NCBI GenBank assembly: GCA_902826635.1
Contig: CADEFQ010000003.1
Span: 16,198-80,197, forward strand
Reading direction: 5' to 3'
DNA: 64,000 nt
Origin: an uncultured Pseudomonadota bacterium
GTDB lineage: Bacteria; Pseudomonadota; Gammaproteobacteria; Steroidobacterales; Steroidobacteraceae
Shown here in pieces: positions 1 to 64,000 of this stretch. How positions within the stretch are numbered: position 1 is the first letter of the stretch; each line of letters opens with the position of its first letter. The notes below the pieces were generated by a model that did no database searches, was not told where the DNA came from, and saw nothing but the letters and a program-made list of their open reading frames with translations. Made by a program: the position numbers and the translations under genes.

Positions 1-495
1 GTGCGCGACTGGACGCAGGACCACGCGAACTATTTCCGCGCCATCCGCATCGAGAAAACGATGATGTCGCTGATCCTGATGCTGATCGTCGCGGTCGCGG
101 CGTTCAACATCGTGGCGATGCTCGTGATGGTCGTCACCGACAAGCGCACGGACATCGCGATCCTGCGTACGCTCGGCGCGGCGCCGCACCGGGTGATGGG
201 TGTGTTTGCGACCCAGGGTCTCGTGATCGGCTGGTTCGGCGTGCTCGCCGGACTCGCCCTCGGCGTCGCCGTCGCGCGCAACGTGACGCCGATCGTCGGC
301 TTCCTCGAGCGTGCGTTCGGCTTTCAGGTGATGGACGCCGACGTGTACTACATCACGCGCATTCCGTCGGTGCTCGAGTGGCACCAGGTCGCGTGGATCA
401 GCGGCGCGGCACTCCTGCTCACGGCGCTCGCGACGGTTTACCCTGCGCTGCGCGCCGCCCGCGTTGCGCCGGCAGAAGCCTTGCGCTACGAGTAG
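1..495 (+). CDS. lolC: LolC/LolE-type lipoprotein-release permease, C-terminal part
   Basis: Carboxy-terminal 164 residues of a LolC/LolE permease (FtsX/MacB-like fold), the inner-membrane part of the LolCDE ABC transporter that extracts outer-membrane lipoproteins and passes them to LolA. The window opens inside the gene: its first residues (RDWTQDHANYF) match about residue 253 of the next gene, so some 250 residues are missing. Three membrane segments are visible at about residues 21-47, 70-94 and 128-150, with the conserved [12 protein letters not shown] stretch between the first two. It ends three bases before the next gene, clearly one operon. Naming it lolC rather than lolE is arbitrary because two paralogues stand in tandem. 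Confidence 0.9.
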   Translation: MRDWTQDHANYFRAIRIEKTMMSLILMLIVAVAAFNIVAMLVMVVTDKRTDIAILRTLGAAPHRVMGVFATQGLVIGWFGVLAGLALGVAVARNVTPIVGFLERAFGFQVMDADVYYITRIPSVLEWHQVAWISGAALLLTALATVYPALRAARVAPAEALRYE

Positions 496-498
496 CCG

Positions 499-1738
499 AT
501 GACGCGTTTCTACGAATGGTGGATCGGCACCCGGTATCTCGCCTCGACGCACCGGCGCGGTTTCGTGTCGATCGTCGCGCTCATCTCGGTGGTTGGCCTC
601 ATGCTCGGCGTCGCGGTGCTGATCGTCGTGCTCTCGGTGATGAACGGATTCGAGCGCGAGTTGCGCACCCGCATCCTCGCCGTCACGGCGCACGCAACCT
701 TGATGGGGCTCGAGGGAACGCTCGACGACTGGCGTCGCGCGCGCCGGGTCGCGCTCGCCACGAGCGGCGTGCGCGCGGCCGTGCCGTATGTCGAATCGCA
801 GTCGATGCTCGCGCACGGCAACGCCATTTCCGGCGCCCAGGTGCGCGGTATCGATCCCGCCGAGGAGCGCCAGGCGGACAGCCTCGCCGACCGGATGCGC
901 GAGGGCAAACTCGGCTCCCTCACGGCGGGAAGCTGGCACATCGTGCTGGGCGATGCGCTTGCGCGGGAAATCGGCGCCGGCGTCGGCGACACCGTGGTGG
1001 TGATCGCTCCGGAAGGTTCGGCCACGCCGACGGGTGTCGTACCGCGCATGCGGCGCTTCACGGTGACCGGGATATTCAGTTCAGGGATGTACGAGTTCGA
1101 TCGCGGGCTCGCGCTCGTGAACCTCGTCGACGCCGCGCGCCTTTATCGCACCGGGGATCGGGTCACGGGCCTGCGCCTTGAGCTGCACGACGCGTGGGCG
1201 GCGCCGCGGATCGTGCGCGAGGTGGCGCTCGCGCTCGGCGGCGGGTACTACGTGAGTGACTGGACGCGCAATCATGCGAACTTCTTCCGCTCGATCGAGA
1301 TCACCAAGTCGCTGCTGTTCGTGATCCTCCTGATGATCGTCGCGGTCGCGGCGTTCAACATCGTCGCGACGCTCGTGATGATCGTGAAGGACAAGCAGCC
1401 TGACATCGCGATCCTGCGCACGCTCGGCGCCGCACCGCGCAACGTGCTCGGCGCCTTCGCGATCCAGGGCGTGCTGATCGGCCTCATGGGCACCGCGCTC
1501 GGGGCCGGTCTCGGCGTGCTCGTGGCGCGCCACCTCGAATCGCTGGTGCACGTGCTCGAGCGCGCGCTCGGCACGCAGTTTCTCGACGCAAGGGTCTACT
1601 ACATGAGCGATCTACCGGCTTACGTCGAATGGCAGGACATCGCGCAGGTGTGTGGCGTCGCATTTGCGCTGTGCGCGCTGGCGACCCTCTATCCCGCGTG
1701 GCGCGCCGCGCGCACGGCGCCGGCCGAGGCCCTGAGGC

Positions 1739-1746
<8 letters not shown>
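499..1746 (+). CDS. lolE: LolC/LolE-type lipoprotein-release permease
   Basis: Full-length (415 residues) LolC/LolE permease. A membrane segment lies at about residues 25-50, a large periplasmic domain at about 50-265, then three membrane segments near 270-295, 320-348 and 380-402. The second segment and the [12 protein letters not shown] loop are almost the same as in the preceding partial gene, so the pair arose by duplication or is an ordinary LolC/LolE heterodimer. The ATG at 499 follows the previous stop by three bases; the 3' end overlaps lolD by eight bases, implying coupled translation. Together with LolD the two permeases would form one transporter. The lolC/lolE assignment is uncertain, the family is not. 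Confidence 0.92.
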
Positions 1747-2428
<682 letters not shown>

Positions 2429-2431
<3 letters not shown>

Positions 2432-2462
2432 ACGGCCCTTTGGGTACGAACGCGGCCGTTTA
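2429..2462. terminator. Bidirectional hairpin between lolD and the DUF2062 gene
   Basis: Perfect 9-bp inverted repeat TAAACGGCC (2429-2437) / GGCCGTTTA (2454-2462) with a 16-base loop. Each arm contains the stop codon of the gene it closes (lolD on +, DUF2062 gene on -). There is no long T run, so it is an inferred weak bidirectional terminator. Confidence 0.55.
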
Positions 2463-2978
2463 GCGACTGGCCCCGGCCGGGCGGGTGCGATATCTCTTGC
2501 GCACGTGGTAGCGCCAGAACAGTTCGAGCAAGCCCCAGCCGAGCACCCCGGCGACGAGGGAGCAGACGAGGCAGCCGATCAGGAAAGGCTCCCAGATCGG
2601 GCCGAGCCCGAACTGCAGCCACGACCACGACAGTTCGAAGCGAAAGGGCTGCGGCATGTGCCCGAGCAGCGCGGCTCCGACACGGTACGCCGAGTAGTAC
2701 ACGGGCACGAAGGTGAGCGGGTTCACGAGCAGCACCGTGGCGACCAGCACCGGTGCGTTGATGCGCGCCACGATCGCCACGATGCCCGCGAGCGCGAGAT
2801 GGATCGGCAGCGGGACGAAACAGATCGCGAGCCCGGCGCCGAAGGCGGCGGTGACGCCGCGGCGCTGCAGCGACCACAGTGCGGGGTCCGCGATGCGCGT
2901 GCCGAACGGCCGCAGGTACCAGTGACTGCGGATCTGCTCGGGCGAGGGCGTGATCTTGCGGATGAAGCGGCGCGGCAT
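2460..2978 (-). CDS. DUF2062 inner-membrane protein
   Basis: 172-residue protein of the DUF2062 family, of unknown biochemical role. The ATG at 2978 was chosen because the typical N-terminus (basic MPRRFIRKI, then a short amphipathic stretch) starts there and there is no credible start just upstream. Two hydrophobic hairpins are visible, at about residues 50-95 (with a conserved PLPIHLALA-type loop and an NPLTFVPVYY motif) and 125-155, ending in a basic tail. It runs against lolD and is divergent from comEC, so it is a single-gene unit. Family membership is clear; function is not. Confidence 0.85.
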   Translation of the reverse strand: MPRRFIRKITPSPEQIRSHWYLRPFGTRIADPALWSLQRRGVTAAFGAGLAICFVPLPIHLALAGIVAIVARINAPVLVATVLLVNPLTFVPVYYSAYRVGAALLGHMPQPFRFELSWSWLQFGLGPIWEPFLIGCLVCSLVAGVLGWGLLELFWRYHVRKRYRTRPAGASR

Positions 2979-3042
2979 GAAGCTCGCGCACTGTAGCAGG
3001 GCGCGGGGCGCGTGCGCACGCTGCGCGCGGCAAGCGTGACGC

Positions 3043-5088
3043 GTGACACTCGCGACGGCCCTCGCGTTTCTGGCCGGTGCGCTGCTGGCGTTGGCGCAGC
3101 CGCCACCGTATGGCCCGTGCGCGGCGCTCGCCGTGCTCGTTGTCGCCGGAGCCGCGCTCTTTGCATGGAGTCGTGGCTGCCCGCGCTCGCTCGCGCTCGC
3201 CATCGCGCTTGGCGTCGGGCTCGCCTGGACGTCCATGCACGTGGCGGCCGCCGTGGCAGCCCGCTGGCCGGCGGCGCGCGACGGCGAACGGCTGCTCGTC
3301 GTCGCGCGCGTCCTCACGATCCCGGTCGACGGTGAGTTCGGTACCACGTTCGATGCGGCGCTCGAATTCGATCCGCGCGCCGGCGCACGTCGGCTCGAGG
3401 CGCGGCTCGTCTGGTCGAATGCACGGCCTGCACCTGAGGTGGGCGAACTCTGGCGTCTCGCCGTGCGGCTGCGCGCGCCGCGCGCCGCCGCCAATCCCGC
3501 GGGTCCCGACATGGAGCGCGTCTGGTTCCGCGAGGGGCTCGGCGCCCTCGGCACGGTGCTCGCACGGACGCGACTCAATGAGCGACTCGGATCGGGCGCG
3601 GCGCCGCTCGATCGCCTGCGGGCCCGCATCGCGAAGCGGATTGCCGCGGTGGTGCCGGACCGGGATGCCGCGGCGCTGCTCACGGCGTTGGCGGTCGGCG
3701 TGACGGGTGACCTGTCGCGCGAGCAATGGCGCGTGTTCAACGCCACCGGCACGACGCACCTCGTCGCGATATCCGGCCTGCACGTCACACTCTTCGCCGT
3801 GCTCGCGATCGGGGGCGCCCGGCGCCTGTGGCGCATCGTCGGGCCACTGCGCGAGTGGTGGCCCCGAGAAGGCTTCGCGGCGGTCCTGGGCGTGACCGCG
3901 GCGCTCGGGTATGCGCTCCTCGCCGGCTTTTCGGTACCGACGCAGCGCACCCTCGTGATGTTGACCGCCTGGCTGCTGGCGCGACAGGCGGCGCGCGCCC
4001 ACGGTGCGCTTCATGCCTTTGCGGTCGCGATCGTCGTCGTGATCGTCCTCGACCCGTTCGCGCCGCTCGCGAGCGGCTTCTGGCTGTCGTTCGGCGCGGT
4101 CGCGGCGATCGTGCTCGCATCCGGCACGCGGATCGGACGCGCGCACTGGCTGCACGAGGCGACGCGAGTGCAGCTGGCCGTATCGATTGCGCTCATTCCG
4201 GTGACCCTCGCGGCCTTCGGCGGTCTGTCGCTCGCGGGCCTCGTCGTGAACGCGGCCGCAATCCCGGTGTTCACCTGCGTCCTCGTGCCGCTGACACTCG
4301 CTTCGACTGCGGCGCTCGCCTTCGCGCCGTCGCTGGCCGATGCCGGCTTCACAGCGGGCGGTTGGCTCCACGCGCTGCTTTGGCCAAGCCTCGAGTCCGC
4401 CGCATCGTGGCCGCATGCGCTCGTGATGCTCGCGCCGCCCGCGTGGGTCTATCTCGTCGTCGTCCCTGCAGTCGCCATCGCGGTGCTGCCTTGGCCGCGT
4501 GGCCTGCGCGTGACCGCGGCGGCCGCGGTCGTGCCTCTCGCGGCCGCCACGCCGGGCTTGCCACCGTCGCAAGTCACCCTCACCGTGTTCGACGTGGGGC
4601 GAGGGGAGGCCATCGTGATTCGCACCGCGCAGGCCGTGGTCGTCTACGGGACAGGCGACAGCTTCGGCACGGCCGGTCGGCGCATGGCGCGCGTCGTGGT
4701 CCCGTGGCTGCGCACGCAGCAGGTCGCGCGGGTCGATCGACTCGTGATGCCCCGTCTGCGCGGTGATCACGCGGCCGGCGCCGCCGAGCTCGTCGCAGCC
4801 TTGCCGGTCGACGAGATCCTCGTGCCACGCCCGTGGTCCGGCGGGCCGGGGAATGCCGTGCTTTGTGCCGAGCGTGCCGCCTGGTCATTTCCGCCGGTAC
4901 GTTTCTCGGTGACCGCGGACTGCGAGATGGTGCTCTCGATCGGCGGGCGGCGCGTGTTCGGCCGTGGGGCGCGCTTCGACACCGCACGGGATGGCGCCAT
5001 CAGCCTCACGGTCGATGCCGCAACGGGTGCCTCGCACCGGTGGGCGGCCCGCGACGGTTATCCATGGCCGTGGCGCGCTCCGGTATGA
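3043..5088 (+). CDS. comEC: ComEC/Rec2-family DNA uptake channel with degenerate C-terminal domain
   Basis: ComEC family: an inner-membrane channel that passes single-stranded DNA into the cytoplasm during natural transformation. The 681-residue protein has an N-terminal soluble (DUF4131-like) part at about 1-190, then the competence domain (about 200-500) with many membrane helices and the signature GTTHLVAISGLHV near residue 235. The last 170 residues correspond to the metallo-beta-lactamase-like domain but are shorter and altered: the usual DTG is GTG, and the HxDxDH metal motif reads RLRGDH (about 571-576). Start is GTG at 3043. The family call is secure; nuclease function of the last domain is doubtful. 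Confidence 0.9.
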   Translation: MTLATALAFLAGALLALAQPPPYGPCAALAVLVVAGAALFAWSRGCPRSLALAIALGVGLAWTSMHVAAAVAARWPAARDGERLLVVARVLTIPVDGEFGTTFDAALEFDPRAGARRLEARLVWSNARPAPEVGELWRLAVRLRAPRAAANPAGPDMERVWFREGLGALGTVLARTRLNERLGSGAAPLDRLRARIAKRIAAVVPDRDAAALLTALAVGVTGDLSREQWRVFNATGTTHLVAISGLHVTLFAVLAIGGARRLWRIVGPLREWWPREGFAAVLGVTAALGYALLAGFSVPTQRTLVMLTAWLLARQAARAHGALHAFAVAIVVVIVLDPFAPLASGFWLSFGAVAAIVLASGTRIGRAHWLHEATRVQLAVSIALIPVTLAAFGGLSLAGLVVNAAAIPVFTCVLVPLTLASTAALAFAPSLADAGFTAGGWLHALLWPSLESAASWPHALVMLAPPAWVYLVVVPAVAIAVLPWPRGLRVTAAAAVVPLAAATPGLPPSQVTLTVFDVGRGEAIVIRTAQAVVVYGTGDSFGTAGRRMARVVVPWLRTQQVARVDRLVMPRLRGDHAAGAAELVAALPVDEILVPRPWSGGPGNAVLCAERAAWSFPPVRFSVTADCEMVLSIGGRRVFGRGARFDTARDGAISLTVDAATGASHRWAARDGYPWPWRAPV

Positions 5089-5121
5089 TGCGCACGTTCA
5101 ACTGCTTCGAGGATCGGCCTG

Positions 5122-5751
5122 ATGTGGGAAATCGTGCGCGCCGGCGGGCCACTGATGTGGCCGATCATCCTGTGTTCGATCGGCGCGGCGGCGATCATCC
5201 TCGAACGTTTCTGGACCCTGCAGGACAAACGGGTCATTCCGCCGGATCTCACGAAAAAGGTCTGGGCGCTGATCGAAGGCAACCAGATCAACGACAAGGT
5301 CATCGCGGCGCTCGAGCAGAATTCGCCGCTCGGCCGTGTGCTCGCCGCGGGCCTCGCCAACCGCCACCGGCCCCGCGAAATCATGATGGAGCGGCTGCAG
5401 GACACCGGGCGGCACGTGATCTACGAGCTCGAACGCTTCCTCAACTCGCTCAACATGATCGCGGGCGTGAGCCCCTTGCTCGGCCTGCTCGGGACCGTCA
5501 CGGGCATCATCAAGGCGTTCAACGCGATCCAGGCGGGCGGCATGGGCGATCCGCGCATGCTCTCGGGCGGCATTGCCGAAGCGCTGATCACCACCGCGGC
5601 CGGGCTCACCGTCGCGATTCCGGCGCTCATCGGCTTTCGCCTGCTGCGCGGCAAGGTCGATCGGATCGTGATCCAGATGGAGAAGGACGCCTTGCGGCTC
5701 GCAGACGCGGTCGATCTGGCGGCGGGCCGCGATCGAGCGGGCGCTGCGTGA
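5122..5751 (+). CDS. exbB: ExbB/TolQ/MotA-family proton channel protein
   Basis: 209-residue ExbB-type protein forming the proton-driven motor with ExbD that energises TonB-dependent transport. It has a short N-terminal segment with a membrane helix at about residues 7-27, a cytoplasmic region, and two conserved helices at about 112-138 and 155-180; the sequence GVSPLLGLLGTVTGII at the second helix is the family hallmark. It overlaps exbD by four bases (GTGA). A TATGAT (5084-5089) just upstream may be a -10 element, but no good -35 is seen. Its place between comEC and msbA and the absence of tonB nearby are usual for this gene cluster. Confidence 0.93.
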   Translation: MWEIVRAGGPLMWPIILCSIGAAAIILERFWTLQDKRVIPPDLTKKVWALIEGNQINDKVIAALEQNSPLGRVLAAGLANRHRPREIMMERLQDTGRHVIYELERFLNSLNMIAGVSPLLGLLGTVTGIIKAFNAIQAGGMGDPRMLSGGIAEALITTAAGLTVAIPALIGFRLLRGKVDRIVIQMEKDALRLADAVDLAAGRDRAGAA

Positions 5752-6179
5752 ACTTCAAGCCGCGCCGCACGGATGAGCCGGAGCTCAATCTCACCTCGCT
5801 GATCGACGTGGTGCTGCTGCTGATCGTGTTCTTCATGCTCTCATCCACGTTCGTGCAGGAAGGCAGGCTGCGCATCCGCCTGCCCGAGGCCCGCGACGTG
5901 CCGGTCGAGCGCCCCGCGAAGGAGGCGATCGTCGTCACGGTCACGCAGGGCGGCGGCTATCGCGTCAACGAGCGCGACCTCGTCAACGCGAGCGCCGACA
6001 CGCTCCGCGCCGCGCTGCTCAAGGTCGCGGGCGACGAGCGCGGTGCGCCGGTCACGCTGCGGGCCGACGGGCGCGCCTCGCACCAGTCGGTCGTCACCGC
6101 GATGGACGTGCTCGGCAAGCTCGGTTTTGCCGAGATCAACATCGCCACTGTCAACGACGCGAGCGCCGCGGGCCCGTGA
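5748..6179 (+). CDS. exbD: ExbD/TolR-family biopolymer transport protein
   Basis: 143-residue ExbD-type partner of ExbB. A short cytoplasmic N-terminus (ending ELNLTSLID) leads into one membrane helix at about residues 17-40 whose entry aspartate (LTSLIDVVLL) is the proton-carrying residue of the family; the rest is the periplasmic domain. The GTG at 5748 overlaps the exbB stop (GTGA), and its own stop overlaps the GTG of msbA in the same way, so exbB-exbD-msbA are translationally coupled. A longer open frame upstream is out of register with the family and was not used. Confidence 0.92.
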   Translation: MNFKPRRTDEPELNLTSLIDVVLLLIVFFMLSSTFVQEGRLRIRLPEARDVPVERPAKEAIVVTVTQGGGYRVNERDLVNASADTLRAALLKVAGDERGAPVTLRADGRASHQSVVTAMDVLGKLGFAEINIATVNDASAAGP

Positions 6180-7933
6180 GCACACCGGCGACCGCGCTCG
6201 TCGTCGCAAACCCGGGGCAGGTGTATCGGCGGCTGCTCGGCTACGCACGGCCCTGGCTCGGTACCTTCCTGATCGGCGTCGTCGGCATGGCGATGTTCGC
6301 CGCGACCGATGCGCTGCTCGCCTACCTCGTCAAGATCTTCCTCGGCGGGGCTTTCGTCGAGCACGACCCGCGTGTCATCTGGATCGTGCCACTCGGGGCG
6401 GTGAGCCTTTTCTTCCTGCGCGGCATCGGCGACTACGTGTCGACCTATTTCCCGGCATCCGTCGGCCGGCGCATCATCAAGGCGCTGCGCGGCGAGCTGT
6501 TTGCGAAGTACCTGCGCCTGCCGGTGTCGTGGTTCGACGCGACCTCGACCGGCGAGATGCTCTCGCGCCTCACGTTCAACATCGAACAGGTGGCCGAGGC
6601 GACCACCAATGCGGTCACGGTGCTGATCCGCGACACGCTGACGATCGTCGCGCTGCTCGGGTATCTCTTCTGGGTGAACTGGCAGCTCGCGGCCTTCGCG
6701 CTCACCCTCGCACCGCTCATTTCGTGGCTGATCCGGCGGATCAACAGTTCCTTCCGCCGCTACAGCACGCGCATCTACCACTCGATGGCCGATGTCACGC
6801 GCGTCGCGAAGGAATCTTTCGACGGCCAGCGCATCGTCAGGGTCTTCAACGCGCAATCCCAGCAGGAGCGCGCATTCGAGACCGCGAACGAGGCGAACCG
6901 CCACAGCAACATGCGCCTCATCAACGCCCGCGCGATGAGCAACCCCGTGGTGCAGTTCGTCGCGGCGATCGGACTTGCCGGCGTGCTCTATTTCGCGATC
7001 AGCCAGGTGCAGACGCGCGCGATGCGCGTCGACGATTTCATGTCGTTCCTGACGGCGCTGCTGCTGATCACCGCGCCGTTGCGGCGCCTCGTCAACGTGT
7101 TCGGACCGCTGCAACAGGGCATCGCGGCCGGCGCGAGCGTGTTTGCGGTGATCGACATGGCGAGTGAGGGCGAGGGCGGGCAGCACTCGGTCACGCGCGC
7201 GCGCGGCGACATCGAGTACCGCGGAGTCGGCTTCACCTACCGCGACGACAAGGGACCGGTGCTGCACGACATCGATCTCAAGGTGCCCGCCGGGCATACG
7301 CTCGCGATCGTCGGGCGATCGGGCAGCGGCAAGTCGACCCTGGTGGCGCTGCTGCCGCGCTTCTATGACGCGGCGAGCGGCAGTGTGCGGCTCGACGGCG
7401 TCGACGTGCGGGAATTTGCGCTCGCGAACCTGCGCGATCAGGTGGCGGTCGTGAGCCAGGAGGTCGTGCTGTTCAACGACACGATCCGCGCCAACATCGC
7501 CTTCGGCCACCCGGGTGCGACCGCGGCGCAAGTCGAGGCGGCGGCCGAGGCCGCCTTCGTGATGGATTTCGCGCGCGAGCTGCCGCAGGGCCTCGATGCG
7601 GTCGTGGGCGATCGCGGGGCGCTGCTTTCGGGCGGCCAGCGCCAGCGCATTTCGATCGCGCGCGCGATCCTGAAGGACACGCCGGTGCTGGTGCTCGATG
7701 AGGCGACCTCGGCACTCGACAGCGAGTCCGAGCAGCACATCCAGGCGGCGCTCGCCCGCTTGCAGTCCGGGCGCACCACGCTCGTGATCGCGCATCGGCT
7801 GTCGACCGTGGAGCGGGCCGACGAGATCATCGTGATGGACGCGGGCGCGATCGTCGAGCGCGGCACGCACGCCGTGCTCCTCGCGCGGGGCGGCGTGTAC
7901 GCGCAGCTGCATCGCATGCAGTTCAACGCCTAG
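6176..7933 (+). CDS. msbA: Lipid A export ABC transporter MsbA
   Basis: Homodimeric ABC exporter that flips core-lipid A across the inner membrane. The 585-residue fused protein has a six-helix membrane domain (about 1-330) and an ATPase domain with Walker A GRSGSGKST (about 380-388), signature LSGGQRQR (about 483-490), Walker B VLVLDEATS (about 502-510) and the switch region IAHRLST. Location directly before lpxK and near kdsB is the classic lipid A context and separates it from other ABC exporters. GTG start overlaps the exbD stop. Confidence 0.95.
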   Translation: MSTPATALVVANPGQVYRRLLGYARPWLGTFLIGVVGMAMFAATDALLAYLVKIFLGGAFVEHDPRVIWIVPLGAVSLFFLRGIGDYVSTYFPASVGRRIIKALRGELFAKYLRLPVSWFDATSTGEMLSRLTFNIEQVAEATTNAVTVLIRDTLTIVALLGYLFWVNWQLAAFALTLAPLISWLIRRINSSFRRYSTRIYHSMADVTRVAKESFDGQRIVRVFNAQSQQERAFETANEANRHSNMRLINARAMSNPVVQFVAAIGLAGVLYFAISQVQTRAMRVDDFMSFLTALLLITAPLRRLVNVFGPLQQGIAAGASVFAVIDMASEGEGGQHSVTRARGDIEYRGVGFTYRDDKGPVLHDIDLKVPAGHTLAIVGRSGSGKSTLVALLPRFYDAASGSVRLDGVDVREFALANLRDQVAVVSQEVVLFNDTIRANIAFGHPGATAAQVEAAAEAAFVMDFARELPQGLDAVVGDRGALLSGGQRQRISIARAILKDTPVLVLDEATSALDSESEQHIQAALARLQSGRTTLVIAHRLSTVERADEIIVMDAGAIVERGTHAVLLARGGVYAQLHRMQFNA

Positions 7934-7944
7934 TCCGCCGATCG

Positions 7945-8961
7945 ATGGAAAAGTGGCTCAATGCGGTGTGGTACGGGCGCGCCTTCGGCGCGTCGCTGCT
8001 GCGCCCGTTGTCCTGGGTCTACGCGCTGATCGTCGGCGCACGCCGCAGCGCCTACGCGGCGCGGCTGTTGCCGGCGACGAAGCTGCAAGTGCCGGTCGTT
8101 GTCGTCGGGAATCTCACGGTGGGAGGCACGGGCAAGACGCCGTTCGTCGTGTGGCTCGTCACGCAGCTCGCGACAGCGGGCCGCAAGCCGGGCGTGGTCT
8201 CGCGCGGATACGGGCGCCGCGACACCGCACCGCGCCTCGTTGAAGAGGGCGCCTCCGCGGTCGACGTGGGCGACGAGCCGCTGCTGATTCGTCGGCGCAC
8301 CGGGCGCCCGGTGGCCGTCGGGCGTGCGCGTGCCATCGCCGCGCGGCTGCTTGCGACGCAGAACGTCGATGTGATCGTCGCCGACGACGGGCTGCAACAC
8401 CTCGCCCTCGCACGCGATTGCGAGCTGGTGCTGATCGACGGGGCGCGGGGCTTCGGCAACGGCTTGATGTTGCCCGCGGGGCCGTTGCGGGAGGGCGCCG
8501 GTCGGCTGCGCTCGGTGGATGCCGTGATCCTGCTCGATGGCTCGCGCGAACGCAGCCTTGCCGGGCGGCCGGTGTTCCACATGCGGCTCGAGGCAACGGA
8601 CGTGCTGCCGCTGACGGGCCCGCGCGAAGCGGCGATGCCGCTCGCGAGCCTCGCCGGGCAGCGGGTCCACGCGGTCGCCGGGATCGGAAATCCCGAGCGT
8701 TTCTTTCGCACGCTGCGCGCCGCGGGGCTCGAAGTGATCCCGCACGCGTTTCCCGACCACCACGCCTACAGCGCAGCCGACCTCGCCTTCGACGACGGGC
8801 TCTCGATCCTCATGACGGAGAAGGATGCCGTAAAATGCAGGGCGTTCGCGTCGCAACGACTCGGGTATGTGCCGGTCACCGCCGCGTTCAGCGACGACGA
8901 TACGCGTGCACTGCTCACGCTCGTCACCGCAAAGTTGGCCACGGCCGGCAACGGCCCCTGA
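7945..8961 (+). CDS. lpxK: Tetraacyldisaccharide 4'-kinase LpxK
   Basis: LpxK phosphorylates the 4' position of the lipid A disaccharide at the inner membrane face, making lipid IVA. The 338-residue protein has the expected N-terminal membrane anchor region, the P-loop-like GGTGKTPF (about residues 57-64), the VSRGYGR motif (about 85-91) and VIVADDGLQH (about 144-153). Length matches the family (about 330). It sits 11 bases after msbA and is followed by a Trm112-like small gene and kdsB, the typical order. Confidence 0.95.
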   Translation: MEKWLNAVWYGRAFGASLLRPLSWVYALIVGARRSAYAARLLPATKLQVPVVVVGNLTVGGTGKTPFVVWLVTQLATAGRKPGVVSRGYGRRDTAPRLVEEGASAVDVGDEPLLIRRRTGRPVAVGRARAIAARLLATQNVDVIVADDGLQHLALARDCELVLIDGARGFGNGLMLPAGPLREGAGRLRSVDAVILLDGSRERSLAGRPVFHMRLEATDVLPLTGPREAAMPLASLAGQRVHAVAGIGNPERFFRTLRAAGLEVIPHAFPDHHAYSAADLAFDDGLSILMTEKDAVKCRAFASQRLGYVPVTAAFSDDDTRALLTLVTAKLATAGNGP

Positions 8962-8969
8962 GGGATACC

Positions 8970-9158
8970 TTGGACACGCGACTACTCGACATCATCGCCT
9001 GCCCGCTCTGCAAGGGGCCGGTGATCCATCATCGCAGCGAGGCCGTGCTCGTCTGTCGGATCGACCGGCTCGCGTATCCGATTCGCGACGACGTGCCGAT
9101 CATGCTCGTCGAAGAAGCGAAGCCGCTCGCCGCGGACGACCCGCTGCTCGATCGTTGA
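8970..9158 (+). CDS. Trm112-like zinc-binding small protein (YcaR/UPF0434)
   Basis: 62-residue protein of the Trm112/UPF0434 family. It begins at a TTG (8970) preceded by GAGGGA; the N-terminus LLDIIACPLCKGP carries the CPxC zinc half-site and a second cysteine (LVCR) follows near residue 29. In other organisms Trm112 proteins activate methyltransferases; the bacterial form between lpxK and kdsB has no settled role. It lies nine bases after lpxK and nine before kdsB, so it is co-transcribed with the lipid A/Kdo genes. Confidence 0.85.
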   Translation: MDTRLLDIIACPLCKGPVIHHRSEAVLVCRIDRLAYPIRDDVPIMLVEEAKPLAADDPLLDR

Positions 9159-9167
9159 CGCCGCGCC

Positions 9168-9902
9168 ATGTACCGCATCGTGATCCCGGCGCGCTACGAT
9201 TCCACCCGTTTTCCGGGCAAGCCGCTCGCGCTGATCGACGGTCGCCCGATGATCGCGCACGTGTTCGAGCGCGCACGGCAGTCGGGTGCATCGCAGGTGA
9301 TCGTGGCGACGGATGATGAGCGGGTCGCCGTCGCGGCGCGCCATGCCGGCGCCGATGTCTGCATGACGGCGGCGTCGCACGCCTCCGGTACCGATCGCAT
9401 TGCCGAGGTTGCGCGCGTGCGCGGCTTCGCCGCAGGCGACATTGTGGTCAACCTGCAGGGCGATGAGCCTCGCATGCCTGCGGCGAACATTGCGCAGGTC
9501 GCGGCGGCGCTTGCAGCCTATCCTGCTGCCGCCATCGCCACGGCTGCGTCGCCCGTACGATCGCGCGAAGAGTATCTCGATCCCAACGTCGTCAAGGTTG
9601 TCACCGACCACGAGGGCAGGGCGCTTTATTTCAGTCGCGCGCCGATCCCGTGGGATCGCGACGGGGGCATCGATGCGACGGCGGCCGGCGCGTGCCCTCT
9701 TGCCCGGCGCCATATCGGGCTCTACGCGTATCGCACCGGCGCGCTGCTGCGCCTCGCTGCGCTCGCGCCCACCGCACTCGAGCAGCTGGAGAAACTCGAG
9801 CAGTTGCGCGCGCTCGGGCACGGCATGGAGATCCGCGTGGTCGATGCCGCGGAACCGCCGGGGGTGGACGTCAATACGCCGGAGGATCTCCTGCGAACAT
9901 GA
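9168..9902 (+). CDS. kdsB: CMP-Kdo synthetase KdsB
   Basis: 3-deoxy-manno-octulosonate cytidylyltransferase: activates Kdo with CTP for attachment to lipid A. The 244-residue protein shows the N-terminal nucleotide-binding signature IPARYDSTRFPGKPL (residues 5-19), VATDDERV, the metal/nucleotide segment VNLQGDEP (about 94-101) and the C-terminal GVDVNTPEDL typical of KdsB. It starts with ATG at 9168 and its stop overlaps the ATG of rarD (ATGA). Confidence 0.96.
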   Translation: MYRIVIPARYDSTRFPGKPLALIDGRPMIAHVFERARQSGASQVIVATDDERVAVAARHAGADVCMTAASHASGTDRIAEVARVRGFAAGDIVVNLQGDEPRMPAANIAQVAAALAAYPAAAIATAASPVRSREEYLDPNVVKVVTDHEGRALYFSRAPIPWDRDGGIDATAAGACPLARRHIGLYAYRTGALLRLAALAPTALEQLEKLEQLRALGHGMEIRVVDAAEPPGVDVNTPEDLLRT

Positions 9903-10864
9903 AGCCTGCGGGCGGCCGGGCCGAAACGCCGGATGATGCGACAGCCGCGTCGACGCTGTCCTTCGACCGCCGCGGACTGGCGGCCGCGATCGGCGCCTAC
10001 GCGATGTGGGGGCTGTTTCCGCTCTACTGGTATCAGTTGAAGTCGGTGCCGGCCGTGCAGACCGTTGCCCACCGGGTGGTGTGGTGCGCCGTCTTCGTGG
10101 TCGGCTGGCTCGCGTTGCGCGGCGAGCGTGGCTGGTTGCGGCGCTCGCTGGCCGAGCCGCGCGTGCTGCCGATGCTGATCGCGAGCAGCGTGCTGATCAG
10201 CCTCAACTGGGGCGTCTACATCTGGGCCGTGACCCATGGGCGGGTGCTCGAGGCGAGCCTCGGGTATTTCATCGGGCCGCTTGCCAATGTACTGGTGGGC
10301 GTACTGCTGCTGCACGAAAGGCTGAGCGCGCCGAAATGGAGCGCGGTCGGGCTGGCCGCCGTCGGCGTGCTGTGGCTCACCGTCCGCCACGGAGAAGTGC
10401 CGTGGGTGGCGCTGGTGCTGGCGTCGAGCTTCTGCGCCTATGGCCTCATTCGCAAAGTCGTCGCGGTGGGCGCGATGCCCGGGCTCGCGATCGAAAGCCT
10501 GCTCCTGCTGCTGCCTGCGCTCGCCTGGCTCGGCTTAAGCGAAGCGCGAGGCGAGGGCGTGTTTGGGCATGGCGGCGGCCTGACCGAGGTGCTGCTGATT
10601 GCCGGCGGCGCGCTCACTGCGCTGCCGCTGATCGGCTTCGCCTTTGGCGCGCGCCGGCTGCCGTACTCGCTGCTCGGCCTGCTGCAGTACCTGTCGCCGA
10701 CCCTGCAGCTGTTGTGCGGCCTGCTGCTGGGCGAGGCGTTTACGCGCGACACGATGATCGGCTTTGCATGCATCTGGCTCGGCCTGATCGTCTACGCAGC
10801 CGACGGATGGTCCGGCGCCCGCATGCGCCGGGACCTCAGGCCTCGAGCGTCGCGTTCATCGTGA
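9899..10864 (+). CDS. rarD: RarD-type EamA transporter
   Basis: 321-residue member of the RarD family of the drug/metabolite transporter superfamily. After a polar N-terminus of about 28 residues, ten membrane helices can be drawn in two EamA halves. RarD landmarks include AAIGAYAMWGLFPLYW (about 29-44), AHRVVW, the SLNWGVYIWAV stretch, and SLLGLLQYLSPTLQLL in the second half. Substrate unknown; chloramphenicol sensitivity was the original phenotype of the family. ATG overlaps the kdsB stop; the 3' end overlaps the convergent osmC by 29 bases. Confidence 0.88.
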   Translation: MKPAGGRAETPDDATAASTLSFDRRGLAAAIGAYAMWGLFPLYWYQLKSVPAVQTVAHRVVWCAVFVVGWLALRGERGWLRRSLAEPRVLPMLIASSVLISLNWGVYIWAVTHGRVLEASLGYFIGPLANVLVGVLLLHERLSAPKWSAVGLAAVGVLWLTVRHGEVPWVALVLASSFCAYGLIRKVVAVGAMPGLAIESLLLLLPALAWLGLSEARGEGVFGHGGGLTEVLLIAGGALTALPLIGFAFGARRLPYSLLGLLQYLSPTLQLLCGLLLGEAFTRDTMIGFACIWLGLIVYAADGWSGARMRRDLRPRASRSS

Positions 10865-11261
10865 TGCGCGCTTTCATCAGCTTCGAGACCGGGCAGCCCG
10901 CTTTGGCCTTGTTGGCGATCTCGGCGAATTGTGTGGCGGTCGCGCCCGGCACGCGCGCGACCACGTCAAGATGGCTCGCGGTGATCTCGAAGCCCTCGCC
11001 GACCTTCTCGATCGTGACGGCCGCCTTCGTTTCGATTTTCGCGGGCGTGAGCCCCGCCTGACCGAGCATCAACGACAGCGCCATCGAAAAGCACCCTGAA
11101 TGCGCGGCGCCGATCAGCTCTTCGGGGTTCGTGCCCGGGCCACTTTCAAAGCGCGATTTGAAGCCGTAGGGGGCATCGGCGAGGACACCCGTCTCGGTGG
11201 AGATCGTGCCGCCGCCATCCTTGATGCCGCCTTTCCAGACGGCCCATGCTCTCTTGATCAT
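10836..11261 (-). CDS. osmC: OsmC-family peroxiredoxin
   Basis: 141-residue OsmC/Ohr-type protein that reduces organic hydroperoxides. The two active cysteines are seen in [12 protein letters not shown] (about residues 53-64) and AKAGCPVSK (about 121-129), with the family's [15 protein letters not shown]-terminus. The ATG at 11261 with SD-like GGAG was preferred over the longer frame because family proteins begin [12 protein letters not shown]. Transcribed leftward, separately from flgN (61 bases upstream), and convergent with rarD. Confidence 0.92.
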
Positions 11262-11322
11262 GACTGCTCCTGACGGGGGGGCAGAGCAGCATACACCCCG
11301 CGTAGCCGACCCTCTCCGATCG

Positions 11323-11811
11323 CTACACGCTTGCCGCGAGCATCCTGCCCGTCGGCGTCGCTCGCGCGGCGCCCTGCGGTGCGTAGGTGTCCTTGCGGCG
11401 TTCGGCGCCGCCGGTGAGCGCGTCGAGCCGCGCGCTGACGTTGCGCAGCTGCGCCGTCGCGAGTGCGCCATTGCGGTCGTTCAGCTTTCGGCAGCGGCGG
11501 GTCAGCTCCGTACAACTCGCCCAGCGGAGGTTCAGCTGTCCGGCCGGATCGCACCAGTTGAGCAGTTTTCGCATGCCGTCGGCATCGGCGGCAAAGCCGA
11601 GCATCCGGCACAACGACAGGCGTTCGCCGTCGATCCGCACCAGCGTACCGACGCAGACCTGGCGTTCACGTCCCGCAGCGGCGAGCGTTTCGACGTCGCG
11701 CGCGACGAGCAGGCCGTGCTCCTGGTCGAGCAGGCCTTCGAGCCGCGTCAACGTGACGGCCTGTTCCTGGATGAGGCGCTCGACGGTTTCACGGGTGGCG
11801 GAGGGATCCAC
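11323..11811 (-). CDS. flgN: Flagella synthesis chaperone FlgN
   Basis: 162-residue FlgN: cytoplasmic export chaperone for the hook-filament junction proteins FlgK and FlgL. It is mostly helical with heptad-like leucines in the first 100 residues (for example TLTRLEGLLDQEHGLLVARD), and ends in a disordered Arg/Ala-rich tail. It follows flgM by 12 bases in the flgM-flgN unit, the usual arrangement, which is the main support for the name as sequence conservation in this family is low. Confidence 0.83.
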   Translation of the reverse strand: MDPSATRETVERLIQEQAVTLTRLEGLLDQEHGLLVARDVETLAAAGRERQVCVGTLVRIDGERLSLCRMLGFAADADGMRKLLNWCDPAGQLNLRWASCTELTRRCRKLNDRNGALATAQLRNVSARLDALTGGAERRKDTYAPQGAARATPTGRMLAASV

Positions 11812-11823
11812 GGTGCTGCCCTG

Positions 11824-12153
11824 TTATCGCGCCGAGCGCTCGAGGTGCTCGAGATCGTGTTCGAATACGAGCAACTTCGTCGCCGTCGCTTCCGCGTCGA
11901 TCGTGTAGCTGCCCTCGTCGATCGCCTTGCGAATTCGTGCGACCCGCGCCTCGTCCACCTGCGGCAGTCGGCTGAGCGTGGCCTCGAGCGCCGCGAGCTG
12001 ACGCGCGCTTTCGGTGATCTGCACGCCGCCGCCCGCATCGGGTGGCGCGCGCGTTCCTGCTTCCCCGGCCGTCGACGAGCGTGCACGAGCCACGGCCGTC
12101 GTTTCAGACGCCTTGACAGGTTTGCCGTCCAATCCATTGATTTTACTAGTCAT
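11824..12153 (-). CDS. flgM: Anti-sigma-28 factor FlgM
   Basis: 109-residue FlgM, which binds and holds FliA inactive until it is exported through the completed hook. The N-terminal half is polar and probably disordered (IxGLDGKPVK start is typical); the C-terminal half carries the FliA-binding helices, with ARVARIRKAIDEGSYTIDAE (about 70-89) being the family signature. Preceded by a well-matched sigma-28 promoter, giving the known autoregulatory loop of FlgM and FliA. Confidence 0.92.
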   Translation of the reverse strand: MTSKINGLDGKPVKASETTAVARARSSTAGEAGTRAPPDAGGGVQITESARQLAALEATLSRLPQVDEARVARIRKAIDEGSYTIDAEATATKLLVFEHDLEHLERSAR

Positions 12154-12183
12154 CTCAATACTCTCTCATCCGTGTCATCAAGG

Positions 12184-12210
12184 ATATCGACCCGGCGCAA
12201 GAGAACTTTA
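12184..12210 (-). promoter_or_regulatory. Sigma-28 (FliA) promoter of flgM-flgN
   Basis: On the minus strand TAAAGTTC (12210-12203), exactly 11 bases, then GTCGATAT (12191-12184), against the FliA consensus TAAAGTTT-N11-GCCGATAA. Predicted start of transcription near 12177, 24 bases before the flgM ATG. Confidence 0.82.
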
Positions 12211-12235
12211 ATTCTGGGAGCGCGGACACACCGGA

Positions 12236-12961
12236 TCATGGCGTCACCCGCACTTCAGTTCCGTTTTCGACCACGCCTTCGACCACCTTGAGCGACGACA
12301 GGTTCTGGACGCGTACACGTTCCTGGGCGGCCGCATCGCCAAGCGCCCGGCCGGGCGCGCGGATGCGGATGCCGTCGGCGAGGGCCACGAGCGTCACGGC
12401 CTGGCCACGCTTCACGATCTTGTCGGCGACAAACCAGCCCGTCGACAAGGGCACGCCCGCGGGCGCCGGGCGCGAAAGATGGCGTCCCACGAACTCCTGG
12501 GGGGTCCGTATATAGAGGTGTGCGAGTCCCGCGACTTCGATGGTTCGCGGGGTGACATCCGCGGGCACCAGCGATCGACCGCGCGTTGCGGGCGCCTTCA
12601 GCACGAGCACGTCGATCCGGCTGCGGATCGACACCGGCACATGGAGGCGCCAGTTCGCAGCGCCCGCGCATGCGACGACGACCGATGTACGTGCCGTCGG
12701 CGCTGCGCCCGGCGACCAGTTCACCCGCAGCGGCGTTTCGCAGCGCGCGAGGCGCAGGCGATCGTCGAGGTTCGCGACGCGAACGAGTGCGCCACGGCGC
12801 ACGCCGGCCGGAATTTCCCGGCGGACGAAATCTTCCGCAGCTGCGCCGATGCTCGCCGGATCCTGCACGGCCTGTGCGCCCACCGCCTGTGCGCCCGCGC
12901 GATCGGCCGCTGCCAGGAGTGCAGTCAGGAAGAGCGCGGTGAAGGGCGAGCGGAACATCAT
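12236..12961 (-). CDS. flgA: Flagellar P-ring assembly chaperone FlgA
   Basis: Periplasmic chaperone that helps FlgI form the P ring. From the ATG at 12961 the protein is 241 residues: signal peptide about 1-25 (basic start, hydrophobic TALFLTALLAAA, cut near AGA-QA), then a SAF/antifreeze-like domain with the RSLVPADVTPRTIEV segment and ending in EGVVENGTEVRVTP. A GTG at 12970 would add three residues. It is divergent from flgB and 82 bases upstream of flgM; no ribosome binding site is evident, see the promoter entry. Confidence 0.9.
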   Translation of the reverse strand: MMFRSPFTALFLTALLAAADRAGAQAVGAQAVQDPASIGAAAEDFVRREIPAGVRRGALVRVANLDDRLRLARCETPLRVNWSPGAAPTARTSVVVACAGAANWRLHVPVSIRSRIDVLVLKAPATRGRSLVPADVTPRTIEVAGLAHLYIRTPQEFVGRHLSRPAPAGVPLSTGWFVADKIVKRGQAVTLVALADGIRIRAPGRALGDAAAQERVRVQNLSSLKVVEGVVENGTEVRVTP

Positions 12962-12973
12962 GCGTGTCACTGA

Positions 12974-12989
12974 TGCAGTTTGTGTGCCA
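12974..12989 (-). promoter_or_regulatory. Candidate sigma-54 promoter of flgA
   Basis: Minus-strand TGGCAC-N5-CTGCA fits the RpoN -24/-12 consensus (TGGCACG-N4-TTGCW) with one change in the -12 region. Transcription would begin near 12963, within two bases of the flgA ATG at 12961, so the mRNA would be leaderless. The match is good but the position is odd. Confidence 0.45.
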
Positions 12990-13177
12990 GCACACGGGAA
13001 TGGCGCCGCGCGGGCGCCTCAAGCTGCGCCGATCGCGCGCCGATACACTGCTGGGCGACCAGTGGCCCTGGCATTGCCGCACCCGCGGCCATTTCCTTCC
13101 GTCCCCGCGTGATCCGCGTCACGACTGCGGGCGCGCTTTCAACCTGAAACGCGCGCCAACCCCCGGAAAACTGCCTG

Positions 13178-13193
13178 TGGCACAGCACTTGCT
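13178..13193 (+). promoter_or_regulatory. Sigma-54 promoter of the flgB operon
   Basis: TGGCACAGCACTTGCT matches the RpoN consensus at TGGCAC and TTGCT with correct spacing. Start of transcription about 13205, 28 bases before flgB. It places the flgBCDEFGHIJ(KL) operon in the FleQ/FleR-RpoN class. Confidence 0.85.
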
Positions 13194-13232
13194 CTGCTTC
13201 CACGCAGTCAGATTTCTGACGGTGGGACGGAC

Positions 13233-13637
13233 ATGCGATTCGATCTTGACGCTTATCTCGGAGTGCATCAGCAGGCGCTGACGCTGGGCGCGAAGCGCAC
13301 CGAAGTGATCGCGAACAATCTCGCGAACGCCGACACGCCGGGCTTCAAGGCGCGCGACATCGATTTCAGGGCGGCACTGGCTGCGGCCGGTGACGCGGGC
13401 GGCTCGCTCGGCATCACGCAGACGTCGTCGTTGCACCTTGCGACGAACGGCGCGGCCGACGGCACCGGCGGCGCGCTGCGCTATCGCACGCCGCTCGCCC
13501 CCTCCCTCGACGGCAACACGGTCGAACCGCAACTCGAACAAGCGGCCTTCGCCGAAAACGCCGTGCGCTATCAGGCGACGCTGAGTTTCCTGAACGCGCG
13601 CTTTCGCAGCCTGATGACGGCGATCACCGGCCAGTAG
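13233..13637 (+). CDS. flgB: Flagellar proximal rod protein FlgB
   Basis: 134-residue rod subunit next to the MS ring/FliE. The N-terminal rod/hook signature reads VIANNLANADTPGFKARD (residues 25-42); the C-terminal helix (FAENAVRYQATLSFLNARFRSL) completes the coiled rod core. First gene of the rod-hook operon, 28 bases after the predicted sigma-54 start site, with a purine-rich GGTGGGACGG before the ATG. Confidence 0.96.
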   Translation: MRFDLDAYLGVHQQALTLGAKRTEVIANNLANADTPGFKARDIDFRAALAAAGDAGGSLGITQTSSLHLATNGAADGTGGALRYRTPLAPSLDGNTVEPQLEQAAFAENAVRYQATLSFLNARFRSLMTAITGQ

Positions 13638-13659
13638 TACGCGGCCCAGGAGTCACCCG

Positions 13660-14091
13660 ATGTCCTCGTTCAAGACTTTCGATATCGCCGGATCGGGCAT
13701 GGCGGCCCAGTCCGTGCGCCTCAACACGGTGGCGAGCAATCTCGCGAACGCCGACAGCGTGAGCGGCGATGCCGCCGCCGTCTACCGCGCGCGCCATCCG
13801 GTGTTCGAAGCGGTGAAGCAGGCGATGGCGGGAGTGCAGCCGGCCGGCGTGAACGGCGGCGCCGCCGTGCGCGTCACGCACATCGTCGAGAGCGACGCCG
13901 CCCCGGTCGCGCGCTACGAGCCGGGCAACCCGCTCGCGAATGCCGAGGGCTATGTGTATGCGCCCAACGTGAACGTGGTCGAGGAGATGGTCGACATGAT
14001 CTCCGCGTCGCGCTCCTACCAGAACAACGTCGAGGTCATGGACACGGCCAAGACCCTTTTGATGGCCACACTGAGGCTCGGACAGTCATGA
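13660..14091 (+). CDS. flgC: Flagellar proximal rod protein FlgC
   Basis: 143-residue rod subunit. The N-terminus has the rod signature TVASNLANADS (residues 23-33) and the C-terminus VVEEMVDMISASRSYQNNVE, the usual FlgBC_rod pair of helices. 22 bases after flgB; its stop overlaps the ATG of flgD (ATGA). Confidence 0.96.
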   Translation: MSSFKTFDIAGSGMAAQSVRLNTVASNLANADSVSGDAAAVYRARHPVFEAVKQAMAGVQPAGVNGGAAVRVTHIVESDAAPVARYEPGNPLANAEGYVYAPNVNVVEEMVDMISASRSYQNNVEVMDTAKTLLMATLRLGQS

Positions 14092-14774
14092 GTACCGTAC
14101 AGAACGAAACAGCGACCAACCCGTACGCGGGGCTCGGTTTCAACACCGCGAAAGCGGGCGCGGCGGCGAAGGGCGAAGACTCGCTCAACCAGCAGGATTT
14201 CCTGATGCTGCTCACGACGCAGCTGAAGAACCAGGATCCGCTCAAGCCGCTCGATTCGACGCAGTTCGTCACCCAGCTCGCGCAGTTCAGCCAGGTCTCC
14301 GGCGTGCAGGAAATGAACGCATCGCTCGCCGCACTGACGGCGGGCATGAAAAGTTCCGCCGTGCTGGACGGCGCGGCGCTCGTCGGGCGTTATGTGCTCC
14401 TCGAAGGAGACGGCGCCACGCTCGCGGCGGACAGCCCGATCGTCGGCGGCGTGACGACGCCCACGGGCGCGACTTCGATCACCGTGAACGTGCGCAACGA
14501 GGGTGGCGAACTCGTGCGCTCGATGCAGGTGACGCCAACCGAGGGAACGACGCTCTTCAGTTGGGACGGTGTCGCGAACGACGGCAGCCAGGCGCCGGCC
14601 GGCAAATACCGCCTCGACGCCACCGCTACGGTGGCCGGCGCGAGCGAGGCCGCCGACACGCTGGTGGCCGATCTCGTCTCGAGCGTCAGCATCGATTCGA
14701 GCACTTTCTCCTTGAGCCTGAACACGGCCGGCTCGGGTCCCGTGACCCTCGCCGACGTCCGTCAGGTGTTCTGA
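14088..14774 (+). CDS. flgD: Hook scaffolding protein FlgD
   Basis: 228-residue hook cap that sits at the growing tip and is later replaced by FlgK. The conserved N-terminal export/capping block FLMLLTTQLKNQDPLKPLD (residues 38-56) is followed by the Tudor-like and FnIII-like domains; TLFSWDGVANDGSQAPAGKY near residue 153 is the FlgD_ig hallmark. Starts inside the flgC stop. Confidence 0.96.
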   Translation: MSTVQNETATNPYAGLGFNTAKAGAAAKGEDSLNQQDFLMLLTTQLKNQDPLKPLDSTQFVTQLAQFSQVSGVQEMNASLAALTAGMKSSAVLDGAALVGRYVLLEGDGATLAADSPIVGGVTTPTGATSITVNVRNEGGELVRSMQVTPTEGTTLFSWDGVANDGSQAPAGKYRLDATATVAGASEAADTLVADLVSSVSIDSSTFSLSLNTAGSGPVTLADVRQVF

Positions 14775-14804
14775 CCCGATCCGCAAGACAGGAGCACACG
14801 CAGC

Positions 14805-16016
14805 ATGCCATTCACGATCGCCCTGAGCGGACTCAATGCCGCATCCGCCGACCTCGCCGTCACCGCGAACAACATCGCGAACGGCTCGACCACCGGCTTC
14901 AAGAGTTCACGCACCGAATTTTCCGACCTCTTTGCCGTGACGCCCTTCGGCGTCTCGAGCACCGCGACTGGCAACGGCGTGAAAGTGTCGTCGGTCGCCC
15001 AGCAGTTCACGCAGGGCAACGTCGATTTCACCGACAGCAACCTCGACCTCGCGCTTCGGGGCGACGGCTTTTTCACGCTGAGCGATGGTGGCGCACTCGC
15101 GTACGCGCGTTCGGGCGCGTTCCAGGTCAACAACCAGGGCTACGTCGTCAGCTCCACCGGCGCGCGGCTGCAGGTCTACCCGCCGCTGCCGAACGGCGGC
15201 TTCAACACCGGCGGCCTCGCAGACCTGCAGCTCGTGACCAGCGAAAGCGCGCCGCAGGCGACGTCGACGATCGCCATGACACTCAATCTTCCGGCGGACG
15301 CCACGGCGCCCGTCACGGCATTCGATCCCGCGGACGCGAGCAGCTTCAATCGGCAGACTTCGATGACCGTGTACGACTCGCTCGGCGCGGCGCACACGAC
15401 CAGCTTCTATTTCGTCAAGGGCGCGGTCGCGAACGAATGGAGCGTGCAGGCGTATACAGACGGCACGGCGGTCGGCACGCCGCAGGCGCTCACTTTCAAC
15501 AGCAGCGGTGCGCTCGTGACGCCGGTGGGCGGCAGCCTTGCGTTCCCGCCGTACACGCCGACGACCGGCGCGGCGCCGATCAACCTGACGCTCGATGTCC
15601 GGGGGGCGACCCAGTACGGCAGCAACTACGGCGTCCAGTTCACGCAGGACGGCTTCACGACGGGCGCGCTCTCCGGCATCGACGTGGACACTTCGGGTGT
15701 CGTGAGCGCGCGCTACACCAACGGCCGTTCGATCCCGCTCGGACAGGTCGCGGTGACGAACTTCGCGAACGTGCAGGGCCTGCAGAAACTCGGCGACACG
15801 CAGTGGGGCGAGACCTTCGGGTCCGGCGGCGCACAGCGCGGCACGGCCGGCAGCTCGGGCTACGGTTCGATCCAGTCGGGCGCGCTCGAATCGTCGAACG
15901 TCGAGATCACCGAGCAGCTCGTCAACATGATCATCGCGCAGCGCAATTTCCAGGCGAACGCGCAGATGATCTCGACCGCCGACCAGATCACTCAGACCAT
16001 CATCAACATCCGCTGA
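14805..16016 (+). CDS. flgE: Flagellar hook protein FlgE
   Basis: 403-residue hook subunit. N-terminal D0 signature VTANNIANGSTTGFKSSRTE (19-38), variable exposed domains in the middle (about 130-280) and the C-terminal helix with SNVEITEQLVNMIIAQRNFQ (about 365-384). ATG at 14805 is preceded by a GGAG ribosome binding site. TGA overlaps flgF (TGATG). Confidence 0.96.
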   Translation: MPFTIALSGLNAASADLAVTANNIANGSTTGFKSSRTEFSDLFAVTPFGVSSTATGNGVKVSSVAQQFTQGNVDFTDSNLDLALRGDGFFTLSDGGALAYARSGAFQVNNQGYVVSSTGARLQVYPPLPNGGFNTGGLADLQLVTSESAPQATSTIAMTLNLPADATAPVTAFDPADASSFNRQTSMTVYDSLGAAHTTSFYFVKGAVANEWSVQAYTDGTAVGTPQALTFNSSGALVTPVGGSLAFPPYTPTTGAAPINLTLDVRGATQYGSNYGVQFTQDGFTTGALSGIDVDTSGVVSARYTNGRSIPLGQVAVTNFANVQGLQKLGDTQWGETFGSGGAQRGTAGSSGYGSIQSGALESSNVEITEQLVNMIIAQRNFQANAQMISTADQITQTIINIR

Positions 16017-16753
16017 TGGACAAGTATCTCTACGTCGCGATGAGCGGCGCGAAGGAAACCCTGCGCGCCCAGGCCGTGAACAGCCACAACCTCGCGAACG
16101 CGAGCACGACCGGCTTTCGCGCCGACCTGGCCGCGTTCCAGACGCGCGCCGTCGAAGGCACGGGCTACGCCTCGCGCGCGTACGCCACGAACGCCACGGT
16201 CGGCTGGGACACGACGACCGGTGCGCTGCAGGCCACCGGGCGCGATCTCGACGTCGCGGTGAACGGCGAAGGCTGGATCGCGGTCGAGACCGCGGACGGC
16301 GGCGAGGCCTACACGCGTGCCGGTGACTTGCGCGTCGATACGACAGGCACGCTGCGCAACGGTGCGGGCGACCTCGTGCTGGGCGACGGCGGGCCGATCA
16401 CGGTGCCGCAGTCGAGTTCGGTGCTGGTCGGCGCCGATGGCACCGTGTCCATCGTGCCGCTCGGGCAGGGCCCGGAGACGACCGCGGTCGTCGGCCGCAT
16501 CAAGCTCGTGAACCCCGCGGTCGAGACACTCGAGCGCGGTGCCGACGGGCTCTTCCGCTTGAAGGACGGTACGGCCGCGCCGGCCGATGCCGCCGTCCAG
16601 CTCGCTTCGGGCGTGATCGAGTCGAGCAACGTCAACGCCGCCGGCGCGATGGTCGAGATGATCGAACTCGCGCGGCGCTTCGAACTTCAGGTCAAGGCCA
16701 TACGAACCGCGGAAGAGGACGGCGCCATCGCCGCCCGCCTGATGCGAGTGTAG
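16016..16753 (+). CDS. flgF: Flagellar proximal rod protein FlgF
   Basis: 245-residue rod subunit. N-terminal signature reads [20 protein letters not shown] (residues 22-41); C-terminal [20 protein letters not shown] (about 207-226). The ATG overlaps the flgE stop. Identified as FlgF rather than FlgG by its [13 protein letters not shown] start and its place between flgE and flgG. Confidence 0.95.
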
Positions 16754-16763
16754 GAGAGCAAGC

Positions 16764-17549
16764 ATGAATACGGCACTTTGGGCGGCGAAAACAGGCCTCG
16801 ATGCGCAGCAGACGCGCATGGCCGTCACGTCGAACAACCTCGCGAACGTCTCGACCAACGGCTTCAAGAAAGGCCGTGCGGTGTTCGAGGACCTGATGTA
16901 CCAGAACGTGCGCCAGGTCGGCGGCTCGACGTCGCAGGACACCGAGGCGCCTTCGGGGCTGTCGCTCGGCACCGGCGTGCGCGTCGTGGCGACGGAGAAG
17001 CTCTATACGCAGGGCAGTCTCTCGACCACCGGCAATGCGCTCGATGTCGCGGTGACCGGTCGCGGCTTTTTCCAGGTGGAGTTGCCCGACGGCACGACCG
17101 GCTACACGCGCGACGGCGCGTTCCAGCTGAATGCGCAGGGCGAACTCGTCACTTCTAGCGGCTATCGCGTGCAGCCCGGGATCACGATTCCGGATGGTTC
17201 CCAGTCCATCACGATCGGTTCGGACGGCGTCGTATCGGCGCTCGCGGCCGGCCAGTCGGCGCCCGTGCAGGTCGGTACGCTGCAACTGGTCGATTTCGTG
17301 AACCCCGCGGGCCTTCAGCCGCGCGGCGAAAACCTGCTCGTCGAATCGGTTGCGAGCGGGCCGCCGCAGGCCGGCACGCCGGGGCTGAACGGCCTCGGCG
17401 CCGTGCTGCAGGGTTCGCTCGAAGCCTCGAACGTCAACGTCGTCGAAGAGCTCGTCAACATGATCGAGACGCAGCGCGCCTACGAGATGAACTCGAAGGC
17501 GATCTCGACCACCGACCAGATGCTCGCGTACGTCACGAACCAGTTGTGA
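16764..17549 (+). CDS. flgG: Flagellar distal rod protein FlgG
   Basis: 261-residue distal rod subunit, the usual length. N-terminal signature [20 protein letters not shown] (residues 20-39), C-terminal [20 protein letters not shown] with [15 protein letters not shown] at 16764 after GGAGAG. Its stop overlaps a possible GTG start of flgH. Confidence 0.97.
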
Positions 17550-17554
17550 CACCG

Positions 17555-18226
17555 ATGAAGACGCTGCATTCGCTGACCGTCCTTCTTGCCGCTGCGCTCG
17601 GCGCAGGCTGCGCGTCATCGCCCGACCACGAAGCGTTCGGACCCTGGCCCGAAGAGGACCTCGCGGTCGCGCCCGCGGCGAACGGGGCGATCTACCAGGC
17701 TGGCCGTGACGTCGCGCTGTTCGAGAACGCGGTCGCCCGCAACGTCGGCGATCTCGTCGTGATCCGCCTCGCGGAGCAGACGCAGGCGAGCAAGAGCGCG
17801 ACGACGAGCACCAAGAAATCGACCTCCGCCGACTTGCCCGGGCCGACGATCGCTGGGCGACCCGTCACCGTGAATGGCACGGAGGTGTTGCAGATGGGCC
17901 TCGAGAACGAGACCGAATTCAGCGGCTCCGGATCGAGCGCACAAAGCAACCGGCTCTCAGGCGAGATCAGCGCGACCGTCGTGCGCCGTCTCGGCAACGG
18001 CAATCTGGTCGTCCGCGGCCAGAAGTGGCTCACGCTGAACCAGGGCAGCGAGTATGTGCGCGTGGAGGGCGTCATCCGCCCGATCGACATCCAGCCCGAC
18101 AACTCGATCGAGTCCTGGAAAGTCGCGAACGCGCGCATCGGCTACGGCGGCAAGGGGTCGCTCGCGGCCGCCAACAAGCCCGGGCTCCTCGCGCGCTTCT
18201 TCAACTCGCCGCTGATGCCGTTCTGA
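17555..18226 (+). CDS. flgH: Flagellar L-ring lipoprotein FlgH
   Basis: 223-residue outer-membrane L-ring subunit. Signal peptide with lipobox LGAGC (cysteine at residue 19); mature part has the FlgH features [16 protein letters not shown] and [20 protein letters not shown]. The ATG at 17555 gives a normal lipoprotein leader; the GTG at 17546, overlapping the flgG stop, would add three residues and is nearly as likely. Confidence 0.94.
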
Positions 18227-18228
18227 CC

Positions 18229-19326
18229 ATGAAGATCACCAAGGCATGGCTGTTCGCGCTCGCGCTCGTCGCACCGGTTCACGCGGAACGCGTCAAGGAC
18301 CTTGCGTCGGTCGCAGGCGTGCGCTCAAACCAGCTGATCGGCTACGGCCTCGTCGTCGGCCTCGACGGCACCGGCGACCAGACGAGTCAGGCTCCGTTCA
18401 CGATCCAGAGCATCCGCACGATGCTCGCGAAGTTCGGCGTCACGATCCCCGACAACGTGAACCCGCAGTTGAAGAACGTCGCGGCGGTCACCGTGACCGC
18501 CGAGCTGGCGCCGTTCTCGAAGACCGGACAAACCATCGACGTGACGGTCGCGTCGATCGGCAACGCACAGAGCCTGCGGGGCGGTCTCCTCATCATGACG
18601 CCGCTGCGCGGCGCCGACGGCCAGGTCTACGCGATCGCCCAGGGTTCGATGATCGTCAGCGGCTTCGGCGTGTCGGGCAAGGACGGCTCGCGTATCGCGG
18701 TCAACGTCCCGAGCGGTGGGCGCATCCCGAACGGTGCCACGGTCGAACGCGAGGTGGGCAATGGGTTTGCGGCCGAGCCCTTCGTGATGCTGAACCTGCA
18801 TACACCCGATTTCTCGACCGCCTCGCGACTCGCCGAGGGCATCAATGGGCTTCTCGGCGCGGGCACCGCGGAGGCGATCGACGCGGTGTCGGTCCGTGTC
18901 GCGGCGCCGAAGGACCCGGGCCAGCGCACGCCCTATCTCGCGGCGCTCGAGGAAATCGATGTGCAGCCGGGCGATGCCCCGGCACGCGTGATCGTGAACT
19001 CGCGCACCGGCACGGTCGTGATCGGCAATCGCGTGCAGGTGCGACCGGCCGCGGTGGCGCACGGCTCGCTATCGGTCACGATCACCGAGCGGGTCGATGT
19101 CAGCCAGCCGAACGCGTTCGGCCGCGGCGAGACCGTGGGCGTGCAGCGCAGCGAGCTTGCGGTGTCGCAGCCTGAAGCGCGCATGTTCGTCTTCAACGCC
19201 GGCGTGAACCTCGATGCGATCGTGCGCGCCGTGAACCAGGTGGGCGCGGCGCCCGGCGACCTGGTCGCCATCCTCGAAGCCCTGAAGGCAGCGGGCGCAC
19301 TGCGCGCCGAGCTGATCGTGATCTGA
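18229..19326 (+). CDS. flgI: Flagellar P-ring protein FlgI
   Basis: 365-residue periplasmic P-ring subunit. Signal peptide residues 1-19 ending VHA; hallmark [20 protein letters not shown] (21-40) and GLDGTGDQT follow. The C-terminal end [20 protein letters not shown] is typical. ATG at 18229, two bases after the flgH stop; TGA overlaps flgJ (TGATG). Confidence 0.97.
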
Positions 19327-20201
19327 TGAGCGTCGCGGCGCCGCCCGTTTCATACGGCGACCCCGAGACGCTCGCGTCGTTGAAGCGCGCCGATCGTTCG
19401 CAGACGCCCGACGCGCTGCGCGAAACGGCGCGCCAGTTCGAGAGCCTGTTCACGCGCATGCTGTTGAAGTCGATGCGCGCCACCTCGTTCGACGATTCGA
19501 TGACGGGGCAGGGCGAGGGCTTCTATCGCGACATGTTCGACGACCAGCTCGCGATCGAGCTGTCCAAAGGCAAGGGGCTCGGTCTCGCCGACATGCTGGT
19601 CGAGCAGCTGAAGCGCACCGGCGTTGCACCGCCGGGCGCCGAAGCAGGCGCGACCGCCGGCGCGACCGCCGATGTCGGCGCCGACGTCGGCGCCGGCGCG
19701 GGCATCAGTGGCGCGGCGCGTGAACGCTTCGTGCGGGAACTCTGGCCGCACGCGCAGGCCGCCGGCGCCGAACTCGGCGTCGACCCGAAGACCCTGATCG
19801 CCCACGCGGCGCTCGAAACCGGCTGGGGCCGCCACCTGCCGCGCGATCCGGACGGTCGCTCGAGCCACAATCTGTTCGGCATCAAGGCGACGGCCTGGTC
19901 CGGCGAACAGATGCGCTCGCGCACGCGCGAGTACGCCGGCGGCGTGGCGCAGGAGCGCACCGAGGCGTTTCGCGCCTACGAATCCGCTGGCGACAGCTTC
20001 CGGGATTATGTCGCGTTGATCCGCGACAACCCGCGCTATGTCGCGGCAAGGGGCACCGGTTCGGACGCCGCGGCGTTCGCCCGGGCCCTGCAGCAGGGGG
20101 GGTACGCCACCGATCCCGACTACGCGGCCAAGCTCGAGCAGGTCGCAAACGTGCTCAAGTTCACACCGGCTACGCCGATATCCCGACCACTGGAGACCTG
20201 A
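19326..20201 (+). CDS. flgJ: Flagellar rod-capping muramidase FlgJ
   Basis: 291-residue bifunctional FlgJ. The N-terminal rod-cap domain (about 30-95; RQFESLFTRMLLKSMRATSF) is followed by an Ala/Gly-rich linker of near-repeated GATAG/GADVG units (about 103-122) and a C-terminal GH73 peptidoglycan hydrolase domain (about 130-290). The catalytic glutamate lies in HAALETGWGRHLP (about 160-172) and YAGGVAQERTEAFRAYES is also typical. It cuts peptidoglycan to let the rod through. Confidence 0.95.
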   Translation: MSVAAPPVSYGDPETLASLKRADRSQTPDALRETARQFESLFTRMLLKSMRATSFDDSMTGQGEGFYRDMFDDQLAIELSKGKGLGLADMLVEQLKRTGVAPPGAEAGATAGATADVGADVGAGAGISGAARERFVRELWPHAQAAGAELGVDPKTLIAHAALETGWGRHLPRDPDGRSSHNLFGIKATAWSGEQMRSRTREYAGGVAQERTEAFRAYESAGDSFRDYVALIRDNPRYVAARGTGSDAAAFARALQQGGYATDPDYAAKLEQVANVLKFTPATPISRPLET

Positions 20202-20207
20202 TCCGCC

Positions 20208-22094
20208 ATGGCAGACGTCATGTCCACCGCCGTCTCGGGCCTGCTCGCTTTCCAGCGCGGGCTCGATACGACGAGTCAAAACATCGCCAACGCGGCGACG
20301 GCGGGCTATAGCCGCCAGCGCGTGGAACTTTCGACCCGGCCGGCCCAGGCCTACGGTAGCGGCTGGATCGGCTCGGGCGTGCAGGTCACGACGATTGCCC
20401 GCGTCTACGACAGTTTTCTCGCGACCCAGGTGCGTTCGAGCGCGAGCAGCCTCGCGCGCTACGACACGATGGCCACCGAGGCCGAGCGCCTCGACAACGT
20501 GCTCGGCGACTCTTCGTCGGGTCTCGCCACGGCGCTCCAGGACCTCGTCAACGCATTCCAGGAAGTCGCGAACGATCCGTCGTCCGTGACGTCGCGGCAG
20601 GTGCTGCTGTCGAAGGCGGATATTTTCGCCGACAAGCTCGCGGGCTACGACAGCCGCATGCGCGTCTTCGGCGCCGAGATCAACTCGCGGTTGCAAGCCG
20701 GCGCCGCCGAGGTCTCCAAGCTCGCGGACGGCATCGCGAAACTCAACACGCAGATCCGTGACGCCTACGGCCGCACCGGCCAGCCGCCGAATGACCTGCT
20801 CGACCAGCGCGACAAGCTGGTCGACCAGCTCTCGACTTTCGTCGATGTCTCGGTCGTCGCGCAGGACGACGGCGCTGCGAACGTCTATATGGGCACCGGC
20901 CAGCCGCTGGTCGTCGGCAATACGGCGACGGCGCTCACGGTCGCGGCCGATCCGTTTGATCCGACGAAACTCAACGTGGCGATCACGGCGAACGGCGCGA
21001 CGATCGACGTGTCGTCGCAGCTGAGCGGCGGCAGCCTGGGCGGCCTGCTCGAATACCGCGCGCAGATCCTCGAACCGGCGCGCGATGCGCTCGGCAAGGT
21101 CGCGGCGGGTGTCGTCGCGGTTGTCAACGGCCAGCATCGGCAGGGCCTGACTCTGTCCGGCGCGATGGGTACGGATTTCTTCTCGATCGGCAGCCCGACG
21201 GTGCTGGCGGCAGCGGGCAATGGCGGCAACGCGACCGTCGCCACGACGATCACGAACGCGGGTGCGCTGACCGGCAACGATTACGTGCTCGAGTTCACCG
21301 GGACCTGGCAACTGCGCAACACGACGACAGGCGCCAACGTGGCGCTGTCGGGGTCGGGCTCGCCAGCGGATCCTTTCAGCGCCGACGGGCTGGCCTTCGT
21401 GGTCGGCAATACGCCCGCCGTGGGCGACAAATTCCGCATCGAACCGACCCGAGATCTCGTGAGCGGACTCAAGCTCGAAATAGGCGATCCCGCTGCGATC
21501 GCCGCGGCATCGCCGGTACGCACGGCGGTCGTCGGGGCCAATACCGGATCCGGCAGGGTTTCCGCGCCGACCGTCACGGACGCGACGAACGCGAACCTGC
21601 GCAGCCCCGTCACGATCGAGTTCACCTCCGCATCGACCTATTCGGTGAACGGCGCGGGCTCGTTCACGTACACCCCGGGCGCCGCGATTGCGATGAACGG
21701 CTGGAGCCTGCAGATCGACGGCGCGCCGGCGGTCGGCGACCGCTTCACCGTCACCGACAACGCGATGGGCAAAGGCGACAACAGCAACCTCCTCGCGATG
21801 CTCGCCGCACTCGATGCGCCGTCACTCGACGGGGGCACGACCTCGGCCGCCGATGCCGCGACCCAGCTGGTCGCGAAAATCGGCTCGCAGACTTCGCAGG
21901 CGCAATCGAACCGCGACGCGTTCGCGGTCGTGCATGACCAGGATATCGCTGCCCAGCAGTCGGTGTCCGGCGTGAACCTCGACGAGGAGGCGGCCAATCT
22001 GATCATGCTGCAGCAGGCCTACCAGGCGGCCGCGCAGCTCATTTCGGTCGCGCAGTCGATGTTCGACTCGTTGCTGGCCGCGACCCGGAGGTAG
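20208..22094 (+). CDS. flgK: Hook-associated protein 1 FlgK
   Basis: 628-residue hook-filament junction protein. N-terminus STAVSGLLAFQRGLDTTSQN and NIANAATAGYSRQRVELSTR (28-47) are the FlgK marks; the C-terminal helix (VNLDEEAANLIMLQQAYQAA) packs in the junction core. ATG at 20208 six bases after flgJ. Cytoplasmic chaperone would be FlgN. Confidence 0.96.
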   Translation: MADVMSTAVSGLLAFQRGLDTTSQNIANAATAGYSRQRVELSTRPAQAYGSGWIGSGVQVTTIARVYDSFLATQVRSSASSLARYDTMATEAERLDNVLGDSSSGLATALQDLVNAFQEVANDPSSVTSRQVLLSKADIFADKLAGYDSRMRVFGAEINSRLQAGAAEVSKLADGIAKLNTQIRDAYGRTGQPPNDLLDQRDKLVDQLSTFVDVSVVAQDDGAANVYMGTGQPLVVGNTATALTVAADPFDPTKLNVAITANGATIDVSSQLSGGSLGGLLEYRAQILEPARDALGKVAAGVVAVVNGQHRQGLTLSGAMGTDFFSIGSPTVLAAAGNGGNATVATTITNAGALTGNDYVLEFTGTWQLRNTTTGANVALSGSGSPADPFSADGLAFVVGNTPAVGDKFRIEPTRDLVSGLKLEIGDPAAIAAASPVRTAVVGANTGSGRVSAPTVTDATNANLRSPVTIEFTSASTYSVNGAGSFTYTPGAAIAMNGWSLQIDGAPAVGDRFTVTDNAMGKGDNSNLLAMLAALDAPSLDGGTTSAADAATQLVAKIGSQTSQAQSNRDAFAVVHDQDIAAQQSVSGVNLDEEAANLIMLQQAYQAAAQLISVAQSMFDSLLAATRR

Positions 22095-22096
22095 CG

Positions 22097-23290
22097 ATGC
22101 GTACCTCGACGATGGGATCACATCTCGCGCTCACGAACCAGATGCTGCGCCAGCAGTCGAGCATCGCGAAGACTCAGATGCAGGTGTCGACCAACCGCCG
22201 CGTGCTGACGCCCGCCGACGATCCGGTGGCGGCCGGGCAAATTCTCGCGCTCGAAAACCAGGTATCCGCCCACGCGCAGTTCGATCGCAACACGAATGCC
22301 GTGCAGACGCGCCTCTCCGTCGAGGAGCAGGCGCTCGCCGATGCCGGCCAGGTCCTGCGGCGCGTGCGCGACCTCACCTTGCAGGCGAACAGCGGGGCGC
22401 TCGATGACAAATCGCGCGCGGCGATCGCGACCGAACTCGACGAACGCGTGAAGGAAATGCAGGCGATCGCGAACCGGCGGGATGCCTCCGGCGCCTATCT
22501 GTTCGCGGGCAACAGCGAGGGCTCGCAGCCCTTCGTGCGCACGGCGGCCGGCATGGTTTACGCGGGTGACCAGGCGGTGCGCGAGGTGCAGGTGAGCCCG
22601 ACGCAGTTCGTCAAGGCCGGCCATAGCGGCTACGAAGTGTTCGCGGACATCGCGCAGGGCAACGGCACGTTCACGGTCGATACCGCCGCCGCCAACACCG
22701 GAACGGGCTGGATCGCGCCGGTCTCGGTCACGAATCCCTCCGCGTGGACGGGCGGCAGTTACACCGTGCGTTTCATCGACGCGGCGAACTATGAAATCCT
22801 TGACGCCGCGAACGTGCAGGTGGCGACGGGGGCGTACACCTCCGGCGCGAGCATCGATTTCAACGGAGCGCGGGTCGCCATCACGGGCGCGCCCGTCGCC
22901 AACGACCGCTTTTCGATCGCGCAGGCCGGCCGGCAGGATGTCTTCACGACGCTCGACCAACTGGCCTCGACCCTGCGCCTCGCCACCGGCACCGATGCCG
23001 AGCGCGCGCAGTTCAACACCGACGTCACCGTCGCGCTCACGCAGATCGACGGCAGCATGGACCATCTGATCAACGTGCGGTCGGAGGTCGGCGCCCGCCT
23101 CAATGTGATCGACAACGTGACCGATTCGCGCAAGAACCTCGAGGTCGAACTGAAATCCGCGGTGTCGAACCTGCGGGACGTCGACATGGTGGAGGCGCTC
23201 AGCCGGCTCGCGCTCGAAAAGACGGCGCTGACCGCGGCGCAGAAATCCTTCGCGCAGCTCTCGCGCCTGTCGCTGTTCGACTATCTGTGA
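22097..23290 (+). CDS. flgL: Hook-associated protein 3 FlgL
   Basis: 397-residue second junction protein. N-terminal STNRRVLTPADDPVAAGQIL (residues 32-51) is typical of FlgL; the C-terminal DVDMVEALSRLALEKTALTA and SLFDYL end complete the flagellin-like fold. It starts two bases after flgK and ends the flgB-flgL run; a short hairpin follows. Confidence 0.95.
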   Translation: MRTSTMGSHLALTNQMLRQQSSIAKTQMQVSTNRRVLTPADDPVAAGQILALENQVSAHAQFDRNTNAVQTRLSVEEQALADAGQVLRRVRDLTLQANSGALDDKSRAAIATELDERVKEMQAIANRRDASGAYLFAGNSEGSQPFVRTAAGMVYAGDQAVREVQVSPTQFVKAGHSGYEVFADIAQGNGTFTVDTAAANTGTGWIAPVSVTNPSAWTGGSYTVRFIDAANYEILDAANVQVATGAYTSGASIDFNGARVAITGAPVANDRFSIAQAGRQDVFTTLDQLASTLRLATGTDAERAQFNTDVTVALTQIDGSMDHLINVRSEVGARLNVIDNVTDSRKNLEVELKSAVSNLRDVDMVEALSRLALEKTALTAAQKSFAQLSRLSLFDYL

Positions 23291-23291
23291 A

Positions 23292-23307
23292 GCGCGTCAC
23301 AACGCGC
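23292..23307 (+). terminator. Hairpin after flgL
   Basis: GCGCGT-CACA-ACGCGC, a 6-bp GC stem with a 4-base loop directly after the flgL stop and 20 bases before the fliC promoter. No T run follows, so it may be only an attenuating or 3'-end-protecting stem. Confidence 0.35.
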
Positions 23308-23327
23308 GCCAATCACGCGGCCCGCGC

Positions 23328-23354
23328 TCAAGGTTCGCGGGCGGGCTCCGATAC
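23328..23354 (+). promoter_or_regulatory. Sigma-28 (FliA) promoter of fliC
   Basis: TCAAGGTT (23328-23335), 11 bases, TCCGATAC (23347-23354); fits the TAAAGTTT-N11-GCCGATAA consensus at 12 of 16 positions. Start near 23361, giving a leader of about 92 bases before flagellin. Confidence 0.78.
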
Positions 23355-23453
23355 AGGGCATGTCACGGCAACCGGTTCAAATCACCGCACGTCGTACTCG
23401 AATCGCGCTCCGGGCGGGTGCCCGAAGCCAGGCAACTACAGGAGTAATGGGTC

Positions 23454-24878
23454 ATGGCACTAGTCATCAACACGAACGTGATGTCGCTGAACGCACAGCG
23501 CAACCTCACGACCTCGGGCAACCAGCTCGCCACGTCGCTGCAGCGTCTGTCTTCGGGCCTGCGCATCAACAGCGCCAAGGACGACGCCGCCGGCCTTGCG
23601 ATCTCGGATCGCATGACGTCGCAGATCAACGGACTGAACCAGGCCGTCCGCAACGCGAACGACGGCATCTCGCTCGCGCAGACGACTGAAGGCGCCCTGC
23701 AGGAAGTCACGAACAACCTGCAGCGCATCCGCGAACTCGCGGTGCAGTCGGCGAACGCCACGAACAGCAACAGCGACCGCATCGCCCTCGACCAGGAAGT
23801 GCAGCAGCGCATCGCCGAGATCGAGCGCATTGCGAACCAGACTTCGTTCAACGGCCGCAAGGTGCTGGACGGCTCCTTCGGCGGCGCCACCTTCCAGGTC
23901 GGTGCGAACGTCGGCGAGACCATCACCTTGGCGCTCAGCTCGAGCGTGCAGGCGACCCGGATCGGCCAGGTCGCGACCTCGACCGGCACAGTGGACCTCT
24001 CCACGCTGTTCACCGCCGGCGGCACGGCTGCCACGGCGGGCAGTGTCGCCGCGGGCACCGTGGCGGACCCAGCGGCTGCGGTCAGCTTCGACATCAATGG
24101 CGTCAACGTCAGCGCCGCTGCCGCGGGTGGCCGCACGCTGGCGCAGTTGGCGACGGCCCTCAACGGCGCGATGACGGGCGCCAGCATGGGTTACCAGGTC
24201 GCCGTGAGCGGCGGCGGCTTGACCCTCACCGCCACGACGGCGGGTGCCGACGCGATGGCGGTGACCAACCTGACCGGCATCACCTTCGGCGCAGCGACCG
24301 CCGGTACAGCGGCGGTGGCGGGTACGGCGGCGCCGTACACGCTCGCGCAGTTCGACGTGACGGTCGGTACGGGCACGGCGGTGAGCCTGGCCGGCACCTA
24401 CGCCACGGCCCAGGACCTCGTGAACGCGGTCAACAGCAACGTGTCCGGCGCGAACGCGTCGATCGACTCGACGAATCACCTCGTGATCTCGGCGGGCCAG
24501 GCGATCACGATTGCCGGTGCCGGTGGTACCGCGTTGGGCAACGCGACGGCCGCACTCGGCGGTTCGCTGAACGCGCAGAACGTGCTGTCCACGACGGGCG
24601 CGAACCGCGCGATCCAGAGCGTCGATTCGGCGCTGACCTCGGTCAGCAACCTGCGCAGCACGCTCGGCGCCATCCAGAACCGCTTCCAGTCGGTCATCAA
24701 CAGCTTGCAGGCGGTGTCCGAGAACCTGTCCGCGTCGCGCGGCCGCATCCTCGACACGGACTATGCGGCGGAAACGGCCCAGCTGACCCGCGCGCAGATC
24801 CTGCAGCAGGCCGGCACGGCGATGGTGTCGCAGGCCAACAGCTCCCCGCAGAGCGTGTTGTCGCTCCTGCAGAACTGA
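23454..24878 (+). CDS. fliC: Flagellin FliC
   Basis: 474-residue filament subunit. The N-terminal D0/D1 part (about 1-165) starts [18 protein letters not shown] and has [20 protein letters not shown]; the C-terminal part (about 385-474) has [20 protein letters not shown] and the terminal SVLSLLQN. The middle 200 residues are Ala/Thr/Gly-rich and variable, forming the exposed domain. Own sigma-28 promoter and ribosome binding site CAGGAG; followed by a strong hairpin, so it is expressed as a single-gene unit. FliS is the chaperone. Confidence 0.97.
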
Positions 24879-24930
24879 TGGTGAGATGAGAACGGCATGA
24901 CCGATCGCGGTCTCGTTCGATCGAGCCGGG

Positions 24931-24956
24931 CGGTGGGCACCGAAAGGCGCCCACCG
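24931..24956 (+). terminator. Terminator-like hairpin after fliC
   Basis: CGGTGGGC ... GCCCACCG (24931-24938 / 24949-24956), continued inward by CC/GG after an A-C mismatch and closed by a GAAA tetraloop. Only a weak T-rich stretch follows, but stem strength and placement between fliC and fliD support a terminator. Confidence 0.6.
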
Positions 24957-24989
24957 TTCGGCCGTTGTGCTTCCCCGGAGTTCTAACGC

Positions 24990-26372
24990 ATGGCGACATC
25001 GGCAAGCAGCATTTCCGGCGGCTCGAAGCTCGACGTGCAGACGCTCGCTTCGCAACTCGTCGCGGCGGAGCGCGCACCCTACGACGCGCAGATCAAGCGC
25101 GAAACGGCCGGTGTCAAGACGACGCTGTCGGCGCTCGGAGCGGTGAAAGGTGCGCTCGCGACTTTCCAGGCGGCGGTCGACAGTGTGTCGATGCTCGCGG
25201 ATTTCCAGGTTCGCACCGCAAAGAGCAGCGAGCCGGAAGTCTTCACGGCGACCGCCACCGCCCAAGCGGTGGCAGGAACCTATGCAGTCGAGGTGCGGCA
25301 GCTCGCGACCGCCCACCAGATCGCTTCCGGCGCCTGGGCCGGCGGCAGCGACACCCTCGTGGGCAGCGGTACCGTGACGTTGGCGGTGGGCGGCAAGTCT
25401 TTCTCGATCGACGTCGCGGCGGACGCGACGCTCGCGGACCTGCGCAATGCCGTCAACAACGCCCGCGACAACACGGGTGTCAACGCAACGATCGTGCAGA
25501 GTTCGGCCGGCGCGCGCCTCGTGCTGTCGGCGCGCGAGACCGGCGCGGCGAACGCGCTCACGGTATCGGTCGCAAACGCGACAGGCAATCTCGGCACCCT
25601 TGCCTACGCGAACGCTGCACCCGGCACGTACACACAGCTCGCTGCGGCCCAGAATTCGATCGTGCACGTGGCGGGCTTCGAGCAGACGGGCGCGACGAAC
25701 ACGATTTCGAACGCCATCGACGGCGTCACGCTGACGCTCGTCGCGGGCGACGTCGGCACTCATACCCTCACGATCGCGAACGACACCGAGACGGTCCGCA
25801 AGCGCATCGACGCGTTCGTGACCACCTACAACGCGATGCAGACGGCGCTCGCCGGCTTGCGAAGCTACAACGCGGCCACCGGACAGGGCGGTCCATTGCT
25901 CGGCGATTCGATGCTGCTCGGCCTCGAGTCGCGCCTGAGTCGCGGCCTGACCGATGCCGTGCCGGGGCTCGTGGGCAACCATACCTCGCTCGCGGCGATC
26001 GGCATCACGCGCGGCTTCGACGGCAATCTCGTGATCGACGATGCGAAGTTGACGGCGTCGATCGGCGGTGACTTCGACGGCGTGGCGCAGCTTTTCGGCA
26101 AGACGGGCGGCGTCGGCTATCGCCTCCAGAACACCCTCGACAGCGCGCTGGCATCGAGCGGCGGCATCGCGGTTCGCACCGAGGCGCTCGTCGAACAGCA
26201 GGAGCGCCTCGACGACCGGCAGGACGCCGTCGATGCGCGCATGCAGGTGCAGCTGCGCCGCTACATCCAGCAGTTCACGACGCTCGACATGCTGCTCTCG
26301 ACGCTCGATACGACATCGTCCTATCTTGACACGCAGCTCGATTCGCTCGCGAACCTGACGAAGAGGGACTGA
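24990..26372 (+). CDS. fliD: Flagellar filament cap protein FliD
   Basis: 460-residue hook-associated protein 2, capping the filament and folding flagellin. N-terminal domain starts SISGGSKLDVQTLASQLVAA; central FliD_C part includes NTISNAIDGVTLTLVAGD; C-terminal coiled coil LVEQQERLDDRQDAVDARMQ and a final helix close the protein. ATG at 24990. The stop overlaps the next ATG (TGATG). Confidence 0.95.
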   Translation: MATSASSISGGSKLDVQTLASQLVAAERAPYDAQIKRETAGVKTTLSALGAVKGALATFQAAVDSVSMLADFQVRTAKSSEPEVFTATATAQAVAGTYAVEVRQLATAHQIASGAWAGGSDTLVGSGTVTLAVGGKSFSIDVAADATLADLRNAVNNARDNTGVNATIVQSSAGARLVLSARETGAANALTVSVANATGNLGTLAYANAAPGTYTQLAAAQNSIVHVAGFEQTGATNTISNAIDGVTLTLVAGDVGTHTLTIANDTETVRKRIDAFVTTYNAMQTALAGLRSYNAATGQGGPLLGDSMLLGLESRLSRGLTDAVPGLVGNHTSLAAIGITRGFDGNLVIDDAKLTASIGGDFDGVAQLFGKTGGVGYRLQNTLDSALASSGGIAVRTEALVEQQERLDDRQDAVDARMQVQLRRYIQQFTTLDMLLSTLDTTSSYLDTQLDSLANLTKRD

Positions 26373-26554
26373 TGCAAGAGGAGCGCGACGACGAATTTCC
26401 CACCGGCATCATGCGCGTGCGCAGCGCCGTGGCGCCGCTCGACGGCTTCTTGCGCAGCGTGAGCCGCAGCCTCGAGTTCCGCCGGGAGGACGGGACGATC
26501 GTCGTGATCGTGCGCGACCTCACCACCGGCGAGGTGATTCGCCAGAGCCCGTAG
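26372..26554 (+). CDS. flaG: Short FlaG-like protein
   Basis: 60-residue protein whose second half (SLEFRREDGTIVVIVRDLTT, then GEVIRQSP) matches the core of the FlaG family, in which a strand-turn-strand ends GEVIRQIP. It is roughly half the usual FlaG length. FlaG influences filament length in other polar flagellates. The usual order is fliC-flaG-fliD; here it follows fliD, its ATG overlapping the fliD stop. Family call rests on the conserved C-terminal block. Confidence 0.7.
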   Translation: MQEERDDEFPTGIMRVRSAVAPLDGFLRSVSRSLEFRREDGTIVVIVRDLTTGEVIRQSP

Positions 26555-26603
26555 CCGCAGCGAAACGCTCAAGAATGCCGCCCCTGCGCCGTTACAGCAT
26601 CGC

Positions 26604-27017
26604 ATGACGTACCGGAACGCCAATCGCCTCGCAACCTATCGCAGTGTGGCCACGCACGGCGGGGTCGCGGCTGCCGATCCGCACCGGCTTACGCTGATGC
26701 TGATGGACGGCGCGCTCGAGCGCATCTCGGCCGCCAAGGGCAATCTCGCGAACGGCCGGACCGCGGAGAAATGCGCGCTGATCCAGCGCTCGATCGACAT
26801 CCTGCACGAACTGCGGGCGAGCCTCGACTTCGGGGCGGGCGGCGAGCTCGCGGTGAACCTCGACAGTCTCTACGACTACATGGTGCGCCAGCTCGTGAAG
26901 GCCAACGTGGAAGACCGCGTCGAAGTGCTCGACGAGGTGGTGCGCCTGCTGACCGAAATCCGCGGCGCCTGGGTGCTGATGCCGCCCGAAGCGCGCGCGG
27001 CGCGACGGAATCCGTGA
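26604..27017 (+). CDS. fliS: Flagellin chaperone FliS
   Basis: 137-residue four-helix export chaperone that binds the flagellin C-terminus. It shows the AADPHRLTLMLMDGALERIS segment (26-45), ALIQRSIDILHELRASLDF (about 59-77) and YDYMVRQLVKANVEDRVEVL (about 90-109), all standard FliS. 49 bases after the FlaG-like gene; TGA overlaps the ATG of the following PilZ gene. Confidence 0.94.
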   Translation: MTYRNANRLATYRSVATHGGVAAADPHRLTLMLMDGALERISAAKGNLANGRTAEKCALIQRSIDILHELRASLDFGAGGELAVNLDSLYDYMVRQLVKANVEDRVEVLDEVVRLLTEIRGAWVLMPPEARAARRNP

Positions 27018-27580
27018 TGGAAGACGGTATCTCGACCATCGTTCTCGACGAGGAACTGGCGTACATCGACGTCGTTCCGCTGCGCTGGAGCGCGCTCGCG
27101 GCGCCGGTCGATCCGGACCGCGCCAGCGCGCAGCTCGAACACAACCTGCGCCTGTTGCAGGCGCTCGTTGCACTCGAGGACCATGGCCCGAGTGAGAAAT
27201 CGGACGAGAATTCGCCGCATTCGGCGGATTTGATGCGCCTCGAATTCAAGGTAAACCTGCTGCTCGACCTCGTCGGGCAGATCCTCGCCGGGTCGCAGCC
27301 GCGCCCGGCCGCGATCCCGATGCGTTTCAACGTGCACGGCGCCATCTGGCGCGCGCAGGAAGGGCAGGTGCGTGCCGGCGAGTCGGGGCAACTCGAGATC
27401 TGGCTGCGCGAAGCCCTCGTTGATCCGCTACGCCTCTACGGTCGCATCGTGTCGGTCGGCATCGACCGGCGCGTCAAGGTGCGCTTCGAGCCGGTCGGCA
27501 AGCCGGTTGAGGATCTGATCGAGAAACTCGCGTTCCAGCGGCATCGACGGCAGGTTGCGGGGACCCGCGAGCGCCGGTAA
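27017..27580 (+). CDS. PilZ-domain-like protein encoded with fliS
   Basis: 187-residue protein with a helical N-terminal half (about 35-90) and a C-terminal PilZ-like beta barrel (about 100-175; GQLEIWLREALVDPLRLYG and VKVRFEPVGKPVEDLIEKLA). PilZ domains bind cyclic di-GMP through an RxxxR and a D/NxSxxG motif; neither is clear here (RFNVHGAIWRA stands where the second should be), so it may not bind the nucleotide. The ATG overlaps the fliS stop (TGATG), so the two are translationally coupled. A role in flagellin export or in cyclic-di-GMP control of motility is an inference from position. Confidence 0.7.
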   Translation: MEDGISTIVLDEELAYIDVVPLRWSALAAPVDPDRASAQLEHNLRLLQALVALEDHGPSEKSDENSPHSADLMRLEFKVNLLLDLVGQILAGSQPRPAAIPMRFNVHGAIWRAQEGQVRAGESGQLEIWLREALVDPLRLYGRIVSVGIDRRVKVRFEPVGKPVEDLIEKLAFQRHRRQVAGTRERR

Positions 27581-27602
27581 GTCGCCATAATGCGACGCAG
27601 TG

Positions 27603-27623
27603 CCGCCGGCGACGGGCCGGCGG
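27603..27623 (+). terminator. GC hairpin after the PilZ-like gene
   Basis: CCGCCGGC-GACGG-GCCGGCGG: perfect 8-bp stem with 5-base loop, 23 bases after the stop codon, without a T run. It could end the fliD-fliS-pilZ transcript or only slow it. Confidence 0.4.
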
Positions 27624-27642
27624 GAGAGGGCGGTCACACCGA

Positions 27643-27687
27643 AACCTCGTTGGCGCCACGAAAATGGCGCACAACAAGAACGAGGTT
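27643..27687 (+). promoter_or_regulatory. Inverted repeat covering the fleQ-like ribosome binding site
   Basis: Outer arms AACCTCGTT (27643-27651) and AACGAGGTT (27679-27687) pair perfectly; inner arms GCGCCA (27653-27658) and TGGCGC (27665-27670) pair around a CGAAAA loop. The right outer arm contains GAGGTT, the Shine-Dalgarno sequence, seven to eleven bases before the ATG at 27694. In RNA the site would be locked in the stem; as DNA it could be an operator. Either reading is inference. Confidence 0.6.
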
Positions 27688-27693
27688 ACGTGA

Positions 27694-28812
27694 ATGTCAC
27701 TCGCACCAGGAGACATTCACAGGGATGTGACTGTCAGTTTGAAGCTGCCCACCGGCAAATCGCCGGCGGTGCAGGAAGTTACGCGGCTCGTCCGCAGCGT
27801 GGCGGCCCACGATTCGAGCGTATTGATCCTTGGGGAGTCGGGGACCGGCAAGGAAGTGGTGGCGCGTGCCATTCACGATTCGAGCCCGCGACGCCACCAG
27901 CCGTTCGTCGCCATCAACTGCGGCGCCATACCCGCGGATCTCCTTGAAAGCGAACTGTTCGGGCACGAGAAGGGCGCCTTCACCGGCGCGATCTCGACCC
28001 GGCTCGGACGCTTCGAGATTGCCGAGGGCGGAACGCTGTTCCTCGACGAAATCGGGGACATGAGCTTGCCGATGCAGGTGAAACTGCTCCGCGTGCTGCA
28101 GGAACGCATCTTCGAGCGGGTCGGCAACCACAAGCCGATCCGCTGCAACGTCCGCATCGTCGCTGCGACCCATCGCGACCTCGAAGAGTCGATCGCGCGC
28201 GGCGCGTTCCGTCAGGACCTCTTTTACCGGCTCAATGTTTTCCCGATCGAAATGCCCGCGCTGCGCGAGCGCCTCGCCGACCTTCCTGCGCTGATCGAGG
28301 ACTTCGTCGCGGCAAACGCCCGCGAAGGCCGCGAGCGCATCGCCTTCACGGCGGGCGCGCTCAAGTCGTTGTCGGGCCATCCCTGGCCGGGCAACGTGCG
28401 CGAACTTGCGAACCTGATCGAGCGCCTTTCGATCCTGCACGGGGGGCGCACCCTCGACGCCCCCGATCTGCCGGCCCGTTATCGCCCCGGGATCGCCGAT
28501 CCGCCGCCGGTGATCGACGATGAGGCGTCGCTGTCCGACGCCGAAGTGCTTCACGTGCTCGAAGCCCCGACCGCCCACACCGTGCTCACCGACCTGCCTC
28601 CCGAAGGCATCGACCTGCGCCGGTACCTCGATGCGATCGAGCGCACGCTCGTCCAGCAAGCCCTCGAGCGTTCGGGTGGAACCGTCGCGCACGCGGCGCG
28701 CCTGCTGGGCCTGCGTCGCACGACGCTGGTCGAGAAGCTGCGCAAGCTCGATGAGGCGCCCGAATGCGGCGGAGTCTTGACGCCCATCGCCGCCTGCGGC
28801 GCGAGTCTGTGA
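27694..28812 (+). CDS. fleQ: FleQ-like sigma-54 activator lacking the N-terminal FleQ domain
   Basis: 372-residue bacterial enhancer-binding protein that would drive RpoN-dependent flagellar promoters. AAA+ domain about 22-260: Walker A GESGTGKE (47-54), sigma-54 contact loop GAFTGA (94-99), Walker B TLFLDEIGD (114-122), then a Fis-type HTH (about 320-352; GLRRTTLVEKLRKL) that is distinctly FleQ-like, as is the preceding IDLRRYLDAIERTLVQQALE. FleQ is usually about 490 residues with a receiver-like N-terminal domain; here only about 20 residues precede the AAA+ domain, and the LFRS cyclic-di-GMP motif before it is replaced by LKLP. ATG at 27694 with GAGGTT upstream. Confidence 0.85.
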   Translation: MSLAPGDIHRDVTVSLKLPTGKSPAVQEVTRLVRSVAAHDSSVLILGESGTGKEVVARAIHDSSPRRHQPFVAINCGAIPADLLESELFGHEKGAFTGAISTRLGRFEIAEGGTLFLDEIGDMSLPMQVKLLRVLQERIFERVGNHKPIRCNVRIVAATHRDLEESIARGAFRQDLFYRLNVFPIEMPALRERLADLPALIEDFVAANAREGRERIAFTAGALKSLSGHPWPGNVRELANLIERLSILHGGRTLDAPDLPARYRPGIADPPPVIDDEASLSDAEVLHVLEAPTAHTVLTDLPPEGIDLRRYLDAIERTLVQQALERSGGTVAHAARLLGLRRTTLVEKLRKLDEAPECGGVLTPIAACGASL

Positions 28813-28844
28813 CACGCGTCACGTAACCCGGCCGGTTTTTGCCC

Positions 28845-28860
28845 CGGCACGGAACTTGCT
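28845..28860 (+). promoter_or_regulatory. Sigma-54 promoter of the fleR-like gene
   Basis: CGGCACGGAACTTGCT matches TGGCACG-N4-TTGCW except for the first base. Predicted start near 28872, 38 bases before the GTG. The FleQ-like protein encoded just upstream is the obvious activator. Confidence 0.8.
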
Positions 28861-28864
28861 CCAT

Positions 28865-28893
28865 CACTCCCGACCGGTGCAGTGCCGGGAGTG
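28865..28893 (+). repeat. Inverted repeat at the fleR-like transcription start
   Basis: CACTCCCG (28865-28872) and CGGGAGTG (28886-28893), perfect 8-bp arms 13 bases apart, spanning the predicted start site. Could be an operator or a 5' stem in the leader; the ribosome binding site (GAGAGGTT) lies just outside it. Confidence 0.5.
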
Positions 28894-28909
28894 AGAGAGG
28901 TTCAACCGA

Positions 28910-29887
28910 GTGACAACGCGCGCATATGCCGAGCCGGTGGCCAGTTCGCAGGCGTCCCGCGAGGCGCTCGAACTCGCGGCCCGCGTCGCGATGAGTGACT
29001 GCACGGTGCTGATCGCAGGCGAGTCCGGCACGGGCAAGGAAGTGCTCGCGCGTCACATCCACCACTTGTCGCCCCGCTCACGGCAGCCGTTCGTGGCGAT
29101 CAACTGTGCCGCGATCCCGGAGAACATGCTCGAGGCCGTGCTCTTCGGCCATGAGAAGGGCGCCTTCACCGGCGCACACGCCGCGCACCCCGGCAAGTTC
29201 GAGCAGGCGCAGGGCGGCACGCTGCTCCTCGACGAGATCTCGGAAATGCCCCTCGGCCTGCAGGCGAAGCTGCTGCGCGTGTTGCAGGAGCGCGAGGTGG
29301 AACGCATCGGCGGCCGCTCGCCGCTCGCGCTCGACGTGCGCGTGCTCGCGACCACCAACCGCCGGTTGCGCGCCGAAGTGACGGCCGCGCGCTTTCGCGA
29401 AGACCTCTACTATCGGCTCAACGTGTTCCCGATGGTGCTCGCGCCACTGCGCGAGCGCCGTGATGACATTCTGCCGCTCGCGATGCACCTGCTGGCGGCG
29501 CGCTGCGCGCCCGGCCGGCGCATTCCCGCCGTGTCCGCGGAAGCGGCGCACCGCCTGCTGACCCACGGCTGGCCCGGCAACGTGCGCGAGCTCGACAACG
29601 TGATGCAACGCGCGCTGATCCTGCTCGAGGACGAAGTGATCCGGGCGCCGCACATCCGCTTTGAAATGGATGAGGACGCCGCGCCTGCTCCCGCGCCCAT
29701 CGCCAGGGGCCAGCTGTCGACTGCGCTGGCGTCCGCCGAACGCGAACTGATCCTCGAAGCGCTGCGCGACGGTCAGGGCAGTCGCCGGGTGGCGGCCGAG
29801 CGCCTCGGCATCAGCCCGCGCGCGCTGCGTTACAAGCTTGCGCAGCTGCGCGCGTCGGGCGTCGATCTTGCGGTGGCCTGCGCATGA
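28910..29887 (+). CDS. fleR: FleR-like sigma-54 activator without receiver domain
   Basis: 325-residue enhancer-binding protein. AAA+ domain about 12-245 with Walker A GESGTGKE (37-44), GAFTGA (84-89) and Walker [10 protein letters not shown] (about 104-112); the C-terminal Fis-type HTH ([20 protein letters not shown], about 292-311) is FleR/FlrC-like. FleR normally begins with a phosphorylatable receiver domain of about 120 residues and is paired with the kinase FleS; here neither exists, only about 12 residues preceding the AAA+ fold. GTG at 28910 follows GAGAGGTT. Overlaps fliE (ATGA), so it may be co-transcribed with fliEFGHIJK. Confidence 0.85.
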
Positions 29888-30237
29888 GCCAGATGGAAAT
29901 CGATCGGGTCCTCGCGCAGATCCGCACGATCTCGTCTCAGGTGAAGCGGCCACAGGCGCCGCAGGCTGACGCCGCGGGCAGCGTCGGCCTCGCGGGCCGC
30001 GCCCAGGGCGTCGAAGGCAGTTTCGCCGCGATGATGAAGCGCGGCATCAGTGAGGTGAACGCGGCCCAGCAGAGCGCCGCGCAGCTCGCGACGGCGTTCC
30101 AGAAGGGCGTGCCGGGCGTCGAGTTGCCGCAGGTGATGCTCGAGATGCAGAAGGCGAGCGTCGCGTTTCGCGCCGCCACCGAGGTGCGCAACCGCCTCGT
30201 GAGCGTCTATCAGGAAATCATGAACATGCCGATCTGA
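29884..30237 (+). CDS. fliE: Flagellar basal-body protein FliE
   Basis: 117-residue link between MS ring and rod. Its C-terminal part [20 protein letters not shown] and [14 protein letters not shown] is the family signature. The ATG at 29884 lies inside the stop of the upstream activator; a second in-frame ATG three codons later is possible. First gene of the fliEFGHIJK series. Confidence 0.95.
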
Positions 30238-30265
30238 TCGGCATGTCTATCTACAGGAGTGATGC

Positions 30266-31909
30266 ATGAGCGCCGAGGTCGAGCAGCTACCCGCCTATGC
30301 CCGCATTGCGACGGGGCTCCGGCCCCTGTTGGTGCTGGTCGGCATTGCCGCGGCCGTGGCCGCGGGTCTCGGGATCGTGTTCTGGGCGCGCGGACCGAGC
30401 TACAGCCTGCTGTATTCGGGGCTCGCCGCGAACGATCTCGTCGAAGTGCAGCAGACGCTGCAGGCGGCCGCGATCAAGCACAAGGCCGACGTTGAACGCG
30501 GCACGGTGAGCGTGCCGGCCGAGAAGCTGAACGACGCACGGCTCGCGCTGGCGGCGCAGGGCGTGCTGCAGTCGTCCGACGGTTTCAACGCCATGGCGAA
30601 GGAGTCCGGCTTCGGCGTGAGCCAGTTCATGGAGGGCGCGCGCTACCAGCACGCGCTCGAAACGGAGCTCGCGCGCACGATCTCGAGCCTGCAGCCGGTC
30701 GCCGCGGCGCGCGTGCACATTGCCGCGTCCCGACCGTCGGCGTTCGTGCGTGATCGCCGCAGCGCCACCGCGTCGGTGTTCGTGCAGCTGAAGCCCGGTC
30801 GTCGGCTCGAATCGGAACAAGTCACCGCGATCGTGAATCTCGTCGCCTCGAGCATACCGGAGCTCAAGGCACAGGACGTGACGGTGGTCGACCAGTCGGG
30901 GCGCCTGCTGTCGCAGCCTGAAAGTGACGGCGATCTCGCCGCGCGCGAAAAGCAGTTCGAGTTTGCGCGCCGCCTGGAATCGGAGTACACGCAGCGCATC
31001 GAAGCGCTGCTCGCGCCGATCGTCGGCGAAGGCCGGGTGCGGGCGCAGGTCGTCGCCGCCGTCGACATGTCGGTCACGGAGGAGGCGCGCGAGCAGTATC
31101 GTCCTGACAGCCAGGTCGTGCGCAGCGAACAACTGGCCGAAGAATCCTCGCGCAACGGCGCCGGCCCGAACGGCGTGCCGGGCGCGCTGTCGAATCAGCC
31201 GCCGATTCCCGGCACGGCGCTCCCGCCGGGCCAGGGCGCCGCGGCGCCGGGCACCAATGCCGATGCCGCCGCAGCGGCCCCGACGCCCGACAACACTTCG
31301 AAGCAGGCGACGCGCAACTACGAAATCGATCGCACGGTGGCCTACACGCGCCAGCCGGCCGGGCGCCTGAAGCGCCTCACGGTCGCGGTGCTAGTGGATG
31401 ACATCGTGGTGCCTCAGAAAGATGGCAAGAGCGCCGAGCAGCCACTCAGCGCCGAGCAGCTCACGCGCGTCACGGCGCTCGTCAAGGACGCGGTCGGGTT
31501 CGACGAGTCGCGCGGCGACAGCGTCAATGTCGTCAATGCCTCGTTCACGGGCGAGGCTGGCGAGCCGATCGCTGAGCTCGATCCGCTGCCGATCTGGCAG
31601 CAGCCCTGGTTTCGCGAACTCGCGAAAGTCCTCGGTGGCGCCGCCATCGTGATCGTGTTGCTGCTCTCGATCGTGCGCCCGCTCGTCAGGAGTCTCTCGA
31701 GCCCGCTGCGGCTTGCCGCCGCGCCGGCGCCTGCGCTGCCGGCCGCTCGTTCGCCGGAGGCGGTGGAGTCGGAGGTGGCGCTGCGACCCTCGGGCCAGGC
31801 GGCCGCCATTGCGTATGAACAGCAGATCGCGCAGGCGCGATCGCTCGTGACACAGGACCCGAAGCGCGTCGCGCGGGTCGTCAAGACCTGGGTGGGAAAA
31901 GATGAATGA
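30266..31909 (+). CDS. fliF: MS-ring protein FliF
   Basis: 547-residue inner-membrane ring subunit. Membrane helices at about residues 27-50 and 450-475, YscJ-like ring domain between (YSLLYSGLAANDLVEVQQTL start; ARVHIAASRPSAFVRDR) and a C-terminal cytoplasmic tail for FliG ending RVARVVKTWVGKDE. A Pro/Ala-rich loop near 305-345 replaces the variable periplasmic insert. ATG at 30266 with a GGAG site; overlaps fliG by eight bases. Confidence 0.96.
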   Translation: MSAEVEQLPAYARIATGLRPLLVLVGIAAAVAAGLGIVFWARGPSYSLLYSGLAANDLVEVQQTLQAAAIKHKADVERGTVSVPAEKLNDARLALAAQGVLQSSDGFNAMAKESGFGVSQFMEGARYQHALETELARTISSLQPVAAARVHIAASRPSAFVRDRRSATASVFVQLKPGRRLESEQVTAIVNLVASSIPELKAQDVTVVDQSGRLLSQPESDGDLAAREKQFEFARRLESEYTQRIEALLAPIVGEGRVRAQVVAAVDMSVTEEAREQYRPDSQVVRSEQLAEESSRNGAGPNGVPGALSNQPPIPGTALPPGQGAAAPGTNADAAAAAPTPDNTSKQATRNYEIDRTVAYTRQPAGRLKRLTVAVLVDDIVVPQKDGKSAEQPLSAEQLTRVTALVKDAVGFDESRGDSVNVVNASFTGEAGEPIAELDPLPIWQQPWFRELAKVLGGAAIVIVLLLSIVRPLVRSLSSPLRLAAAPAPALPAARSPEAVESEVALRPSGQAAAIAYEQQIAQARSLVTQDPKRVARVVKTWVGKDE

Positions 31910-32915
31910 CAAGGCAGCATCGCCTCGCAGCGGCATTGACCAGGCCGCGATCCTCCTCCTGACGCTGGGTGAGCAGGAGGCGGCTGAGGTCTTGAAACAC
32001 ATGAGCGCACGGGATGTGCAGCGGGTCGGCAGCGCGATGGCGGCCCTCGACGGCGTGACGCGCGAGGAAGTGTCGGGCGTCCTCGAGCACTTTGCGACTT
32101 CCGTGGAAAGCCAGACATCCCTCGGCGTCGGAACGGACGAGTACCTGCGCAAGGTGATGGTTTCCGCGCTCGGCGACGATCGCGCGGCGAGCGTCATGGA
32201 ACGCATTCTCGGCGGCCGTTCCAGCCGCGGGCTTGAGGCGATGAAATGGATGGATTCGCGTGCCGTCGCGGAGATGATGCGTAACGAACACCCGCAGATC
32301 GTCGCGATCGTTCTCGCCTACCTCGACGCCGACCACGCCGCCGTCGTGCTCGCGCAGTTGCCGGAACGTGCGCGCCCGGACATCCTGATGCGCATCGCGA
32401 CGCTCGACGGCATCCAGCCGTCGGCGCTGGATGAGCTCGATCAAGTCATGGAGAAGCAGTTCGCCGGTAACGCTTCCTCAAAGGCATCGGTGTTCGGAGG
32501 GCCGAAAGTGTCCGCGGACATCATCAACAATCTCGAGCTGAGCCAGGAAACCGTGATCATGGAGCAGATCTGCCAGATCGACGAGGCGCTCGGTGCGAAA
32601 ATCCAGAGCCTCATCTTCACGTTCGACGACCTTACTGCAATCGACGATCGCGGTATGCAGGAACTGCTGCGCCAGGTGCCCGGCGACCGACTGCTGCTCG
32701 CGCTGAAGGCCTGCGAGCAGGAGCTGAAGGACAAAGTGTTCAAGAACATGTCGCAGCGCGCGGCCGAGATGATGAAGGACGACATGGAGTCGAAGGGGCC
32801 CGTGCGCGTGAGCGAGGTCGAGGCGGCGCAGAAGGAGATCCTGGCGATCGCCAAGCGCCTCTCCGACGCCGGCACCATCTCGATCGGCGGCAAGGGTGGC
32901 GAAGCCTATGTCTGA
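31902..32915 (+). CDS. fliG: Flagellar switch protein FliG
   Basis: 337-residue rotor protein contacting FliF, FliM and the stator. Middle domain EHPQIVAIVLAYLD (about 129-142) and the C-terminal charged torque helix (FDDLTAIDDRGMQELLRQVP, about 244-263) with its conserved Asp/Arg/Lys residues are intact. Length is standard. Confidence 0.97.
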   Translation: MNDKAASPRSGIDQAAILLLTLGEQEAAEVLKHMSARDVQRVGSAMAALDGVTREEVSGVLEHFATSVESQTSLGVGTDEYLRKVMVSALGDDRAASVMERILGGRSSRGLEAMKWMDSRAVAEMMRNEHPQIVAIVLAYLDADHAAVVLAQLPERARPDILMRIATLDGIQPSALDELDQVMEKQFAGNASSKASVFGGPKVSADIINNLELSQETVIMEQICQIDEALGAKIQSLIFTFDDLTAIDDRGMQELLRQVPGDRLLLALKACEQELKDKVFKNMSQRAAEMMKDDMESKGPVRVSEVEAAQKEILAIAKRLSDAGTISIGGKGGEAYV

Positions 32916-33534
32916 GGCAGCCCTGTGGGCGCTGCCCAGCGTGCAGGGGCGACTCGCCGGCGAGCGTCGCGAGAAGATCACGGCGGCGGAGCTCGACGGG
33001 ATCGCTCGCGCCGCGTGGGAAGAGGGCCACGCCAAGGGCCACGCCGACGGGCTCGCGGCAGCGGCGACGGAGGCGAAGCGGCGCCACGACGCGCTCGATC
33101 AGCGCATTGCACACTTCGACAGCCTGCTCGCCGCGCTGGCAAGGCCGCTCCTGGAGCTCGACGCGGAGGTCGAAAGCCAGCTCGCCCAGTTGTCGCTCAC
33201 GGTCGCGCGGCATCTCGTGCGGCGTGAGCTGCGGATCGATCCCGCGCAGGTCATCGGCATCTTGCGGCAGGCGGTGTCCTTGCTGCCCGCGGCCGCGCGC
33301 GACGTGCGCGTGCACCTGCACCCGGAAGACGCGGCACTCGTGCGCGCGAAGCTCTCCGCGCCGACGACCGAGCAGGCATGGAGCGTCGTCGAGGATCCCG
33401 TGATGGCGCGCGGCGGCTGCCGCGTGACGGCCGGGAATTCACAGATCGACGCGCGCCTCGAAGCGCGCGTCAATGCCGCCCTCGTCGCGGTACTGGGCGA
33501 GGAGCGGGGCGACGATGAGCGGGGTGCGCCGTGA
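32908..33534 (+). CDS. fliH: Flagellar export ATPase regulator FliH
   Basis: 208-residue FliH, the stator-like partner of the FliI ATPase. The N-terminus has a small set of Gly/Ala-x3 repeats ([20 protein letters not shown]), then a coiled coil and the FliH/YscL C-terminal domain ([20 protein letters not shown]). ATG at 32908 was chosen; a GTG at 32896 would overlap fliG further. Overlaps fliI by four bases. Confidence 0.92.
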
Positions 33535-34892
33535 GCGCGCTCAAGGAGCGTCAGGCGCTCTGGCGTCAGGGGCTCACGCGCTATCAGCGTCGCGCCGAGC
33601 TGCTGCCTCCTCCGCCGGTCGAGGGCAGGCTCACGCGCGTGGTCGGGCTGACGCTCGAGGCCGCGGGCTGCGAAGCCGCGGTGGGCGATCGCTGCGATGT
33701 GCTTTCATCCGCGGGCGGCCGTGTCGAAGCCGAAGTGGTCGGGTTCTCGGGCGAACGCCTCTTTCTGATGCCGACCGCCGACGCGCACGGCCTGTCGCCG
33801 AACGCACGCGTCGTGCCGCGCTACGGACAGCAGACCGTGCGCGTGGGAGCGCAGTTGCTCGGGCGCGTGATCGACGGTGCGGGCAGGCCGCTCGACGGCC
33901 TCGGTTCGCTCGACTGCGAAGTCCCCGTGAAGCTGATGGGTGGCGAGCCGATCAATCCGCTCGTGCGCGCACCGATTGCGGAGCCGCTCGACGTGGGCGT
34001 TCGTGCCATCAACTCGCTGCTCACCGTCGGTCGCGGCCAACGTGTCGGGCTGTTCGCGGGCAGCGGCGTCGGCAAGAGCGTGCTGCTCGGGATGATGGCG
34101 CGCTACACCGCCGCCGACGTGATTGTCGTTGGCCTCGTCGGTGAGCGCGGACGCGAGGTGAAGGAATTCATCGAGCGCATCCTCGGCGAGGAGGGGCGCC
34201 GCCGCGCCGTCGTCGTCGCCGTGCCGGCCGACCAGTCGCCGCTCATGCGCCTGCACGGCGCGTGGCTTGCGACGGCGGTCGCCGAATACTTTCGTGACCA
34301 GGGCGCGAGCGTGCTGCTGCTGATGGATTCGCTGACGCGCTTCGCCCAGGCGCAGCGCGAAATCGGCCTCGCGATCGGTGAAGCGCCGGCGACCAAGGGC
34401 TACCCGCCCTCGGTGTTCGCACGCTTGCCGCAACTCGTCGAGCGCGCAGGCAATGGTGCGCAGAAGGGCGGGTCGATCACGGCGTTCTATACCGTGCTGG
34501 TGGAAGGCGACGACCAGAACGATCCGATCGCCGACAGCGCCCGCGCGATCCTCGACGGGCATTTCGTGCTCTCGCGGCGCCTCGCGGAGGCCGGCCAGTA
34601 TCCTGCGATCGACGTCGAGGCGTCGGTCAGCCGCGCGATGCACGACATCGTGCCGGACAGCCATTTCGAGTCGGCGCGCCAGTTCCGCCAGTTGCTTTCG
34701 ACGTACATGCAGCACCGCGACCTCATCGCGATCGGCGCCTATCGCGCCGGCAGCGACCCGCGCGTCGACGCCGCGCTCGCGCGCTGGCCGCAGATGCAGC
34801 GCTTCCTGCAGCAGCACATGCGTGAGCGAGCCGGCCTCACGGACAGCCTCGCGTCGCTCGCCGACGTGCTCGCCTCGCCGGGTGTGGCATGA
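33531..34892 (+). CDS. fliI: Flagellum-specific export ATPase FliI
   Basis: 453-residue F1-beta-like ATPase of the flagellar type III export apparatus. Walker A GSGVGKS (about 178-184), Walker [13 protein letters not shown] (about 260-271), and the family motif [17 protein letters not shown]. Start GTG at 33531 overlaps fliH (GTGA); the stop overlaps the ATG of fliJ. Confidence 0.97.
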
Positions 34893-35338
34893 CGCGTTCG
34901 AAGCGGATGCAGCCGGTCGTGCAGGTCGTCGAACACGATGAGCGCGAGTGCGCCACGCGCCTCGCGGCGGCGGCAGAGCGTGTGCGTGCGGCGCAGCGGC
35001 GTCGCGATGAACTCGTGGCCTATGAGGCCAGCTACGCCGCTGGACTCAAGGACCGCATCGCCGCGGGCATCAGCGCGCCCGACCTGCGGGATTTTCGCGC
35101 CTTCCTCGCCCGGCTCGGCGAAGCGCTGCGCGCGCAGGGTCGCGTCGTGGCGCAGGCGAACACGGAACAGGAGGCTGCGCGCGATGCCTTGCGGCTCGCC
35201 GCGCAGCGCGCGAAGGCGGTCGATCACGTGGTCGGGCGATGGCAGGCCGAGGAACGCGCCGCCACCGAGCGGCGCGAACAGACTGACATCGACGAGCGTG
35301 CGCTGCAGATGGCGCGCGCCCGAGCCCAACGAGGATGA
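34889..35338 (+). CDS. fliJ: Flagellar export protein FliJ
   Basis: 149-residue coiled-coil protein that fits in the FliI hexamer. It is almost wholly helical, rich in Arg, Glu and Ala with long heptad runs ([40 protein letters not shown]). Sequence conservation is low in the family; the name rests on fold, length and place between fliI and fliK. Confidence 0.87.
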
Positions 35339-36270
35339 TGCCGATGACGACTCCCGCCATGCCGACGATGCCGGCGACCCCGGTGGCACCGACCGCTGTA
35401 TCCAGCCTGTTGCTCGACACCGGGCCGGGTCTCGACGTGAGCTTCGCGAGCCTGATCGGAGCGGCAATACCCGATGAAGGCGAAGCCGCCGACATCGATG
35501 AGCTGCCCCCCGAAGCCGTGGCGCTGTGGCTCGCGGGGCTGGTGGGCGCACAGGCGGCCGTGACGGCGACCACGGCGCCAGCACCGGTGCACAAGGCGTT
35601 GACGTCGGCGACGGGCAGCACCCGGGGCGTGGCCGTCGCCGGTCGCGCGGAATCGGCAACGACGGCTGCAGAAGGTCTCGAGGAAGTGTTGCGCGACCTC
35701 CTGTTGCCGGAGTCGACGTCGGACGCGCGGGCGGCCGGCCCCGAGCGCGCCGCGGTCATCCTCGACGCGATGCCGCTGAAGGATGCGTTGAGCTGGGTGC
35801 CGAACAGCATCGATACGCCCTCGACGTCACGATTCCCCGCGCACGAATCGACACCGAAGCACATGGCGCCCGTTCAGGCGCAGGTCGGATCGCCGGGCTG
35901 GTCCGACGAACTGGCAGGGCGCATCGCCTGGATCGCGCGCGAGGACCTGCAGTCCGCTTCGATCCGGCTGTCGCCCGAGCACCTGGGACCCCTCGACGTG
36001 CAGGTCTCGGTGCGCGACGGCGACGCCATCGTGTCCTTCGCCGCAAGCCATGCGGACACGCGCGCGGCGCTCGAGCAGGCGCTGCCGAAGCTGCGCGAGC
36101 TGCTCGCCGCCCAGGGTCTCACGCTGGCGGGCGCGAACGTGTCGGAGCACGCGCCACGTCATGAGCGCTCGCCTCAGGCGCGGCTGCTGCGAGCGGCGGG
36201 CGAGGACGCCGAGCCGGCCCGCGAGGTCGGCGTGCGCCTGCCCGTGGGCCTCGTCGACACCTACGCGTAG
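35335..36270 (+). CDS. fliK: Hook-length control protein FliK
   Basis: 311-residue FliK, a secreted ruler and substrate-specificity switch. The first 190 residues are Ala/Pro/Thr-rich and disordered, as expected of the ruler; the C-terminal Flg_hook domain (about 195-285) is recognisable by SASIRLSPEHLGPLDVQVSV and ALEQALPKLRELLAAQGLTL. Starts within the fliJ stop (ATGATG). Shorter than most FliK (350-450), which would predict a shorter hook if the ruler model holds. Confidence 0.88.
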   Translation: MMPMTTPAMPTMPATPVAPTAVSSLLLDTGPGLDVSFASLIGAAIPDEGEAADIDELPPEAVALWLAGLVGAQAAVTATTAPAPVHKALTSATGSTRGVAVAGRAESATTAAEGLEEVLRDLLLPESTSDARAAGPERAAVILDAMPLKDALSWVPNSIDTPSTSRFPAHESTPKHMAPVQAQVGSPGWSDELAGRIAWIAREDLQSASIRLSPEHLGPLDVQVSVRDGDAIVSFAASHADTRAALEQALPKLRELLAAQGLTLAGANVSEHAPRHERSPQARLLRAAGEDAEPAREVGVRLPVGLVDTYA

Positions 36271-36386
36271 CGCCTTCGCGGGCGCCGTCAAAACTTTGTC
36301 GCGGGCGCGGCATGTGCGCGGCGTCACAGTCGCGATTCTCGCGAAAATATTCCAAATTCAATCAGTTAGCAGCAAATAGGCGAGGC

Positions 36387-36402
36387 TGGCATTGGCCTTG
36401 CA
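36387..36402 (+). promoter_or_regulatory. Sigma-54 promoter of the fliL operon
   Basis: TGGCATTGGCCTTGCA carries TGGCA and TTGCA at the exact RpoN spacing. Start near 36414, 29 bases before fliL. An AT-rich stretch just upstream (36338-36380) in this GC-rich genome could bind IHF or the activator. Confidence 0.82.
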
Positions 36403-36442
36403 CGACGGATCAGGCGCGAATGTCCGCGTCGAGGATCCAAGC

Positions 36443-36931
36443 ATGGCCGAAGCCGAAGCCGCTGCCCCAGCCACCGAAGCGCCGAAGAAGAAGTCGAAGA
36501 CGCTTCTCTGGGTCTTGATCGTTGTCGTCGTCGCTGCCATCGGGGCGGGCGGCGCGTTGTTCTACATGAAGCGCAGTCCGGCGGCTCCGGCTGAAAAGCC
36601 GAAACCTGCGCAGGCGCTTTTCTACAAGCTCGATCCGGCTTTCGTCGTGAATTTCGAAGCGGAGCAGCTCGTGCGCTTCCTGCAGGTGACGATCGAAGTC
36701 ATGACTCGCGATCCGCTGACCGTGGAATACCTGAAAAAACACGACCCCGTGATCCGCAACGACCTGCTGCTGCTCCTTTCGAACCAGCAATACACGGCGC
36801 TCGCCACGGCGCAAGGCAAAGAGCAGTTGCGTGCACGGGCGCTCGCGGCGGTGCGCGCTGTCGCGGCGCGAGAGGGCGGTGAGCCCAAAAAAATCGAAGC
36901 CGTCTACTTCACCAGCTTCGTGATGCAATAG
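36443..36931 (+). CDS. fliL: Flagellar basal-body-associated protein FliL
   Basis: 162-residue FliL, a single-pass membrane protein that surrounds the stator. Acidic/Ala-rich start, Lys cluster, one membrane helix at about residues 22-43, then the periplasmic domain with LDPAFVVNFEAEQLVRFLQV and VEYLKKHDPVIRNDLLLLL. The ATG at 36443 follows GAGGA; a TTG at 36392 would lie inside the sigma-54 promoter and is rejected. First gene of fliLMNOPQR. Confidence 0.94.
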   Translation: MAEAEAAAPATEAPKKKSKTLLWVLIVVVVAAIGAGGALFYMKRSPAAPAEKPKPAQALFYKLDPAFVVNFEAEQLVRFLQVTIEVMTRDPLTVEYLKKHDPVIRNDLLLLLSNQQYTALATAQGKEQLRARALAAVRAVAAREGGEPKKIEAVYFTSFVMQ

Positions 36932-36941
36932 GGGTCGCTCC

Positions 36942-37928
36942 ATGACAGCCGGGCAGGTGCTTGAGCGGGAAGAGGTCGATGCGCTATTGAGCGGCGTCGA
37001 AAGCGGTGCCGTGATGACTGATGCCACCACGCCGCCGGGCGAGGCGCAGCCTTACGACTTCGGGAACGAAATGCGCATCGTGCGGGGGCGCATGCCCACG
37101 CTCGAGATGATCAACGAACGCTTCGCGCGACTTTTTCGCGCGAGCATCTACAACATGCTGCGCCGTACCCCCGATATCCACGTGGAGCCGGTGCAGATGA
37201 AAAAATTCGGCGAGTACGTGCAGACGCTGCATCCGCCCACAAGTTTGAACCTCGTACGGGTATCGCCGTTGCGGGGCACCGGTCTGATCGTGCTCGGCCC
37301 GACACTCGTGTTCGCGATGGTCGACCACTTCTTCGGCGGCAGCGGCCGGCGCGCGACAATCGAGGGCCGGGACTTCACGGCGACCGAGTCGCGCGTGATC
37401 CACATGCTGCTGAAGGGCGTGTTCGCCAATCTGCAGGAGGCGTGGTCGCATGTCGCGCCGATCGAGATCGAGTACCTCTCATCGGAGCTGAACCCGCATT
37501 TCGCCAACATCGTGAGCCCGACGGAAATCGTCGTGATCAGCTCGTTCCGCATCGAACTTGACGGCGGTGGTGGCGAACTGCACGTCACGCTGCCGTACTC
37601 GATGATCGAGCCGCTGCGCGACGTGCTCGATTCCGGCGTGCAGAGCGATCTCGAGCACGACGAGCGCTGGCTGCACACCTTGCGCGAGGAGATCGAGGAG
37701 GCCGAGGTCCGGATCACCACGGTGCTCGGCCGCGCGCAACTCTCGCTGGCCGGACTCGTGAACCTCGCACCGGGCGACGTGATTCCCTGTGACTTCACGG
37801 GGCAAGCCACCGTCTTTGCCGAAGACGTGCCGCTCTTTCGCGGCAGCTTCGGCGTTTCCCGCGGACAGCAGGCCGTCAAGGTCGAGCAGCGCGTCCGCGG
37901 CTTTCGCAATCCCAAAGGAACGCCATGA
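36942..37928 (+). CDS. fliM: Flagellar switch protein FliM
   Basis: 328-residue rotor switch protein. The N-terminal CheY-P binding peptide is present (LEREEVDALLSGVESG, about 6-21). Middle CheC-like domain (VSPLRGTGLIVLGPTLVFAM) and C-terminal SpoA domain follow. Overlaps fliN by four bases. The intact CheY-docking peptide implies a CheY encoded elsewhere. Confidence 0.96.
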   Translation: MTAGQVLEREEVDALLSGVESGAVMTDATTPPGEAQPYDFGNEMRIVRGRMPTLEMINERFARLFRASIYNMLRRTPDIHVEPVQMKKFGEYVQTLHPPTSLNLVRVSPLRGTGLIVLGPTLVFAMVDHFFGGSGRRATIEGRDFTATESRVIHMLLKGVFANLQEAWSHVAPIEIEYLSSELNPHFANIVSPTEIVVISSFRIELDGGGGELHVTLPYSMIEPLRDVLDSGVQSDLEHDERWLHTLREEIEEAEVRITTVLGRAQLSLAGLVNLAPGDVIPCDFTGQATVFAEDVPLFRGSFGVSRGQQAVKVEQRVRGFRNPKGTP

Positions 37929-38260
37929 ACGCTCTGCTGACGGAGGCTGCGCAGGCAGCCGAATTCGAGAAACTGAACGACGAATCCGGCGGCGCCCGCG
38001 AAGTGAACCTCGACGTCATCCTCGACGTCCCGGTCACGTTGTCGATGGAAGTCGGCCGCACGCGCATTCCGATCAGGAACCTGCTGCAGCTGAACCAGGG
38101 ATCGGTGGTCGAACTCGAGCGCGCGGCGGGCGAACCGCTCGACGTGTTCGTCAACGGCACGCTGATCGCCCACGGTGAAGTGGTCGTCGTGAACGAGAAG
38201 TTCGGCATCCGCCTGACCGACGTGATCAGCCCCGCCGAGCGGATCCGCAAGCTGAAATGA
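37925..38260 (+). CDS. fliN: Flagellar switch protein FliN
   Basis: 111-residue C-ring protein with one SpoA domain: NLDVILDVPVTLSMEVGRTR (about 29-48), LLQLNQGSVVELERAAGEPL and EKFGIRLTDV. ATG overlaps the fliM stop and its own stop overlaps fliO. Confidence 0.96.
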   Translation: MNALLTEAAQAAEFEKLNDESGGAREVNLDVILDVPVTLSMEVGRTRIPIRNLLQLNQGSVVELERAAGEPLDVFVNGTLIAHGEVVVVNEKFGIRLTDVISPAERIRKLK

Positions 38261-38664
38261 GCCTCGCCGCCCCTTTCGCCGCGCCCGCGACCGCCGCAGC
38301 CACGTCGACGTCGAGCCTCGCCGGCGCAGGCGAAGTGACGCTCGCGCTCGTCCTCGTCCTGCTCGCGATCTTCGCCTGCGCGTGGTGCGTGAAGCGGCTG
38401 CGCGGTTTCGGCCACACGCAGGGCCGCGTGCTCGCGATCGTCGATGACCTCGCCGTCGGCCAGAAGGAACGGGTGGTGCTGATTGCCTGCGGTGGCGAGC
38501 GGCTGCTGCTCGGGGTCGCGCCGGGTGCGGTGCGCCTGCTGCAGGTCGTGCCGGCCACCGCCTTTGCGAACGCGGGCGATACGGACGGGGCCGTTGGCCC
38601 TACCCCGGCGCCGGCGCTCGACTTCCGCGCGCTCCTGCGCCGCAATCTGGGCCTGTCGCGATGA
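38257..38664 (+). CDS. fliO: Flagellar export component FliO
   Basis: 135-residue assembly factor for the FliP ring. A membrane helix at about residues 26-47 ([20 protein letters not shown]) is followed by a small FliO domain ([20 protein letters not shown]). Position between fliN and fliP and four-base overlaps on both sides support the call of this weakly conserved family. Confidence 0.88.
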
Positions 38665-39395
38665 AACTCGCTCTGGCGTTGTTCGTGGTAGTGATGCCGG
38701 GCGCAGTGTCGGCGGCCGTCGGGCTGCCCGCCGTGACGGTCACACCGGCGCCGGGCGGCGGCGAAACCTGGACGCTGTCGCTGCAGGTGCTCGCGCTGAT
38801 GACGGCGATCACGTTTCTGCCGGCGATCTTCCTCATGATGACCTCGTTCACGCGCATCGTGATCGTGCTCGGAATCCTGCGCCAGGCGATCGGCGCCGGA
38901 CAGTCGCCGCCCAATCAGGTCATCGTCGGCTTGTCGCTCTTCCTGACGCTCTTCGTGATGGCGCCGGTGTTCGACCGGATCAATGTCGAGGCGCTCCAGC
39001 CCTACATGTCCGGCAGCCTCGAAATGGCGGCGGCGATCGAGAAGGCCGGCGGGCCGCTCAAGCAGTTCATGCTCGCGCAGACGCGCGAGAGCGACATCGC
39101 CACCTTCGTCAGGATCTCCGGCGGCCAGGGCTACGCGACGCCGGAGGACGTGCCGTTCTCGATCCTCGTGCCTTCCTTCGTGACGAGCGAGCTGAAGACC
39201 GCCTTCATGATCGGCTTCCTGATCTTCATTCCGTTCGTGATCATCGATCTCGTCGTCGCGAGCGTGCTGATGTCGATGGGCATGATGATGCTCTCGCCGG
39301 TGCTGATCTCGCTGCCGTTCAAACTGATGCTGTTCGTGCTGGTCGACGGCTGGTCGCTCGTGATGGGCACGCTTGCCGCGAGCTTCTTCCGGTGA
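38661..39395 (+). CDS. fliP: Flagellar export gate protein FliP
   Basis: 244-residue export-gate subunit made with a cleavable signal peptide (residues 1-18, ending VSA). Four membrane segments; signatures [20 protein letters not shown] and [20 protein letters not shown] are diagnostic. Overlaps fliQ (GTGA). Confidence 0.97.
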
Positions 39396-39661
39396 CGCCC
39401 GAGGAAGTGCTCGCGGTGGGCCGCCACGCGCTCGAAGTGACGCTGCTGCTCGCCGCGCCGCTTCTCCTCACCGCGCTCGCCGTGGGCCTGCTGGTCGGCA
39501 TCTTCCAGGCGGCGACCCAGGTGAACGAGATGACGCTGTCGTTCATTCCCAAGCTGATCGCGATGGCCGCGGCGCTGATGCTCGCCGGGCCCTGGATGCT
39601 GAAGCTGATCGTCGCGTACACGCGCGAGCTCTTCGAGAGCATTCCCGGGCTGTTGCGCTGA
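39392..39661 (+). CDS. fliQ: Flagellar export gate protein FliQ
   Basis: 89-residue gate subunit with two membrane helices (about 15-40 and 50-72) and the motif [23 protein letters not shown] start at 39392 overlaps the fliP stop. Seven bases separate it from fliR. Confidence 0.95.
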
Positions 39662-39668
39662 GGCTGCC

Positions 39669-40439
39669 GTGCTCACCTTCACGAGTGCGGAGATCACCAC
39701 GCTGATTGCAGGCTACTTCTTCCCGTTCGTGCGCGTCGGGGCCTGCCTGATGGTGGCGCCGGTCTTCGGCGCCTCCTATGTGCCGGCGCGCATGCGGCTG
39801 GTGCTCGCGCTCGCGATCGCGGCGCTCGTCGCGCCGCTCGTGACCCTGCCCGCGATCGAGCTGCTGTCGGTTGAAAGCGCGCTGATCACGGTGCAGCAGA
39901 TCGTGATCGGCGTCGCGCTCGGATTCGCGCTGCAGATCGTCTTTGACGCCGTCGGCCTCGCCGGCCAGCTGCTCGCGAACAGCGTCGGCCTGTCCTTCGC
40001 GTTCAACCAGGACCCGCTGCGGGGCGTGAGCACGCCGGTGGTGGGGCAACTGTACGTGCTGCTCGTCGTGCTCACCTTCCTCGCGCTCGACGGGCACCTG
40101 GCGCTCATCGAGACGCTCGCGGACGGATTTGACACCCTGCCGATCGGGGCAACCGGACTCGGCACGAACGCGCTGTGGTCGCTGATCCTCTGGAGCGGGC
40201 AGGTGGTCTACGGCGCGCTCGCGGTCGCGCTGCCCGGCATGACGGCCATGCTGGTCGTCAATCTCGCCTTCGGCGTGATGAGCCGCGCGGCACCCACACT
40301 CAACCTCTTTGCGGTGGGCTTTCCCGTCACGCTCGCCTTCGGCCTTGTCGTCATACTGCTTTCGCTGCCGTCGGTGCAGTCCGGTTTCGTGCAGCTTGCG
40401 ACCGACGCGTTCGCCACGCTCGCGGTCCTGCTTCGGTAA
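39669..40439 (+). CDS. fliR: Flagellar export gate protein FliR
   Basis: 256-residue gate subunit with six hydrophobic segments. Signatures: RVGACLMVAPVFGASYVPAR near residue 20-39, DAVGLAGQLLANSVGLSFAF, and VNLAFGVMSRAAPTLNLFAV. GTG at 39669. Nine bases before flhB. Confidence 0.95.
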   Translation: MLTFTSAEITTLIAGYFFPFVRVGACLMVAPVFGASYVPARMRLVLALAIAALVAPLVTLPAIELLSVESALITVQQIVIGVALGFALQIVFDAVGLAGQLLANSVGLSFAFNQDPLRGVSTPVVGQLYVLLVVLTFLALDGHLALIETLADGFDTLPIGATGLGTNALWSLILWSGQVVYGALAVALPGMTAMLVVNLAFGVMSRAAPTLNLFAVGFPVTLAFGLVVILLSLPSVQSGFVQLATDAFATLAVLLR

Positions 40440-40448
40440 GTCCGCGCC

Positions 40449-41561
40449 ATGTCCGAGCAATCCGCCCACGAACGTACCGAACACGCCACACCGAAGCGCC
40501 TCGACGAGGCGCGCAAGGAAGGCCAGGTTCCGCGTTCGCAGGAGTTGACGTCGAGCGTCGTGCTGCTCGCGGCAGGTTCTGCGCTGCTGCTCGTCGGTGG
40601 GCAGGTCGGGAAATCGCTCGCCGCCGCGATGCGCCACGGCCTCGACCTGACTCGCGCCGAAGCGCTCGACGAGTCGCAACTCGTGCCGGCGTTATCCGCG
40701 TCCCTCTTTGAAGTTGGCCTCGCGTGCCTGCCCGTGTTCGGCATCGTCGTGCTGGCGGTGCTCGCCGCGCCGCTCGTGATCGGCGGCTGGAACGTATCCG
40801 GCAAGCCGCTGATGCCGAACTTCAAGCGCCTCGATCCGCTTGCGGGAATCGCCCGCATGTTCTCGATGCGCGGCGTGGTTGAACTCGTCAAGGCGTTCGC
40901 CAAGTTCGCGCTCGTCGCGGTGGTCTCGATCTGGCTGCTGTGGCGCAGCGCCGACGATTTCCTGATGCTGGGGGCGGAGCCGGTCGAGTCGGCGATCGGA
41001 CACGCGATGCGGCTCGTCGGGACGAGCACGCTCGCGCTCGCGAGCGTACTGCTGCTGATTGCGGCCATTGACGTTCCCTACCAGCTCTGGCGCCACGCGA
41101 ACGAACTGAAGATGTCACGCGAGGAAATCCGGCAGGAGCACAAGGAATCGGATGGGTCGCCGGAAGTGAAGGGCCGCATCCGGCAGGCGCAACAGGCGCT
41201 CGCCCGCGGCCGCATGCTGCAGGACGTGCCCACGGCCGACGTGATCGTGACCAACCCGACGCACTTCGCGGTGGCGCTGCGTTACGACGAGAAGCGCGCC
41301 CGTGCACCGATCGTCGTCGCCAAGGGCGCCGACCTGATCGCCGCCCGGATCCGCGAGATCGCCGGCGAGCACGGCGTGACGATCGTCGAGTCGCCGCCGC
41401 TCGCGCGCGCCCTCCATCGCAGCGTCGATATCGGCAGCGAGATCCCGGCCGCGCTCTACGCCGCGGTCGCGCAGGTGCTTACCTACGTGTACCAGTTGCG
41501 CGCGGCTCGCCAGGCCGGGACCGCGCCGCCGTCGCCGCCACCCCCTTCAACCCTCCACTGA
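40449..41561 (+). CDS. flhB: Flagellar export switch protein FlhB
   Basis: 370-residue export-gate protein that changes substrate class after autocleavage. N-terminal ERTEHATPKRLDEARKEGQV, four membrane helices (about 35-210), and a cytoplasmic domain with the self-cleaving NPTH sequence (TNPTHFAVALRY, about 268-279). The Pro-rich tail is short. 13 bases before flhA. Confidence 0.97.
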   Translation: MSEQSAHERTEHATPKRLDEARKEGQVPRSQELTSSVVLLAAGSALLLVGGQVGKSLAAAMRHGLDLTRAEALDESQLVPALSASLFEVGLACLPVFGIVVLAVLAAPLVIGGWNVSGKPLMPNFKRLDPLAGIARMFSMRGVVELVKAFAKFALVAVVSIWLLWRSADDFLMLGAEPVESAIGHAMRLVGTSTLALASVLLLIAAIDVPYQLWRHANELKMSREEIRQEHKESDGSPEVKGRIRQAQQALARGRMLQDVPTADVIVTNPTHFAVALRYDEKRARAPIVVAKGADLIAARIREIAGEHGVTIVESPPLARALHRSVDIGSEIPAALYAAVAQVLTYVYQLRAARQAGTAPPSPPPPSTLH

Positions 41562-41574
41562 TTGATGACGCACC

Positions 41575-43656
41575 ATGGCTGACTCCGCCACCTTCAAGAT
41601 GCCGTCACTGCAAACCGTGCTCCGCTCCGGGCTCGGTGTGCCGGTCGGTTTGCTCGCGATCCTTGCGATGGTGATCGTGCCGCTGCCGCCCCTGCTGCTC
41701 GATGTGCTCTTCACGTTCAACATCGCGCTGTCGATCGTGGTCGTGATGGCTGTGTTCTACGTCGCGCGGCCGCTCGAGTTCGGCGTCTTCCCGACCGTGC
41801 TGCTGCTCGCGACGCTGCTGCGTCTTGCGCTCAACGTCGCGTCGACCCGGGTCGTGCTGATGCACGGGCACCAGGGGCCGGGCGCGGCCGGCCACGTGAT
41901 CGAGTCGTTCGGCCAGTTCGTGATCGGCGGCAACTATGTCGTCGGCGTGGTCGTGTTCGTGATCCTCACGATCGTGAACTTCGTCGTCGTGACCAAGGGC
42001 GCCGGCCGCATCTCCGAGGTCAGTGCGCGCTTCACCCTCGACGCGATGCCCGGCAAGCAGATGGCGATCGACGCTGACCTGAATGCCGGGCTCATCACCC
42101 AGGATGAGGCCCGCAAGCGTCGCAGCGAAGTGCGCATCGAAGCCGACTTCTACGGTTCGATGGACGGCGCGAGCAAGTTCGTCCGCGGTGACGCGACCGC
42201 CGGCATCCTGATTCTCCTCATCAACATGATCGGCGGCCTCGCGATCGGGGCGATGATGCACGACATGTCGTTCGGCGACGCGGCGCGCAACTATGCGCTC
42301 TTGACGATCGGCGATGGACTCGTCGCGCAGCTGCCCGCGCTGCTGCTGTCGACCGCGGTGGCACTGATCGTCACGCGCATGTCGGGCGAGCAGGACATGG
42401 GTGGTGAAGTGGCGCGCCAGCTCTTCGGTCGCCCGAAGGCGCTCTGGATCGCGACCGGTCTCCTCGGTGTCATGGGTGTCGTGCCCGGCATGCCGAATGT
42501 CGCCTTTCTCGCGATGGCGGCGGCCTGCGGCGGGCTCGCCTGGTGGCGCAGCCGCAAGCCGGCGCCTCAGGCCGCGCCCGAGGCGCCGCCGACCCCGTTG
42601 CCGCCGCCGGAGGCGCGCGAGATTACCTGGGACGATGTACGCCCGGTCGATGCGATTGCACTCGAGGTGGGCTATCGCCTCGTGCCGCTGGTCGACGCGC
42701 GCGAATCGGGCGACTTGCTGGCGCGCATTCGCGGCGTGCGCCGCAAGCTCTCGCAGGAACTTGGGTTCCTCGTGCAGACGGTGCACATCCGCGACAACCT
42801 CGAGCTCGCACCGAATGCCTACCGCATCAACCTCGCCGGTGTGACGGTGGGCGAGGGGCTGGTGCACGTCGATCGTGAACTCGCGATCAACCCGGGGCGT
42901 GTGTTCGGCACGGTGAACGGCCTTGCAACGCGCGACCCGGCATTCGGCATGGAAGCGGTATGGATCGAGCCCGCCGTGCGCGAACATGCCCAGACGCTCG
43001 GCTACACGGTCGTCGATCCCGGCACCGTGGTGGCGACCCACCTGTCGCATGTTGTCAGCCAGCACGCGCACGAACTGCTCGGCCATGAGGAAGTGCAGCA
43101 GCTCGTCAACACGCTCGCGAAGACCGCGCCGAAACTGGTCGAGGAACTCGTTCCAAAGACGCTGCCGCTCAGCGTCGTGGTACGCGTCCTGCAGGGCCTG
43201 CTCGCCGAACGCGTCCCGATCCGCAACATGCGGGTCATCGTCGAAACGCTGGCCGAGCATGCGCTGCGCTCACAGGACCCGACCGTGCTCCTCGCCCAGG
43301 TGCGGGTCGCACTGGGGCGCCAGATCGTCCAGGACATCGCCGGGCTCGCCGAAGAAGTGCCCGTGATCACGATCGAGCCCGAGCTGGAACAGCTCTTGCA
43401 AGGTTCCGGACAGAGCGGCGGTGCCGTGACGCCCGGCCTCGAGCCGGGACTCGCGGAGCGGCTGCAGCGCCAGGTGCTCGAAGCGGCACGGCGGGTGGAA
43501 ACGGCGGGTGAGCCGGCCGTACTGCTCGCGCCGCCGACGCTGCGAGCGACGCTGTCGCGTTTCCTGCGCGCCGGCGTTCCGGGCCTGCATGTGCTCGCCT
43601 GGAACGAAATTCCGGACAACCGCCGGGTGCGGCTGGTCGCGGCGATCGGGCGCTGA
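41575..43656 (+). CDS. flhA: Flagellar export gate protein FlhA
   Basis: 693-residue main export-gate protein. About eight membrane helices in the first 320 residues with the FHIPEP signature region (LRLALNVASTRVVL; GQFVIGGNYVVGVVVFVILT), a Pro/Ala linker near 322-345, then the cytoplasmic ring domain that receives chaperone-substrate pairs. Standard length. Confidence 0.97.
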   Translation: MADSATFKMPSLQTVLRSGLGVPVGLLAILAMVIVPLPPLLLDVLFTFNIALSIVVVMAVFYVARPLEFGVFPTVLLLATLLRLALNVASTRVVLMHGHQGPGAAGHVIESFGQFVIGGNYVVGVVVFVILTIVNFVVVTKGAGRISEVSARFTLDAMPGKQMAIDADLNAGLITQDEARKRRSEVRIEADFYGSMDGASKFVRGDATAGILILLINMIGGLAIGAMMHDMSFGDAARNYALLTIGDGLVAQLPALLLSTAVALIVTRMSGEQDMGGEVARQLFGRPKALWIATGLLGVMGVVPGMPNVAFLAMAAACGGLAWWRSRKPAPQAAPEAPPTPLPPPEAREITWDDVRPVDAIALEVGYRLVPLVDARESGDLLARIRGVRRKLSQELGFLVQTVHIRDNLELAPNAYRINLAGVTVGEGLVHVDRELAINPGRVFGTVNGLATRDPAFGMEAVWIEPAVREHAQTLGYTVVDPGTVVATHLSHVVSQHAHELLGHEEVQQLVNTLAKTAPKLVEELVPKTLPLSVVVRVLQGLLAERVPIRNMRVIVETLAEHALRSQDPTVLLAQVRVALGRQIVQDIAGLAEEVPVITIEPELEQLLQGSGQSGGAVTPGLEPGLAERLQRQVLEAARRVETAGEPAVLLAPPTLRATLSRFLRAGVPGLHVLAWNEIPDNRRVRLVAAIGR

Positions 43657-43688
43657 GTGAGACCGTCAGAAAGCAATAGAGACAGAAC

Positions 43689-44861
43689 ATGAACATGAGA
43701 CGTTACGTGGCGAAGGACATGCGCGAATGCCTGCGCCAGATCCGCGAGAGCCAGGGCCCCGACGCCGTCATCCTTTCGACGCGCAAGGTCGAGGGCGGGG
43801 TCGAAGTGGTCGCGGCGATCGATTTCGATCCCGCACCGACCGGGTTTGCACCTGCGGTGCCTGCGCCCGCTCCCGCCATCGGCACCATCACGGCCGATGA
43901 ATACACCGCGCATGCCGACACGCCCGCCGCAGCCGGCGCCGACATGCATGCGGAATTGCGCAGCTTGCGGCAGCTGCTCGAAAGCCAGCTCGCGACACTC
44001 GCCTGGAACGATCTCACGCGCCGCGCGCCCGTGCAGACGGAGCTGCTGCGCGACCTGACCCAACTCGGGCTCGCGAACGACCTTGCGGCGTCGATCGTGG
44101 CCGAACTGCCCGCGCACCTTGATTTCGTGCGCGCGCAGCATCGGGCGCGCGCGATCCTGACGCACAAGCTGCCGATCGCGGAAGATCGCTGGCTGTCGCG
44201 CGGGGGGCGGGTCGCCTTCGTCGGGCCGACCGGCGTCGGCAAGTCTACGGCCATCGCGAAGCTTGCGGCGCGCTGGGTGCTCGAAAAGGGCCCGAAGGGC
44301 ATCGCGCTCGTCTCGACCGACGGCGTGCGCTTCGGCGCGCAGGAACAGATCCAGAATCTCGGACGCCTGCTCGGCATCCCGGCCCATGCGGTCGATCACC
44401 CGCGTGAACTCGAACGCCTGCTCGCGAGCCTCGAGGGCACGCAGCTCGTGCTGATCGACACGGCCGGCACGAGCCAGCGCGACCAGCGCCTCGCGGCGAA
44501 GCTAGCAACCATCGCGGGCACGCACCCGGAGCTGGAAATGGCGCTGGTGCTCGCGGCGAGCTCGCAGGCAGGCGCGGCAGAAGAGGTCATCGAGCGCTTC
44601 AAGGCCGTGCGTCTCGCGGCTTGCATCGTGACCAAGATCGACGAGGCGACGAGCCTCGGCGGCACGTTGTCGGCGCTGATACGAGCACGCCTGCCGATCG
44701 CCTGGGTCAGCGAAGGACAGCGCATTCCGGAAGACCTCGCGCCCGCGCGCGCCCATCACCTCGTCGTGCGGGCCGTGACGCTTGCGGAGCGTTCCGGGGC
44801 CACCGCCGACGAGGACCTGCTGCAGCGGCGCTTCGGGGGTCTCGCCCATGCGATCGCCTGA
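43689..44861 (+). CDS. flhF: Polar flagellum GTPase FlhF
   Basis: 390-residue SRP-type GTPase that marks the cell pole for flagellar assembly. N-terminal basic B domain (MRRYVAKDMRECLRQIRESQ), then NG domains with P-loop GPTGVGKST (about 178-186), STDGVRFGAQEQ (G2/RGQ-like region) and DTAGTSQRDQRL (G3). Its partners flhG and fipA are encoded in the same stretch. Confidence 0.95.
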   Translation: MNMRRYVAKDMRECLRQIRESQGPDAVILSTRKVEGGVEVVAAIDFDPAPTGFAPAVPAPAPAIGTITADEYTAHADTPAAAGADMHAELRSLRQLLESQLATLAWNDLTRRAPVQTELLRDLTQLGLANDLAASIVAELPAHLDFVRAQHRARAILTHKLPIAEDRWLSRGGRVAFVGPTGVGKSTAIAKLAARWVLEKGPKGIALVSTDGVRFGAQEQIQNLGRLLGIPAHAVDHPRELERLLASLEGTQLVLIDTAGTSQRDQRLAAKLATIAGTHPELEMALVLAASSQAGAAEEVIERFKAVRLAACIVTKIDEATSLGGTLSALIRARLPIAWVSEGQRIPEDLAPARAHHLVVRAVTLAERSGATADEDLLQRRFGGLAHAIA

Positions 44862-45735
44862 CGCGAACCGGATCCACGCCATGCAACTCACTTCGATCCA
44901 GCGACCGCGCCCCGTGCAGGTCATCGCCGTCACGGGCGGCAAGGGCGGTGTCGGCAAGACGAGCGTCTCGGTCAATCTCGCGACTGCGCTCGCGGCGGCC
45001 GGCCGGCGCGTCGTGCTCTTCGACGGGGACCTCGGGCTCGCGAACGTCGATGTCTTCCTCGGCCTCACGCCGAAGTACACGATGGCGCATGTGCTCGCGG
45101 GCGAGCGCTCGCTCGAGGAAGTGATCCTCGACGCCCCGCAGGGCTTCAAGGTGATCCCCGGGGCCTCGGGCATCGCCTCACTCGCGAACATGGGCGCGGT
45201 CGAGCATCTCGGCCTCGTGCAGGGTTTCAGCGCGCTCGCGACGCAACTCGACACGCTGATCGTCGACACCTCGGCCGGCCTCTCGAACGGGGTGCTGCAG
45301 TTCTCGCAGGCCGCGCAGCAGGTGCTCGTGGTCGTGTGCGACGAGCCCGCTTCGATGACGGACGCCTATGCGCTCGTCAAGGTATTGAGTCGCAGCCACG
45401 GCGTACGGCATTTCCACGTGCTCGCGAACATGATTCGCCACCGCGGTGCGGGCGAGGCGCTGTATCGCAACCTTGAACGCGTGACGTCGAGGTTCCTCGA
45501 CGTCGTGCTCGAATTCGCCGGTGAAGTGCCCGAAGACCCCTGCGTGCGACGGGCGATCCGTGACCAGCGCACGGTTCTCGACAGTTTTCCGTCGAGCCCG
45601 GCTTCCCGGGCATTCAAGAATCTGGCGACCGTCGCCGATAAGTGGCCGGTACCGGATGCGCCGCGGGGCAACGTCGAGTTCTTCATGGAGCGTCTGGTGG
45701 CGCGCCGCGAGGCGACCCTCCGGGTCGTGCGTTGA
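44848..45735 (+). CDS. flhG: Flagellar number regulator FlhG/FleN
   Basis: MinD-like ATPase that limits flagellar number, acting on FlhF and, in Pseudomonas, on FleQ. From the ATG at 44848 (GGGGG eight bases upstream, 14-base overlap with flhF) it has 295 residues; the ATG at 44881 would give 284 and an N-terminus closer to FleN. Deviant Walker A GGKGGVGKTS (about 30-39), DGDLGLANVDVFLGL (switch/DxGLAN), VVCDEPASMTDAYALVKVL. The DQAxxLR activator helix of some FlhG proteins is absent, as in FleN. TGA overlaps fliA. Confidence 0.94.
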   Translation: MRSPDANRIHAMQLTSIQRPRPVQVIAVTGGKGGVGKTSVSVNLATALAAAGRRVVLFDGDLGLANVDVFLGLTPKYTMAHVLAGERSLEEVILDAPQGFKVIPGASGIASLANMGAVEHLGLVQGFSALATQLDTLIVDTSAGLSNGVLQFSQAAQQVLVVVCDEPASMTDAYALVKVLSRSHGVRHFHVLANMIRHRGAGEALYRNLERVTSRFLDVVLEFAGEVPEDPCVRRAIRDQRTVLDSFPSSPASRAFKNLATVADKWPVPDAPRGNVEFFMERLVARREATLRVVR

Positions 45736-46454
45736 TGGGAGCACGAGCGTACGCAACGCAGGCGGCCCGGGGTGAGGCGGACGCGCTCGTCGCGCAACAC
45801 GCCGATCTCGTGAAGCGCATCGCGTATCACCTGGCGGGGCGTTTGCCGCCGTCGGTGGAGGTGGACGACCTGATACAGGCCGGGATGCTCGGCCTGCTGG
45901 AGGCGGCGGCGAATTTTTCGCTGGACCGCGGAGCGAAGTTCGAGACGTATGCGGGCATCCGCATACGCGGTGCGATGCTCGATGCCTTGCGCAAGCTCGA
46001 CTGGGCGCCGCGCTCGGTACACCGGCGCGCGCGGGACGTGGCCGATGCGGTGCGCACGCTCGAAAACGAGCTGGGTCGCGAGGCGCGGGATGTCGAGATC
46101 GCGACGCGCATGCAGGTGTCGCTCGAGGAGTATCACGCGATCGTCCAGGACGCGGCGAGCTGCCAGATCGCGTGCCTCGACGACGCGACGGCGGGTCGGG
46201 CGGTGGATCCGGGGCTGGATCCCTTCAGGGACACCGCGGACGAAGAGTTTCGAAAGGCGCTGGCCGTGGCGATCGATGGGTTGCCGGAGCGGGAGAAGAT
46301 GGTGATGTCGCTGTACTACAACGATGAACTGAACCTCAAGGAGATCGGGCTGGTCCTCGAAGTCACGGAATCGCGCGTGTGCCAGCTGCACGGCCAGGCT
46401 TTGGTGCGCCTGCGAGCGCGGCTGACCGAGCGGCGCGAGCTGCGCGGGGAGTGA
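45735..46454 (+). CDS. fliA: Flagellar sigma factor FliA (sigma-28)
   Basis: 239-residue sigma-28 for late flagellar genes. Region 2 (VEVDDLIQAGMLGLLEAAAN and AKFETYAGIRIRGAMLDALR), region 3 and region 4 (LNLKEIGLVLEVTESRVCQL) are all present. ATG overlaps the flhG stop (TGATG). Matches the FliA-type promoters seen before flgM, fliC and the HDOD pair; held by FlgM. Confidence 0.97.
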   Translation: MGARAYATQAARGEADALVAQHADLVKRIAYHLAGRLPPSVEVDDLIQAGMLGLLEAAANFSLDRGAKFETYAGIRIRGAMLDALRKLDWAPRSVHRRARDVADAVRTLENELGREARDVEIATRMQVSLEEYHAIVQDAASCQIACLDDATAGRAVDPGLDPFRDTADEEFRKALAVAIDGLPEREKMVMSLYYNDELNLKEIGLVLEVTESRVCQLHGQALVRLRARLTERRELRGE

Positions 46455-46524
46455 GCATGGTCCGCGATCATTCGACGATGCACTGCTGTCGGACTTAGGA
46501 CTCCGACGGAGGCGCTGCACCACG

Positions 46525-47268
46525 ATGGACATCCTCTCGCTGACGGGTTTTGCGCTCGCGGTCGTCGCGATCATGGTCGGTGCCGTGCTGAAGGGCGCCG
46601 GCATCGCCGCGCTCGGCTCGTCGGCGGCCTTCATGATCGTGGTGGTCGGGACGATTGCCGCGATCTTCGTGCAGACATCGTTGCCGGTGTTCAAGCACGG
46701 GATGCGCATCGCGGGATGGGTATTCAGCCCGCCGAAGCTCGATGCGCACGCGATGATCGGCAAGATCGTCGAGTGGAGCAACATCGCCCGCAAGCAGGGT
46801 CTGCTCGGCCTCGAACCGTTGATCGCGAAGGAGTCCGATCCATTCCTCAAGAAGGGCCTGCAGCTCGTCGTCGACGGCAGTGAGCCGGACGCGCTGCGCG
46901 GCACGATGGAAGTCGAGCTGTCCTCGCGGGAACACGCCGACACGGCGGGCGCGAAGGTATTCGAAGGCATGGGCATCTACGCGCCGACGCTCGGCATCAT
47001 CGGTGCCGTTCTCGGCCTGATGGCGGTGATGCAGAACCTCGCCGACCCGAGCAAGCTCGGCCACGGCATCGCGGCCGCGTTCACGGCCACCATCTATGGC
47101 ATCGGGCTCGCGAACCTCGTGTTCCTGCCGATGGCGTCGAAGCTGAAGAGCACGATCGCCGCGCAGACCCAGGTGCGCGAGATGTTGATCGAAGGCCTCA
47201 TCGGCATCGCACAGGGCGAGAACCCGCGCGCGATCGAGGCGCGTCTGCAGAGCTTCATGCACGGCTGA
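46525..47268 (+). CDS. motC: Stator proton-channel protein MotC (MotA family)
   Basis: 247-residue MotA-family stator with membrane helices at about 5-25, 30-50, 145-170 and 180-205. The cytoplasmic loop has the rotor-facing charged residues (NIARKQGLLGLEPLIAKESD). Resembles MotC, the second stator of Pseudomonas, in sequence start (MDILSLTGFALAVVAIMVGA) and in lying behind fliA, though no chemotaxis genes lie between. A short stem (GTCGGA/TCCGAC, 46488-46507) lies in the leader. Confidence 0.9.
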   Translation: MDILSLTGFALAVVAIMVGAVLKGAGIAALGSSAAFMIVVVGTIAAIFVQTSLPVFKHGMRIAGWVFSPPKLDAHAMIGKIVEWSNIARKQGLLGLEPLIAKESDPFLKKGLQLVVDGSEPDALRGTMEVELSSREHADTAGAKVFEGMGIYAPTLGIIGAVLGLMAVMQNLADPSKLGHGIAAAFTATIYGIGLANLVFLPMASKLKSTIAAQTQVREMLIEGLIGIAQGENPRAIEARLQSFMHG

Positions 47269-47280
47269 TCCGGAGCGCGC

Positions 47281-48282
47281 GTGGCCCGCAAGAAAAAACA
47301 CGAAGACCACATCAACCATGAGGCGTGGGCGATCCCGTACGGCGACCTCGTGACGCTGCTGCTCGCGTTCTTCGTGGTCATGTACGCGATGTCGTCGGTG
47401 AACGAAGGCAAGTACCGCATTCTCTCCGATTCGCTCGTGGCGGCCTTCCGCGGCACGCCGCAGACGATCGAACCGATCCAGGTCGGATCGAAACAAACGG
47501 GATCAGGCGCCGACATCAAGATGTCGATCATCCAGCAGCAGACGCTCGCCGGGCAGCCGCGGCAGCTGCTTGAGGTGGTTCCGATCGCGGAGGACCGCCC
47601 GCACTTCAACGGTCGGCGCGCGAGCTCGACCTCCGGCCATGGATTGCCGGATGCCGCCGCTGCCGAGACCGAGCGCCTGCTCGGCCAGGTTGCCGAAGAT
47701 GTCGAACGCGCGATGCAGGACCTCGTCGCGAAGAAACAGGTCGTCGTGCGCCGCTTCGCCGATCGCGTCGAGGTCGAGATCCGCACTGACATTCTCTTCG
47801 ACAGCGCGTCCGCGACACTCTCGAAGCACGCCCAGGCGATCATCGAGCGCCTGTCGGACGCGCTGGCGCGTTTCCCGAACCCGGTGCGTGTCGAGGGGCA
47901 CACCGACGATGTGCCGATCCGGACGCGCGCCTATCCTTCCAATTGGGAGCTGTCGGCGGCGCGCGCCGCGACAGTCGTTCACATCCTGAGCACGCGCGGC
48001 GTCGCGCCGGCCCGTCTCGCCGTGCTCGGCTTCGGCGAGTTTCGACCGCTCGAGTCGAACGAGACGCCCGAGGGGCGCAACCAGAACCGCCGGGTGCTGC
48101 TCGTCGTGACGGGCGTGCAGGCCACGACGCCGGTGATGGCCGATGCTGCGGCCGCGCCGGATCCCGCCCCCGCGCTGGACCCCGCGCCCGCAGCGGCGCC
48201 GTCGGCCGCAGCGGCGCCGTCGGCCGCAGCGGCGCCGTCCGCCGCAGCGGCGCCGTCCGCCGCAGCGACCACCGCCCCCTGA
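47281..48282 (+). CDS. motD: Stator anchor protein MotD (MotB family)
   Basis: 333-residue MotB-type protein. Short basic N-terminus, one membrane helix at about 21-40 with the proton-binding Asp22 (PYGDLVTLLL), and an OmpA-like peptidoglycan-binding domain (about 180-280; VEGHTDDVPI and GFGEFRPLESNETPEGRNQN). The last 45 residues are an Ala/Pro/Ser tail encoded by an exact-length tandem repeat. 12 bases after motC. Confidence 0.92.
   Translation: MARKKKHEDHINHEAWAIPYGDLVTLLLAFFVVMYAMSSVNEGKYRILSDSLVAAFRGTPQTIEPIQVGSKQTGSGADIKMSIIQQQTLAGQPRQLLEVVPIAEDRPHFNGRRASSTSGHGLPDAAAAETERLLGQVAEDVERAMQDLVAKKQVVVRRFADRVEVEIRTDILFDSASATLSKHAQAIIERLSDALARFPNPVRVEGHTDDVPIRTRAYPSNWELSAARAATVVHILSTRGVAPARLAVLGFGEFRPLESNETPEGRNQNRRVLLVVTGVQATTPVMADAAAAPDPAPALDPAPAAAPSAAAAPSAAAAPSAAAAPSAAATTAP
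48193..48264 (+). repeat. 18-bp tandem repeat in motD
   Basis: Four copies of an 18-base unit (units begin at 48193, 48211, 48229 and 48247), two identical pairs differing by one base (GTCGGC against GTCCGC). Each encodes AAPSAA, in frame. Likely length-variable by slipped-strand replication. Confidence 0.9.
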
Positions 48283-48397
48283 GGCCACTTCCACCCGTAC
48301 GAGTCGCGGTGGCACGGCTCCTGCATCTCATGTGGCGGAGCGGAGCAACCGCCGGTGCAATGGCGCCAGCGTGACCCGCGTCACAGGAGCGGTGCGC

Positions 48398-48805
48398 GTG
48401 ATTCTTTTCGACTATGTGTTCTGGGCGATGGCGGGGCTGGTCCTCGCCCTTGGGGTGGCCGTCGGACTGCAGGCCGTGAATCTCGCGCGCCTGCGCGTCA
48501 CTGTGCGTCGCGACGTGCAGCGCCTCTTTGAGCAGATGGACCTGACGCTCGGGGAATTGCGCGACGTGTCGACCACGGTGGCCGAGGGACTCGCGGCGAT
48601 CCGCGACCTGCGTACCCGGCGGGAAGTCGAGCATAACACCCCCGCGCCTGCGGCACCTGCCGCGGGCCGCAGCTATGACATCGCCTTGCGCCTGGCGCGC
48701 AACGGGTCGAGCCGCGAGGAACTGATGTCCACCTGCGGCATGAGCCGCCACGAGGCGGATCTCGCCGTCCGGCTGCATGGGCCGGGCAAACGTTCCGTAG
48801 TGTGA
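48398..48805 (+). CDS. fipA: DUF2802 protein, FlhF partner FipA
   Basis: 135-residue protein with one N-terminal membrane helix (about 7-29), a coiled-coil stretch (about 33-65) and a C-terminal DUF2802 domain (about 90-130: YDIALRLARNGSSREELMST and EADLAVRLHG). DUF2802 membrane proteins encoded after polar flagellar genes are FipA, which recruits FlhF to the pole. GTG at 48398 with AGGAG eight bases ahead fixes the start. Family visible; the FipA role follows from domain layout and context. Confidence 0.82.
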   Translation: MILFDYVFWAMAGLVLALGVAVGLQAVNLARLRVTVRRDVQRLFEQMDLTLGELRDVSTTVAEGLAAIRDLRTRREVEHNTPAPAAPAAGRSYDIALRLARNGSSREELMSTCGMSRHEADLAVRLHGPGKRSVV

Positions 48806-48871
48806 AGCAGGCCGATCAACGGTCGGCGCACAGTTGTCTGGGGGCATGCCGGGTGTTGTGACGCACGCCGC

Positions 48872-48898
48872 TCAAGCGCCGCGCAGATCGGCCGATAG
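48872..48898 (+). promoter_or_regulatory. Sigma-28 (FliA) promoter of the HDOD genes
   Basis: TCAAGCGC (48872-48879), 11 bases, GCCGATAG (48891-48898). The -10 matches the FliA consensus GCCGATAA at seven of eight bases, and the -35 resembles the TCAAG form before fliC. Start near 48905, 33 bases before the first HDOD gene. Confidence 0.75.
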
Positions 48899-48937
48899 CC
48901 GTGGGTACCTGGGCCGGATCGCCCGGAGAGGGGCCTT

Positions 48938-49831
48938 ATGGTGAATTCCACGGGAGCGCAAGGCACCAAGGCAGGTGTTGCGCATGAGGTTTTTGCGCTT
49001 TCGCTGGCACAAACGCTTGCGAAGGAGCTCGCCGCCGGTCGCGTCGAGTTGCCCGGCTTCCCCGATGTGGCCAACCAGGTCCAGCGGATCCTCGCGGATG
49101 AGAACGTGACGCCGCTGCGCGTCGTGCGCGTCATCGGCGCCGAGCCGGTGCTGGCCGGGCGCATCGTCCAGTGCGCCAACTCCGTGATCTTCAACCCCTG
49201 CAGCAGGCAGGTGATCGATCTACGCACGGCGATTGCGCGTGTGGGCCTCGATTTCGTGCGTACGCTGACGATCTCGTTTGCGGTGAATCAGCTCAAATCC
49301 ATCGCGTCGCTGCGAGCCATCGAGCCGCAGCTGCACGCGCTGTGGCTGCGCAGCGTGACGGTTTCGACGTTGTGCTTCGTGATCGCGCGACGTCTGTCCC
49401 GCTCAAACGCCGACACGGCGTTGCTCGCGGGACTGCTGCACGGGGTCGGTGCGCTCTACATCCTGACGCGCGCGACCGAGCACCCGGAACTGCTTGCGAG
49501 CCCGGGCCTGTATCGGGAGGTCGAGCGTGAGTGGGAAGCGAGCATCGCCCACGCCCTACTCGAGAGCTGGCGCGTATCGGGCGAGATCGTCGACGCGGTG
49601 GACAGGCTGCATCGCACGGAACGCGCCGCCGTGGGCTCCGTCGGGCTGCCGGAAGTGCTGCGCGCGAGCGTGGTCCTCGATCGCGCCCAGCGCGATTCGC
49701 AGGACCTCGCGGCAACGATGGCAAAGAGCCCGGCCTGCGTGCGACTCGGGCTCACGCCCGAGGTTTACGCGACTATCGCCGAAGAATCCGAAGTCGAGAT
49801 CGCCGCGCTGCGTGGCGCACTCGGTTGTTGA
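48938..49831 (+). CDS. HDOD-domain protein 1
   Basis: 297-residue HDOD protein. The HDOD domain covers about 25-230 (VELPGFPDVANQVQRILADE; IGAEPVLAGRIVQCANSVIF; LLAGLLHGVGALYILTR), an HD-type helical fold without the metal-binding HD pair, used in signalling scaffolds. ATG at 48938 follows GGAGAG. It and its paralogue downstream lie behind a FliA promoter, so they are late flagellar-regulon members; what they do for motility is unknown. Confidence 0.87.
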   Translation: MVNSTGAQGTKAGVAHEVFALSLAQTLAKELAAGRVELPGFPDVANQVQRILADENVTPLRVVRVIGAEPVLAGRIVQCANSVIFNPCSRQVIDLRTAIARVGLDFVRTLTISFAVNQLKSIASLRAIEPQLHALWLRSVTVSTLCFVIARRLSRSNADTALLAGLLHGVGALYILTRATEHPELLASPGLYREVEREWEASIAHALLESWRVSGEIVDAVDRLHRTERAAVGSVGLPEVLRASVVLDRAQRDSQDLAATMAKSPACVRLGLTPEVYATIAEESEVEIAALRGALGC

Positions 49832-49858
49832 AGTTGATGGCACGTTGAGGAGACCGCA

Positions 49859-50743
49859 TTGAACACGGGCACACAAACCGCGGACAGCACCCACACGGAG
49901 GGTGGGGCATTCGAATTCGTACAGGCATTGGCGAAGGAACTGTCGGGCGGCAGGATCGAGCTGCCAAGCTTTCCCGACGTCGCCGTCCGTGTGCAGCGCG
50001 CGCTGGCCGATGACGATGTGCGCCCGGAGACGATCGTCCGCCTGATCGGCTCGGAGCCCGCGCTCGCCGCCTGGGTGCTGCGCATGTCGAACTCGGCGGC
50101 CCTGAATGCGACCGGCCGGCAGATCAACGACCTGCGCACGGCCGTGACGCGCCTCGGATTCAACGTCGTGCGCAGCGCCGCGGTATCGTTCGCGATGTCG
50201 CAGCTCGCGCGCGCGGAGGAACTCAAGGGTCTCGAGCAACCGCTGCGGCAGCTTTGGAACCGCAGCACGCTCGTCGCCGCGATGTCGAACGTCGTCGCGA
50301 AGAAGTTTGCGCGGGTCAATCCGGATACGGCGCTGCTCGCAGGCCTGCTGCACGGCATCGGCCGGCTCTATCTGCTGACGCGCGCGCGGAATTTCCCGGC
50401 GCTTTTTTCGGACTCGGCGGCCTACGGCCGGATCGTGAGCGACTGGCACACGAATGTCGCGAAGGCGATCCTCGAGAACTGGGACATGGCCGATGAGATC
50501 GTCGTCGCGGTCCACGAGCACGAGCACGTCTACCGCGAGCACGAGGGTCCCCCGGATCTCACCGACGTGCTGCTCGTCGGCGACCTCCTGGCATCGTTTC
50601 ACGAGTGGCCCGACTCGCTCGAACTCAACCTGCAGGGCGTGCACGCTATCGGGCGCCTCGACCTCGATCGGGAGCGGCTCGAGCGGATCATCGAGGAGTC
50701 GGCGACGGAGATCGCGGCGCTGCGCCAGGCGCTCGGCCACTAG
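49859..50743 (+). CDS. HDOD-domain protein 2
   Basis: 294-residue paralogue of the preceding protein, clearly alignable along its length (IELPSFPDVAVRVQRALADD; IGSEPALAAWVLRMSNSAAL; LLAGLLHGIGRLYLLTRARN). No HD metal site. Starts at a TTG (49859) with GAGGAGA seven bases ahead, 27 bases after HDOD 1, so one transcript. The C-terminal RLERIIEESATEIAALRQAL matches the end of HDOD 1. Confidence 0.87.
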   Translation: MNTGTQTADSTHTEGGAFEFVQALAKELSGGRIELPSFPDVAVRVQRALADDDVRPETIVRLIGSEPALAAWVLRMSNSAALNATGRQINDLRTAVTRLGFNVVRSAAVSFAMSQLARAEELKGLEQPLRQLWNRSTLVAAMSNVVAKKFARVNPDTALLAGLLHGIGRLYLLTRARNFPALFSDSAAYGRIVSDWHTNVAKAILENWDMADEIVVAVHEHEHVYREHEGPPDLTDVLLVGDLLASFHEWPDSLELNLQGVHAIGRLDLDRERLERIIEESATEIAALRQALGH

Positions 50744-50760
50744 CGCGCGACCGTACACCC

Positions 50761-50766
50761 TATACT
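50761..50766 (+). promoter_or_regulatory. -10 element of the phosphatase gene
   Basis: TATACT nine bases before the ATG at 50776; start would be about 50773, three bases before the ATG, hence a leaderless mRNA. No convincing -35 is seen 16-18 bases upstream. Confidence 0.4.
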
Positions 50767-50775
50767 CGGGCGACG

Positions 50776-51276
50776 ATGAACGTACTTTTCGTCTGCCTCG
50801 GCAATATCTGCCGATCGCCCACCGCGGAAGCTGTCTTTCGCACACTCGCAAGGCGAGAGGCGCCGCAGATGGCCGTGCGGGCCGATTCGGCCGGCACGGC
50901 GGACTACCATGTCGGTGCACCGCCCGATCGGCGATCGCAGGCCGCGGCGCTCAAGCGTGGTTACGATCTGTCGGCGTTGCGCGCGCGCCAGGTCGAGCCG
51001 GCGGATTTCGAGCGCTTCGACCTGCTTCTCGCGATGGATGCGGCCAATCTTGCGGAGTTGCATGCGCACGCACCCGGCAGCGCGCGCGCACGCGCCAGGC
51101 TCTTGCTGGAATTTGCGCCCGAGGCGGGTCGCCTCGACGTGCCGGACCCTTACTACGGCACCGCGCCCGACTTCGATCTCGTGATAGATCTCGTTGAGCG
51201 CGGTGCGCGCGGCCTGCTGAAGGCGCTTGCGTCAGCGCCGCTGCACCCTCAGTCGTCGCGACCGGGGCCTCCCTGA
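50776..51276 (+). CDS. Low-molecular-weight protein-tyrosine phosphatase
   Basis: 166-residue LMW-PTP. Catalytic P-loop CLGNICRSP (Cys7, Arg13) at the N-terminus and general-acid Asp in DVPDPYYG (about 121-128). Targets unknown. No SD sequence precedes the ATG. The 3' end overlaps the convergent rne by 28 bases. Could be confused with arsenate reductase of the same fold, but the PTP motif is complete. Confidence 0.93.
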
Positions 51277-53843
51277 TCGCTTGACGATGGCGCGAAGCTC
51301 GTCGGCTTCGACGACCACACGACGAAAGGCTTCGACTCCGCGGGCGCGCCCGTTGGAGTCGCCGACGGAGCAGCCGCCGAAGGCGAGTTCGACGCCTGCG
51401 GCTCGCGCGGTGCTTCCGAGGGCGCGAAATCAAATTCGCGGGTGCGCTCACCGCCGCCCGATCCGCCCGAACCTCCCGACTGTGGCGCGTCGCTGCCGAC
51501 CCCTTCACCTTCGCTGCCCGGTGCCATCGACGCATCGCGTTCGCCGCGATCCCGACCGCCGCGGCGGCCACGCCGGCCACGGCGACGCGGCCTGCGCTCA
51601 CCTCGTTCTTCGTTCGGCGGACCTGCGCCATTCGCCGGCTGCTCAGGGCCCGTTTCGCCCTCGACGGCCGGTGTGGCCGGCACAGGGGCGTCGGCCGGCG
51701 GCGCGGCGCGCTCACGTTGCGCCTGCCGCTCACGTTGCGCATCGCGGTCCCGCTGACGCTGTGCTTCGCGCTGCGCGTCCCGCTGCGGATCCCGTTGGGA
51801 ATCGCGCTGCGCGTCGCGCTGCCCATCGCGGGGGCCGCCGCGCGAGCGATCGCGCCCGTCACGGCGAGCGCTGCCTTCGCCCGAACGGCCACGGTGCTGC
51901 GAGCCGTCGCGTTCACCGTGGGCGTGGCGTTCACCCTGGCCCTGGCGCTCGCCTTGGGCATGGCGCTCGCCCTGCCCGTGACGCTGCCGATCGCCACCGC
52001 GATCCCCACGCTCTCCGCGGCGATTGCGATCACGACCGCGATCGCGATGATCGCGATGGTCCCTCTGCGAGCGCTCGTGCTGGCCACTGCGGGCACGCGG
52101 TCCGGCAGCGCTTGCGACGTTTGCCGTCGCATCTCCGAACAGCCACCGCTTGAAGCGGCCCCACAAACCGAGGGCGGGCCGGGCCGCACTCGCGGCTTCG
52201 GCCGGCGCCGACGCGGCGACAGGCGCCACGACGATCGGTGCCGCAGTGGTCGGCTGGAACGTCGGCACGGCGGCCGCTTCCTGCGGCTTGTGCTGGCCGG
52301 TGGTCGGATCAGGCACCGCCGGGGGCGTCGGCATCTTGTAGGAAGCGCGACGGAACTCCGGCTGCTCCACTTCGTCGGTACGCAACCGGCGGATCGAGTA
52401 CTCGGGCGTCTCGATCTGGTTGTTCGGCACGAGCACGAGCTCGACTTCGCTCTTGTCCTCGAGCGTGCGCAGCCAGTCGCGCTTTTCGTTGATGAGATAA
52501 GTCGCGACGTCGACCGGCACTTCGGCGATCACGCGCGCGGTGCGGTCCTTGCGCATCTCCTCCCCGATCAGGCGCAGGATCGCGAGCGTCATCGACTCGA
52601 CGCTCCTGATGCTGCCGATGCCGGTGCAGCGCGGGCAGGTGATGTGGCTCGACTCGTCGAGCGAGGGGCGCAGCCGCTGGCGCGACATTTCGAGCAGGCC
52701 GAACCGGGACAGGTGCCCGATCTGGATGCGTGCCCGGTCCATGCGAACCGCATCGCGCAGCCGCTGCTCGACTTCACGCTGGTTCTTCTGCGACTCCATG
52801 TCGATGAAATCGATGACGATCAGGCCACCGAGGTCGCGGATGCGCAGCTGGCGGGCGACTTCGTCGGCCGCTTCGAGGTTGGTGTTGAGCGCGGTCGCCT
52901 CGATGTCGCTGCCGCGCGTGGCGCGCGCGGAATTGATGTCGATCGAGACGAGCGCCTCGGTGTAGTCGATCACGAGGCTGCCGCCCGAAGGCAGCTGCAC
53001 CTTGTGCGAGTACGCGGACTCGATCTGGCTCTCGATCTGGAAGCGCGTGAAGAGCGGGATGTCGTCCGTGTAGAGCTTCAGCTTGCGCTGCGCGTCGGAC
53101 GGCATCGAGCGCTGCATGTACTCCTGCGCGGTCGCGAACGCCGTCGGGTCGTCGACCAGGCACTCGCCGATGTCGTCCCCGAGATAGTCACGCAGCGCGC
53201 GCGACACGGGGTCGCTTTCCCGGTAGACGAGGAACGGGGCAGGGCGGTCGTCGATCGCAGCGGCGATCTGGGTCCACTGCTGGGAGAGATTGTCGAGGTC
53301 CCATTGCAGTTCCTCGACGGTGCGGCCGACACCGGCCGTACGCACGATGGCGCCCATGTTGTCCGGGACCTGCAACGCGTCCATGGCCTGGCGCATCTGG
53401 TCGCGTTCCTCACCCTCGATCCGGCGCGAAACGCCGCCCGCGCGCGGGTTGTTCGGCATCAGCACGAGGAAGCGGCCGGCGAGACTGATGAAAGTGGTGA
53501 GGGCGGCGCCTTTGTTGCCGCGTTCCTCTTTTTCCACCTGCACCACGACTTCCTGACCCTCGGTCAGGAGCTCGCGGATGTTCATGCGCCCGCCTTCGGG
53601 CGATTTCCGGAAGTATTCCCGGGAGACTTCCTTCAGCGGCAGGAAGCCGTGGCGTTCGGCGCCATAGTCGACGAAACACGCCTCGAGCGACTGCTCGACG
53701 CGTGAAATACGACCCTTGTAGATGTTCGCTTTCTTCTGTTCTTTGGACGGTAACTCGATCGAAAGATCGTAGAGTTTCTGACCATCAACCAGTGCGACTC
53801 GCAACTCTTCCTGTTGAGTCGCGTTGACCAGCATTCTTTTCAT
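51249..53843 (-). CDS. rne: Ribonuclease E
   Basis: 864-residue endonuclease at the core of the RNA degradosome. S1 RNA-binding domain about 35-120 ([20 protein letters not shown]), 5'-sensor/RNase H region, DNase I-like catalytic domain with metal aspartates in SIDINSA and VIDFIDM (about 300 and 345), and the Zn-link CPRC (about 401-404). The C-terminal half (about 510-864) is disordered, Arg/Gln/Asp/Glu-rich with near repeats ([19 protein letters not shown]). Shorter than the E. coli enzyme (1061). ATG at 53843; a 280-base gap to rluC holds its leader and promoter. Confidence 0.97.
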
Positions 53844-54123
53844 TTGCCCCTTCTATGGATGCAGGGGCCGACCGGTGGGCGGAGAAAGATGAATCGGACG
53901 CGGGGATTTCGCGAGGCAAGGATTGCTGCACGTTTTATCGACCGCCCCTTGTGGCGAAGGCGGTGCGCCGAAAACCTTTGGTCCGCCTGAGCAGCGCGAT
54001 CGGCGCTCGGGTCGGCCTTCGTGAGTGCGATGGCCCCAAAAGACGGGACCAACTAACATGCGGCGCGTTCGGGTCGTCAGTTGGGTTGCGACCCCCGGCA
54101 CCGCGTACTTTTTGATATTAACA

Positions 54124-55197
54124 ATGGACCTATTGAAAAACAATACCTTACGTCACGATTCCAAGGTCAGGCAGGTCGAGGTGACCCTTGATGCGGCCGG
54201 AGTGCGGCTGGACCGGTACCTCTCGAAAGCCTTGCCGCAGGTACCGCTGAGTCGCGTGTTTCGGCTGATCCGCAAGGGTGAAGTGCGGGTCAACGGCAAG
54301 CGGGCGGCGGGGTCACAACGGCTTCAGGCCGGTGATATCGTCCGCGTGCCGCCGGTCCGGACCGAGGCGCCGCCGCCCCCTCCAATCGACGGGGCGCCGG
54401 TCGCGAAGGTCGCAAAAAGGGTCCCCTCCCGCCTCGTCGAGGAGGTCCGCTCGGCGGTGCTCCATCGGGACGATACGCTGCTCGTCATCAACAAGCCGGC
54501 CGGGCTCGCGGTGCATGGCGGCAGCGGGGTGTCGTTCGGCTTGATCGAGGCGCTGCGCGCCGCGTATCCGGACGATGAACTCGAACTCGTGCACCGGCTC
54601 GACCGCGATACGAGCGGCTGTCTCCTGGTCGCGCGCAAGGCGTCGGCGTTGCGCACGCTGCACGCGCTGCTGCGCGAGCACGCGTTCGAGAAGCGCTATC
54701 TCGTGCTCGTCGCGGGCAAATGGGACCTCGGCAAGAAGCGCATCGACATGCCGCTGCGCACCGATCTGCGTGTGGGCGGGGAGCGCACGGTGAAGGCGCA
54801 CGCGTCTGGCAAGGCGGCCGTGAGCGACTTTCGACCGGTGCAGTTTTTCAGCAATCGCGCTTCGTTGCTCGAGGTGTCGATCCAGACCGGGCGCACGCAC
54901 CAGATCCGCGTGCACGCAGCGTATGCCGGGCACCCCGTGGCCGGCGACGAGAAGTACGGCGACGCTGAAGTGAATGCGGCGCTCAAGGAATTCGGGCTCA
55001 CGCGCATGTTCCTGCACGCTTCGAGCCTGAGTTTCGTGTGGCCGCACAGCGGCACGGAATTCAGCGCCAATGCACCGCTGCCGGCGGACCTCGCGGCGGT
55101 GATCGATCGACTCGCCGCGGCGCCCAACCGCGGCGGGTCGCGATCGTTCAGGGGACGGCCAGGCCCGCGCGCCGCAAGGCGTCCGCGAGCCAGATGA
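54124..55197 (+). CDS. rluC: 23S rRNA pseudouridine synthase RluC
   Basis: 357-residue enzyme making pseudouridine at positions 955, 2504 and 2580 (E. coli numbering) of 23S rRNA. S4 domain at about 20-80 (LDRYLSKALPQVPLSRVFRL), catalytic aspartate in HRLDRDTSG (about 157-165), and SIQTGRTHQIRVHAAYAGHP further on. ATG at 54124 was chosen by RluC alignment; the open frame continues upstream without a family match. Divergent from rne. The start lies in an AT-rich patch. 3' end overlaps maf by 50 bases. Confidence 0.95.
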   Translation: MDLLKNNTLRHDSKVRQVEVTLDAAGVRLDRYLSKALPQVPLSRVFRLIRKGEVRVNGKRAAGSQRLQAGDIVRVPPVRTEAPPPPPIDGAPVAKVAKRVPSRLVEEVRSAVLHRDDTLLVINKPAGLAVHGGSGVSFGLIEALRAAYPDDELELVHRLDRDTSGCLLVARKASALRTLHALLREHAFEKRYLVLVAGKWDLGKKRIDMPLRTDLRVGGERTVKAHASGKAAVSDFRPVQFFSNRASLLEVSIQTGRTHQIRVHAAYAGHPVAGDEKYGDAEVNAALKEFGLTRMFLHASSLSFVWPHSGTEFSANAPLPADLAAVIDRLAAAPNRGGSRSFRGRPGPRAARRPRAR

Positions 55198-55732
55198 GCG
55201 GCAGGCCAATCAGCGCGGTCGGGTCCTGCGATTCGACCCGTTCAAAGAGCGCAATGCCGAGCGCCTCTACCTTGAAGCCCCCGGCGCAGTCGAAGGGCTG
55301 CTCGCGCTCGATATAGCGATCGATTTCGGCGCCGGTCAGGGCGCGCACGACGACCCGCGTCGTGTCGGTACGCGACAGGTCGATGCGCGCGTCGTGGCCG
55401 ATCACGGCGCAGGCCGTGTGAAAGCTGGCCGTGCGGCCCGCAAGCGCGGCGAGCTGGGCGCGGCAGCGCTCCGCATTGCCCGGCTTGTCGAGGATCGCGG
55501 CGTCGAGTTCGGCCACCTGGTCCGAACCGATCACGAGGGCGTCAGGGTGGCGCCGGGCGACGGCGCGCGCCTTCGCAGACGCGAGCCTCGCGGCGCGAGC
55601 CGCCGGCATTTCGCCGCGGATCGCGGCCTCATCGACGCCCGGGGATTCCACGACGAACGGCTGACCGAGGCGCGCGAGCAGCTCGCGCCGGTACGGGGAG
55701 GTCGACGCCAGAATTAGCGGTCGGTGAATCAA
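55148..55732 (-). CDS. maf: Maf-family nucleotide pyrophosphatase
   Basis: 194-residue Maf/YceF-type enzyme hydrolysing modified nucleoside triphosphates (7-methyl-GTP in the YceF branch). N-terminal LILASTSPYRRELLARLG (6-23), ESPGVDEAAIRGE, and VIGSDQVAELD (about 66-76) are the family motifs. Converges on rluC with a 50-base overlap and is divergent from yceD, 58 bases away. Confidence 0.94.
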   Translation of the reverse strand: MIHRPLILASTSPYRRELLARLGQPFVVESPGVDEAAIRGEMPAARAARLASAKARAVARRHPDALVIGSDQVAELDAAILDKPGNAERCRAQLAALAGRTASFHTACAVIGHDARIDLSRTDTTRVVVRALTGAEIDRYIEREQPFDCAGGFKVEALGIALFERVESQDPTALIGLPLIWLADALRRAGLAVP

Positions 55733-55752
55733 CGACTTGGGGGAGGTTTGTT

Positions 55753-55781
55753 TTGACTCGGCGGGTGACGATACCTATTAT
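55753..55781 (+). promoter_or_regulatory. Sigma-70 promoter of yceD-rpmF
   Basis: TTGACT (55753-55758), 17 bases, TATTAT (55776-55781): near-consensus. Start expected near 55788, three bases before the yceD ATG at 55791. Confidence 0.8.
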
Positions 55782-55790
55782 ACGCGCCCC

Positions 55791-56294
55791 ATGCCGGACG
55801 GCTGGTCACGCCCCCTCGACGCCGGGCAACTGGCGGATCGCCGGACGGACATCGAGTTTTCGATTCCGCTTTGCGAGTTGCCGCGTCTTGCGCGCGAGCT
55901 GGTGCAGGACGATGGCAGTGCACGGGGCACCGCGTCGTTCGTTCGTGAGCAGGGGCTCGCGATCGTGGACCTCGTGGTCGAGGCGAGGCCGCGGCTCATT
56001 TGTCAGCGCTGCATGCGGCCGATGTCGTGGCCGGTTGCGAGCCGCACGCGTGTCGCGATCGTGGGCGATGCGCCGCACGCGGATCGCGTCGCGCCGGAAT
56101 TTGAGACCGTGATTGCGCCGGGTGGGCGGATCACGGTCGGTGAGCTCGTCGAGGAAGAGTTGCTGCTCGGCCTGCCGATCGTTCCGCTGCATGCGGACGA
56201 GAAGGCTTGCGGAGTCGCGGTGGACGACGAGCCGGATGAAGAAACGCAGAAACCGTTCGCGGGACTTGCGGAGCTGCTGAAGCGCAGCCCGTGA
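55791..56294 (+). CDS. yceD: DUF177 protein YceD
   Basis: 167-residue DUF177 family protein linked to 23S rRNA processing or ribosome assembly. Conserved middle segment LICQRCMRPMSWPVASRTRV (about 79-98) and acidic end with VDDEPDEETQKPFAGLAELL. Start at ATG 55791, only nine bases after the -10 box; no ribosome binding site is possible in such a leader. Usual neighbour of rpmF. Confidence 0.9.
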   Translation: MPDGWSRPLDAGQLADRRTDIEFSIPLCELPRLARELVQDDGSARGTASFVREQGLAIVDLVVEARPRLICQRCMRPMSWPVASRTRVAIVGDAPHADRVAPEFETVIAPGGRITVGELVEEELLLGLPIVPLHADEKACGVAVDDEPDEETQKPFAGLAELLKRSP

Positions 56295-56316
56295 CCCCGG
56301 GTGAGGAGTAGAGGAA

Positions 56317-56511
56317 ATGCCTGTTCAGAAGAGCCGCAGGACACCGTCGACGCGCGGCAAGCGCCGTGTGCACGACAAGCTGGCGAAGCCGGCGCTGTCG
56401 GTGGACCCGCAGTCGGGTGAGACGCACCTGCGTCATCGCATCACGCCGGACGGCTTCTACCGCGGCAAGCGCGTGATCGAGAAGCCCGTCGAGAGCGAAG
56501 GCGAAGAGTGA
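56317..56511 (+). CDS. rpmF: 50S ribosomal protein L32
   Basis: 64-residue L32 ([17 protein letters not shown] start; [18 protein letters not shown]), without the zinc cysteines, as in other gammaproteobacteria. 22 bases after yceD with a GGAG site; overlaps plsX by four bases (GTGA). Confidence 0.97.
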
Positions 56512-57575
56512 GCGCCGGCGCCGAACGGCGCCCCGCTGACCAGAAAGCCGGTTTGAATCGCGTGCCGACGCTCGCGATTGACGTGATGAGCGGCGATCTC
56601 GGCGCGCGCGAATGCGTGCCGGGCGCCTTGCTCGCGCTCGCCCAGGCGCCGGACCTGCAACTCGAACTCGTCGGCGACCCGTCCGTCATCGAGCCGCTGC
56701 TCTCCGGAGCGGGCGCAGCGCTGCGCGCTCGCGCACACATCGTGCCCGCGAGCGACGTGGTTCCGATGGACGAGCTGCCGCGCGCGGCGATCCGCCACCG
56801 CAAGGCTTCCTCGATGCGCATTGCGATCGATCGCGTCAAGGCGGGCGCGGCGTCCGGCTGCGTCAGCGCCGGCAACACCGGTGCGCTCACCGCGATCGCG
56901 CACTTCGTCCTGAAAACCGTGCCCGAAGTGGAACGCGCGCCGATCATGTCGGCGCTGCCGGCGGCCCACGGCCATGCCTACATGCTCGACCTCGGCGCCA
57001 ACATCACCGCGACCGCCGTTCAGTTGCTGCAGTTCGCGCTGATGGGCTCGATCGTCGCGCGCGACGTCTACGGCGTCGCCGAGCCGCGCGTCGGGCTCCT
57101 CAACATCGGCGAGGAAGACATCAAGGGCCATGAAACCGTGCAGGCGGCGAACGCGCTGATCGCCGCGAGCGGCGTGCGCTATCTCGGTTTCATCGAGGGC
57201 GACGACATCTTCTCCGGCGAGGTCGACGTCGTCGTCACGGATGGGTTTACCGGCAACGTGGCGCTCAAATCGATGGAGGGGCTCGCGCGCCTCATCACCG
57301 CGACGATGCGCGCCGAATTCATGCGTTCGATCGGCAGCCGCGCCGCCGCGATCCTCGCCCGTCCGGTGCTGAAGCGGGTCGGGGCTACCCTCGATCCGCG
57401 CCGCTACAACGGCGCGTGCATGGTCGGGCTGCGCGGAGTCGTGGTAAAAAGCCATGGGAGCGCGGACCGGATGGCCTTCGCCCGCGCGATCGAGATTGCG
57501 CGCACGGCGGCGATTCACGACATACCGGGCTGCGTCGCGCGGGCGCTTGCAACCGAGACAAGACAGGGGTCCTGA
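56508..57575 (+). CDS. plsX: Phosphate acyltransferase PlsX
   Basis: 355-residue enzyme making acyl-phosphate from acyl-ACP for phospholipid synthesis. N-terminal [14 protein letters not shown] corresponds to the usual IAxDxMGGDxG, with one Gly replaced by Ser; [18 protein letters not shown] and [12 protein letters not shown] are standard. GTG start overlaps rpmF; about 14 extra N-terminal residues precede the conserved domain. Stop overlaps fabH (TGATG). Confidence 0.95.
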
Positions 57576-58540
57576 TGTATTCGCGGATCGCCGGCACAGG
57601 CAGTTACCTGCCAGAAAAGGTCGTCACGAACTTCGACCTCGCCAAGACCATGGACACCACCGACGAGTGGATCCGTGAGCGCACCGGGATCGTGCAGCGC
57701 CATATCGCCGCCGAAGGCGAGACCACCGTGGACCTGGCCGAGCGCGCGGCCCGGCGCGCCATCGAGGCGGCGGGCATCGACCCCGCCGAGATCGACCTGA
57801 TCGCCTTCGGGACGACGACGCCGGACCTCGTGTTCCCGAATTGCGGCGTGCTGCTGCAGGAGCGGCTCGGCCTGCGCGGTTGCGCGGCGATGGGGCTCGA
57901 GGCCGCGTGCACGGGCTTCATCTATTCGCTGTCGATCGCGGACAAATTCATCCGGCTCGGCGACGCCAAATGCGCGCTGGTGATCGGCGCCGAGACGCTC
58001 TCGCGCATCTGTGACTGGACCGACCGGGGCACTGCGATCCTCTTCGGCGATGGCGCGGGCGCCGTCGTGCTGAAGCCCGACAGCGAGGCCGGCATCATCT
58101 CGACGCACCTGCACGCCGACAGCACCTACAAGGACCTGTTGTACTGCCCGGCAGGCGTATCAAAAGGAATCGGCCGCCCGGGCGATCCGGCGATGCACAT
58201 CAAGATGGCAGGCAACGAAACCTTCAAGGTCGCCGTCAACACGCTCGGTCGCATCGTCGATGAGACGCTCGCCGCGAATTCGCTCGACAAGTCCGCGATC
58301 GACTGGCTCGTGCCGCATCAGGCCAACATCCGCATCATCCAGGCGACCGCGCGCAAGCTCGACATGCCGATGGAACGCGTCATCGTGACCGTCGACACGC
58401 ACGGCAACACGTCGGCTGCATCGGTGCCGCTCGCGCTCGACGTGGGCGTGCGAAGCGGACGCATCAAGCGCGGCGAGATGCTGTTGCTCGAGGCCTTCGG
58501 CGGCGGGTTCACCTGGGGCTCGGCGCTCTTGAGGTACTAG
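57575..58540 (+). CDS. fabH: 3-oxoacyl-ACP synthase III FabH
   Basis: 321-residue initiating condensing enzyme of fatty acid synthesis (acetyl-CoA plus malonyl-ACP). Catalytic Cys in EAACTGFIYSL (about 108-118), His in VPHQANIRI and Asn in HGNTSAAS give the full triad. Length standard. ATG lies in the plsX stop. Confidence 0.97.
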   Translation: MYSRIAGTGSYLPEKVVTNFDLAKTMDTTDEWIRERTGIVQRHIAAEGETTVDLAERAARRAIEAAGIDPAEIDLIAFGTTTPDLVFPNCGVLLQERLGLRGCAAMGLEAACTGFIYSLSIADKFIRLGDAKCALVIGAETLSRICDWTDRGTAILFGDGAGAVVLKPDSEAGIISTHLHADSTYKDLLYCPAGVSKGIGRPGDPAMHIKMAGNETFKVAVNTLGRIVDETLAANSLDKSAIDWLVPHQANIRIIQATARKLDMPMERVIVTVDTHGNTSAASVPLALDVGVRSGRIKRGEMLLLEAFGGGFTWGSALLRY

Positions 58541-58558
58541 TTCGACGAGAGGGCAGGC

Positions 58559-60244
58559 ATGTCGACACGCATCGTGACCTTCGGCCTTGCATTGTTGCAG
58601 GGTCTCGTTCTCTGGTGGCTCTTCGATGCGATGCGCGACAAGGCGTGGCCCGCGACCGATCCCGGCCTGCTCGTCGCGCTGCTGACGCCCGCGGTACTCG
58701 TACCACCGCTCGTCTACCTGCAGATCGGCCTCGCGCGGCTGCGTATCGTGCTCTCGGTGTCGGCCGCGGCCGGCCTCGTCCTCGCGGGTCTCGGCTGGCA
58801 TTACGGTGCGTGGGTCGGCCTGGCGGGCGAAAACGATTTCGACAGCGACGCATTCACGTTCGCGCTCGCCGTCATCGTGCTGTGTTTCCACGCCCTGCCG
58901 TTCCTGCAGTCCACGCTCGAGACGCGGCGCGTGCGCCCCGAGTACCCGCGCCTGTTCGTGTTCGCGTGGCGCAATGCGCTGCAGATCGCGCTCGCCGCCG
59001 TGTTCTGCGGTGTGTTGTGGGCGTTGCTCGGCCTCTGGATGCAACTCTTCGACATGATCGGCATCGGCTTCTTCAGGCGCTTGTTCACCGATGGCCGCTT
59101 CGCAACGCCACTCACCACCGTGGCGTTCGCCGCGGCGATCGGACTCGCGGGTTCCGTCGAACGGCTGCAACAGGCGTTGCGGCAGCACCTGCTCGGGCTC
59201 TTCAAATGGCTCGCGGTGCTCGCGATGCTGATCCTGACGCTCTTCAGCCTCGCGCTGCTCGCGAAATCGCCTGAGCTCTTCGCGGCCGGCCGGCGCGCGA
59301 TCAGCGCGACTTGGCTGCTGTGGCTGCTCGTGTTCTGCGTCTATCTCCTCAACGCGGCGTATCAGGACGGTAGCCTCGCCTCGCCGTACCCACGAGCCGT
59401 GGGCGTCGCCTTGCGCTACGTCGCGCCGCTGCTCGTGGTCGTCGCACTGATCGCGGGCTACGCGCTCGGCGTGCGGGCGGACATGTACGGTCTCACGGTC
59501 TCGCGCGTGTGGGCGCTGCTCGTCGCGTTGCTGCTGTTCGAATACGCGCTGGGCTACGCCGTCGCGGCGTTCCGCCCGGGCGCGTGGATGGCGTCGATGG
59601 GCGCGGTCAACGTCGCGGTCGCGCTTACCCTGATCGTGGCGCTCACGCTGATGCTCACGCCGATCCTTTCGCCGTATCGCCTGGCCGCCGAGAGTCAGCG
59701 CGCGCGGATACTCGCGGGCGATGACAGCTATGCGGTGCTCGCGTTCGACGCCGGTGGCTACGGCCGGCGCAAACTGACGGAGCTGTCGAAGCTCGAGGGT
59801 GACGCTGCGGCCATGAAGATCCGCGAGCGGGCGACCGCGGCGCTGGCGCTCAAGAACAGATACGGGCCGGTGTACACCGACCCGGCCGCACTCGCCCTGG
59901 TTGTCTATCCCGAAGGCCGTGCCGCCGACAGGGATCTCAGGGCGGCGATCGCCAAGACCGCCACCTATGGAGAGTCGCCTTGCGCGAGCTCGACCGACGC
60001 CTGCCCGGTCCTTTTCGTGGACCTGAACGGCGATGGTACGGAAGAGGCGATTGCGTTCACCGACGTGAGTTCCCTCGTGTTCATGCGCGCAGGCGCGGCC
60101 TGGCACGCGAGGCTGTTGGGTGGCGGGATTCCAATGCGCGCCGAGGCACTCGAGCACCTGCGCGCAGGGGACTATCGCGTCGTCGCGCCCAAATGGCGGG
60201 CACTCGAGGTCGGTTCGAGGACGCTGAGCGTCTCGCCACAGTAG
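58559..60244 (+). CDS. DUF4153 integral membrane protein
   Basis: 561-residue membrane protein with about 12 hydrophobic segments in the first 380 residues (for example LALLQGLVLWWLF, VLCFHALPFLQSTLETRR, WLLVFCVYLLNAAYQDGSLA) matching the DUF4153 family of unknown function, and a soluble C-terminal part (about 385-561) with a Ca-like LFVDLNGDGTEEAIAF segment. 18 bases after fabH, probably a separate gene. ATG at 58559 after GAGGGCAGG. Confidence 0.8.
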   Translation: MSTRIVTFGLALLQGLVLWWLFDAMRDKAWPATDPGLLVALLTPAVLVPPLVYLQIGLARLRIVLSVSAAAGLVLAGLGWHYGAWVGLAGENDFDSDAFTFALAVIVLCFHALPFLQSTLETRRVRPEYPRLFVFAWRNALQIALAAVFCGVLWALLGLWMQLFDMIGIGFFRRLFTDGRFATPLTTVAFAAAIGLAGSVERLQQALRQHLLGLFKWLAVLAMLILTLFSLALLAKSPELFAAGRRAISATWLLWLLVFCVYLLNAAYQDGSLASPYPRAVGVALRYVAPLLVVVALIAGYALGVRADMYGLTVSRVWALLVALLLFEYALGYAVAAFRPGAWMASMGAVNVAVALTLIVALTLMLTPILSPYRLAAESQRARILAGDDSYAVLAFDAGGYGRRKLTELSKLEGDAAAMKIRERATAALALKNRYGPVYTDPAALALVVYPEGRAADRDLRAAIAKTATYGESPCASSTDACPVLFVDLNGDGTEEAIAFTDVSSLVFMRAGAAWHARLLGGGIPMRAEALEHLRAGDYRVVAPKWRALEVGSRTLSVSPQ

Positions 60245-60269
60245 TCGCAACGGCCCGCCAGCGCCGCAG

Positions 60270-61226
60270 TCACAGCGTTGCTTCCTCTTCGGTCAGCACT
60301 TCGGGCCTGCAGGGCAGCGCCTCGATGCAGCGCGTGTCGGACGCCGCCACCGGCCGCGGCGAATAGAGTTCGGTCGACCGCACGAAGCTCATCATCTTGC
60401 GCCCCATGACCTTGAGCTGCGTCTCGTGCATGCGCAGCGCAACGCGCTTCGCTTCGCGTGACGGCGCATCGACCGCAAACGGTACCCAAGGCAGTTGCAG
60501 TCCGCGTGGCGGCGGCGTCTGCGGCAATTCGGGACGCAGGCCCCGCGGAGTGGGCCACGCGCGACCGCCATGCACGATCCAGAAGTACACACGATTGGCC
60601 TCGCCGCGCGCGCCGAGTACACGCATCGCGAGGATGCCGCTCGCGCGGTGATCCGGGTGCGCGTCGTACGGGCTCGGCGCGAGCACGAGCGTCGGGCGCA
60701 CCCGCTCGACGACCTGCGCAAAATCGCGTTCGAGGTTCGCGCCGTCATACGGCGAGCCCGGGTTGAGCGCCTGCTCCCATGGCACCGCATCGGCGCCGGT
60801 GTATTTCGATCGATAGGGTGATTCGTAGTGGTCGAGCAGCAGGGCGAGCACGCCGCGATCGGGATAGCCGAGGAAGAAGAGTTGCCCGGCGTCGACGCCG
60901 AGCGCTTGCGCGGCGTACTGCGCTTCGTCGATGCGCCGCCGGGCGAGCGCCCGCATGTCGGCGGCCTTCGGGCGCACTGTCTTCTCCACGACCATGGCAT
61001 CGAGCCTGAATCCGCCACCGCTCGTCACCCAGACGATGGCGACCTGCGCGCCCATGCGCCGCGCGGTGGCCACGAGCCCGCCGCAACAGAGCGACTCGTC
61101 GTCGGGATGCGGCGCGACCACGAGGATGCGTGTCGACGCATCGAGCTGCGGCATCGCGGGCGGCGACGGTGTTGCCGCGGGCGCCGCCGTCGCGACGCAC
61201 ACGAGCATCGTCACGAGAATGCGCAT
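60270..61226 (-). CDS. Secreted PIG-L/LmbE-family deacetylase
   Basis: 318-residue protein with signal peptide (about 1-18, ending APA) and a PIG-L domain: metal motif APHPDDES (38-45) and second histidine pair in YDAHPDHRASG. The family removes acetyl groups from N-acetylglucosaminyl compounds; the substrate is unknown here. A 60-bp piece of a related gene lies at 62445-62504. Divergent from the patatin gene. Confidence 0.86.
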   Translation of the reverse strand: MRILVTMLVCVATAAPAATPSPPAMPQLDASTRILVVAPHPDDESLCCGGLVATARRMGAQVAIVWVTSGGGFRLDAMVVEKTVRPKAADMRALARRRIDEAQYAAQALGVDAGQLFFLGYPDRGVLALLLDHYESPYRSKYTGADAVPWEQALNPGSPYDGANLERDFAQVVERVRPTLVLAPSPYDAHPDHRASGILAMRVLGARGEANRVYFWIVHGGRAWPTPRGLRPELPQTPPPRGLQLPWVPFAVDAPSREAKRVALRMHETQLKVMGRKMMSFVRSTELYSPRPVAASDTRCIEALPCRPEVLTEEEATL

Positions 61227-61281
61227 GGCCTCGACTATACGAGTTGGGGAACGTTCTGGCGCCCTCGTTCATCTGTAACGA

Positions 61282-62151
61282 ATGATTCCTGGAAGCCCAA
61301 GGCTCGCATTCGTCCTCGCGGGCGGCGGCAGCTACGGCGCCGTACAGGTCGGGATGCTGCAGGCGCTCGATCGCTGGGGGATCCGACCGGATCTGGTGAC
61401 GGGGTCCTCCGTCGGGGCCATCAACGGGGCGTTCTACGCCGGTGATCCCAGTGCCGGGGGTATCGCGAGACTCGAGGCATTGTGGCAAGCCCTTCGGCGG
61501 CGCGATGTTTTCCCGATAACCCTTTTGGGCCTGCTCGGGGCGCTCACGAATCGGGATCACCTCTTTGAGCCGAACGGCTTGCGCCGCCTCCTCGAGGCGC
61601 ACTTGCCGTACGCTGCGCTCGAACAAAGCGCGATTCCGATGCATGTCGTCGCGACGGACCGGCAAACCGGCGCTCCGGTACGCGTGTCGGCAGGCAACGC
61701 GATCGAGGCGGTGCTCGCGAGCTGCGCGATTCCGGCCATCTACCCGCCGGTCCGCATCGGGGGGCGAGAGCTCATCGACGGCGCGGTCACCTGCAACACG
61801 CCGATCCGCACGGCAGTCGAACTCGGTGCGACGCGCGTGATCGTGTTGCCAACGCGATTTGCTTGCCCGCTTGCCACCGCGCCACGCGGCATCTTCGGCA
61901 GCGCGTTTCACGCCATGGATCTCGTCGTCGTGCAGCAGCTTGCGCAGGACACCGAACGCTATGCCGACCGGGCGAGCATCGTCACTCTGCCGCCGATCTG
62001 CCCGCGCGCCGTTCCGCCCTACGATTTTTCCCACGTCCGACGGTTGATCGAATCGGCGGCGTGCAGCACCGAAGACTGGCTCGAGCGGGGCGGCCTCGCC
62101 GGAGACGTTGCGTCGAAATGCGGTGCCTCGCTGCGATCCTGCGTCGAATGA
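61282..62151 (+). CDS. Patatin-like phospholipase
   Basis: 289-residue serine lipid hydrolase. Oxyanion loop GGGSYGAVQVGML (13-25), nucleophile elbow GSSVGAINGAF (Ser in GSSVG, about 46-50), and catalytic Asp in DGAVTCNTP (about 167-175). No signal peptide; probably acts on the inner face of membranes or is a RssA/YchK-type regulator. ATG at 61282 directly follows a short divergent spacer. Confidence 0.9.
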   Translation: MIPGSPRLAFVLAGGGSYGAVQVGMLQALDRWGIRPDLVTGSSVGAINGAFYAGDPSAGGIARLEALWQALRRRDVFPITLLGLLGALTNRDHLFEPNGLRRLLEAHLPYAALEQSAIPMHVVATDRQTGAPVRVSAGNAIEAVLASCAIPAIYPPVRIGGRELIDGAVTCNTPIRTAVELGATRVIVLPTRFACPLATAPRGIFGSAFHAMDLVVVQQLAQDTERYADRASIVTLPPICPRAVPPYDFSHVRRLIESAACSTEDWLERGGLAGDVASKCGASLRSCVE

Positions 62152-62202
62152 CGTCGTCAGGGGCGATTCGTGGCACAGTGCACCTGGATGGAGGTGCGAA
62201 TG

Positions 62203-62442
62203 ATGGATATCCCGGCAGCGATGAAGAATCCCGGCGCCACCTTCGGCACGCCGGAAGTGCTGGATGCGTCGACGGAACTGACCGCGGGCGAGAAGCGCGC
62301 GATCCTGTTGCAGTGGAAGGACCAGCTCCACCAGCTGCTGGTCGCCGACGAGGAGAACATGCTGGCACCCGGCGCGAGCGCTGGTGCCAACGCCGATTGC
62401 CTGCGACGCGTGACGGACGCCCTGACGCGGCTCAAAGGCTAA
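62203..62442 (+). CDS. Small conserved hypothetical protein
   Basis: 79-residue soluble protein (MDIPAAMKNPGATFGTPEVL start). The pattern of an early FGTPEVL segment, then LTAGEKRAILLQWKDQLHQL, VADEENM and a terminal helix resembles a small proteobacterial family of unknown function. GGAGG at 62190-62194 supports ATG 62203 or 62200. No membrane segment or known domain. Confidence 0.7.
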   Translation: MDIPAAMKNPGATFGTPEVLDASTELTAGEKRAILLQWKDQLHQLLVADEENMLAPGASAGANADCLRRVTDALTRLKG

Positions 62443-62444
62443 GA

Positions 62445-62504
62445 GCAGAGCGACTCGTCTTCCGGGTGCGGGGAGTCGATGAGGATGCGCGCGGATCGGT
62501 CGAT
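62445..62504 (-). pseudogene. Fragment of a second PIG-L deacetylase gene
   Basis: Twenty codons on the minus strand read IDRSARILIDSPHPEDESLC, matching residues about 28-47 of the intact PIG-L protein at 60270-61226 (13 of 20 identical) including the metal-binding HPxDE core. At DNA level 44 bases (62446-62489) match 61087-61130 at 36 positions, same orientation. It runs into a stop straight after and has no gene around it. Confidence 0.6.
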
Positions 62505-62519
62505 CGGCCCGCGCCAGCT

Positions 62520-62867
62520 TCAGCGCGCGGCGATCACCTGGATTTCCACCTTGTATTCGGGCGCGGCGAGCTTCGCCTCGACGGTAGCCCGTGCGGGCGT
62601 GTGCCCGGTGGCAACCCAGGCATCCCAGGCTGCATTCATCTGCGGGAAAGTCGCGATGTCCGCGAGATAGAGGGTTGCGGCCAGGATGCGTGACTTATCC
62701 GTCCCGCATTCCGACAGGAGCCGATCGATGGTGGCAAGGATCTGGCGGGTCTGGCCGGAAACGTCCTGTGCCGTGTCGTCGGCGACCTGCCCCGCAAGAT
62801 ACACAGTGTTGCCGTGAATGACCGCCTGGGACATGCGCGGCCCGGTGTCGAAACGCTGGATCATCAA
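62520..62867 (-). CDS. RidA-family (YjgF/YER057c) protein
   Basis: 115-residue trimeric enamine/imine deaminase family member. VIHGNTVYLAGQVADDTAQD (16-35), DKSRILAATLYLADIATFPQ and the catalytic Arg in PARATVEAKLA (about 91-101) are present. Residue choice suggests a RidA subgroup other than the archetype, so true RidA activity is not certain. A minus-strand TACAAT (62915-62910) may be its -10. Confidence 0.88.
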   Translation of the reverse strand: MMIQRFDTGPRMSQAVIHGNTVYLAGQVADDTAQDVSGQTRQILATIDRLLSECGTDKSRILAATLYLADIATFPQMNAAWDAWVATGHTPARATVEAKLAAPEYKVEIQVIAAR

Positions 62868-63060
62868 TATGCCTCGTCGAGTTCAGGATGGCAGTTGCCA
62901 ACCGGATGCATTGTACGTGAGGAAGTCAGCGCTCCTGACCGTTCCCCCACAGGCCGGGTCGCATTCAACTGCAAGGCTCGCCTCGAGGAAGACCGATGCG
63001 ATCGTGTTCTTTCGAGACCAGCTGGGCTGACTCGCCTGCTCTTGAGGGGGCGCCGGCCCC

Positions 63061-63091
63061 AAAAAAAAACGCCGCGCAAAGCGCGGCGTTT
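63061..63091 (-). terminator. Rho-independent terminator of the lipoprotein gene
   Basis: AAACGCCGCGC-AAA-GCGCGGCGTTT (63067-63091), an 11-bp perfect stem; on the minus strand it is followed by a run of nine T (63069-63061). Strong intrinsic terminator 21 bases after the gene's stop. Confidence 0.95.
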
Positions 63092-63112
63092 GGGGTCGAG
63101 CGAAGTAAGTGA

Positions 63113-63424
63113 TTACTTCGAGATCGAACGCTTGAACATGCGGTCGATCTTCTCGTTGGTCGCGTCACAGCACGACTGGCTGGCCTGCGCAGCGGCAAGC
63201 GCCTGGTTCGCGGTGCTCTGCGCGCCGCTCGCCGTCGAAGAGGCCGACTGGGCAGCCGAAGAGGCCGCATCCGCCGCACTCTTGGCAGCCGCGGCGTCCG
63301 ACGAGAGCCGTCCGACCTGCGCCTTCAGGTCATCAACCTGCGCCTGCAACGGCTTGAGATCCGTGCAGCCCGCAAGCATGACAACAGCGGCCACTGCCGC
63401 AACTTTAACGATCGCGCTCTTCAT
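63113..63424 (-). CDS. OprI/Lpp-like alanine-zipper outer-membrane lipoprotein
   Basis: 103-residue small lipoprotein: signal peptide with lipobox LAGC (Cys20), then a continuous helix of heptads rich in Ala/Ser (alanine zipper, about 28-80) and a terminal lysine (RSISK) like the residue that is joined to peptidoglycan in Lpp. Adjacent cysteines Cys88-Cys89 (QSCCD) are unusual. ATG at 63424 has AAGGGGA five bases ahead; an ATG at 63439 is less likely. Probably tethers outer membrane to murein and is highly expressed, given its strong terminator. Confidence 0.88.
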   Translation of the reverse strand: MKSAIVKVAAVAAVVMLAGCTDLKPLQAQVDDLKAQVGRLSSDAAAAKSAADAASSAAQSASSTASGAQSTANQALAAAQASQSCCDATNEKIDRMFKRSISK

Positions 63425-63579
63425 AGAAGTCCCCTTCATGTGGATACAGAAACCTGCGCCGGCCGAACGTTAGCACAATGCGTTATGTACGGCGGCCAAG
63501 CGACGCAACTGCAACAAATCCCGCCGCGGATTGCAAGAATTTCGATCCTACAAAAGTGTCGGTGATATCCGACACAGGA

Positions 63580-63719
63580 GCGAACAGCGAACGGCATGCA
63601 GCCAGTAGCGGGACGTGAGCGGCGATCCAGCTATCTGCTATCAGTCATTCGCTATCCGCTGTTAGAGACCGCCCGATCTGGCACGACGCCCCTCTGGCTG
63701 CACGCCGTTCGCTGTTCGC
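63580..63719. repeat. MITE-like element with 26-bp inverted ends
   Basis: Left arm 63580-63605 and right arm 63694-63719 are inverted copies with 25 of 26 bases paired, the outer 16 being perfect. Inside lies a five-unit array of 7-base units near GCTATCN (63630-63664), and the arms also step in sevens (GCGAACA, GCGAACG). No open frame. Mobility or RNA function is inferred. Confidence 0.7.
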
Positions 63720-63739
63720 CGCGCGCTCTCCAATTTCCC

Positions 63740-63767
63740 TTGCGCGGCGCCGGATTCTGGATAAAAT
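63740..63767 (+). promoter_or_regulatory. lexA promoter
   Basis: TTGCGC (63740-63745), 16 bases, TAAAAT (63762-63767). Start near 63774, at the left edge of the LexA box, so LexA binding would block transcription. Confidence 0.65.
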
Positions 63768-63773
63768 CACAGC

Positions 63774-63789
63774 CTGTACAGACATACAG
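63774..63789 (+). promoter_or_regulatory. LexA (SOS) box
   Basis: CTGTACAGACATACAG: exact CTGT-N8-ACAG operator as in E. coli-type SOS genes. Overlaps the predicted start of lexA transcription; implies autoregulation. Confidence 0.92.
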
Positions 63790-63815
63790 TTTCCCCTGAA
63801 ACCAGGCAGGACCCC

Positions 63816-64000
63816 ATGTCAGACCTCACGCCCCGCCAGACCGAGATCCTCCGTCTCATCCAGCGCACCATGGCTGAAACCGGCATGCCGCCCACCCGTG
63901 CGGAGATCGCCGCCGAGCTTGGTTTTCGCTCCGCCAATGCCGCCGAAGAGCATCTGCGCGCACTTGCCCGCAAAGGGGTGATCGCGCTGATCCCCGGCAC
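63816..64000 (+). CDS. lexA: SOS repressor LexA, N-terminal part
   Basis: First 61 codons of LexA, cut by the window end. Start [16 protein letters not shown] and winged-helix DNA-binding segment [20 protein letters not shown] (24-43) then [14 protein letters not shown] match LexA of gammaproteobacteria. Preceded by its own SOS box. The protease domain lies outside the window. Confidence 0.96.

Follow-up and report, generated by a model that had tools for sequence, protein, structure and literature searches.

The inverted repeat upstream of lexA in this Steroidobacteraceae-like gammaproteobacterial MAG is probably one copy of a non-coding, non-autonomous palindromic repeat that is dispersed in the genomes of a few related species and sits at lexA as a passenger. 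Members of the family carry arms of tandem degenerate heptamers, either (AGCGAAC)n or (AGCTNAG)n, that end inward in AGCCAGA; a variable spacer of 15-100 nt follows, and then TCTGGCT and the complementary heptamers. The initial annotation had suggested a search for further copies in the genome and its relatives and for empty sites. Instead of a single copy conserved at the same site in distant relatives with no empty sites, we find dozens of copies, in a few species only, and orthologous sites that lack the repeat (at lexA, in the gap after imuB and at C20 site 1). This combination indicates that the dispersed palindromic repeat reading is the right one.

The repeat in the lpp/lexA gap

In the window, the 64-kb stretch of DNA analysed here, the repeat upstream of lexA is the sole copy of its family, and it is recovered by a covariance model (R1) trained on 28 copies with this one left out (Table 1). 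Of the 26 positions of its arms (63580-63605 and 63694-63719), 25 pair, confirming the one-mismatch 26-bp arms described in the initial annotation, and complementarity is 84% when the arms are extended to 38 nt. An open-reading-frame check found no convincing gene inside 63580-63719, in line with the earlier reading of the element as non-coding, and its location between the lipoprotein gene and the lexA promoter stands as well: it occupies a divergent gap, with the minus-strand lipoprotein gene on one side and lexA, preceded by its promoter-like hexamers and SOS box, on the other. Folded as a single strand, the repeat reaches -93.7 kcal/mol, against -61.7 +/- 4.0 for shuffled sequences (z = -8.05). 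An Rfam search of the repeat returned nothing near gathering score; its miRNA-precursor matches were rejected as hairpin artefacts.

Table 1. Features of the repeat and its surroundings (window positions)
Feature	Position	Strand	Details and basis
Left arm	63579..63606	+	AGCGAAC-AGCGAAC-GGCATGC, then inner core heptamer AGCCAGT; sequence, arm match, family alignment
Spacer, 86 nt	63607..63692	none	Long compared with other copies (15-100, mostly 15-30)
Degenerate heptamer run within spacer	63629..63665	+	AGCTATC TGCTATC AGTCATT CGCTATC CGCTGTT AG; direct sequence reading
Right arm	63693..63727	+	Inner core TCTGGCT, then GCACGCC-GTTCGCT-GTTCGCC-GCGCGCT; sequence, arm match, covariance model
Whole element per covariance model R1	63571..63727	-	45.1 bits, E = 9e-10
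Lpp/OprI-family alanine-zipper lipoprotein gene, divergent neighbour	63113..63439	-	ORF and domain searches
Probable lexA core promoter	63740..63767	+	TTGCGC 63740-63745, 16 nt, TAAAAT 63762-63767; by eye
SOS/LexA box	63774..63789	+	CTGTACAGACATACAG (CTGT-N8-ACAG); sequence; kept in congeners
Start of lexA (TIGR00498)	63816..63998	+	Complete gene beyond window = L001:1757-2371

The order of these features bears directly on what the repeat could do for lexA. Both the SOS box and the probable promoter, whose hexamers were assigned by eye while a consensus scan listed none, come after the repeat in the direction of lexA. The main lexA transcript should therefore leave the stem out. The repeat probably lies outside the lpp transcript as well. 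The idea that the transcript would fold into one long stem thus holds for the strand, which folds strongly, but not for the main lexA message, and we reject an RNA element of the lexA mRNA on the same ground. An intrinsic terminator, a stem followed by a T run, also failed our test: a consensus scan listed no T-tract terminator at the element, and its two minus-strand candidates fall outside it. The SOS box and probable promoter are largely kept in congeners with an intact repeat, in those where it has decayed and in those that lack it. A role in lexA control, proposed earlier as insulation or modulation, is therefore not supported; most likely the repeat does nothing in particular in the divergent lpp/lexA gap and is simply carried there as a passenger.

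Two further features of this region are recorded in their own right. A dyad, TGTCGG-N6-CCGACA (63557-63574), lies directly upstream of the repeat, is largely kept in all congeners, and is a possible operator in the lpp/lexA gap. At the 3' end of lpp, a strong hairpin, rich in GC and accompanied by an A/T-rich run (63062-63092), which gave weak sRNA-family matches in Rfam, is probably the lpp terminator.

A heptamer-armed repeat family

A BLAST comparison of the element with its own genome turns up partial matches at dozens of places; almost all are to the arms, and they often form inverted pairs 40-180 bp apart. Pairing between the two arms of one element reaches 83.5% of cells, versus 74.1% for shuffled arms, an excess that mostly reflects the separation of two heptamer types. 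Taken alone, C-type copies show a modest excess (28.2 versus 26.7 of 35) and G-type copies none, their arms being without covariation; we therefore do not accept covariation as proof of a selected RNA. Drift from a common consensus, together with some hairpin-templated correction, would fit this pattern better than strict selection on an RNA stem.

The pattern AGCCAGA-N(2-32)-TCTGGCT occurs 12 times in this MAG (G000), 23 times in G004, six times in G001, three times in G005 and zero or one time in the other congeners, and only sporadically outside the genus; a reversed control gives 0 in both G000 and G004. A scan for the exact arm pattern over the genome contigs gave no match. Model R1 matches on both strands number 51 in G000, 55 in G001, at least 114 in G004, 31 in G003, 14 in G005, 5 in G002 and 0 in G006. 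Copies are about half of these both-strand matches, which corresponds to roughly 25 in this MAG, about 28 in G001, at least 57 in G004 and few or none in two congeners, the counts for the richest genomes being lower bounds. All genomes compared are draft MAGs, and the relatives, judged by the nearest lexA records, are Steroidobacteraceae-like gammaproteobacteria.

Across 396 genomes of the order, the arm pattern matches the genus and elsewhere only single background places. The restriction to one genus that this would imply was rejected once the covariance model found a second genus of the family, with some 6-20 copies per species in three species (G229, G280 and G233). There the AGCCAGA core is unchanged and the heptamers are AGCNRYG, AGGCKAC or AGTCCGC; arms in G229 often terminate in AAGAGGC or AAGAAGC (loci L338-L349 cover the three species). 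A search of the class (369 genomes) adds just two that pass R1, with heptamer arrays that lack the AGCCAGA core, and searches of plasmids and viral contigs for the repeat gave no match. Plain heptamer arrays of many sequences are present in 60 of the 369 class genomes, and the reversed control pattern matches too, so that a seven-base period alone is not diagnostic; we rejected this generic survey, which mostly finds heptamer microsatellites, as a marker of the family. A few scattered arrays in the class are also inverted, with unrelated units. In G526, from another gammaproteobacterial family, a long (AGGAGCC)n run is followed by (AGCTTCT)n (L350; 207 generic heptamer matches in that genome), and a small, distant gammaproteobacterial genome, G458, holds inverted (AGCNNTC)n arms without the AGCCAGA core (L351).

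Copies tend to lie where genes end. In a sample of 41 copies from G000 and G004, with genes called by a home-made, approximate codon scorer, the neighbouring genes mostly run in tandem or converge, and a gene's 3' end lies within 25 bp of the start of 32 of the 38 assignable copies. Divergent gaps hold one or two of 36 copies, versus 37% of intergenic bases in the window, a depletion that is weaker when counted per gap and not per base (p about 0.02-0.06). The copy upstream of lexA is a clear exception to placement at gene 3' ends, and its divergent gap is atypical for the family.

Orthologous sites are found filled, decayed and empty. At lexA, the repeat is intact in G000 and, with the other heptamer type, in G004; it is degenerate in G001, reduced to left-arm remnants in G003 and G005, and not recognisable in G002 or G006. 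The gap between imuB and the next gene holds a complete copy in G004 and none in G000, G001, G003, G005 or G006. C20 site 1 is filled in G004 and in G000, where the copy runs into the start of a lipoprotein-like gene, and empty in G001, G002, G005 and G006. The filled and empty pairs at these last two sites show no visible target-site duplication, their flanks having diverged.

Several observations on assembly and neighbouring insertions accompany these comparisons. One gene pair occurs twice in G000 (L002 on contig C71, L020 at the start of contig C3), with diverged repeat copies, reflecting either a strain mixture or a duplication. Contigs of G003 break within the repeat upstream of lexA (L092, end of C87; L091, start of C128), and several G000 contigs likewise terminate near repeat copies. 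In the next gap downstream of imuB, G003 carries another insertion of about 240 nt (L232; gap aligned to L234 at about 4280-4345) whose inverted ends, GACACCTGCGC...GCGCAGGTGTC, look MITE-like.

Downstream of lexA, one copy lies at the imuA/imuB junction and another within imuB, a gene named here for its IMS family match and its place after lexA. The ImuB frame is open across two repeat-derived stretches in six congeners, encoding peptides such as ASSEQREANGEQRTANSQKALAVASGSQLSALSSKL; G006 has only a short linker there. The spacing of conserved anchors in imuB is divisible by three in every genome compared (6 of 6 and 5 of 5), which is not so at two neighbouring gaps. The AGCGAAC unit is stop-free in all six frames (SEQRTAN / VRCSLFA), a property that would help its tolerance in proteins.

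Proposed origin and spread of the copies

We infer that copies of this repeat have moved. They may spread by a trans-acting or replication-linked route and be retained where they do little harm, at gene 3' ends, in operon gaps and in protein linkers; slippage would let heptamer number and sequence drift, while hairpin-templated correction would keep the two arms roughly matched. Against this explanation, neither mobility machinery nor a target-site duplication was identified, and the lexA site carries two heptamer types, one in G000 and the other in G004, a pattern that could point to a preferred site or to selection. More tentatively, and with rather less confidence than in the passenger reading itself, we suggest that these repeats could form a distinct class of heptad-armed palindromes in Steroidobacteraceae-like bacteria. 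From one genus to the other, the seven-nucleotide register and the AGCCAGA/TCTGGCT core persist while the heptamer is replaced (AGCGAAC, AGCTNAG, AGCNRYG, AGGCKAC, AGTCCGC), which would imply a dedicated process that copies the core, rewrites the arms and seeds in-frame linkers such as those of ImuB.

The initial annotation proposed a MITE or REP-like element, and this holds loosely, in that the element is a dispersed palindromic repeat. In a classical MITE, an insertion sequence with an internal deletion is mobilised in trans by a DDE transposase through recognition of the terminal repeats; this is an unlikely account of the element. The repeats are short, non-coding and multi-copy, have inverted terminal repeats, and differ in presence and absence between congeners. 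Their termini, however, are variable heptamers: the runs at the ends vary in number and sequence, the conserved part is the inner core, and membership in this class is not established where diverged flanks leave no target duplication visible.

We consider it similarly improbable that nothing moves at all, and that the family is only apparent, with heptamer microsatellites arising site by site through slippage and template switching. The occurrence of heptamer arrays in the class, where the reversed control pattern is found too, would suit such local origins, as would the inverted arrays with unrelated units and the change of heptamer type at one site between congeners. Against them stand the AGCCAGA core and unit type common to dozens of unlinked copies per genome, the recurrence of that core in a second genus, and the clean absence of the repeat at orthologous sites.

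A selected cis function at lexA, with the repeat insulating the divergent lpp and lexA promoters from each other or acting as a roadblock between them, is very unlikely: the hairpin is strong and lies in a divergent gap, and at least two species have an element here, but the repeat is degenerate or unrecognisable in five of six congeners while the SOS box and promoter are kept, it lacks a T-tract terminator, and its divergent location is atypical for the family. Least probable, and already largely refuted, is a REP/BIME-type element moved by a RAYT (Y1) transposase: the repeats are extragenic palindromes in many copies at gene 3' ends, but the RAYT domain (Y1_Tnp, PF01797) has no match in any of seven genus genomes while present in five control genomes, and the arm alignment contains only heptamers and AGCCAGA, with no GTAG/CGTC-type tag at the palindrome end.

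Relation to known repeats

The dispersed, passenger repeat that we favour shares features with several described families. Rickettsia palindromic elements (RPE; Ogata et al. 2000, as described in PMC2229807 and PMC10969869) are palindromes of about 100-150 bp, confined to one lineage, that lie between genes and also in frame in protein genes. The present repeats are likewise palindromic, about 100-150 bp long, intergenic and lineage-specific, with in-frame copies in ImuB, a likeness in features. Unlike RPE, they have arms built from degenerate heptamers in tandem, flanking an AGCCAGA core, their host is a Steroidobacteraceae-like gammaproteobacterium, and the copies examined mostly lie between genes, at gene 3' ends. 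They resemble REP, BIME and REPIN sequences with their RAYTs (PMC2817692, PMC3733652, PMC3116915) as dispersed extragenic palindromes next to genes, and differ in their heptamer arms and in the missing tag and Y1 transposase noted above. Bacterial MITEs such as Correia/NEMIS, ERIC and RUP (PMC2229807) are also short, non-autonomous inverted repeats, some of them in reading frames, whereas here terminal repeats are not fixed and no TA or other target duplication is visible in the diverged flanks. Intergenic seven-base units are known from the TAACTGA repeats of Beggiatoaceae (PMC4679880) and the heptamer repeats of Xanthomonas and Nostoc (PMC4692102); those are direct tandem repeats of one heptamer, whereas here the units are degenerate and make up a pair of inverted arms that share a conserved core.

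The heptad-armed family is apparently undescribed: the literature searched, with subscription papers outside its coverage, yielded RPEs and heptamer direct repeats and no description of such a family. For lexA itself the finding is an ordinary one, that of a passenger repeat. For the lineage, the family adds a specific palindromic repeat with arms that evolve by steps of seven bases, and extends RPE-like in-frame occurrence in protein genes outside the Rickettsiales. With a core kept between genera and heptamers that change, it also makes the copying of a repeat without a visible transposase a process that can be tested in close strains.
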